Part shown: piece by piece, positions 1 through 34,565 of the stretch
Numbering within the stretch: the first letter of the stretch is position 1
Layout of the letters: each line of letters opens with the position of its first letter
Origin: Fibrobacter sp.
Lineage (GTDB): Bacteria > Fibrobacterota > Chitinivibrionia > Chitinivibrionales > Chitinispirillaceae
DNA: 34,565 nt
Reading direction: 5' to 3'
NCBI GenBank assembly: GCA_012728995.1
Contig: JAAYEB010000136.1
Coordinates: 1 to 34,565 of the forward strand
Notes under the pieces: model-generated
What the model saw: only the letters and a program-made list of their open reading frames with translations
The model's database searches: none
What the model was told of the DNA's origin: nothing
Translations under genes and position numbers: made by a program

Positions 1-176
1 AACCGACATCTGTTAGCTTAATTGAATTTAAAAAATTGTTATAAATATAGTAATTGAACAGAAGAAGGATAATAGAAATGATCGTTAAAAACTGTTAAAA
101 AAAAATATTTAATAGATTGTATTTATCTGATTTTCAATTAGTTAGGATTTATGCAGATCTTTGGGTATTTCAAGGA
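1..176. other. AT-rich intergenic DNA at window edge
   Basis: Very AT-rich sequence downstream of the hybrid kinase stop codon. I see no ORF of useful length, RNA gene or convincing terminator hairpin here. Confidence 0.5.
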
Positions 177-3100
177 TCAGATCAATTTTATCCTGGAGAG
201 CATCTCTTCCAGTTCCTTTTCTTTTTCCGGTTTGATATCGCAACTGCTTAATACGAACTCAACTGTTTTTTCGATATATTTCAATTTGGGATAGCGCGGC
301 AATGTTTTTATATCCAGATATTTATCTAAAGTCTGTGTTCTTCTCCATCCATCCTTATTTACACTGACATTCCATATCCCGGATTTTTCTGCCAGATCAG
401 ATTTTGTCAGGCCGGTATTCTTGCACCACAGGTTAATTACATGATTAAGCAGTTCAACGACCAGTATACGTTTCTGTTTTTCCTTATCATCAGTTTTAAG
501 ATATTTCTGTAATTTATCAACGATTTCTCCAATTGAATTCAAGTCACCCTGCAATTGCGGATTTTCTTTTAAAAGATCTGGACTGAGCATTTTTATTGTA
601 CTGTTCAAAGCCTCAATCCGTTCAATATTCATGTTTAATTCTGAAATAAACTCCTCAACCGGCAATACACAATTTTTGTCATCTTTGTCTTTATTATTTC
701 TGAAAATCAGTACAGACAAATCAGTTTCACCGCAATTACATCGACTCACTGTTATTTCAAAAGGTATTGTCTTTCTTTTTCCGACTCTTAATTGAACAGC
801 ACTGAATAACCTGTTTCCTTCTTTGAAACTATTGAACCAATCCTCGATTTTCGTGTTTTTTCCTGTAAGGAGTGAAGTGAACTTTTTTCCGATCAGCGAT
901 GTATTTACCGGTTTAATTATTTCTTCACACTGTTTATTCAGATAACATATTCTGGAATCCTCATCCACCGCCATTACAGCGTCTTTTATTGTATCCAGCA
1001 TATTTGCAAGTTTTTTCTGAAGAGAAAAAAGTTCGATTTCCCTGTTTTTCCTCAAATTAATTTCTGTCTTAAGTTTCTGATTTTCCATCATTATATCGTA
1101 AGCTTTTCTTATATTTATCTGGGTATTGATTCTCATGTGAAGTTCAGATCTGGAAAATGGTTTTGTCAGAAAATCGTTTGCCCCTGATTTAAAACTATGC
1201 ACAAGATCTGTCATCTGATTTCTGGCAGTAAGTATAATTACAGGAAGCTGAATTGAACTGTGTTTTTGTCTTATGATACGGCAGCATTCAAGCCCCGACA
1301 TTTTGGGCATCATAAGATCCATTAAAACCACCTGGGGTTTCACTTTTTTCAGTATTTTCAGAGCCTCAACACCGCTGTGTGAAATTTCCATATCATAATT
1401 TCTTTTTTCAAGAAATTGACCAATTAACTCCACACTCATCGGATCATCATCAACAACCAGTACAGTTGGTTTTTTTGATACTTCCTTTCTGCTGGTTACC
1501 TTTACTAAATTATCATCATTCTGTTCTACAGGAATCACTTTTGGCAAACATATCCTGTCTGGTGTTTCGGACGGGATTTTTTCAGTTACAGGCAATGTGA
1601 AACTGACAGTAGTACCTTCACCGGTTCCTGATTTTATATTTATCCGGCCTCCATGAAGTTCGACGAGATGTTTTGTTATCGGGAGTCCAAGCCCGCACCC
1701 TTCATATTGACGAACATCAGAAGAATCAGCCTGACCAAAAGAATCAAATACTTTTTTCAGCTTATCTTCAGGAATTCCTGTTCCGGTATCTTTAACACTT
1801 ATTTCTGCCTGATCTTCCGGTATTAAAACTGCACTGACTGTTATTTCACCATCATTAGTAAATTTAATGCTGTTTCCGATCAGATTATAAAAAATCTGCT
1901 GAAGCCTGTCTTCATCTGCCATAACCGCTTCAAAATCTTCAGTTATTGCATTAACTATTCTGAGATTTTTATTCTTTGTCAGAGGCTCAAGCATTATCAT
2001 GATATTATTTGCAAAAGAGTGAAGATCGACAGCTCTTCTGAAAAGCATTATATCTTTATTTTTCAGTTTTGAAAAGTCCAGAATATCATTTACCAGAGCA
2101 GCTAAACGCCTGGAACTCGCTATAATCATTTTAAGGTTCTTTTTAATACCGGAATCCCTTGTCCCAATTGTCTCCAGAAGCATTTCGGAAACGCCTGTGA
2201 TCCCATAAAGAGGTGTTCGCAGTTCATGTGTTACCCGCGCTAAAAAGTCATCCTTGAGATTACTTAATCTTATCAATTTTTGATTCTTTACACTTAATTC
2301 AGAACTGATATTCTCAATTGTATTAACTGCCCCTGCAAATCTTCTGGCAAGAATATATGTTTGAGACAAGATAAACAGGAATATCCCTGCAGGAAGAATG
2401 TATTTACCTTCAACTTTTGTCCATGTAAACATCATATCATAAAAAGTTGCCATTAAAATGAAAATAAACCCGAATAGAAGGATTTTAGCATCCTGACGTT
2501 TTCGTAATGAGGCAAGGATCACAGATCCTGTCAGCCAGATAAACTGAATCACAAGTACAGGGTGATAAAGGGGCATGCTGTGTGTGAAAAAAAATACAGG
2601 TGTAAATAAAGTTATAACGGATAAAATGCATGCAATAATCAATGATACTTTTACCGGTACCGGTTTTATTTCATCTGGAAAAAGATACCTTATATATAGA
2701 ATGAATAACGGCACCATCAGATAGACGCTCAAATATTCAATCTGGATATTGATTCTGTAATCTGTTATTCCGAACAATGAAGACAGGAAAATTTCTCCGG
2801 TAACCAGGATACGCATAAAAGCCACAATGCAAAAAAGGCCAAAGTACAATGAAGCCCTGTCTTTTTTGCGAACAGAAAACAGTACCAGTTGATACAAAGC
2901 CATAATTAGAATCGCCCCGGCAAGAAAAAACTCGACTGAAGCCATTTTTTGCTCCTCACTACTGATAGCCTCAGCATCTCCAATTACAACTGGAACATTT
3001 ATCCCCCCTCCCCTGTAATGAAAATTTGAAATCTGAATTACGATTTCAATTTCATTACTTTGTGGTATCTCTATCTTTGCAGGACAACGAATCGGATGCA

Positions 3101-3515
3101 TTTTATCTGATAAAGAATCAACTCTACCGCATCTGTGAGTTAATACCCCGTTTATCCATAACCGGTATGCCGAGTGAATTGAATAGATCTTTAATACGAA
3201 TCTGTTGTTTGGAGGTAATTTGGCACGCAAACGAAATGTCGCATAACCTCTTCCATCTAGCTTCTTCTCATTGAGGTGAAAACCTGCCCAGGAATCAGGT
3301 AGTTCTAAATAATAGGAAGCCGCTGTACTGTCAAACTGACCCGAAGATAACAGCTTATTCCAATAAAACTCCCATTCCCCATTCAATTTGATAATACTCT
3401 TTTTGAAACTGGAATCAGACAGATCTATAAAACCTTTTTCTGCTGTGACTGTTAACACTTCTGCAGAAAGACCATTAATAATTACACTCAATACCAAAAG
3501 ACATATAAATCTCAT
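177..3515 (-). CDS. 7TMR-DISM hybrid sensor histidine kinase/response regulator
   Basis: Membrane sensor kinase of about 1112 aa. Order: signal peptide (1-18), periplasmic 7TMR-DISMED2-like beta domain (about 25-185), seven membrane segments (about 190-392), coiled coil, HisKA with H-box VTHELRTP (phospho-acceptor H430), HATPase_c (N-box NLIGNSIKFTNDG, G-boxes DTGTGIP and GCGLGLP; about 530-640), receiver domain (about 684-800; VVDDDP, phospho-acceptor D733 in LMDLMMP, LTKPF), a second coiled coil, a PAS-like domain (about 838-945), and a C-terminal tail of about 100 aa with a SGIWNV motif. I recall similar tails in other 7TMR hybrid kinases but know no function for them. DISMED2 domains are thought to bind small carbohydrate-like ligands, so a sugar signal is possible (inference). 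A TTG two codons upstream is also open; I prefer the ATG at 3515, although its ribosome-binding site is poor. No partner regulator lies nearby, so output may be through the built-in receiver. Confidence 0.93.
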   Translation of the reverse strand: MRFICLLVLSVIINGLSAEVLTVTAEKGFIDLSDSSFKKSIIKLNGEWEFYWNKLLSSGQFDSTAASYYLELPDSWAGFHLNEKKLDGRGYATFRLRAKLPPNNRFVLKIYSIHSAYRLWINGVLTHRCGRVDSLSDKMHPIRCPAKIEIPQSNEIEIVIQISNFHYRGGGINVPVVIGDAEAISSEEQKMASVEFFLAGAILIMALYQLVLFSVRKKDRASLYFGLFCIVAFMRILVTGEIFLSSLFGITDYRINIQIEYLSVYLMVPLFILYIRYLFPDEIKPVPVKVSLIIACILSVITLFTPVFFFTHSMPLYHPVLVIQFIWLTGSVILASLRKRQDAKILLFGFIFILMATFYDMMFTWTKVEGKYILPAGIFLFILSQTYILARRFAGAVNTIENISSELSVKNQKLIRLSNLKDDFLARVTHELRTPLYGITGVSEMLLETIGTRDSGIKKNLKMIIASSRRLAALVNDILDFSKLKNKDIMLFRRAVDLHSFANNIMIMLEPLTKNKNLRIVNAITEDFEAVMADEDRLQQIFYNLIGNSIKFTNDGEITVSAVLIPEDQAEISVKDTGTGIPEDKLKKVFDSFGQADSSDVRQYEGCGLGLPITKHLVELHGGRINIKSGTGEGTTVSFTLPVTEKIPSETPDRICLPKVIPVEQNDDNLVKVTSRKEVSKKPTVLVVDDDPMSVELIGQFLEKRNYDMEISHSGVEALKILKKVKPQVVLMDLMMPKMSGLECCRIIRQKHSSIQLPVIILTARNQMTDLVHSFKSGANDFLTKPFSRSELHMRINTQINIRKAYDIMMENQKLKTEINLRKNREIELFSLQKKLANMLDTIKDAVMAVDEDSRICYLNKQCEEIIKPVNTSLIGKKFTSLLTGKNTKIEDWFNSFKEGNRLFSAVQLRVGKRKTIPFEITVSRCNCGETDLSVLIFRNNKDKDDKNCVLPVEEFISELNMNIERIEALNSTIKMLSPDLLKENPQLQGDLNSIGEIVDKLQKYLKTDDKEKQKRILVVELLNHVINLWCKNTGLTKSDLAEKSGIWNVSVNKDGWRRTQTLDKYLDIKTLPRYPKLKYIEKTVEFVLSSCDIKPEKEKELEEMLSRIKLI

Positions 3516-4221
3516 AATCAATACAAAATAATTTATATGTAAACTAAAAACAATGAGTTATTTAAATAATTAAGTTCAAGCCGAATGCCGATGATTAATT
3601 TACGATGAGCTGCAAACAGAACATTACCTCAAGAAACAGTTTTTGGCCGTGGAGGTCATAATAATTGGTGAGTTATGGAAGTCAATATAATATTACTCTA
3701 AGCTTACGAGAACAACATTAAGAAGAATGGGCGTATGACTGTGAATGTTTTTGTTTTTCGGTTTTCTTCGGGGTCGGAAATCGGGGTTGGTATCGGAATC
3801 TAATTATGGAAAAACATGATACAGAATCAATACCGACCCCGATTGAGGATCTTAACCCCGAATTCAAAACAGAACTAAGGAAAAATTCTCAAAACAAAAA
3901 ACAATTACTGATAAACAGTAGATGTGTTCCAATGGTAAAACCAATGATTCGAAACCTGGATACGTTACTGGGCACAGTTTACGAGGAAACCAATAGCCAG
4001 CAACACTACTACCTCAAAACGGATGGTATTAAAAGTGGTAAGCCATTTTGATCATCCAAATGATCCATCCCAAAAAATCAGAATTTTCATTTACCACCTG
4101 AATCCAAAAATTATATTGCTTACACGCCGATGCAACTTACAGCATCGCGTTTCCTTTCCTGTAAATAACTGTTTTCCTGTTGTCTCCCAAAAACATCTAC
4201 AAACCTAAAGGAGGTACTCTC
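3516..4221. other. Divergent intergenic region with TCGG-rich inverted repeats
   Basis: A 706-bp stretch between the kinase (-) and the GT4 gene (+). It must hold both promoters, but I cannot place -35/-10 boxes with confidence. It contains a GGGG/TCGG-rich inverted repeat (3780-3845) and a smaller hairpin (about 4125-4149, CGATGC/GCATCG arms). A potential 81-codon ORF (3806-4051) starts inside the inverted repeat. It has no recognisable domain and no ribosome-binding site, so I do not call it a gene. Confidence 0.5.
3780..3845. repeat. TCGG-rich inverted repeat (hairpin)
   Basis: Two 15-base arms (3780-3794, AATCGGGGTTGGTAT; 3831-3845, ATACCGACCCCGATT) are complementary except for one position that would be a G-U wobble in RNA. 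The loop is about 36 nt. Another GGGGTCGG block sits just upstream (3771) and a CCCCGA block just downstream (about 3857), so the motif is partly reiterated. Confidence 0.6.
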
Positions 4222-5388
4222 ATGCGGGTAGCAATTTTCTCATGGGAATCTCTTCACTCAATCAATATCGGCGGGCTTGGCGTTCACGTAACAGAGCTTG
4301 CCGCGGGTCTTGAAAGACGCAATCACGATATTCACGTTTTCACCCGTCGCAGAGATGGTCAGAGTCATTATGACTGGATCGATGGCGTTCATTATCACCG
4401 TATCGACCATGGAATCACCGACAATTTTGTACAGTGCATGGACTGGATGTGTCAGGCTATGGCACACCGCTTTCATGAAGTTACTTCACTTATCGGTAAA
4501 TTTGAGCTGATACATGCTCACGACTGGCTTACCGGGAACGTGCTTAAGTATATATCTGACGGTTTTGGTACACCTGGAGTACTGACAATGCATTCTACTG
4601 AATACGGCCGTGACGGAAATATTCTTTATGATGGTTTTGCCCAATGGATCAGGGATACCGAAGCAGCCGCCTGCAATCACGCAAAGGTGATTATCTCTGT
4701 CAGTGGTTTTCTGGCAGATGAACTCCAGCGTTTTTATGGTGTTCCCCACTGGAAAATCCACGTAGTACCAAACGGTGTGGGATATCATCATTTCAACGGT
4801 TACCTGGAACCAGGCCCTGTAAAAAACCGTTATGGTATCGACCCACTTGATCCCACCATCCTGGCTGCAGGACGCATAACCATACAGAAAGGCATGGATC
4901 TTTTAATTGAAGCGGTACCTATGGTACTTGGCTACTTCCCCTCTGCCAAGTTTATAATCTCCGGTGATGGTCCGGAAAAAGAAGCGGTAATGAACCGTGC
5001 CAATGAACTGGGAGTCGGCCATGCAGTCCGGTTCCTGGGCTCTTTGTCGAGGGGAGAATACACCGAGCTGATGCGCTCTGTTGACATACTGGCTCTACCC
5101 AGTCGCAACGAGCCTTTTGGACTGGTAGCACTTGAAGCCTGGTCTGCAGGCAAGCCGGTAGTGGCAACTACTGCAGGTGGACCACGTGAATACGTGTGGC
5201 ATGATGTAAATGGGTTTCTGGTTGATGCCAATCCAGGTGGTCTGGCCCACGGCATCGGTTCCCTTCTTGCAGACCATGACCACTGCAGGGCTCTTGGTCA
5301 CAATGGCAGAGTTGCTGTAGAAGACCGATTCAACTGGAACAATGTTGCCAGTTATACAGAAGGGGTTTATCACGCTGCGTTGAACTAA
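4222..5388 (+). CDS. GT4 family glycosyltransferase (glycogen synthase-like)
   Basis: Retaining GT-B glycosyltransferase of 388 aa that transfers a sugar from a nucleotide donor; cytoplasmic. The N-terminal Rossmann half carries the GGLGVHV loop (about residues 13-19), typical of glycogen/starch-synthase-like GT4 enzymes. The C-terminal half has the donor-binding R218 and K223 (AAGRITIQKG) and the E-x7-E motif E297/E305 (EPFGLVALE). The start is fixed by a strong AAAGGAGG site 9 bases before ATG 4222; an in-frame upstream extension to 4180 lacks such a site. The length suits archaeal-type GT4 alpha-glucan synthases, but the acceptor cannot be read from sequence; sucrose synthase-like or lipid-sugar GT4 roles remain possible. 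Monocistronic, convergent with a GT2 gene. Confidence 0.9.
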   Translation: MRVAIFSWESLHSINIGGLGVHVTELAAGLERRNHDIHVFTRRRDGQSHYDWIDGVHYHRIDHGITDNFVQCMDWMCQAMAHRFHEVTSLIGKFELIHAHDWLTGNVLKYISDGFGTPGVLTMHSTEYGRDGNILYDGFAQWIRDTEAAACNHAKVIISVSGFLADELQRFYGVPHWKIHVVPNGVGYHHFNGYLEPGPVKNRYGIDPLDPTILAAGRITIQKGMDLLIEAVPMVLGYFPSAKFIISGDGPEKEAVMNRANELGVGHAVRFLGSLSRGEYTELMRSVDILALPSRNEPFGLVALEAWSAGKPVVATTAGGPREYVWHDVNGFLVDANPGGLAHGIGSLLADHDHCRALGHNGRVAVEDRFNWNNVASYTEGVYHAALN

Positions 5389-5402
5389 TCAATTTTGTAA
5401 AA

Positions 5403-5460
5403 ATGCCTGTTTCCGTCTTATCTTTTAGAATAAAACTTATTCTATAGGGGAAACAGGCAT
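5403..5460. terminator. Nested hairpin between convergent glycosyltransferase genes
   Basis: Outer arms ATGCCTGTTTCC (5403-5414) and GGAAACAGGCAT (5449-5460) are perfect 12-mers. Inside lies a second perfect hairpin, TAGAATAA (5426-5433) / TTATTCTA (5437-5444) with a 3-nt loop. It starts 14 bases after the GT4 stop and lies before the convergent GT2 stop. No long T-run follows on either strand, so it is at best an atypical bidirectional terminator. Confidence 0.6.
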
Positions 5461-5531
5461 ATCATCTTACCACAAAAACTAGTTAAACCTGAAAATAGTG
5501 GAAAAATAGTACTGTTGCAAACCCTGACAAT

Positions 5532-6299
5532 TTATTGCTGATGTAAGGTAGTTTCCCTTTTTTTTTGCCATAGCTTCAAATATTTCAGGTGAACACCAAA
5601 AGCCGAAACTATTGCAAGAATCAATCCCTCGATGCCATCAAGAAATCCCTGCTGTATAAAGTACATTTTGATAAACTTGACTAAACCATGCCCGTATGCT
5701 GCCACCGGAGATGATTTTTTCCCTTTTTCTAAAAGTCTTTTTGCTCCCAATTCTGTATAATGGTTTATCTTGCTGATATGAGTTTTTATATCAGGATAGC
5801 TGTAATGCAGCAGATGCTCTTCGATTCTGCCTTTTCGACCACAAAGACATACCGCTTCATGAACAATTGCATTATTGAATGTTCCGTATTTTCTGTTAAA
5901 CAACCGCAAAGGATAATCGTGATTCCAGCCGCACCAATTAATTTGCTTGCCAAGATAATATGTACACCGTTTTATACAATACCCTTCAAACAATTCCGGC
6001 TGCTCCAGAATCCTCCTGATTTTTTTCTGCAAATCGGAAGTCATCACCTCATCACAGTCGATTGAAAAGATCCAGTCGTATGATGCCTGTTCTACTGCAA
6101 ATCGTTTTGCATTACCGAATCCAGTCCATTTAATTTCGAAAACCTTTACTCCGTATTGATGGCAGATTTCGACAGTATGATCTGTCGATCCTGTATCCAC
6201 AACAATAATTTCATCCATCCATCCAACCGAATCAAGACATCGCGTAATTGTGTTTTGTTCATTTTTAGCAATAATTACACACGACACTTTTTCAGGCAT
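5532..6299 (-). CDS. GT2 family glycosyltransferase, WaaE/KdtX-like
   Basis: GT-A inverting glycosyltransferase, about 255 aa from the chosen start. It is related to the LPS core beta-1,4-glucosyltransferase WaaE and likely acts at the inner face of the membrane on a lipid-linked or LPS-core acceptor. Visible motifs: SCVIIAKNEQ at the N-terminus, VDTGSTD nucleotide-binding loop, metal-binding DxD-like SIDCDEV, and WNHDYPLRLF followed by NAIVHEAV, both typical of this family. The C-terminal 50 residues include a hydrophobic, possibly membrane-associated helix (about LDGIEGLILAIVSAFG). The frame is open 20 codons further to a TTG at 6359, but the family homology begins right at ATG 6299. Neither start has a good ribosome-binding site. 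The acceptor is unknown. Confidence 0.87.
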   Translation of the reverse strand: MPEKVSCVIIAKNEQNTITRCLDSVGWMDEIIVVDTGSTDHTVEICHQYGVKVFEIKWTGFGNAKRFAVEQASYDWIFSIDCDEVMTSDLQKKIRRILEQPELFEGYCIKRCTYYLGKQINWCGWNHDYPLRLFNRKYGTFNNAIVHEAVCLCGRKGRIEEHLLHYSYPDIKTHISKINHYTELGAKRLLEKGKKSSPVAAYGHGLVKFIKMYFIQQGFLDGIEGLILAIVSAFGVHLKYLKLWQKKRETTLHQQ

Positions 6300-6350
6300 A
6301 AGCAGCCAGCCCCCGATGTTAACAGAATTTTTATTATGAGAATATAAGAT

Positions 6351-6523
6351 ACTCCCCAATCGACAGCAATTTCTGTATCACTTATACCGGGTTCATAGCA
6401 GAACGACTTGGTGTTAACAATGCTTTTTTAATCTCAAGAAGTGTAATTGCTCTTCTGGGGCTTTGTTTATTTTTTCTCGCTCCAATACGGGAAATGATAG
6501 AAAAGTGTAAAGAAAATCAGTAA
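6351..6523 (+). pseudogene. C-terminal remnant of an MFS transporter
   Basis: Translation of 6389-6520 gives GFIAERLGVNNAFLIS, a hydrophobic helix ending LFFLAPIRE, and a charged tail before the TAA at 6521. This looks like the last transmembrane helix and tail of a major-facilitator transporter. The upstream part (TAISVSLIPGS, 6363-6395) is in a different frame, so a frameshift near 6389 is needed to join them. Nothing upstream encodes the other about 350 residues; that DNA belongs to the GT2 gene on the other strand. It is a dead fragment with no start or ribosome-binding site. MFS assignment is by eye. Confidence 0.45.
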
Positions 6524-6681
6524 ACCCTGAAATAACAAAAACCAGCAGTAGAGCACATGGTCTGGATGCATCAGATTATGGCTCTCCGCTTTTGTTCTTA
6601 TTCTTTATCTATATGCACTACTTCGGAAAGCTCATTATGAAAAACCGTCTTCATTCAGTCTATAGTTAGTAATAGCTGCAA
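6524..6681. other. Short intergenic DNA after the MFS remnant
   Basis: A 158-bp spacer between the MFS remnant and the usher stop codon. I see no convincing terminator hairpin for the pilus operon here. Confidence 0.4.
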
Positions 6682-9600
6682 TCATTTTTCACTCAGTTCC
6701 AGAACTCCCAGATCAAAAAATCCTTTTGTATTTTCAGGTATTCTTATGATACGATTCTTTTTGTTATTCAGACCAGATTCACAAATTATATACATCCCTG
6801 TGCTGTTGCAAATCACGTTAAACTTCCCGTTAACGTCTGTAAATGTATGGAATGTTGTATCCAGCGAAGAAAACATAATCCTTGTAAAACGAAGTGGTTT
6901 TTTCTGCGAATCTGTTATTCTTCCGGAAACCATGATAGTACTACCGCTTGATGAATCATGCTTTTCTTCATCCGGTATTTTATAATCATCAGCATCAAGC
7001 ACCAATCTCCCCAACTGGAAAAAAGATCCCATTTTTTCCTCAGGTACATCAAACCCGGCAACACCGTATACCGAATCCCCGTTTTCAATTGCAATTTTTG
7101 TCCTTATATTGTAACTGCCGGGTTCCCTCAGTATAAACTGAAAACTCCCTTTATTGTCAGTAAAAGTACTTGTTGTTCCGGATGTTCCGTTTTCTGCATT
7201 GTTAACACTAATGGCTTCATTTTTCAAAATACCCGAAGAATCACAAAGATTTCCGGAAATATAAACATACCTTCCCAAAGGATCATTTAATTTCTTTGCC
7301 GCCTCTTCAATTTGTGTTTCGGTTAATGAATCCAGTGCGCCCGTTTCCTTTTCATCTGTCTCCTTTTCTTCTCCAATCTCTTTATTCTCTTCATTTAATG
7401 GCCCATTGTCATCCGTAAATACACTATCTATGTAAAAAGGGTCGCTCTCGACTTCTTTAGAATCCAGTTCATCAATTTCATTTAAAATGATATCACCTGC
7501 ATTATAATAATCCTCCAGATCCGCAGGTATATTTATACTGCCTTTTTCGTAATATTCATCCGCGACTTCTACAGAATAAGTTTTTCCAACCTTTGCAAGA
7601 AATTGAAACCTGCCTGCCTGATTAGTAAAAGTAACTACTGTATCCCCGTTTTCTTTTGCATTTTCGATAAATTTAATCTGCTGGTACTCAAAAACCTCTT
7701 CTTTTTTATTTATTAAACTTCCGGTAACGAAAACTTTTTTGTCGGACCCTATTGTTATCAGAAAGCCACTTTTATACTGTGGAAACAGGGTAAAATCCTG
7801 TTTTTCATCAACTGAAGCAAGCGGCGCATCCACAGGCGAAATTTTAACGTCCATTAACTGATACTGAGAAAAAAGCGGTAATACGGCACCACCAAACCAG
7901 GTTGAGGTTGCATCATATCCATTGTCCCTGTCATTTATTCTGACAGTGTGTTTTTTTAGATTCTTGTTTCCTTTAGCAATTAAAAAACCTCCATGTACCG
8001 GACGTGACAAGGCAAGTGCTGTTGGTGTAAAAACAAGTGCCGTTTTAAGGTTTATATTCGTATGGTGCTGAAGAAATGTATTGCTTGCGAAACCTGGCTC
8101 TGCAATTGTATGATTAACTTCCATAGAACCGGCATTTCCACTATACCCAAGTTTGGCATTGTAATCACTATATTCCCGATTCAAGCGTGTAGAAACTCCC
8201 ATAATCGGTTTTTCCGGTTTTGGTTTCAGACTTACATAATCCCAATTTACATCTGTAGTAAAATCCCATCGCCGGTCGCTGTTATTATCCGTTAAATCAT
8301 AGGTGTTGTCATAAAGGGGATTGCGCTTGTTTATACCCTGCCTTACATTTAAAAAGTTGGAATTTTTCATGAATGACCATTGTACACTCAGTGTTACCAT
8401 CGGGTTTGCTTCATGAAGTTTATTGTCTGTGGAGTATTTAAAACCGACCTGAGTGTTAATTTTTCCTGCCCACCTTTTCTGCAAATTTAACCCGATTGAA
8501 AAATAATCGGTAGTATCCGGACGGATATCATATTCACCCCTGGCACCAATTCTTATCTGATCAAGAGGAATCGACAAATCAGTTGCCAGACGAAAGGACT
8601 CTTCATAAAACCTGAGATTTTGTTCAAGTGTTCCGGGAAATTTTCTTCCTAAATATTCTGCTTCTGTTTTCCAGTTTACAGTTGACAACCTTCGCTTGTT
8701 GTTCTCATCATCCTGCGAATACCTTATTTTTGATCTGTAATGAAATCCCATCCTTGCCGCCATATCAAATCCTGCTGTATCTAAATAAGTAACTGCTGAC
8801 GAAAGGAATAAATTTCCTGCAGGAATTGCATAAAGGCACTCCGTTCCAACAATACCCTTGTCGCGAAAAGCCTGCCCGTATACATCCATCGTAAACCGGT
8901 TGGTAATTCCCCTTCTGTACATCAATGAAACAAACGGATTTCTTGAATCATACTGATACCTGTCTGATGTTCTTGTTTCAGCAAAACCAGCATTAAAGGA
9001 ATACTGTGAGAAATTTTTGGCAAGAAGCTGTGGCTCATGTAAAAAGGAAAAGTCTATTGTTTCCCTGCGTCCCGAAAAATCCCTTATGACAATCTCAACT
9101 TCATTTGATCCTTCTGCAAAAGGATAATTCTGAATATTATGGGTCCCAGATTCAAGTACTATTTTCCTTACCATAACTCCGTTTACCCAAACCTCGACTT
9201 CAGCAGGATCAACCAGATAGAACTCGTAATCTCCCAGTGGATAGGATAAAATGTGAGGAGCGAGAGAATAATCTTTTGATAAACTTATACCTCCTATCGG
9301 CACATGAGACTGGTAACCGACAGTGCCATAACGGATATCACCCGCAGCCAGCCTTAATGTTCTTTGGGGAAAATCATAGACGATCCTCACGTCTTTTCTT
9401 TGAAAAGGAGTATTATTACTTTCACGGTATAATGCCCCGCCTTCGGCTACAGCGCCCATAATATTTAGTGCTCCGTGAAAATTACAGTACAAAGGCTGAC
9501 GAATATTGTCATTTGAACCATAAAAGCTGTAAATTGATGAAGAATCGTCAGAGAGGTCCTGCAAATATCTTAACTGCTGAGTCGCGTTTATATTTAAATA

Positions 9601-10218
9601 CCCGCTAAAATTCGCGGGTTTAATACTTTGAGAAAGATATGGGTCCTGTTTTGAATATTTCAGTTGATGAACCTGTTTTGTACGCAGTTTTGGGGGCACA
9701 AAAACAGTTACCAGACGTTCTTCTGAATCGAACTCTGTAAGTAAGCCAATCAAATCCAGGTCATTTTTCGATATTCTCCCGAACTTGTCAATTTTTCCGA
9801 TTACTTCTTTTAGCAGGTTCTTATCTATCACATCGGAAAGGATACCCACAACCGGTTTTGCCGGAACTGTAAAGTTTTCCCTGTCTTCAGAAAAAACAAC
9901 ATCAATCCTGTTCCCTGATTTATTATTTACTTTGATAACAGCTTCAATCTCTTTTGGCATTGCAGGCGCATCAATACCGAATATTTCACGATACAACTCT
10001 TCACGAGTTTTTCCCTCAAAACCCTTTTCCAGTATTTTTTTGCTTTCTTCAATCAAATCCTTTTTGTCCGCTGTTTGTTCAACCGAAGGTGAAAAAACTG
10101 ATTGTGACAAAGAATCGTCTGTATATGAGGACAGCACAAACAGAAGCAGGCAAAAACCTGAAAAGGGATTTAAAAATCCCGGTTTTAAAAGCGTTTTAAT
10201 CAGGATAATTTTTGCCAT
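6682..10218 (-). CDS. Outer-membrane fimbrial usher with C-terminal beta-domain extension
   Basis: Usher of a chaperone-usher pilus: an outer-membrane beta-barrel that receives chaperone-subunit complexes and assembles the pilus. About 1178 aa from ATG 10218. Signal peptide, periplasmic N-domain (about 40-180), barrel (about 190-820). The middle motif around 338-375 is diagnostic: VEVWVNGVMVRK, then NEVEIVIRDFSGR, matching the usher consensus VxVxVNGxxV ... GxNxVxVxxxDxxGR. The C-terminus carries three carboxypeptidase-regulatory-like beta domains (about 820-910, 985-1085, 1095-1178), the first two separated by an acidic Glu/Asp-rich linker (about 920-975). Classical ushers are about 800-880 aa with only one or two small C-terminal domains. 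A TTG 48 bases upstream is open, but the ATG gives the better signal peptide. Last gene of the pilus operon, 113 bp after the chaperone. Confidence 0.88.
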   Translation of the reverse strand: MAKIILIKTLLKPGFLNPFSGFCLLLFVLSSYTDDSLSQSVFSPSVEQTADKKDLIEESKKILEKGFEGKTREELYREIFGIDAPAMPKEIEAVIKVNNKSGNRIDVVFSEDRENFTVPAKPVVGILSDVIDKNLLKEVIGKIDKFGRISKNDLDLIGLLTEFDSEERLVTVFVPPKLRTKQVHQLKYSKQDPYLSQSIKPANFSGYLNINATQQLRYLQDLSDDSSSIYSFYGSNDNIRQPLYCNFHGALNIMGAVAEGGALYRESNNTPFQRKDVRIVYDFPQRTLRLAAGDIRYGTVGYQSHVPIGGISLSKDYSLAPHILSYPLGDYEFYLVDPAEVEVWVNGVMVRKIVLESGTHNIQNYPFAEGSNEVEIVIRDFSGRRETIDFSFLHEPQLLAKNFSQYSFNAGFAETRTSDRYQYDSRNPFVSLMYRRGITNRFTMDVYGQAFRDKGIVGTECLYAIPAGNLFLSSAVTYLDTAGFDMAARMGFHYRSKIRYSQDDENNKRRLSTVNWKTEAEYLGRKFPGTLEQNLRFYEESFRLATDLSIPLDQIRIGARGEYDIRPDTTDYFSIGLNLQKRWAGKINTQVGFKYSTDNKLHEANPMVTLSVQWSFMKNSNFLNVRQGINKRNPLYDNTYDLTDNNSDRRWDFTTDVNWDYVSLKPKPEKPIMGVSTRLNREYSDYNAKLGYSGNAGSMEVNHTIAEPGFASNTFLQHHTNINLKTALVFTPTALALSRPVHGGFLIAKGNKNLKKHTVRINDRDNGYDATSTWFGGAVLPLFSQYQLMDVKISPVDAPLASVDEKQDFTLFPQYKSGFLITIGSDKKVFVTGSLINKKEEVFEYQQIKFIENAKENGDTVVTFTNQAGRFQFLAKVGKTYSVEVADEYYEKGSINIPADLEDYYNAGDIILNEIDELDSKEVESDPFYIDSVFTDDNGPLNEENKEIGEEKETDEKETGALDSLTETQIEEAAKKLNDPLGRYVYISGNLCDSSGILKNEAISVNNAENGTSGTTSTFTDNKGSFQFILREPGSYNIRTKIAIENGDSVYGVAGFDVPEEKMGSFFQLGRLVLDADDYKIPDEEKHDSSSGSTIMVSGRITDSQKKPLRFTRIMFSSLDTTFHTFTDVNGKFNVICNSTGMYIICESGLNNKKNRIIRIPENTKGFFDLGVLELSEK

Positions 10219-10331
10219 TAACTGAGATGTCCGGATTTCAAGGGTCCAAAACTTTGCATTTACCAAAAAATATTCACATATCGGATCCAGCCATTTTTTC
10301 GCGACAGCAAAATTTATTTGAATAAATACAT

Positions 10332-11132
10332 CTATTTCTCGAACTCTACGCTTACACGCACCGGTCCTGCCGGTATCTCTTCAGGCCACGAAAGATCAAG
10401 CACCCGATCATATCCGGCAAAAACACTGTGTTTAATATGTTTTGACTCCAGTTTTGGTTTATAAATCATACTCTTTGATCGGTTTATCTGACCATTTTTG
10501 TCCAATGATGAAACCCTGAGAAATAATCCTTTTAAATTCTGAAGTCCTGTACCTTTGTTATTCAGGTTTACCACAAGGCGATCATTATCCTCTTCATCCT
10601 TTTTATGTACTGCAGATTTAACAACAAGATCGGGTTTTATACCGGACGGACGCAGAACAATAATTCCTTCATAACGCGCGACAAGGTAAAGCCTGAGTTC
10701 GGCTTTTTCACGTTTTTCATCTTCATCCCCTATTTTAACAGGAACTTCTTCGGCAATAAGTCCGTAGGCAATCTCTTTTTTGGGAATTGTATTACCAACC
10801 CATTTAATCTGTACTCTCTGATTATCTCCGGGCATTAGTACTACCTGAGCGGGATAGATTATAAAATTTCTGGATATCTCTTCATTTTCTTTATGAATCA
10901 CCTTTTCACCATCAATACTTATCTCACGCTCTGTAACTTTCAGCTCAACCGCAACCGGTCTTTTTACATCACCCTCAAATTTAAGTAATACTTCAGCACT
11001 GGTTTTCCCTTTTGATATCTCCAGCACCGTTATCAACGGATTCAATGAAAATCCGCAATAAATTGTCGAAAAAAAACCTGATAAAAGCAATAAAGAAAAA
11101 CTTTTCAAAATAAACGGTTTTCTTTTTTTCAT
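10332..11132 (-). CDS. Periplasmic pilus chaperone (PapD-like)
   Basis: 266-aa chaperone that caps pilin subunits in the periplasm by donor-strand complementation and delivers them to the usher. Signal peptide (about 1-27), then two Ig-like domains. Visible family features are the run VVLMPGDNQRVQIKW, corresponding to the P-G-x-x-Q-x-(I/V)-R/K-(I/V) strand of domain 1, and the strand LVARYEGIIVLRPSG matching the G1 region that donates the strand. ATG 11132 is chosen because AAAGGTGA lies 6 bases before it; the in-frame GTG at 11141 overlaps that site. It lies 26 bp after the second pilin and before the usher. This gene order is standard for alternative chaperone-usher operons. Confidence 0.88.
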   Translation of the reverse strand: MKKRKPFILKSFSLLLLSGFFSTIYCGFSLNPLITVLEISKGKTSAEVLLKFEGDVKRPVAVELKVTEREISIDGEKVIHKENEEISRNFIIYPAQVVLMPGDNQRVQIKWVGNTIPKKEIAYGLIAEEVPVKIGDEDEKREKAELRLYLVARYEGIIVLRPSGIKPDLVVKSAVHKKDEEDNDRLVVNLNNKGTGLQNLKGLFLRVSSLDKNGQINRSKSMIYKPKLESKHIKHSVFAGYDRVLDLSWPEEIPAGPVRVSVEFEK

Positions 11133-11158
11133 GCTATTCACCTTTTGTGAAAATTCTT

Positions 11159-11659
11159 TTATAATCCAACACTGATCGTAACAGTAATAGTTTCAAAGTA
11201 AAATCCTGCCATTTTCCCCAACGGATCATCCCAGTCAGCATTGAGATCAATAATAAAGTTAACAGTTTCGCTTGAAGGTTCTGTACCCGGATTCCATATA
11301 TACTCATCCCCTCCATTTAATTTATCCAGGACATCTATTTCGTTTGGCTCTGTAAGGCCCTCACCAAGAGTTCCACTTACCTTATTTAAAACAAGAGCTG
11401 TCATTGGTATTTCATTGTTGCCGTTAATAAATTTTGCAAAATTTGCGAATTTAAATGTAACATCAAAACCGGTTGCGCTGTTACTGTTGATCACAAAATA
11501 TGCGATCTGCTCCCTGCTTCCAGCCTGAGTAAAATTTAAACCAAAAACTCCCTGACACTGTATGTTATTTATAAGGTCATCCGGTGGAGAAAGTGCAAAA
11601 ACATCAGAAACGGCAAGATACATAAAACATAGGTACACAGGTAAATGTATCCTGTTCAA
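11159..11659 (-). CDS. Second pilin-like subunit
   Basis: Exported 166-aa subunit, paralogous to the upstream major pilin. Both begin MNR, carry a signal peptide, share a (I/V)xNxNS strand and end with nearly the same strand (MAGFYFETITVTI here, MAGLYTETITYTI there). The TTG at 11659 is preferred because AAGGAA lies 5-6 bases upstream and it reproduces the MNR start; an earlier TTG (11665) is too close to the site. Ala at the end of SDVFA is the likely signal-peptidase site. The mature protein is a single beta domain, as expected of a donor-strand-exchange subunit. It may be a minor or tip subunit, because it lies after a hairpin that should lower its expression. Only weakly similar to proteobacterial pilins. 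Confidence 0.75.
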   Translation of the reverse strand: MNRIHLPVYLCFMYLAVSDVFALSPPDDLINNIQCQGVFGLNFTQAGSREQIAYFVINSNSATGFDVTFKFANFAKFINGNNEIPMTALVLNKVSGTLGEGLTEPNEIDVLDKLNGGDEYIWNPGTEPSSETVNFIIDLNADWDDPLGKMAGFYFETITVTISVGL

Positions 11660-11807
11660 AGCCAATTCCTTCCTGATTCAAATATATCAATCGGATTTTC
11701 GTTTATACATTATGCATTAAATGAATTTAAAAGAAAACTCAAATCTTAATGATTATACAATTACTGCAGTTTTCCGACAAGAAATTTAGCAGAGGCAAAG
11801 CATAGAC

Positions 11808-11840
11808 AAAAGGAGGCAGTTACACTTTCCGCCTCCTTTT
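11808..11840 (-). terminator. Attenuator-like terminator after the major pilin gene
   Basis: Perfect 10-bp inverted repeat AAAAGGAGGC (11808-11817) / GCCTCCTTTT (11831-11840), loop 13 nt, 17 bp past the pilin stop on the minus strand. The second arm ends in TTTT on that strand. It sits between pilin 1 and pilin 2, so partial read-through would give much more major pilin than assembly proteins. Confidence 0.75.
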
Positions 11841-11857
11841 CGAAAACAGGATTTATT

Positions 11858-12385
11858 TTACAGTTCAGCAGTTATTGTATATGTAATAGTTTCAGTATAC
11901 AATCCTGCCATTGCTTCAGCGGAATTAGCCCAATCTGCAGTCATTTCAATCTGATAATTTATAGTTGCTGAAGTTTGTTCAGTATCTCCTTTTACAGCAG
12001 CATTCCATGTATAGCTGTCAGTTTCAGTGGTTATACCTAAATTATCAGCAGGAAGCTCATTACAACCAGTTCCTAATGTTCCGGTATTATTGCCATCACT
12101 AAGCAATATTTCTTCAATAGTGATTTCTGAAGTTCCATTTGAAAATGCACCTTTATTTTCAAACTGCCATGTAATAGAATAACCTGGTGAATTATTATTT
12201 ACTATAAATGTTGCAATCGTTACGTCATCTCCAGAAGATCCGAAGTCGAGTGAAAGAACACCTATACCTATGATACTGTTGATAAGAGGTATGTTTCCAC
12301 CAACTGTAACCTGTCCGGCAAATGATGATCCGACCAGAGCGATAACTGCTACAAGGGCCAGGGCTGTTTTTCTCAATCTGTTCAT
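11858..12385 (-). CDS. Major pilin-like subunit
   Basis: 175-aa exported protein, probably the main structural pilin. Signal peptide about 1-23 (hydrophobic core ALALVAVIALVG, cleavage after SSFA). The mature part is a small beta-rich, Asn/Thr/Gly-rich domain ending GLYTETITYTITAEL. The alternating C-terminal strand resembles that of CsuA/B (spore coat U) and CS1-type subunits, but no close relative can be named by eye. ATG 12385 has a strong AAAAGGAG site with 5-base spacing. First gene of the operon that ends with the usher. Role rests mainly on context and on similarity to the second subunit. Confidence 0.78.
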   Translation of the reverse strand: MNRLRKTALALVAVIALVGSSFAGQVTVGGNIPLINSIIGIGVLSLDFGSSGDDVTIATFIVNNNSPGYSITWQFENKGAFSNGTSEITIEEILLSDGNNTGTLGTGCNELPADNLGITTETDSYTWNAAVKGDTEQTSATINYQIEMTADWANSAEAMAGLYTETITYTITAEL

Positions 12386-13175
12386 AAGAACTCCTTTTGT
12401 TTAAGTTTGTTGTTGTGGATTTTTAAAGACAATCTTTTATTTTCAGGTAAATTTGTTCTTCATCAGATTTTTTCCTCCTCACAAAAAAGCATTACACCAA
12501 TAATTTTGGACTTATTTAATGTTATCGGTATTTGTTTGGCAACCTTTAACTAATTTTTTTCCGGAATAAAAAACTCCTGGTTTTTCGCAACAATGTTTTA
12601 AACAACTTATTCTGATTTTAATATTGCAGTTTCTCGTTTTTAAACAATTTTTTTAAAGGTGTTTGCCCGAGAGTGATATCACCAAGGTTGAATCAGGACC
12701 CGAATAGTTGTTTTTACTGCTTTTTATTAGTCCAGTTTATTACATAAACTATTGGGTAAAAACCATGGTTTACCTTTTTGGCGCGCTGTAAAAACAGAAG
12801 CTTGTTACCTTAAATGAATTCCGTTTTTATAACACGCAAAGCGGGTTTGCTATTATATTATTAAAACCGAATACGGCATTGAGGCATGGTTTTTTCGAGA
12901 AAAACAGGCTTAAATAACAAGTGTAAGCTATCCAGTACATAAACCACCGACGTTCGCAGTTCGGGAGACATTCATTAAGAAAACCCCATTCAAGACGGTC
13001 TCACCCCAGCCGAGATTCAGGGGTCTTAACGGATAGAAGCGCATGAATGCCAAATCAAAGCAAAATGCACGAATATCGCAATCGCACAAAAAGTTAGCAC
13101 ACAAAAGAATCGTTATTATTCAGGTACTAATATTTTGATAATCAAACAACTCATGAGAAATAATCAGGCAGTGCA
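12386..13175. other. Long divergent intergenic region upstream of the pilus operon
   Basis: 790 bp between the pilin operon (-) and the PHP-hydrolase gene (+). It includes a possible 6-codon leader ORF on the minus strand (12443-12463, MKNKFT) preceded by GAGGAGG, an inverted repeat around 12755-12774 (GGTAAA/TTTACC flanking AACCATGG), and a GC-richer block (about 12940-13040) that does not look like the AT-rich spacer around it. No full gene, tRNA or recognised riboswitch was found. Promoters for both directions must lie here but cannot be fixed. Confidence 0.45.
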
Positions 13176-15221
13176 ATGTATAAAAGCAGCTTTTCAAGAC
13201 TTTGGCCATTTCTTTTTCTTTTCACTCATATACTTTTTTGGGCTTTCCCATACCAGACCAGTGCAAAGACATATCAAGGTCAAGTCTTTTGTAACAACCA
13301 GCCTCTGGATTCGGTCAGAATCTCCTCTTTGCTTCATAAAACCTCTGTTTTTACAAAAAAAGATGGTTCATTTAAACTTGAAACCGCAGGTTTTAATCCC
13401 TGGGCTCCGGATTCCATAGTTCGTGATCAATACTACAATCACACCCTCCGAATACCCGGATCCGGAAAAATCCATTCATTCGTTTCAAAAAAAGGAAATA
13501 TCAATATTTCTCTTATCGACCTCAAAGGCCGCCAGATTGAACAGATCACAACCACAAAAAAAAACAGATTTTACATGAATAAAAGAACTGCTTCAGGTGT
13601 TCTGTTCCTGCAGATTGACAATAAAAAACCGGAACCACTCCTTCTTATAAAAAATCAAAAACAGAAGATTGTTCATCAGAAACAGTACAATCCGGTTCTA
13701 ATTACCCGGCCCGACAGTACGGTTCCGGATACACTTTTTTTCTGTAAAAAAGGATACACTTCATACCGTGCTCCGATTGATAAATTTTTAAACAAGCATG
13801 AAATCAGACTGCAAAAAAAAAGATGGTTAGCATCCGATATCCATAACCATACGGTTCTGACTGATGGTGGTTTTATACAGGATTCATTACTTAGACACGC
13901 TTTCAGTGAGGGTGGGCTTGATGTTTATATGAATGCAGAACATGGCGGAATGTTTTACCTGGACACATCAGGAAACTATATAATTGATGATCCTTTTCAC
14001 CAGACAAATGCACCTCGTTACAGTAACTCCCTTATTCCAAGGTGGTATACACTAAAATATTTTTCCTGGCCCAAAATTCTCGGGCAACGCAAACTTTATC
14101 CCGACAAAATTATACTTCAGGGACTTGAATGGAACTGCCCCGGACACGAGCATTCAACTGTAGGCTTTATTAACGACTCCGATCAACCGGATGCCATAGC
14201 CAATTTTGAGTATATGTTTGATTTTAAAGATTACGATAACAGTATACAATGGTTGCCAAAGAATAACCTGATGAAACATTACAATGCTATTGAAGGTCTT
14301 AACTGGCTTAAAAACAATTACCCTTCATCAAGTTTCTTTTTCATTAATCACCCGTCACGTGAAGCAATCGGCGCCTACACTGCAAGTGATTTCCGGGATT
14401 TTCATAATGCTGCTCCACAGATTTTTCTTGGTTTTGAAGGTATGCCAGGACATCATAAAAGTTCTGTAAGGGGAGCATATTTCTACGGCTCTTCAGAAAA
14501 AAACAGAACATGGGGAGGCGCAGATTACATTCTTGCCAAAGTTGGTGGAGTCTGGGACGCACTTTTAGGAGAGGGACGGCATATATGGATAATTGTAAAT
14601 TCCGATTTCCACTATAATACCAGCGATTTCTGGCCTGGTCAATATGCAAAAACATGGTCTTCCGTTACAGATACAGGTGCTCTGGCCTGGCTTGAAGGGG
14701 TGAGATCCGGAGAAATGTTTATTGTTCACGGCGACCTTGTTTCTGATCTTGAATTCTATATTGATGACGGGGTTTTTGATGCACCAATGGGCTCAGACCT
14801 TCACAGCAGTTCCAGAGAGATTAATATAAAAATACGTTTTAAAAACCCACCAATAAATAATAACGGAGACAAAGTAAAAGTCGACCATATAGACCTTATA
14901 AGAGGAAACATTACAGGCAAAATAGCCCCTTCAGATCCTGCTTACTATTCAAATTCAACCAACACATCAACCAAAGTAATAAAAAGATTCCATGAGAAAG
15001 ACTGGATAACAGAAAACGGATGGAACACTATGAATACTACTGTTTCCTTAACACAACCAGCTTATTTCAGACTTCGGGGGACGAATCTTGCTGTGGGCAC
15101 ACCGGGAGAAACAGATCCTGACGGTAATCCGCTTATGGACCTGGATGATGCAAACAGCGAACAGGTAGCATGGAACGATCTGTGGTTTTATTCCAATCCG
15201 ATCTTTGTGTATTTAAGATAA
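13176..15221 (+). CDS. Secreted PHP-domain metallohydrolase
   Basis: 681-aa exported protein. Signal peptide about 1-30; then a beta-rich N-terminal region containing a sorting-like module (about 105-165: ISLIDLKGRQI ... ASGVLFLQI); then a PHP-type metal-dependent phosphoesterase/hydrolase domain (about 217-600). Metal-binding signatures are DIHNHTVLTDGG (H223, H225), LEWNCPGHEH, INHPSREA and VNSDFHY, which match the order of PHP motifs (as in CehA/McbA-like enzymes). The substrate is not deducible; extracellular PHP proteins of this type are often annotated only as hydrolases. The ribosome-binding site before ATG 13176 is weak (AGGCAG). Stands alone, divergent from the pilus operon and convergent with the lipoprotein gene. 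Confidence 0.8.
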   Translation: MYKSSFSRLWPFLFLFTHILFWAFPYQTSAKTYQGQVFCNNQPLDSVRISSLLHKTSVFTKKDGSFKLETAGFNPWAPDSIVRDQYYNHTLRIPGSGKIHSFVSKKGNINISLIDLKGRQIEQITTTKKNRFYMNKRTASGVLFLQIDNKKPEPLLLIKNQKQKIVHQKQYNPVLITRPDSTVPDTLFFCKKGYTSYRAPIDKFLNKHEIRLQKKRWLASDIHNHTVLTDGGFIQDSLLRHAFSEGGLDVYMNAEHGGMFYLDTSGNYIIDDPFHQTNAPRYSNSLIPRWYTLKYFSWPKILGQRKLYPDKIILQGLEWNCPGHEHSTVGFINDSDQPDAIANFEYMFDFKDYDNSIQWLPKNNLMKHYNAIEGLNWLKNNYPSSSFFFINHPSREAIGAYTASDFRDFHNAAPQIFLGFEGMPGHHKSSVRGAYFYGSSEKNRTWGGADYILAKVGGVWDALLGEGRHIWIIVNSDFHYNTSDFWPGQYAKTWSSVTDTGALAWLEGVRSGEMFIVHGDLVSDLEFYIDDGVFDAPMGSDLHSSSREINIKIRFKNPPINNNGDKVKVDHIDLIRGNITGKIAPSDPAYYSNSTNTSTKVIKRFHEKDWITENGWNTMNTTVSLTQPAYFRLRGTNLAVGTPGETDPDGNPLMDLDDANSEQVAWNDLWFYSNPIFVYLR

Positions 15222-15247
15222 AACCCGAAACCCGAAACCCGAAACTC
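15221..15247. repeat. AAACCCG short tandem repeat
   Basis: Three perfect 7-bp units AAACCCG followed by a degenerate one (AAACTCA), exactly between the stop codons of two convergent genes. No hairpin. Confidence 0.8.
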
Positions 15248-15866
15248 AGAAATCAATTACACTGTTTTCACCTTGATTTACAAAAACAGGAACTTTTTCT
15301 CCCCATCTGAAACCTGAGGGATAGGATTGATCCAGCAAAATGATTTGTATAATATATTCTCCTGGTGGCACGTTTTCGAATTTATAAGATCCATTTTCTG
15401 AAACGACTTCGTGATAATCCAGGCCAGATAAAAATACCAGGTATTTCATTTTTGAATCTGATTCAATTTTACCACTCACAGAACCTGTTTTTTTCAGTTT
15501 ACCTCTATGTGATTCCAGATAAGAACGCTGATTCTTACATGTCACATTTTTGATAATACCAGAGTTATTTGAAATAGGATCAACTATCAAGACATTGTAA
15601 ACACCACTATCGCAAGTAAAAGAGTAATAACCCTGTTCGTCAGCTACTTGTACCACCCCGAGTCCTTTTCCGATATATGGAATGTATGAAGTATCAAAGA
15701 GAAAAACCCTGGAAAATTTTGGCGCCACACCCTCTATTGAATTGGACGATGCCACAACAGTGTAACCGTTAGTAGTCTCTACTCCCGACAGATTTTGAGT
15801 ACAGTTATTATAAATTAAAAAAATAACTGAAATTGCAGTTAATAATACTCTTTTATTCAGCGCCAT
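15246..15866 (-). CDS. Small lipoprotein with carboxypeptidase-regulatory-like domains
   Basis: 206 aa. N-terminal export signal with Cys22 in IYNNC, a non-canonical lipobox (Asn at -1), followed by a polar run with an ETTNG motif. Two beta-sandwich segments resemble carboxypeptidase-regulatory-like domains: about 45-110 and 125-206 (GSVSGKIES ... ENGSYKFENVPPGEYIIQI). Such pairs of TIGR02147 regulator plus short lipoprotein are, from memory, typical of Fibrobacterota; function unknown. AAGGAGG precedes ATG 15866, which lies inside the end of the regulator gene (14-bp overlap), so the two are almost surely co-transcribed. Last gene of the serpin operon. Confidence 0.75.
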   Translation of the reverse strand: MALNKRVLLTAISVIFLIYNNCTQNLSGVETTNGYTVVASSNSIEGVAPKFSRVFLFDTSYIPYIGKGLGVVQVADEQGYYSFTCDSGVYNVLIVDPISNNSGIIKNVTCKNQRSYLESHRGKLKKTGSVSGKIESDSKMKYLVFLSGLDYHEVVSENGSYKFENVPPGEYIIQIILLDQSYPSGFRWGEKVPVFVNQGENSVIDF

Positions 15867-16698
15867 TATTTCGATCCTCCTTTTCGATTGGTTTTGAAAG
15901 AGGAAAGCACTGAAAATTGATCTGATAAACCCTGTCCGGTGATTCGCACTCTTTTTCTATGGCAGCGATTTCCTGACGGGCTTTACGGAGAACTTCCCTG
16001 ACCTTTTCAAAAGCATTTTCAGAAAGGGGTACTGTTAAAGTAGAAAAATCTCTTTCTTCTTTTGGAGTATTATTCAATGCTTTTACGGCCATCTCAGACA
16101 TTGCCGCCTGAAAAGCATGTATCGCCATACCATTCCACGTATCACCTGTTGTAAGAAATGTTTTACCAGGCTTTGCGCGACCCTGTTCATCGATTTTTAT
16201 GTAACCACAGGATTCAAGCAGTTGAATCGCTTTTCGAACTTTTGTTTCACTAATTGCCGGCAAAATCAGGGAACCGAGCTTCTGATAATCACGTGTATCC
16301 GGGATAATACGAAGAAGCTCGTGGAGAACTATATAATACCACTCTTCAAAAATTTTATAACCCTGTTCAGGTATTATCGAATTACATTCCGATCGTAATT
16401 TGCTTATCTCCTTGAAACAGTTATACCTTTCCCCATCATCGGTAAGGGTATCAAATTTTACAAGCAGGCTAAAATACTCTGCCTCACGTCGTTTCAGTTT
16501 TAAAAAATCAACAAGTTTTGGAAGCAGATGGGACCCCAGCCGGCGAGTACCATTAATAATACGTGTAAACGATCCTGAGCTCATGCCGATACGTGATGCT
16601 GCACACCTGTACGAAAAAGCAGGATTTTTCTTCCGTTTTTCTTCAAGAACGTCTTTTATATACTCTCGATAATCTGAGTACAAAAAAATACTCGCCAT
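15853..16698 (-). CDS. TIGR02147 family protein (putative regulator)
   Basis: 281 aa. Family recognised from the N-terminus YSDYREYIKDVLEEKR, the XRE-like helix-turn-helix region (about 25-75: AASRIGMSSGSFTRIINGTRRL) and the YFSLLVKF segment; the C-terminal half has winged-helix-like character (KVRKAIQLLESCGYI). The family is expanded in Fibrobacter and related phyla, thought to be DNA-binding, with no known ligand. ATG 16698 is preferred over the GTG at 16707; the region GGGTGA just upstream may be its ribosome-binding site. It starts 12 bp after the cohesin-like gene and overlaps the lipoprotein gene, so it sits inside a four-gene operon and may regulate it. Confidence 0.88.
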   Translation of the reverse strand: MASIFLYSDYREYIKDVLEEKRKKNPAFSYRCAASRIGMSSGSFTRIINGTRRLGSHLLPKLVDFLKLKRREAEYFSLLVKFDTLTDDGERYNCFKEISKLRSECNSIIPEQGYKIFEEWYYIVLHELLRIIPDTRDYQKLGSLILPAISETKVRKAIQLLESCGYIKIDEQGRAKPGKTFLTTGDTWNGMAIHAFQAAMSEMAVKALNNTPKEERDFSTLTVPLSENAFEKVREVLRKARQEIAAIEKECESPDRVYQINFQCFPLSKPIEKEDRNNGAE

Positions 16699-16710
16699 TA
16701 TTTTCACCCG

Positions 16711-17367
16711 TTATCTGTTATTAAATGCCAGTCTCTTTTCAATCCTGCCATAACTTTTACTGAGATATAAATTGCTATTTAGCGGCACAGATTTATTCGA
16801 TAAACATCTTCCATTAACTTGAAACAGTGAACGTGCGGTATTTTTTCTGTAAACACCAGTCTGCTTTTCAACAAGAAAACTTTTTACTCCCGAATTTCCG
16901 GTATCAATAACCACCTCGATATGGCTGCCATTTTTATCGATAACAAAAGCCTGCGTTAAATTCAGACAATCATATACAGAAACATACCCCTGTTTTTCAG
17001 GACTGAAATTAACTTTTAATACAGGATCGCCGTTTTCTACATTTACAACACCTACAGCCTGTATCTCAACAGATAGCGTAAATGCTTCTTCATCGACAGA
17101 TACACTCAAGGCAGTTCCTGGTAAAGGTGAAGACAAGACAGATTTAAAAATGGATACATAAGCTGTATCATACACAAATAGAAATTCCAGACCCTGAATC
17201 TGGTTAATTTGCGTGCCTGTCAGTGTAATTGTAAACTGTTCCTGTGAACAGGAACTGTTCACTTTAATTACAGGTTCGGCATTGATAGTTGAAATAATAC
17301 CGGCTATAAAAACCAAAAACAGAATTCCACCAGGCCTTAAAAAACCCGGTGGTTTTAAAAAAATCAT
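16711..17367 (-). CDS. Secreted cohesin-like protein
   Basis: 218 aa. Signal peptide about 1-31 (FLVFIAGIISTINA). Residues about 34-145 look like a cohesin/cohesin-like beta sandwich: ITLTGTQINQIQGLEFLFVYD resembles the cohesin strand pattern in which a hydrophobic strand leads into a YD turn, followed by VNVENGDPVLKVNF. The C-terminal 60 residues are basic and polar, with no dockerin repeat, SLH domain or obvious sorting tail. ATG 17367 has AAGGAG 8 bases upstream; the GTG at 17376 is too close. Starts 15 bp after the serpin stop, so translationally coupled at least. Cohesin assignment is by eye and needs a profile search. It could instead be another Ig-like domain. Confidence 0.55.
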   Translation of the reverse strand: MIFLKPPGFLRPGGILFLVFIAGIISTINAEPVIKVNSSCSQEQFTITLTGTQINQIQGLEFLFVYDTAYVSIFKSVLSSPLPGTALSVSVDEEAFTLSVEIQAVGVVNVENGDPVLKVNFSPEKQGYVSVYDCLNLTQAFVIDKNGSHIEVVIDTGNSGVKSFLVEKQTGVYRKNTARSLFQVNGRCLSNKSVPLNSNLYLSKSYGRIEKRLAFNNR

Positions 17368-17382
17368 TAATAACACTCCTTT

Positions 17383-18714
17383 TTATTCAGATAATGATGG
17401 ATCCATTGTCCTTCCCATAAACAGAATCGTTTGAATTTCCCTGTCGCGTATCAGGTAAATAAAAGGATGATTTGCAATAAAACTTGGTACATCAGTTGAC
17501 GTTCTCCCAAATACTACTGCAGTAGCAGCCGCAGCTTCAGTACCGGATTCATCAACAGATATAAAAGCCTTGTGAATAACATCACTTATATATAAATCAT
17601 GGTTATTAATTTTCGTAAAGTCAGCATTACCGGGACTGAAAGCATCAATCATTCCCATTGCAACAAGCACATCTTTAATTGACAAGCTACTGGTTGTATA
17701 TTCGAATTTGGGTAACTGAACCGGCAATTCTGTGGAATCCAGTTCTGATATCAACTGTTCAATATTATCAAGAGTAAGAGAACCTTCAAAATCTGAAAAT
17801 GACCCCTGATCGGGTAACAGCACGGTCATAACCAATCTGTCACCTTCATACGGAAAGTCCATAACTCTCACATTACTACCGCGTTTGTATAACATTTTAA
17901 CCTTTTCATTGGAGTCATTCAGATTCATAAGCGGTACAGCAACTGTACTGTTATCAATACAATAAAAATCTCCGGTTTCTGTTAACTCAGGATTAAAACT
18001 GGAAAGCCAGTCTGCCAGAAAATAAATGGCATTGGTTAAAACCAGTTCTGTGGCAGGAGTTATTACTCCCTGCGGAATGAGATCGCAAATTTTATTATTT
18101 GTCTGTTCTTCAACCCATGTATTTATTATAACCCTGCTTTCTTCAGGTTGTGCAGCAAAGTCCAGAAGATTCACACCTGCTCCGTAATACCGGGAAAGTG
18201 TATTTAAAAAACCGGTAGTAAATGGTACTCTCGTCTGCATCCATGCACTGTTAACTACATTCAGTGTAACACCATCAACAGTCTGAGTATATCCCATTAA
18301 CTCCTGATCAAGCCCGTTTATAGCTGCATGAAACAGATCTCCACCAAATGCATCACAGAGCACTTCACGCATCTGCCTTTCTGTTTCTCCATCGGCACCG
18401 GCACTCGCCATTGCCAGAGCTACAACCATACTGTAAGGTGAGAAAAACAGATTCTGATTACTTTCCACCAACTCCTGCTCAATTATCGACTTGTACATAT
18501 CCAGAGCAAACCTGTTAATACTTTTTGCCTGAATATCAATATTCTCTTTAGACCCGATCTCACGGCTGACTGAAAGAGACTTACTGAATCCAAAAGGAGT
18601 ATTACTTTCGGGATCCTTGTCACCCCGGTTTTCTTCACTGCTTAATGGATTCTCTGAACAACCTGCAATTATAAATGCAATTCCGCAAAGAATTAACAAT
18701 CTCAAACCTTTCAT
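17383..18714 (-). CDS. Lipoprotein serpin (protease inhibitor)
   Basis: 443 aa. Export signal with clear lipobox IIAGC (Cys19), Ser/Asp/Glu linker, then a complete serpin domain (about 70-443). Visible serpin features are NLFFSPYSMVVALAMASAGA near the start, VLTNAIYF, a reactive-centre hinge beginning at E389 (ESGTEAAAATAVV, P17-P5) and a closing FIANHPFIYLIRD. The short small-residue hinge fits an inhibitory, loop-inserting serpin. Counting from P17 puts P1 at Thr405, with Arg404 next to it, so the scissile bond is uncertain. ATG 18714 is fixed by AAAGGAGGAG at 3-9 bases; the frame is open upstream but without a signal peptide match. First gene of a four-gene operon. Anchored outside or in the periplasm it would trap proteases, perhaps endogenous ones such as the M4 enzyme in this window (speculative; serpins usually target Ser/Cys proteases). 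Confidence 0.93.
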   Translation of the reverse strand: MKGLRLLILCGIAFIIAGCSENPLSSEENRGDKDPESNTPFGFSKSLSVSREIGSKENIDIQAKSINRFALDMYKSIIEQELVESNQNLFFSPYSMVVALAMASAGADGETERQMREVLCDAFGGDLFHAAINGLDQELMGYTQTVDGVTLNVVNSAWMQTRVPFTTGFLNTLSRYYGAGVNLLDFAAQPEESRVIINTWVEEQTNNKICDLIPQGVITPATELVLTNAIYFLADWLSSFNPELTETGDFYCIDNSTVAVPLMNLNDSNEKVKMLYKRGSNVRVMDFPYEGDRLVMTVLLPDQGSFSDFEGSLTLDNIEQLISELDSTELPVQLPKFEYTTSSLSIKDVLVAMGMIDAFSPGNADFTKINNHDLYISDVIHKAFISVDESGTEAAAATAVVFGRTSTDVPSFIANHPFIYLIRDREIQTILFMGRTMDPSLSE

Positions 18715-19555
18715 AACTCCTCCTTTGGGCAATGTATAACTTTCCAAACCAATTTAAGCTTTTAAACATTTTCCTGTGCGACAGCTTTGATTATTTGATT
18801 AACTGATTTTGTTCATTGATATCAATTCACTCATTTAATAATATAGCGTATCCGGAATCGGTTTTCAACAGCTAAAATTATTATATGCTTCCTGTTTCAG
18901 GAAGCATATAATTTAATTTAATTTTCATTTTCTTATTATATATCATACACTTAAAGTTGTTTGTATTTTTTACCATTCAAATATTTTTTTATGTTTAGGA
19001 AGCAGCGGGGTTATAAAGCAAGACAAAAATCACCTTAGTACCCCAAAAATTTTTCAGTATCAGGTATTTTAAAGTAACTGCGATTATTATTAAGACCGAT
19101 ACAATTTTGTACATCTCAATATACTATGCCTTATATTCTAAAAAATTTCCGTATCGAAATAAACAGGTTCTATATTTATACCTGGTAGAGATTAAAGTCC
19201 GGTAGCCATTTTATTAATGGAATTATGTTAAAAAATTGCACAAGAAAAACAGAACACTGGTCTTTACCAAACGAAACGGATTGTGTTAGTCTCAGACACA
19301 TCAAATCATTAGTTGCACGACCCATAAAGGGATGGGTTTTGATATGAAACTATTTCTGCTGCACACTGGTTATGGTACCAGGCCAGGATGCAGTAACTGT
19401 GCGTTGCCCAGGGATAATATCATCATTAGCCACAACACCTTAACGAACTTTCTTTTTGGATATCGTTAAAGGAAAAACGTAGTACCCCCTCAAAAAAGCG
19501 AAATACTTATTGGACCTGATTTAAAAAATTGTAAATACTTCACAATGGAGTTTAC
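18715..19555. other. Divergent intergenic region between serpin operon and xylanase
   Basis: 841 bp. Contains a perfect 15-bp hairpin (18880-18912) and a weaker inverted repeat TTAACGA/TCGTTAA (19440-19469) close to the xylanase start. No ORF, tRNA or known riboswitch recognised. Promoters for both directions presumably lie here. Confidence 0.5.
18880..18912. terminator. Perfect 15-bp hairpin, orphan terminator-like
   Basis: Arms ATTATATGCTTCCTG (18880-18894) and CAGGAAGCATATAAT (18898-18912), loop of 3 nt; TTTAATTTA follows on the plus strand. It does not follow any visible gene on either strand, so it may end an unannotated small RNA or be a protein-binding palindrome. Confidence 0.55.
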
Positions 19556-21064
19556 GTGTGTTTTTTTCAATATAAAAATTTATTTAACCATCAAAAAACA
19601 TACAATTGCCATAGCAAAATCAACTCTTTTTCAAGAGTGTTTTCATTTTGCATTTGCATATTGATTTGCTCTTATAAACAGATTTATACACAAACAGTTC
19701 TTATTGATCTAAATAAAGAAAAACAGACTATAAGAGGATTTGGTGGGGCAAATATTCCTGCCTGGATTGATGATCTTACACCAGATCAGGTTAACAAAGC
19801 ATTTGGAAACGGTGCGGGACAAATTGGAATGAATATTCTTCGAATAAGAGTTCCTTATGATACAAGCGATTTCCATAAAGAGTTACCCACTGCTCTGGAA
19901 GCTCAATCTTATGGAGCAATTATAATTGCATCACCCTGGACACCTCCTCCTCATATGAAAACCTCCAACGATATTGTTGGTGGCTCCCTTAAACCTTCTT
20001 CATATGCTGAATATGCTGCTCACCTTAAAAGTTTTGTTGATTATATGCATAAAAACGGAGTTTCTCTTTATGCAATCTCTATCCAGAATGAACCGGATGT
20101 ACCTCCGGTAGATTACGAATCGTGTGACTGGACTGCCCAGGAAATAGTCAATTTTATTAAACAATACGGGGATTCAATCGGAAATGTAAAAATAATAGCT
20201 GCTGAATCCTTCAATTTTAATACCCAGGCTACAGACCCTGTTCTTAATGATCCTGAAGCAGAATCGAAAGTTGATATTATAGGTGTTCATGTCTATGGAT
20301 CGGGTCATAAAGATTATCCCCTTGCACTTGAAAAAGGCAAAGAGATTTGGGTTACCGAACATTTTGCAGGGTCTACCGAACCCGCAAATGATTGGGAATA
20401 TGCAATATTGGTTGCTGATGATATCCACAAGTGTATGGTAACCAATTGCAGTGCCTATATCTGGTGGTACATACGCAGATTTTACGGCCCAATGGATGAC
20501 AATAGTATGTTGACTAAACGCGGGCATATCATATCACAATATTCAAAATTTATACGACCGGGTTCCATAAGAATAGACATATCTCACAATCCTTTGGATA
20601 ACTTTTATGTTACAGCATATAAAAAAGATACTAATATAGTAATAGTCGCTGTGAATATCAGTTATAACCAGATATCACAGGGTTTTACCATTGTGGGTAC
20701 TAACATAAACTGTTTGAATAAACACACGACTTCTGAAACAAAAAATGTCAATTATGAAGGTCTGGTTATTGGCAGTAATGAATCGTTCACTGTTCAGTTT
20801 GAACCACGAAGCATTACTACTCTCAGTTCATCAGATTCTTCAGTATTCATCACCTCCACATACCCTTCATTTAAAAAAGAGATCACTCCAATAAAAAATA
20901 ACGACGTATTTAAATATTCAGTTTTTGATTTGAGAGGAAAACTTCTGGAAAGAGGCAGAGATAATCTGAAAAGGCCTTTCAAAAAGAAAATTGTACCAGG
21001 TACATACATTATCAACCAGGATTTGCCGGCACAAAACAATACACCGAAAATTTTGAATTTCTGA
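19556..21064 (+). CDS. GH30 (subfamily 8-like) glucuronoxylanase, secreted
   Basis: 502 aa. Hydrolyses beta-1,4-xylan, most likely glucuronoxylan, outside the cell. Export signal about 25-45 (long basic/polar N-terminus first), GH30 (beta/alpha)8 domain (about 48-340) with acid/base E179 in QNEPD and nucleophile E268 in VTEH. The block YIWWYIRRFYGPM followed by SKFIRPG is the GH30_8 signature, whose Arg recognises glucuronic acid. A GH30 beta domain follows (about 345-430), then a sorting-like C-terminal module (about 450-502: YSVFDLRGKLLERG ... PGTYII). GTG start at 19556 is supported by GGAG 5 bases upstream; the nearby ATG (19545) is out of frame. The start is the least certain part. Stands alone. 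Confidence 0.9.
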   Translation: MCFFQYKNLFNHQKTYNCHSKINSFSRVFSFCICILICSYKQIYTQTVLIDLNKEKQTIRGFGGANIPAWIDDLTPDQVNKAFGNGAGQIGMNILRIRVPYDTSDFHKELPTALEAQSYGAIIIASPWTPPPHMKTSNDIVGGSLKPSSYAEYAAHLKSFVDYMHKNGVSLYAISIQNEPDVPPVDYESCDWTAQEIVNFIKQYGDSIGNVKIIAAESFNFNTQATDPVLNDPEAESKVDIIGVHVYGSGHKDYPLALEKGKEIWVTEHFAGSTEPANDWEYAILVADDIHKCMVTNCSAYIWWYIRRFYGPMDDNSMLTKRGHIISQYSKFIRPGSIRIDISHNPLDNFYVTAYKKDTNIVIVAVNISYNQISQGFTIVGTNINCLNKHTTSETKNVNYEGLVIGSNESFTVQFEPRSITTLSSSDSSVFITSTYPSFKKEITPIKNNDVFKYSVFDLRGKLLERGRDNLKRPFKKKIVPGTYIINQDLPAQNNTPKILNF

Positions 21065-21253
21065 AAACAGTATTATTTTGTACTTTGAATAGTTTACATT
21101 TCGGTTTACATGTCGGGATGAACTTATTCTCTATTACAACACGCAGTTTAAAACTGTGGATTTTACTTTTAAAATAAATGTATATTTTATCGTTTTTAAT
21201 TTTAAGAATATTTTTAAATCAACTAACTGTCCGGAGGAACCTGAAATCCAAAA

Positions 21254-21288
21254 TACGCTTTAATATCAGGTCTGATAATATAAGCGTA
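21254..21288. promoter_or_regulatory. Hairpin in the 5' region of the DUF1573 gene
   Basis: Outer arms TACGCTT (21254-21260) and AAGCGTA (21282-21288), inner arms TATCA (21264-21268) and TGATA (21273-21277) around GGTC. Ends 32 bp before the DUF1573 start. Could be a 5' UTR structure or an operator; no family recognised. Confidence 0.4.
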
Positions 21289-21320
21289 GAATATTATTTA
21301 TAATTTAAAGGAGTTAGCTC

Positions 21321-22037
21321 ATGCTGCATACTAAAAAAAATCCATTGTTAAAATTCATTCTTCTCACTTCCTCGATTTCTCTTTTCGCCTCCCCAAAATT
21401 AGTAATTGAAAAAACCACTCATGATTGCGGAATTTTAACTGAAGGTAAAGAAAACAAAATCAAGGCATCATTTATTATTAAAAATGATGGCAATGAAGAT
21501 TTAAAGATAGAAAAAGTTCGACCTGGGTGCGGATGTACAGTAGTTAAATACGATTCTATAATTGCTCCGGGGAAAACCGGAAGTATCAAACCTGAAGTAG
21601 ATATTCGTGGTTACAGCGGGAAAATCAAAAAATCAGTTACAATAAATTCAAATGATCCGGATAATTCCGTACAACGAATCTATATCACTGCTGAAATTAA
21701 ACCGTTTATTGATATCTCAACACGATATATCACCCTGAATTCTTCAGTAAAACAACCTGAAATCATTCATCTCTCATCTTTGAAAACGAATCTTCATATT
21801 AAAAACATCTCTTTTAAACCTTTCGGCAATAATGGTCCTGCATGGCAAAATCAGATCTCATTTCCAATTGAGTATGATTGGATCGCTACTGACTCAATCC
21901 GTAGTGACAATTTTTCTGTTTTTAAATTATCACTGATTCCTCCTGAAACCAAAGAATCTCTTAATGGCGAATTCATTTTAGATACAAATCATCCGGATAA
22001 TATGAAAATTCGAATCAAAGGCAGAATAATAAAATAA
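21321..22037 (+). CDS. DUF1573 secreted protein
   Basis: 238 aa. Signal peptide about 1-23 (FILLTSSISLFA). DUF1573 Ig-like (ASH/MSP-type) beta domain, about 26-125: THDCGILTEGK, then NDGNEDLKIEKVRPGCGCTV, the family hallmark 'PGCGCT'. A second beta domain without a recognisable signature covers about 130-238. Domain function is not established; in other bacteria it occurs in surface and periplasmic proteins. AAAGGAG lies 7 bases before the ATG. A terminator-like hairpin follows (22075-22125). Monocistronic. Confidence 0.85.
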   Translation: MLHTKKNPLLKFILLTSSISLFASPKLVIEKTTHDCGILTEGKENKIKASFIIKNDGNEDLKIEKVRPGCGCTVVKYDSIIAPGKTGSIKPEVDIRGYSGKIKKSVTINSNDPDNSVQRIYITAEIKPFIDISTRYITLNSSVKQPEIIHLSSLKTNLHIKNISFKPFGNNGPAWQNQISFPIEYDWIATDSIRSDNFSVFKLSLIPPETKESLNGEFILDTNHPDNMKIRIKGRIIK

Positions 22038-22074
22038 CTTTTCTCTGATATATTAATTCGATTGCATCAATTTC

Positions 22075-22125
22075 GGGACGGACTGTCTTTTTCTCCTTTT
22101 AAAACCAAAAAAATTTGTCCGTCCC
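22075..22125 (+). terminator. Hairpin downstream of the DUF1573 gene
   Basis: Arms GGGACGGAC (22075-22083) and GTCCGTCCC (22117-22125) are perfect, with a 33-nt AT-rich loop and no T-run after it. A plausible but atypical terminator. Confidence 0.45.
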
Positions 22126-22140
22126 CCAAAAATTAACTTG

Positions 22141-22164
22141 TATACTGTTCATTTGAACAGTATA
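22141..22164. promoter_or_regulatory. 24-bp palindrome, probable operator
   Basis: Perfect arms TATACTGTTC (22141-22150) and GAACAGTATA (22155-22164) around ATTT. It lies about 75-98 bp upstream of the GyrI-like gene, where a promoter would be. It contains CTGT-N8-ACAG, the spacing of gamma-proteobacterial LexA boxes, but Fibrobacter LexA is reported to bind a different sequence, so the binding protein is unknown. Confidence 0.6.
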
Positions 22165-22238
22165 TTAGAATGTAATGTTTCAAGCGCTAAAACATTTATA
22201 CCAAAGAGATGTATTTTTAATTTCAAAAGGAGTTGATG

Positions 22239-22691
22239 ATGCAAGTAAAAGACACTAAAGAACTTAAAACATTATCGATAAGGTTAACCACATCTGTTTC
22301 TGAACTGCCAAAAATTATTGGTGAAGCGTATGAAGAGATTATGGCGTATATGCAGCATGAAGGTGTTCAGTGCAGTGGATATCCTTACGTATTGTACCAT
22401 AATATGGATATGAATAATCTGGATATAGATATCGGCTGGCCGGTTCAGCATGATGCCAATGGAGAAGGTCGTATAAAACCGTCAACGATCCCGGGTGGCA
22501 AAGTCCTTTTTGCAACCCATAAGGGTCCGTATTCCACGCTTGAAGACACATATAAGGAAGTTATGGCATATATCGAAAAGAATGGGATAAAAACAACTGA
22601 ATGGATGTACGAAATGTATCCCAACTCACCTCAGGATACACCTCCTGAAGAATTGATAACAGAAATTTACTTTCCTGTTAAATCTGAATAG
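22239..22691 (+). CDS. GyrI-like small-molecule-binding protein
   Basis: About 150 aa, a stand-alone GyrI-like (AraC effector-binding, SOUL-related) domain with no DNA-binding part. Features are IRLTTSVSELPKIIGEAYEE at the start, GYPYVLYHN, a DIDIGWPV strand, a GGKVLFATHKGPYSTLEDTY block and the conserved ending LITEIYFPV. The fold is a tandem pair of beta-alpha-beta-beta units that binds small molecules in a cleft. No signal peptide; cytoplasmic. ATG 22239 has AAGGAG with 6-base spacing; in-frame TTG 22233 and ATG 22236 are too close. Controlled perhaps by the palindrome upstream. Confidence 0.87.
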   Translation: MQVKDTKELKTLSIRLTTSVSELPKIIGEAYEEIMAYMQHEGVQCSGYPYVLYHNMDMNNLDIDIGWPVQHDANGEGRIKPSTIPGGKVLFATHKGPYSTLEDTYKEVMAYIEKNGIKTTEWMYEMYPNSPQDTPPEELITEIYFPVKSE

Positions 22692-22723
22692 AAAACAATA
22701 ATGTTTTAAAAGATATTCTGGGT

Positions 22724-22803
22724 CGCCGAGCGCACATGACCCAGCTTTAACAATGGCATCTTTTCATATGCTAAGTTTTATGTTCGCCGGGCGCACACGA
22801 CCC
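22724..22803. repeat. Pair of GC-rich direct repeats
   Basis: CGCCGAGCGCACATGACCC (22724-22742) and CGCCGGGCGCACACGACCC (22785-22803) match at 17 of 19 positions in the same orientation, 61 bp apart. Related CTGGG-NN-(A/G)CCGAGC boxes recur at 22718, 23589 and 23630. Confidence 0.65.
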
Positions 22804-23150
22804 CCGCGGTAGTTCATTTCTGCTCTGTAACTTTCGGTTTGGGGGCGTGTGGTAACCTGTGAATAGTTCAGAATTAAAGAGAAATCGGAAATCAATCAGA
22901 AATAATCGAAAAATATCTGAAACAACAAGATAGAAATTACAAACTTTCCAGCATTAATGAATTGGTCATTTAATAATAAGATGTCAGCACATAATCCGGG
23001 TTTGTAAAATTGTTTTTTTGTTGATTGGAATTTGTTTGGTATTTTACTTCTTATTGAGATTTGGGATTTTCTTTTTTGTTTCCACTTCAGTGGATTAAAA
23101 ACACAAGCTCTCCGCGGCTGTTATGTTGAGCAGCACCTGCACCAAAGAAA

Positions 23151-23239
23151 GCAGCTTTTATTGTTCGAGTCCCGCTATATTCATTTACTTATTGAGCGAG
23201 GATAAAAAATGTTTTCGAGCGGGCGAGTTTAAAAGCTGC
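23151..23239. repeat. Inverted repeat element
   Basis: Arms GCAGCTTTTA (23151-23160) and TAAAAGCTGC (23230-23239) with secondary complementarity CCCGCT (23171-23176) / AGCGGG (23218-23223). An 89-bp unit in an island of repeats, so possibly a MITE-like or structured RNA remnant. Confidence 0.5.
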
Positions 23240-23403
23240 GTACTGTTTTAGACCCTAAAAATTTTACTTCCTTTTTTTATGTGCAGGTGGTAAGCGAAAC
23301 ATGGCCGCTCCCAGGGCATTTTGGTTCCTTTTTTGCCCTGGAAAAAGGAACTCGTCGTCCGGGCGCGAAGCCGACCGAATTCAGTATCAAAGTCTGATTT
23401 TGG

Positions 23404-23576
23404 CCGGCTCTCATTGAATTTACGCCGGCCTAAGTAAAAAAAACGGACTTTGAAGTCGATTTTTCGCCGGCTCACCACGTTTTTTTCCGGCTATACCTGA
23501 AAATCGAAGGCTTTGTTTGCTAAAAACACCGGCTGAATTTGAAAAACAACCGGCTTTATCAGAAAAATAACCGGCT
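23404..23576. repeat. 21-bp-period CCGGCT tandem array
   Basis: CCGGCT or CCGGCC boxes begin at 23404, 23425, 23467, 23487, 23529, 23550 and 23571, with degenerate boxes at about 23444 (CGGACT) and 23507 (AAGGCT). The spacing is 21, 42, 20, 42, 21 and 21 bp: an array of nine units of about 21 bp whose remaining 15 bp vary. On the minus strand it would read as a heptad AG-x-F-S-x-x repeat. Confidence 0.7.
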
Positions 23577-23785
23577 CTGTTTATTATCCTGGGCACCGAG
23601 CACAATATAGGTTTCTTTGAAAAGATCATCTGGGGTGCCGAGCTTGACCTCTTCTTCCAGTTCAGCACCTCGTTTACCGGAAAGTGTTTCCCAGTTGCAA
23701 AACACCCAATCTTCTCTCATCAACGCAGCCCATTCATTGTCTGAATTAGGATTTTTAGAATTAGAGGATTACAGGATTTTGTCTC

Positions 23786-23945
23786 TTTAATCCTATAATC
23801 CTTTAATCTTAATCCAGACATTTTCTTCTCCTTTAATCCTATAATCCTTTAATCTTACCAATCCTAATCCAGACATTTTCCTTCTCCTTTAATCTTACCA
23901 ATCCTAATCCAGACATTTTCTTCTCCTTTAATCTCTTAATCCTAA
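23786..23945. repeat. AT-rich tandem repeats next to the GxxExxY gene
   Basis: The 15-mer AATCCAGACATTTTC occurs at 23811, 23866 and 23906, linked by CTCCTTTAATC-type units (CCTATAATCCTTTAATC). Just upstream, GTCTGAATTAGGATTT (about 23739-23754) is nearly the reverse complement of the same motif. I recall similar low-complexity repeats next to GxxExxY genes in other genomes. Confidence 0.65.
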
Positions 23946-24291
23946 TCTGTTTGCAGGCTTTTGGCACCAAAATTTATGAGTAATCCGATGGGCAGGTTAT
24001 ATGCCTGGCAGTAATTCATGGCTTGTGCCAGATGCACATCTTCGAGGTTTACAAGTGCTTTCAGCTCTACCATGATTTGATTTTCCACAAAAAAATCTAC
24101 CCGTCTTGTACCTATTTTTTCTCCCTCGTAGTGGATGTCCATTTCCATGCCACGTTGGAAATGAAGCCCCTGATTTTTCATTTCAATTGCCATGCACGCT
24201 GGTAAATTACCTCCTGAAATCCGTTACCAAGTGTGGAATGTACCTTCATCGCACAACCAATAATTTTATTTGTTAATTCTTTGTTCTTCAT
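23942..24291 (-). pseudogene. Frameshifted GxxExxY protein (PDDEXK-like nuclease fold)
   Basis: The family's N-terminus begins at ATG 24291 (MKNKELTNKIIGCAMKVHS ... GNGFQEVIYQRA) and contains the G-x-x-E-x-x-Y motif (GFQEVIY). It then runs to a TGA, while the rest of the protein (MAIEMKNQGL ... GTRRVDFFVENQIMVELKAL, C-terminal YNLPIGLLINFG) continues in another frame from 24193. A one-base loss or gain near 24193 breaks the gene; joined it would be about 116 aa, near family length. The PD-(D/E)XK-like residues (D in VDFF, E and K in VELK) are intact. Family: PDDEXK_3. Function is unsettled. A sequencing error could also explain the shift. Confidence 0.75.
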
Positions 24292-24342
24292 CAAACTTAA
24301 TCCTGGAATCCATTCATACTGCAAAAATCCTGATGCTGTCAG

Positions 24343-24477
24343 TTATGCAGCTAATACTTCATTTAATTCGCTGATAATCGTATTCATTTCTTTGCCGAAC
24401 AATTGATACATCTTGCCGCGGCCGCCTTGAGTGATCGTTCCACCTCTTGTACTGCCAAAAGCGCGAGTCAAAATTTC
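24343..24477 (-). pseudogene. Possible HsdR (type I restriction) C-terminal remnant
   Basis: About 45 residues on the minus strand: EILTRAFGSTRGGTITQ, GRGKMYQLFGKEM and ISELNEVLAA, then TAA at 24345-24343. The GG ... LFGxxM ... ELNEVLAA ending resembles the C-terminus of EcoEI-type type I restriction R subunits. There is no start codon; the frame runs into the stop of the DUF2721 gene. No restriction or methylase gene lies nearby. The family call is from memory of the ending only. Confidence 0.4.
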
Positions 24478-24874
24478 ATTTCTTTTTTCTTTTTATGCGT
24501 TCAAGTTCGATATTCAGAGCCCCGATCGAAAGGAATACTTCCTGCAACGAAAGAAGCAGTGATACAAACAATGCTATCAGACTTAATAAAAAAACGATTT
24601 CAGCCGGAAAAATCCGGTTGATAAAAATTAAAACCATGCTGACTACACAGAAAAGAAAGCTGACTACGCCAAAAATTTGCGTGTACTTAATTATTTTCAA
24701 ACGGGTTTCAAAATTATTTATCTGTTTTAATATGTTCTCCTCGTTGCTTTTTTCATATAGATTAATGTGCTGTCGTACGAGAGCTGCAACCGCGAGGAAC
24801 CGATTAGTGTAGGCAAGTATCAGCAATGATATGGCTGAAAAGAGGAGGGCTGGGGTACTGAGATTGAATTCCAT
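24476..24874 (-). CDS. DUF2721 membrane protein
   Basis: 132 aa with three predicted membrane helices (about 7-30, 65-87, 89-112) and a cytoplasmic helix between the first two (HINLYEKSNEEN). The layout and the motif RFLAVAALVRQ fit DUF2721, a family of unknown function. The C-terminus is very basic (ERIKRKKK). AAAGGAG lies 7 bases before ATG 24874. Its stop touches the HsdR-like remnant, marking the edge of the decayed island. Confidence 0.78.
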   Translation of the reverse strand: MEFNLSTPALLFSAISLLILAYTNRFLAVAALVRQHINLYEKSNEENILKQINNFETRLKIIKYTQIFGVVSFLFCVVSMVLIFINRIFPAEIVFLLSLIALFVSLLLSLQEVFLSIGALNIELERIKRKKK

Positions 24875-25079
24875 CTTGAATCTCCTTTAGAATCACATTC
24901 GGCAATTACTGTCCGAATTACCATTTGTTACTTGTTCCCGTTTTTCTTTCAAAACTTCGTAATTCATGAATGCACAGAGAACGACTTTCGCTGTAAACGT
25001 ATTCTTACTATCCATAAGATAAAAATGCAGATGTAGAAACGGTAATAAAAATAATCAGGGGCTGATTCATTGCTCAAAG
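24875..25079. other. Intergenic spacer
   Basis: 205 bp between two co-directional minus-strand genes; no hairpin or ORF of note seen. Confidence 0.4.
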
Positions 25080-25667
25080 TTACTTACTCCGTCGGTATTG
25101 CATATAATATCGTTTAGTAAACCCTTTGGCTTTCTTGAAATGCTTTTCTGCGACTTCCTTAAATGTTCTGAATCCTATTTTCTCGTATAACTGTTTTGCC
25201 CGAATATTTGCATCGGTCACATCAAGTTCGAGGTATGGAGAAACAGTAATTGCATGCTGCATCATTGCCTTGCCAACACCCTGACCCTGAAATTTTTCTG
25301 CAACCGCAACCGCTTCAATAAAAAAGCCTTCTTCCTGTAGCGTTAGCGGGTGTTCGAATTCACTTTTTAAGGCCATGGCAATAAGAGTCCCTTTGATGAA
25401 ACCGAAACTCTTAATAAAGTCTTTCTTGACGATTCTTATGCAGCGCTCTTTTTCATCGGTGAGCGCGTATATGCCGGCCAGTTTGGCTCCCAGGTATGCA
25501 CCGTAGAAGTGATCAAGCAAGAAAGAATTTTTAAAGGCAGCGTTAAGAACCTCTTTATTTTTTGAAAATATGCAAAGATCCTTGTAATAGGCATCGACGA
25601 AAATGGCTGTTACCGAGTTTCTTGTATCTTCGGTATTTTGAAGCTTTAGTATTTCAATTTTTTGCAT
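25080..25667 (-). CDS. GNAT family N-acetyltransferase
   Basis: 195 aa. Transfers an acyl group from acetyl-CoA; cytoplasmic. The GNAT acetyl-CoA loop is EKFQGQGVGKAMM (Q-x-x-G-x-G/A), preceded by the beta4 strand FFIEAVAVAEK and followed by ELDVTDANIRAKQLYEKIGF, the classic motif-B N-x-x-A-x-x-x-Y-x-x-x-G-F. Substrate unknown. Start ATG 25667 has AGAGGGAT upstream; the longer frame begins at a TTG without a site. Divergent from the M4 protease gene 850 bp away. Confidence 0.9.
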   Translation of the reverse strand: MQKIEILKLQNTEDTRNSVTAIFVDAYYKDLCIFSKNKEVLNAAFKNSFLLDHFYGAYLGAKLAGIYALTDEKERCIRIVKKDFIKSFGFIKGTLIAMALKSEFEHPLTLQEEGFFIEAVAVAEKFQGQGVGKAMMQHAITVSPYLELDVTDANIRAKQLYEKIGFRTFKEVAEKHFKKAKGFTKRYYMQYRRSK

Positions 25668-26520
25668 GAGATCCCTCTGTTTTACGGTCAAGCCTTTCAG
25701 AACCTTATAATAATACCATTAACACTGGTCATATTTCTAAAGGCGTTTAATTTTTACAATTATTTTCGAAACAATCACCACCAGTGTTTATTAATATAAT
25801 CAGATAAATAAAATATAACAAAAAGGCATTCATGAATATCATAACCTTTTGTTTGTCTATAACATTGCTTATTACTCTCTCCCCTACAGATGACAGGAAT
25901 TTTAATTTCCAGTGTGGAGCGCTGTTCGAGCTTGGAAAACATCTTTACACCAGTTATTGTTTTTAAACCGCATCATTTCATATTTTATCCCTATTACATT
26001 TGACTGGTATTTCTCAAATAAAAAAGAGAAAATAATCCGAAACTAAAGAAAATAAATGGCAATGAAAAGTTAATTCAGGTCTCCTGATTTCCTGCAAAAA
26101 GGTCTGGGGAGAAGAGTAGGAGGGGCCTCAAGGAAGGATTGTCTCGATGAAAATCAGTTCAACGGAAATTGGCCTGATTCTGAGGTTGGGGCAAGAAATT
26201 CGTCCTGATATCTGATACTTTTGCAATTATTTTCAGTATATTATTACTATGACAATAAAATGCAAAAGGACGGGAATTTTCCCGTAATTAAATAAGCATC
26301 ATTTTTGCACAATTTAGTTGCCGGAGTATAATACACTGTTCGATAGTTGTAAACTTGGTATCTTTGAAGATCGGGTATTATAAGGGAAAAGAGTCACAAA
26401 TTCAAAAGCAACCGGGATCAAATTATAAATGCCTGTGATTGCAATATTGGGGTTTTGGATTTTCTAAAAAGATAGTGCTAAACCCAAAACAATTCGTATT
26501 GTAGAAATGAAGGGGGAAAG
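25668..26520. other. Divergent intergenic region before the M4 protease
   Basis: 853 bp. Contains a possible 44-codon small ORF (25832-25966), a weak hairpin (26270-26285, ACGGGA/TCCCGT) and no other recognisable element. Promoters for the GNAT and M4 genes must lie here. Confidence 0.45.
25832..25966 (+). CDS. Possible small exported peptide
   Basis: 44 codons from ATG 25832: hydrophobic N-terminus (MNIITFCLSITLLITLS), then a polar tail with two Cys (FQCGALFELG ... SYCF). An AAAAAGG site lies upstream with about 5-base spacing. The hydrophobic start could be a signal peptide or a single-pass membrane segment. No family recognised; it may be a chance ORF or a truncated gene. Confidence 0.25.
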   Translation: MNIITFCLSITLLITLSPTDDRNFNFQCGALFELGKHLYTSYCF

Positions 26521-29500
26521 ATGTTTTTCAAAACCACCTTATCTCTTGTGGTCAGCTTAATCGTTTCAAGCACGTTCTCTCCAATCTTTGCCCTTAACGG
26601 GACTTTCACCCGTTCCGGTAATTCGCTGCGTAAACCAACTTCGACTTCACAGATATCTTCAGACACTCTGAGCATCAGATACGATATTGAAAGAAAAACA
26701 CCCGTTTTCATATCTGGAAAAATTGTTGAACCTCCTTCTGGTTCACAGGTATTAAAAAAAATGAGCGTGGTTGCGCAAAAACGGGCTCTTTGCCGATCGT
26801 TTTTATCAAAAATCGGTCCTGCACTGAGAATCGCTCATCCCGAAGATGAACTTTTAGTTACTGATATTGATGAGGCAAAAATACTCACTCCCAAAACCGC
26901 TCATTTCAAGATCCGTCAGAAATATCGGGGCATAACTATTCTGGGAGCCGAGGCGACTGTTCACCTCAAAGGAGACCGGGCCGATTTTGTCGGCCGTACT
27001 ATCGCTACCCCAGACCTCGACATAGTCCCATCGTTTACTGCAAACCAGGCCATAGGTCGCGTTCTCAAAGATCTTCACAACAATAATATCAAAGTGCAGA
27101 AATTCAGCCCTGATGAGCAGGAGTTTCTTGACTACAAAGAACCATCCGCACAAATTATCATTTATCCTTCTCTGGAAAGCGGTTCCACAGACTGTCTGGC
27201 CTATCAGATTTTTGTGCGTCCAAACATGCTCGATTGGTGGGAATATATTGTGGATGCCCACACCGGGGAATTTCTCCTGAAATACAATCGTACCAGCCAT
27301 TTTGGCGACACAACGATTACTGCCATAGATTTCAGCGGCAACCAACGAGAGATCCATACTTACCTGAGCGATAAACACTATCTTATTGATGCTTCGCGTG
27401 CGATGTTCGATCCGGTAAAATCGAGAATACCCAATAATTTAACCGGGGCAATTGTTACCTATGATTATAATAACAAATATCCCTCATTTTCCTCCTACAG
27501 CCTCATCACACCAACACATAATGGCTGGGATCCCAAAGCAGTATCCGCGCATTATAATTCTTCGGTTGCATACGAGTATTACCTTTATACACATGGCCGC
27601 AATTCGATAGACGGACTTGGTGGAACGATCAGATCTTTTATCAACGTCGCCGATCAGTCTGGATGGCCATTGGACAATGCTTACTGGAACGGTAAAGGGA
27701 TGTATTACGGCAACGGAAGCCAGGTTTTTAATACACTTGTCAATGCACTTGACGTGGCTGCTCACGAGTTGACTCATGGTGTAATTGAGACAACGGCAGG
27801 GCTTCGCTACATAGGGCAATCCGGTGCTCTAAATGAATCTATGGCCGACATTTTCGCCTGCATGGTAGATCGTTCCAACTGGACAATAGGAGAAACAGTC
27901 ACACGCCCGGGGGTTTACCCCAACAATGTGCTTCGGGACCTTTCGAATCCGCATAACGGGGCAAGAAAGGACGAACAGGGATGGCAGCCTGAAAACATGT
28001 CGGAATACAAAAAATTGCCCAATACTACCGCAGGGGATAACGGTGGTGTCCATGTCAACAACAGCATTCCCAGCTATGCTTATTACCTTTTCGCAACAGA
28101 AGTGGGAAAGGAAAAGGCTGAACGCATTTTTTACCGCACCCTCACTACCTATCTGAGCGCATCATCGCAATTTGCAGATCTGCGCATAGGTGCCAGGCTG
28201 GCCTGTGAAGATTTGCATGGTAAAGAATCTGCTGAGATGACTGCGCTTATGGCTGCATTCGATAGTGTGGGTATTCTGGAGGACACCGAACCATTTACAC
28301 CTGTTGCTGATCTTCCAGTCAACACGGGAAAAGAGTATGTTCTTCTCACCGCTGCTCCTGCTGCAAGAGATGGAACAACACTTTACATAGCTGACAGCTT
28401 ATTCGGGTCGTTAAAAAGTGTTTCAAAGCGGCCTGTAAGTTTCCGGCCCTCAGTTTCCGATGATGGAAGCAAAGTACTTTTTGTAAGTGACAAACAGCTT
28501 GTCTCTCTAACCCTCAACGGTGATATTGCTACTGAAACGATAATCGACTCCTCCAGAGTCTGGGCGCTGTGTGCGATTTCCCGCGATGGACGACACTATG
28601 CTGCTGTACGGGAGGAAAACGACACCTCCATTTATATCGGAAGCATGAGCGACGGTTCGGTGCGAAGATACAATCTCAATGGTCCTGTTGAACAACAGGT
28701 GGCTACAGGTGCGGTTAACTCAACGGCTCTGGAATGGAATCTGACAGACGATGAAGTTATTTATGACGTGTTCAATTCATTGCCGGCTCAGGGCTCAAGT
28801 GGCCTGCAATTCTGGGACATCGGATTTCTCAGGTCGTGGGATGCGGAGCCGGATACGTTTGGCGATGGCTCGATAAGCAAGCTGTTTAATAATCTTGGTG
28901 ATGGTCTCAGCGTTGGGAATCCCACCTATTCCAAGAATTCACCAAATATAATCGCTTATGAATTAGTGGATAACTTGACATACACTGTTACTGTCATGAC
29001 CATGAATATGGAAAACCGCAAAACAGTAGCTGTAGCCCCAACTGAATATCCTGGATACCCAAGTTATTCCAGGCTGGATGACAAACTCGCATTTTCTACG
29101 ATCAGCGGCAGAGACACAGTCGTTTCGGTTGTAAAACTCAATGACGACAAGCAAACACCTGTGGGTGAGCCCACCATTGCAATAAGTAAAATGAAATGGC
29201 CGGTTTACTTTGCAACAGGACTCAGAAATCCCGACCCTACCCGTTCACGTTCGGATATGTTGAAGCGGCTTTCCAAACCCGGCCTGTCTGTAGTTCCGCA
29301 TAAAGGCAGATTGAAAATGACTATTACCGGCGTCGCGCAAGCCCAGGTCCGTATAAGCATAATTCGCGCAGATGGAAAAATAGTTGATAAAAAGAAGATT
29401 GTTGCCACCAGAGAAAACGTCCCCTACATCTGGAACAGTAAAAACGCTGGCGGAGGCTTTGTAGGAAGTGGAATTTATTTCATACGAATGGAAACCCCGC

Positions 29501-29535
29501 ATGGCGCAGTAGTAAAGAGAATTGCGATATTCTGA
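26521..29535 (+). CDS. Secreted M4 (thermolysin-like) metalloprotease with propeller domain
   Basis: 1004 aa zinc metalloendopeptidase. Signal peptide 1-24; FTP/PepSY propeptide (about 60-255); M4 catalytic domain (about 275-590) with the zinc site H415-E416-L-T-H419 in HELTHGVIE, third ligand E439 in NESMADIF, and catalytic H511 in GVHVNNSIP. Then a TolB/WD40-like beta-propeller (about 600-905; repeats such as RPSVSDDGSKVLFVS and YPSYSRLDDKLAFST) and a FlgD/sorting-like Ig module (about 920-1004; RISIIRADGKIV ... GSGIYFIRME). Thermolysin lacks the last two parts. The AGGGGG site before ATG 26521 supports the start. Stands alone. All catalytic residues are present, so active secretion as a zymogen is likely. 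Confidence 0.93.
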   Translation: MFFKTTLSLVVSLIVSSTFSPIFALNGTFTRSGNSLRKPTSTSQISSDTLSIRYDIERKTPVFISGKIVEPPSGSQVLKKMSVVAQKRALCRSFLSKIGPALRIAHPEDELLVTDIDEAKILTPKTAHFKIRQKYRGITILGAEATVHLKGDRADFVGRTIATPDLDIVPSFTANQAIGRVLKDLHNNNIKVQKFSPDEQEFLDYKEPSAQIIIYPSLESGSTDCLAYQIFVRPNMLDWWEYIVDAHTGEFLLKYNRTSHFGDTTITAIDFSGNQREIHTYLSDKHYLIDASRAMFDPVKSRIPNNLTGAIVTYDYNNKYPSFSSYSLITPTHNGWDPKAVSAHYNSSVAYEYYLYTHGRNSIDGLGGTIRSFINVADQSGWPLDNAYWNGKGMYYGNGSQVFNTLVNALDVAAHELTHGVIETTAGLRYIGQSGALNESMADIFACMVDRSNWTIGETVTRPGVYPNNVLRDLSNPHNGARKDEQGWQPENMSEYKKLPNTTAGDNGGVHVNNSIPSYAYYLFATEVGKEKAERIFYRTLTTYLSASSQFADLRIGARLACEDLHGKESAEMTALMAAFDSVGILEDTEPFTPVADLPVNTGKEYVLLTAAPAARDGTTLYIADSLFGSLKSVSKRPVSFRPSVSDDGSKVLFVSDKQLVSLTLNGDIATETIIDSSRVWALCAISRDGRHYAAVREENDTSIYIGSMSDGSVRRYNLNGPVEQQVATGAVNSTALEWNLTDDEVIYDVFNSLPAQGSSGLQFWDIGFLRSWDAEPDTFGDGSISKLFNNLGDGLSVGNPTYSKNSPNIIAYELVDNLTYTVTVMTMNMENRKTVAVAPTEYPGYPSYSRLDDKLAFSTISGRDTVVSVVKLNDDKQTPVGEPTIAISKMKWPVYFATGLRNPDPTRSRSDMLKRLSKPGLSVVPHKGRLKMTITGVAQAQVRISIIRADGKIVDKKKIVATRENVPYIWNSKNAGGGFVGSGIYFIRMETPHGAVVKRIAIF

Positions 29536-29877
29536 AAAACCGTAAAGCTATATCGCGGGATTTACACGTTTAAGACTCAAATCTTCTGCAGTTGTCTTAA
29601 CGTTTCTTCCGTAGTAGATAACTGAGGAAGATGTTGAGGAAGGAAATCATTAACCATGAAAGAAGATAAGATGAATACTGAATAAGGAATATCGAATGCT
29701 GAATTTTAAGAATGGGACAACAGCTCTTGGCCCGACAAACAAAGGGATCAAAACTAAACCAGGGAACTTGCAGGCTTTGATCTGATAAAAAACCAGTATT
29801 TGATCAAGTTAAGATCTCTAAAACCAGTAGCCAAGAAGCCATAAAGATTCAGTAAACAGCTGCTTCTTGGGCAAAAT
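29536..29877. other. Convergent intergenic spacer
   Basis: 342 bp between the convergent M4 and acetylesterase genes; carries the hairpin at 29831-29870 and nothing else recognised. Confidence 0.5.
29831..29870. terminator. Hairpin between convergent genes
   Basis: Arms CCAAGAAGC (29831-29839) and GCTTCTTGG (29862-29870) are perfect, with a 22-nt loop. It lies 7 bp past the acetylesterase stop, so probably that gene's terminator, though the T-rich tail (TTTT) starts only some bases later. Confidence 0.5.
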
Positions 29878-30972
29878 TTACTTGTACATCTTAACTATTT
29901 TTAATCCACCAGTTCCATGTCTATTTTTTGTTGCGATATAGATATTACTACTGGATAGAATACTCTGCAAAGCTTTACCTTGTGAAGGCGCGAATTTTCT
30001 TCCAGACAGATCAATTAAATTGCTCCAACCAGACTGAATTGTAATGCGAGGGTGCTTTGATGTCATATTATTAAATTGACATATTTTTACAGTTGGATCA
30101 TACACAAATTCCATATCCAACCATCGCTCAGCAGCTATCGTTCCCATCTTTACCTGCCCCTGTGCTTTGTAATGAACACCATCAGTTGGAAAGCCTTTGG
30201 TATCGAGAGTATCCACATTATTTAGGTTCTTTGTCACTGCGATTTCTGCAGCGCGTATGATTGAATTGAATTGCCAACTGCCCTGAACATCAATCATGGC
30301 AATGATTGCGGGGAGATCGGTAACATTAAGGTCTTTACGAATATCGTTGATGAGGCAAGTGAGATTTGTTTCGTATGCATCTGCAAGATTCTTTTCCTGG
30401 CCATCAAATTCACCCTGATGCCATACAAATCCAGCCCACATTGGGACATACTCTGAAGTATCATAAGCAGAGTTAAATGCTTTAAATGCATCATCGACAG
30501 CACTTAGCATCCGTCTATAGTGAGGTCCTGCATTCCCGTTGTTTGAACTTGGTGGTATCCAACAGTCATTTGGTTTTGAAGCGTAATTTCCCAGATACGT
30601 CGATCCGCAGCACACTTTGACAATAGCTATTTTTGTATCGGGCAGTTTTTCGGAAAGTGTTCTTCCAAGAGAGAGTTCAGGTCCGATATTATTTGAAAAA
30701 CTCCCAAAACCTGGACCCAGGGTCATCCACTCTTTGAGCTTTCCATTATTCTCCCAGGTCATATCCACATAAATTTTCACGTTTTCCACACTCGTTTTCT
30801 GATCTGCGGTAAGATCATTTGCCGAAGCATAGCCCGACATATTCGACTGCCCGGCAAGCAGGAAAACTGGTACAGCAGTTTTTGACAGTACGGGTAAAGA
30901 TGTAAGTATCACCAAAGCAGGAACCAGAAAGAAATACCTCACAGCATATTGTTTATTTGGCAATTTAAGCAT
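29878..30972 (-). CDS. Secreted SGNH acetylesterase (sialate O-acetylesterase/CE6-like)
   Basis: 364 aa. Signal peptide about 1-30. SGNH-type esterase domain (about 33-280) with block I GQSNMSG (nucleophile Ser), block III WHQGE and block V DGVHY (catalytic Asp/His). This matches the sialate O-acetylesterase/DUF303 family, which includes CE6 acetyl-xylan esterases. With a glucuronoxylanase in the same window, xylan deacetylation is a plausible role (inference). The C-terminal 60 residues form a sorting-like module (NLIDLSGRKF ... SNIYIATK). AAGGAG precedes ATG 30972. Monocistronic. Confidence 0.88.
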   Translation of the reverse strand: MLKLPNKQYAVRYFFLVPALVILTSLPVLSKTAVPVFLLAGQSNMSGYASANDLTADQKTSVENVKIYVDMTWENNGKLKEWMTLGPGFGSFSNNIGPELSLGRTLSEKLPDTKIAIVKVCCGSTYLGNYASKPNDCWIPPSSNNGNAGPHYRRMLSAVDDAFKAFNSAYDTSEYVPMWAGFVWHQGEFDGQEKNLADAYETNLTCLINDIRKDLNVTDLPAIIAMIDVQGSWQFNSIIRAAEIAVTKNLNNVDTLDTKGFPTDGVHYKAQGQVKMGTIAAERWLDMEFVYDPTVKICQFNNMTSKHPRITIQSGWSNLIDLSGRKFAPSQGKALQSILSSSNIYIATKNRHGTGGLKIVKMYK

Positions 30973-31078
30973 AACTACTCCTTATGTATTACTCACGGAT
31001 CTAACGGAAATGAATTATTCTAATTACCCTATATAATAAACAATAATTTTATATAAATTGATTGTTTTTTATCATTTT

Positions 31079-31513
31079 TTACATTTCACCGTACTGGTTT
31101 TTTCCAATTATCTGAACAAAAACTTTCCTTGTACGGGGTCTGTTATCATGATCTATAACAACAATCTGCTGCCAGGTACCCAGAACCAGTCTCCCCTTTG
31201 ACAATGGAACCGTTATCCCCGGCCCCATAAATGTTGCGCGGATATGAGAAAACCCGTTATCATCACCCCATGTTTGCGAATGACGAGAATGCATTGTATG
31301 GGGAACAAGTTTTTCGAGCTGCTCTTTTACATCCTCAACAAGGGCGGGTTCATATTCTATTGTGGAAACTGATGCTGTTGAACCGATTACGCAAATGTTA
31401 ACAAGCCCATCCCGAATCATCGATTCCTCAACAATTTCAGAAACTTTTTCGGTAATTTCATGGATGTCGGAGAATCCTTTTGTGTTTAGTGAAATTTCTT
31501 TACCAAATACCAT
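31079..31513 (-). CDS. yjbQ: YjbQ/UPF0047 family protein
   Basis: 144 aa, a complete member of the UPF0047 (YjbQ) family: trimeric small cytoplasmic protein, sometimes annotated as secondary thiamine-phosphate synthase on weak evidence. Conserved parts: STASVSTIEYEP, SRHSQTWGDDNGFSHIRA with the His/Asn residues of the family pocket, and LVLGTWQQIVVIDHDN. AAAGGAGG lies 6 bases before ATG 31513, so the eight codons upstream of it are not used. Precise reaction unknown. No signal peptide. Confidence 0.92.
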   Translation of the reverse strand: MVFGKEISLNTKGFSDIHEITEKVSEIVEESMIRDGLVNICVIGSTASVSTIEYEPALVEDVKEQLEKLVPHTMHSRHSQTWGDDNGFSHIRATFMGPGITVPLSKGRLVLGTWQQIVVIDHDNRPRTRKVFVQIIGKNQYGEM

Positions 31514-31713
31514 TATATACCTCCTTTTACAACTCAACTATATGGTGTTGTAATATAAATGATTAAACCAAAATGTTGTGTCACGTTAGAAAAGAAATAT
31601 TTGGGCAATGGCACTCAAAAACATTCAAGCTATTAATACAGTAATGGTTATCGAGATTGGGGTCAGATAAAAAAACAACCATTATTATTTATGACATATA
31701 ACAAATTGCTGTT

Positions 31714-33045
31714 TTACCTGGTTTTAATCATGTTTTCATAATAGTTTTTTCCGTTATCCTGTATATTTATAAAATATGCTCCGCAAGGAATATTTCTGTT
31801 ATTCCACCATACTTCATGAATTCCATCGATAACCTTATAATTCACAGGAATCTGAACTTTTCTGCCTAATTGGTTGAAAAAACCGACTGTTTTTTGGGAA
31901 TTGTCTGAATGATAAAAGGTCATTCTGGAAAAACCGCAAACCGTATTTACTTTAAATTTTACAGGTGAAAAACAGTGCTTCAGTTTTTTGTCTGCAATAA
32001 AATTGGCATTTTTTTCAACTTTGCGAATATACCCGCGGTCATTTTCGGTTACCAATACATTCCCCTGATAATCAATTGAAACCGCCCTGACTTCACTAAC
32101 CTTATAGCCTTCTGTGCGATAATGCATTCCATCACCGGAATGATATTCATCCCCTTCTCTCCCATCAAGGAAGAGGTGAACTAAACCATTATTATCAATG
32201 TACCACACCCGGCTTCCTTCATGAGTAGCAAGCAAATAGGATTCTTTGTCAACAAACCAGATACCACGAACCCCGTAAAAAGCTGTTTCGAGTGCAGACA
32301 GGCCTGCACCACCACCGCTGTTTTTTCCATTTCCTGCAATCACTGTTTTGGTTCCATCATTATTAATTCTGTATACAAGATTCGCAGAGCGGTCTGTAGC
32401 CACAACATAACCACTATGGTCCTGTACAATATTACCTAAAGCACCGAAACCGTCTGCATATGTACCTATACCAGTGTTTTCGGTCCATATTTTTACCCTG
32501 GATCCGGATGAATACCATACAGTATCTTCTGTGTCATTTAACCATAACCCTCTTCCCAGTGATATTCCTTCATCATCTTTAAATAGTGTAACCATGTTAC
32601 CTTTTGAATCAACTTTTCTGATTTTATTGTTACCCAGATCCAGAATATAGAATTCACCTTTTCTATTTACCCACAAACCATTAGGAGAGTTTAATTGCTG
32701 TTCCACAGCAAGCCCATCCCCACCATCACCGGCTTCATTGGTTCCAGCTACAGTAGAAATAATACCACTTACATCAACTTTACGAATTGCATGTGCATTC
32801 TTGTCAGCTATATAGATATTTCCGGCTGAATCTGCCATAGTAAAATGAGGACGTGACAAAACTGCATCAATCGCCGGTTTCCCTTCATATTTTTCATCCC
32901 ACTCATTTTCATTACCGTTACCACCTTTCCCGGCTACTGTTTTGAGCAGATTAAAAGATTCCAAAAAGGAATCTGTTTTTGCATACAAACTGTTTTTTAC
33001 TACAAAAATGCCAAGTACCATAATTATTAAAGGTATAGATCTCAT
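31714..33045 (-). CDS. Secreted NHL-repeat protein
   Basis: 443 aa. Signal peptide about 1-22 (LIIMVLGIFVVKNSLYA). About six NHL-type beta-propeller blades (about 40-365), recognised from repeats of the form GNIYIADKNAHAIRKVD, GEFYILDLGNNKIRKVD and GNVLVTENDRGYIRKV. The C-terminal 70 residues are a sorting-like module (VGFFNQLGRKV ... GAYFINIQD). Such propellers bind ligands or carbohydrate but the target is unknown. Start ATG 33045 is chosen because the signal peptide begins there; its only ribosome-binding candidate is a run of eight G, 33059-33052, 6 bases upstream. The frame is open to 33108. Confidence 0.82.
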   Translation of the reverse strand: MRSIPLIIMVLGIFVVKNSLYAKTDSFLESFNLLKTVAGKGGNGNENEWDEKYEGKPAIDAVLSRPHFTMADSAGNIYIADKNAHAIRKVDVSGIISTVAGTNEAGDGGDGLAVEQQLNSPNGLWVNRKGEFYILDLGNNKIRKVDSKGNMVTLFKDDEGISLGRGLWLNDTEDTVWYSSGSRVKIWTENTGIGTYADGFGALGNIVQDHSGYVVATDRSANLVYRINNDGTKTVIAGNGKNSGGGAGLSALETAFYGVRGIWFVDKESYLLATHEGSRVWYIDNNGLVHLFLDGREGDEYHSGDGMHYRTEGYKVSEVRAVSIDYQGNVLVTENDRGYIRKVEKNANFIADKKLKHCFSPVKFKVNTVCGFSRMTFYHSDNSQKTVGFFNQLGRKVQIPVNYKVIDGIHEVWWNNRNIPCGAYFINIQDNGKNYYENMIKTR

Positions 33046-33342
33046 GAAATACCCCCCCCGAGATTTAACATTTAATTGGCGAGTCTGAGGTAATACATTA
33101 GTTATCAAAAACTTAAGATTATTTCATTTTTTTTGTAATTCCTCATTTTCACGCCCTGACGGTTTTGAATCATTCATAGTTCATAACATCCAGCAATAGT
33201 ATAAATCAGCATATTCCATCGTTATTTGAATTGGTTCATTAATGTTTTAATTATTGCTACCAAAATATATCTTGATTGTGTATAAGCAGATAATAAAACA
33301 TTTATCATCAGGCATGTAAATTTTTACCAAGGAGGCACGCTC
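33046..33342. other. Divergent spacer upstream of the BI-1 gene
   Basis: 297 bp, AT-rich, with the eight-G run (minus strand) that serves as the ribosome-binding site of the NHL gene. No other element recognised. Confidence 0.4.
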
Positions 33343-34056
33343 ATGGTCACAACAACCCAGCAGGTTCGCTCACTACCTGTTTCTGAAGCATTACCAACAG
33401 AACGGGCACTTTTTATTCGCAAGACCTATGCTCATCTTGCAGGCGCTGTTGGTGCATTTATAGCTGTGGAATACCTACTGTTCTCATCACCGATTGCACC
33501 GGCAATGATTCGTTTTATTATGGGTTCTCAGTATTCATGGCTGATGATTTTAGGTGGATTTATGGTAGCCGGATGGCTTGCGCGAACAATGATTGCCGGA
33601 GCAAAAACCCGTTCAATGCAGTATGCAGGATTAGGTGTTTATATCATTGCTGAAGCTTTAATATTCGTTCCCTTACTTTATATTGCAATCAACTTTTCGT
33701 CACCGGATGTACTCCCGACCGCGGCACTTGTCACTGGTATGCTTTTTACCGGCCTTTCTGCTTATGCTTTAATGACCAGAAAGGATTTCTCATTTTTAGG
33801 TGGAATTCTTACGATAGGCGGTTTTATAGCACTTGGACTGATTGTCGCCGGAACAATTTTCGGATTCAATCTCGGACTGGCATTCTCTGGTGGAATGGTG
33901 CTTCTGGCTGCCGGAGCAATTCTTTACGACACATCAAAAATCATCCATGTATACAATACAGACGATTATGTTGCTGCATCATTACAGTTATTTGCATCAG
34001 TAATGCTTCTGTTCTGGTATATTTTAAGAATCGTCATGAGATTGTCAAAAAGGTAA
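33343..34056 (+). CDS. Bax inhibitor-1/YccA family membrane protein
   Basis: 237 aa, inner-membrane protein with about seven transmembrane helices. BI-1 family signs: the N-terminal FIRKTYAHLAGAVGAF block, GLSAYALMTRKDFSFLGG and the C-terminal ILYDTSKIIHVYNTDDYVAASLQL, the latter including the conserved Asp residues of the pore region. In bacteria these proteins (YccA, YetJ) influence FtsH or act as pH-sensitive calcium leaks; role here not fixed. AAGGAGG lies 7 bases before the ATG. A clear terminator follows. Confidence 0.93.
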   Translation: MVTTTQQVRSLPVSEALPTERALFIRKTYAHLAGAVGAFIAVEYLLFSSPIAPAMIRFIMGSQYSWLMILGGFMVAGWLARTMIAGAKTRSMQYAGLGVYIIAEALIFVPLLYIAINFSSPDVLPTAALVTGMLFTGLSAYALMTRKDFSFLGGILTIGGFIALGLIVAGTIFGFNLGLAFSGGMVLLAAGAILYDTSKIIHVYNTDDYVAASLQLFASVMLLFWYILRIVMRLSKR

Positions 34057-34084
34057 AACTCAGTATATTGAATATACGATAATC

Positions 34085-34120
34085 AAAAAGGAGACACAGA
34101 AAATTTGCTGTCTCCTTTTT
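34085..34120 (+). terminator. Rho-independent terminator of the BI-1 gene
   Basis: Arms AAAAAGGAGACA (34085-34096) and TGTCTCCTTTTT (34109-34120), perfect 12 bp, 12-nt loop, ending in a T-run, 29 bp after the stop. Confidence 0.88.
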
Positions 34121-34136
34121 AAATTAAGGATTATAG

Positions 34137-34565
34137 ATGAGAGTACATTGTTTTCAGCATGCAGCATTCGAAGGACCTGGTTATATTGAAAACTGGATAG
34201 AAAAAAACAGGCATTCAATTACATTTACACATTTTTTCAATAATGATCATACGATTCCGGATACAAGTGATATTGATTTACTTGTCATTATGGGTGGTCC
34301 AATGAGTGTAAACGATGAAAACGAATATTCATGGCTCATTAAAGAAAAATTGTTTCTGAAAAAAATGATTGATCAGAACAAACCGGTTTTGGGAATATGC
34401 CTTGGATCGCAATTAATTGCGAATGTACTGGGATCGAAAATTTTTAAAAACAGCTTTAAGGAAATCGGCTGGTATCCTGTATATAAAACTGTAAACAGCA
34501 GGCTTGACGATCTGTTTCCTGATAATTTTCATGCTCTTCACTGGCATGGTGAAACTTTTGATATT
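34137..34565 (+). CDS. Class I glutamine amidotransferase (partial)
   Basis: The first 143 residues are present; the gene runs off the window. Cytoplasmic class I glutamine amidotransferase (GuaA-N-like, similar to stand-alone proteins of the YfeJ/PuuD type). Visible features: LLVIMGGPMSV oxyanion-side strand, nucleophile C88 in GICLGSQLIANVLG, and HALHWHGETFDI, the family block before the catalytic His/Glu, which would lie beyond the edge. Start ATG 34137 has AAGGA 6 bases upstream. Substrate partner unknown. Confidence 0.9.
   Translation, partial: MRVHCFQHAAFEGPGYIENWIEKNRHSITFTHFFNNDHTIPDTSDIDLLVIMGGPMSVNDENEYSWLIKEKLFLKKMIDQNKPVLGICLGSQLIANVLGSKIFKNSFKEIGWYPVYKTVNSRLDDLFPDNFHALHWHGETFDI

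Follow-up and report, generated by a model that had tools for sequence, protein, structure and literature searches.

A probable archaic-related minimal chaperone-usher pilus operon with an enlarged usher in a Fibrobacterota genome

Gene content and distribution of the operon

The window analyzed here, a 34,565-nucleotide stretch of contig JAAYEB010000136.1 (Fibrobacter sp., assembly GCA_012728995.1), contains four intact open reading frames on the minus strand, with no internal stops, encoding in order two pilins, a periplasmic chaperone and an usher. This bears out an earlier sequence-only reading of the region, which had proposed such a system outside the Proteobacteria; both the host and the relatives named below, with the exception of comparison systems, belong to the Fibrobacterota. 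The locus is a real four-gene pilus-assembly operon in a Fibrobacterota bacterium, and very probably a minimal one of the chaperone-usher type, with kinship to the archaic (sigma) pathway. No gene for a two-domain tip adhesin is present in the operon, a search of the window against Rfam returned no matches, and an NCBIfam search yielded nothing useful.

Pilin 1 (11858..12385, minus strand; 175 aa) starts at an ATG preceded by a AAAAGGAG ribosome-binding site, has orthologues in the same operon position, and carries a signal peptide followed by an N-terminal QVTVGGNIPLI segment that is kept in these orthologues and constitutes a candidate donor strand. Just 3' of its stop codon lies a terminator- or attenuator-like hairpin (11808..11840, minus strand), a perfect 10-bp inverted repeat (12 pairs when inner pairs are counted) followed by GTCT. 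Each of the nine operons examined has a hairpin in the gap between the two pilin genes, in six cases 16-31 bases from the stop and mostly with a T run. The arrangement recalls fimA and papA operons, where a hairpin follows the major pilin gene. The hairpin suggests that pilin 1 is the major subunit. Pilin 2 (11159..11665, minus strand; start probably TTG at 11659) is a paralogue of pilin 1 and probably a minor or tip subunit; its mature N-terminus is shorter and lacks the GGNIPLI stretch. Each pilin of the window contains a single cysteine.

Usher relatives were found in 23 of 168 Fibrobacterota genomes, often with the same gene order; content and order are kept in 11 of the 20 loci read, with variants at the others, and no relatives were recovered from viral contigs scanned with the usher alignment. 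Among plasmid records, the best tblastn matches of the usher are archaic-type (sigma), headed by a cyanobacterial sequence from Leptolyngbya (E 1e-72 over residues 86-903). The Leptolyngbya sp. BL0902 plasmid operon is the closest sequence found, sharing the pilin-pilin-chaperone-usher order and likewise having no tip-adhesin gene.

Affinities of the pilins, chaperone and usher

Neither pilin has a credible Pfam match, including to the Pfam SCPU family, and a PDB sequence search with the pilin alignment gave no meaningful match; the pilin family profiles nevertheless recover a pilin of the archaic-type Leptolyngbya operon (31 and 40 bits). The best Foldseek matches of an AlphaFold (AF2) model of pilin 1 are the FimG and CfaB pilins, a weak indication given the poor quality of the model (mean pLDDT 58).

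The chaperone (10332..11141, minus strand; start probably ATG at 11132) matches PapD_N at 22.4 bits, marginally below the cut-off of 23.0, and the best PDB match of its family profile, built from the family sequences alone, is CsuC, at a weak E-value of 0.05. Its G1-strand motif is ARYEGIIV, with the tyrosine at P0. This donor-strand tyrosine, at the position of CsuC Y116, is kept in 19 of 19 Fibrobacterota chaperones, with a register-shifted strand as in the archaic pathway. In archaic chaperones the subunit carboxylate is anchored by Arg89, Tyr196 and Arg174 (PMC4654587), and an arginine at the CsuC R89 position anchors the pilin C-terminus in characterized archaic and alternative chaperones. 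All 19 Fibrobacterota chaperones have G, L, S, T, N, I or F at this position, with glycine in the window, and hhalign confirms the register (AYGLIAEEVP versus AYRLIVDELP in CsuC). The window chaperone lacks equivalents of all three anchor residues, the positions of Tyr196 and Arg174 being less securely aligned than that of Arg89. No equivalents of the two classical basic anchor residues were seen in chaperone domain 1 when it was aligned with FimC, where the alignment is weak.

The usher (6682..10266, minus strand) comprises 1194 aa if translated from TTG 10266, or 1178 aa from ATG 10218. Profile search and structure prediction, both proposed in the sequence-only reading, support its identity. 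PF00577 is matched at 41.4 bits, above its cut-off of 27.1, alongside three PF13620 stretches. An AF2 model (mean pLDDT 67) predicts a barrel, and its top 18 Foldseek matches are all FimD or PapC (best E 7e-34, probability 1.00). No archaic usher appears among the PDB structural matches listed for the model, and a PDB sequence search with the usher profile returned no meaningful match. Family profiles for the N-terminal (NTD) and C-terminal (CTD) domains both match the window usher, the chaperone-docking NTD (residues 86-204 of 1194; 9655..10011, minus strand) at 122.8 bits. A plug or middle domain is indicated at residues ~345-415 (9022..9234, minus strand) by strands in the model, a weak, below-cut-off match to the TcfC E-set domain and a weak phmmer match to Caf1A chain 3fcg (E 0.21). 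The usher tree, which holds only six archaic-type rows and has long-branched outgroups, neither separates the Fibrobacterota ushers as a single clade from the archaic-type set nor fixes their position.

Sequence similarity to the well-studied systems is low. The operon shares with archaic systems (Csu of Acinetobacter, CupE of Pseudomonas) its gene set, the chaperone donor-strand tyrosine and pilins recoverable by profile. It differs from them in missing the three CsuC anchor residues and in its two extra CTD2-like usher domains, and it encodes neither the invariant-cysteine spore-coat-U pilins nor the two-domain tip adhesin of those systems; its pilins lack the archaic cysteine pair. With classical systems (FimC/FimD, PapD/PapC) it has in common the predicted usher fold and the hairpin after the major pilin gene, but not appreciable sequence similarity, a visible two-basic-residue anchor or an usher of ordinary size. 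Likeness to alternative (alpha; EcpC, CfaC) systems consists of the weak TcfC plug match and the presence of CfaB among the best pilin-model matches, whereas the hhalign alignment to EcpC covers the plug neighbourhood only, at 15% probability.

The C-terminal extension of the usher

The sequence-only reading had described three extra beta domains at the end of the usher. Two of these are indeed additional; the first (residues 838-915; 7522..7755, minus strand) lines up with the C-terminal domain in all the relatives, among them the ordinary-sized (780-890 aa) ushers of Leptolyngbya and Proteobacteria, and is identified by this alignment as an ordinary usher CTD2. What has been added is therefore an acidic linker and two more CTD2-like domains. 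The linker (residues 919-995; 7282..7512, minus strand) is indeed acidic, with 26 D/E and 6 K/R in 77 residues, and is mostly modelled as disordered (pLDDT mostly about 28-50). Extra domain 1 (residues ~1001-1070; 7057..7266, minus strand) scores 25.5 bits against the usher-CTD profile, its best PF13620 stretch being 1003-1055, and extra domain 2 (residues ~1108-1194; 6685..6945, minus strand) scores 20.3 bits and matches positions 847-937 of the usher family profile with an E-value of 6e-10.

The extension is lineage-specific, as had been anticipated. By profile, three CTDs are present in the window usher and in that of a second genome (G004), two in G041 and G035, and one in all other ushers where the domain was detected. 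The extension is confined to one small clade, whose members carry two, one or, in G025, no extra copies. A search of plasmid records with the usher tail alone found no matches. Since G004 shares both the operon and the doubly extended usher, an assembly join as the source of the enlarged usher is excluded in practice; and while most ushers of the phylum lack the extension, its presence in four genomes marks it as a clade-specific gain and not an artefact. In more distant cousins (G162-G164 and G064) it is the N-terminal, chaperone-docking domain that is duplicated instead.

Tandem duplication of CTD2 is the likeliest origin of the extra domains, judging from profile scores and copy number. PF13620 (CarboxypepD_reg) is the Pfam family in which the CTD2-like domains of these ushers are placed, and the extra domains resemble duplicates of the usher's own domain, not a separate regulatory module. 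Recruitment from another carboxypeptidase-regulatory-like protein, with the domains anchoring the usher by binding carbohydrate or peptidoglycan and taking no part in fibre handling, appears unlikely to us. In its favour, there are 42 PF13620 matches in the genome and a weak, below-cut-off one in the window itself (15246-15866); Pfam scores the extra domains as generic PF13620, and they mostly share only 15-32% pairwise identity with CTD2 domains. Scored against the usher-CTD profile, the extra domains give 20-56 bits in the window, G004 and G041, and other CarboxypepD_reg domains from 30 loci of the window's genome reach 21.0 bits at best and 12.7 next. The window's own extra domains are thus close to the best of these and the G035 copy scores 12.1 bits, but those of G041 and G004 (56.3 and 49.5 bits) lie far above all those tested from the window's genome, and the graded copy number of 0, 1 and 2 within one usher clade is what tandem duplication predicts.

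A functionally neutral, drifting tail without a role in pilus assembly would fit the absence of the extension from the same-clade usher of G025 and from most relatives, as well as the low identity between the extra domains of the window and of G004 (29-32%, compared with 35% for their CTD2). The beta-domain motif (FTD/N..G.F) is, however, kept in four genomes with no interrupting stops, and we regard neutrality as rather improbable. In place of a discrete pilus, the operon could also produce linear polymer that forms a mat resembling a capsule, in the manner of F1-type polyadhesin systems. The missing two-domain tip adhesin would be in keeping with this, but the Leptolyngbya operon of the same layout likewise has none, two distinct pilins are conserved, and the pili of archaic relatives are discrete zigzag fibres (PMC10104325), all of which makes a mat very unlikely.

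A possible assembly route and its implications

In a pilus assembled by this operon, both pilins would enter the periplasm via Sec signal peptides and be held there by the chaperone through donor-strand complementation, and the usher NTD would receive the chaperone-pilin complex. Pilin 2 would be laid down first, as the tip, and pilin 1, produced at a higher level because the hairpin after its gene attenuates read-through, would polymerize by donor-strand exchange and pass through the usher barrel. Usher CTDs are periplasmic in FimD and PapC, and a position of the extra domains on the external face, one of the two sites suggested in the sequence-only reading, is therefore unlikely. A docking role for the usher tail is the least certain step, possible though on the doubtful side. 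The published Csu model places the pilus base at CTD1 and CTD2, but in classical systems there is little affinity between the pilus base and the CTDs (PMC9452303), which weakens the case for docking. More speculatively, and with a low probability in our estimation, the Fibrobacterota may represent a separate chaperone-usher branch that combines a different anchor for the pilin C-terminus, lacking a CsuC-type Arg89, with repeated multiplication of usher docking domains (CTD2 here, the NTD in two other lineages) as an alternative way of controlling handover of the growing fibre.

Archaic chaperone-usher systems have been recorded in Proteobacteria, Cyanobacteria and Deinococcus-Thermus, and our literature searches found no report of such a system in Fibrobacterota. 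The operon would add this phylum to those with archaic-related systems, in a minimal four-gene layout. Loss of the anchor arginine across the group raises the question of how such chaperones grip their subunits; a conserved arginine in the C1-D1 region (VTEREIS) and the basic residue in the QRVQ stretch are candidate substitutes for Arg89. The enlarged usher is a modest, testable variation on a well-known machine, and natural duplications of CTD2 or the NTD offer ready material for asking what moves the pilus base from the NTD to the CTDs.

Gene content and identity of the pilus operon

The chaperone-usher operon (6682-12385, minus strand) comprises, in reading order, pilin 1 (12385-11858), pilin 2 (11665-11159), a chaperone (11141-10332) and an usher (10266-6682). 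Pilin 1 has a clear ribosome-binding site (AAAAGGAG), ATG 11132 is the probable chaperone start, and that of the usher is TTG 10266 or ATG 10218, the latter yielding the 1178 aa given in the sequence-only reading (residues below follow the 1194-aa form). The operon proposed in that reading is genuine and kin to the archaic class: all four open reading frames are intact, without internal stops, and the usher matches PF00577 (41.4 bits, Pfam search). The same model revealed no further ushers in the source genome, a 4.97 Mb MAG in which the window is contig 57. In tblastn searches of plasmid records, archaic-type ushers were matched, led by that of Leptolyngbya (E 1e-72, residues 86-903), with others in Indioceanicola, Sphingobium, Novosphingobium, Vibrio and Acinetobacter; the longer alignments stop at about residues 890-940, where the C-terminal extension starts. 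Foldseek with an AlphaFold usher model built from nine sequences (mean pLDDT 67) ranked FimD and PapC at the top (E 7e-34, probability 1.00).

Neither pilin had a credible Pfam match. Pilin profiles, evaluated on a set of 12 proteins, recovered both Leptolyngbya pilins and several proteobacterial pilins, and Foldseek with a poor pilin model placed FimG and CfaB among the best matches. An N-terminal GGNIPLI stretch is common to pilin 1 orthologues and missing from pilin 2, and a hairpin occupies the gap 3' of pilin 1 in all operons examined, with a T run in most; controls were shuffles preserving base composition only, and in one genome (G164) 11 of 100 were equally good. Together, the restricted stretch and the hairpin suggest that pilin 1 is the major subunit and pilin 2 a tip or minor subunit. 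Two paralogous operons of another Fibrobacterota genome (G018) carry very long pilin 1 homologues of 364 and 447 aa (L066, 9847-10941; L067, 743-2086).

Elsewhere in the window, a 681-aa protein divergent from the operon (13176-15221, plus strand) has no Pfam family above the cut-off and, by our reading of its sequence, a likeness to PHP-type phosphoesterases. A strong serpin (17383-18747, minus strand; PF00079, E 4e-104) occurs in this bacterial MAG with a DUF4423 protein nearby, and a 1004-aa thermolysin-family (M4) metallopeptidase with a long C-terminal region lies at 26521-29535 (plus strand).

Carboxylate anchor of the chaperone

The chaperone's Pfam match is marginal, and the best PDB match to its family profile was CsuC, the archaic Acinetobacter Csu chaperone (E 0.05). 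With numbering anchored on the CsuC donor residues V110, F112, M114 and Y116, Tyr116 is kept in all 19 Fibrobacterota chaperones, and none has Arg89, G, L, S, T, N, I or F standing in its place, in a register confirmed by hhalign. In the same alignment Arg89 is present in chaperones of Leptolyngbya, Qipengyuania and Acinetobacter and in EcpB, and missing from two other proteobacterial chaperones. The Tyr196 and Arg174 positions, where the alignment is less certain, are also altered in most Fibrobacterota chaperones. These therefore lack, though Tyr116 is kept, the published subunit anchor of archaic and alternative chaperones, which includes Arg89 (PMC4654587); judged by its sequence, the chaperone of the window is unusual.

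Expansion of the usher ends

The first of three carboxypeptidase-regulatory-like domains, all previously read as extra, spans residues 838-915 and is aligned, in every relative including normal-length ushers, with the C-terminal domain; the single C-terminal domain of the Leptolyngbya usher likewise gives a weak PF13620 match. Because it follows the barrel and CTD1 in our reading of the FimD alignment, this domain corresponds to CTD2 of classical ushers, leaving two of the three as additional. After CTD2 there are 279 residues in the window's usher and 254, 134 and 125 in those of genomes G004, G035 and G041, against 13-48 in all others. By profile, these four ushers contain three, three, two and two CTD2-like domains, respectively, and each other usher one where detected. 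In the tree they group with full support with the usher of G025, which has no extra copy. The extension is thus limited to one clade, as its proposed lineage specificity implied.

Against the usher-CTD profile, the extra domains score 56 bits (G041), 50 and 28 (G004), 26 and 20 (window) and 12 (G035), and the 30 other CarboxypepD_reg loci compared in the window's genome reach 21.0 bits once and otherwise at most 12.7. The simplest reading of these sequences is tandem duplication of CTD2, with a stronger case in G041 and G004 than for the copies in the window itself. A second NTD copy (30-46 bits to the NTD profile) lies upstream of the normal one in three f11-family ushers (L074, G163; L075, G164; L076, G162) and in that of G064 (L077); both periplasmic usher ends have therefore expanded, in different lineages. 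The G035 usher (L031, 69-3911) also has an N-terminal extension of ~290 aa before the NTD; it weakly matches DUF5666 and seems to contain an internal repeat.

In the published Csu model, the usher NTD binds the incoming chaperone-subunit complex, with the capped base located at CTD1 and CTD2; the driving force of the NTD-to-CTD handover is debated, and CTD affinity is apparently low in classical systems (PMC9452303). The extra CTD2 copies would sit in the periplasm on a flexible acidic tether, an external position, one of the options in the sequence-only reading, being unlikely for domains downstream of CTD2, and might there, as we tentatively propose, add contact surface for the pilus base or the usher N-tail.

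Distribution in the Fibrobacterota

Usher-family profile matches occur in 23 of 168 Fibrobacterota genomes (15 of the 89 of good quality), bearing out the placement of the system outside Proteobacteria; named relatives of the window's usher, on which its own assignment to this phylum rests, come from Fibrobacter sp., Fibrobacteres, Chitinivibrionales, Chitinispirillales and Candidatus Raymondbacteria MAGs. The order pilin-pilin-chaperone-usher, identical to that of the Leptolyngbya operon, is found in 11 of 20 loci read, the remainder showing contig-end cuts, extra pilins or chaperones, or altered order. One operon (L073, G071) has one usher gene and three pilin genes, among which two chaperone genes (9177-9872 and 7437-8165) are interspersed. 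Searches of a paper library on chaperone-usher systems in Fibrobacter or Fibrobacteres yielded one review, unrelated to the subject, and reviewed distributions cover Proteobacteria, Cyanobacteria and Deinococcus-Thermus (PMC4654587, PMC10104325); the Fibrobacterota operon thus places such a system in a phylum absent from those published distributions.
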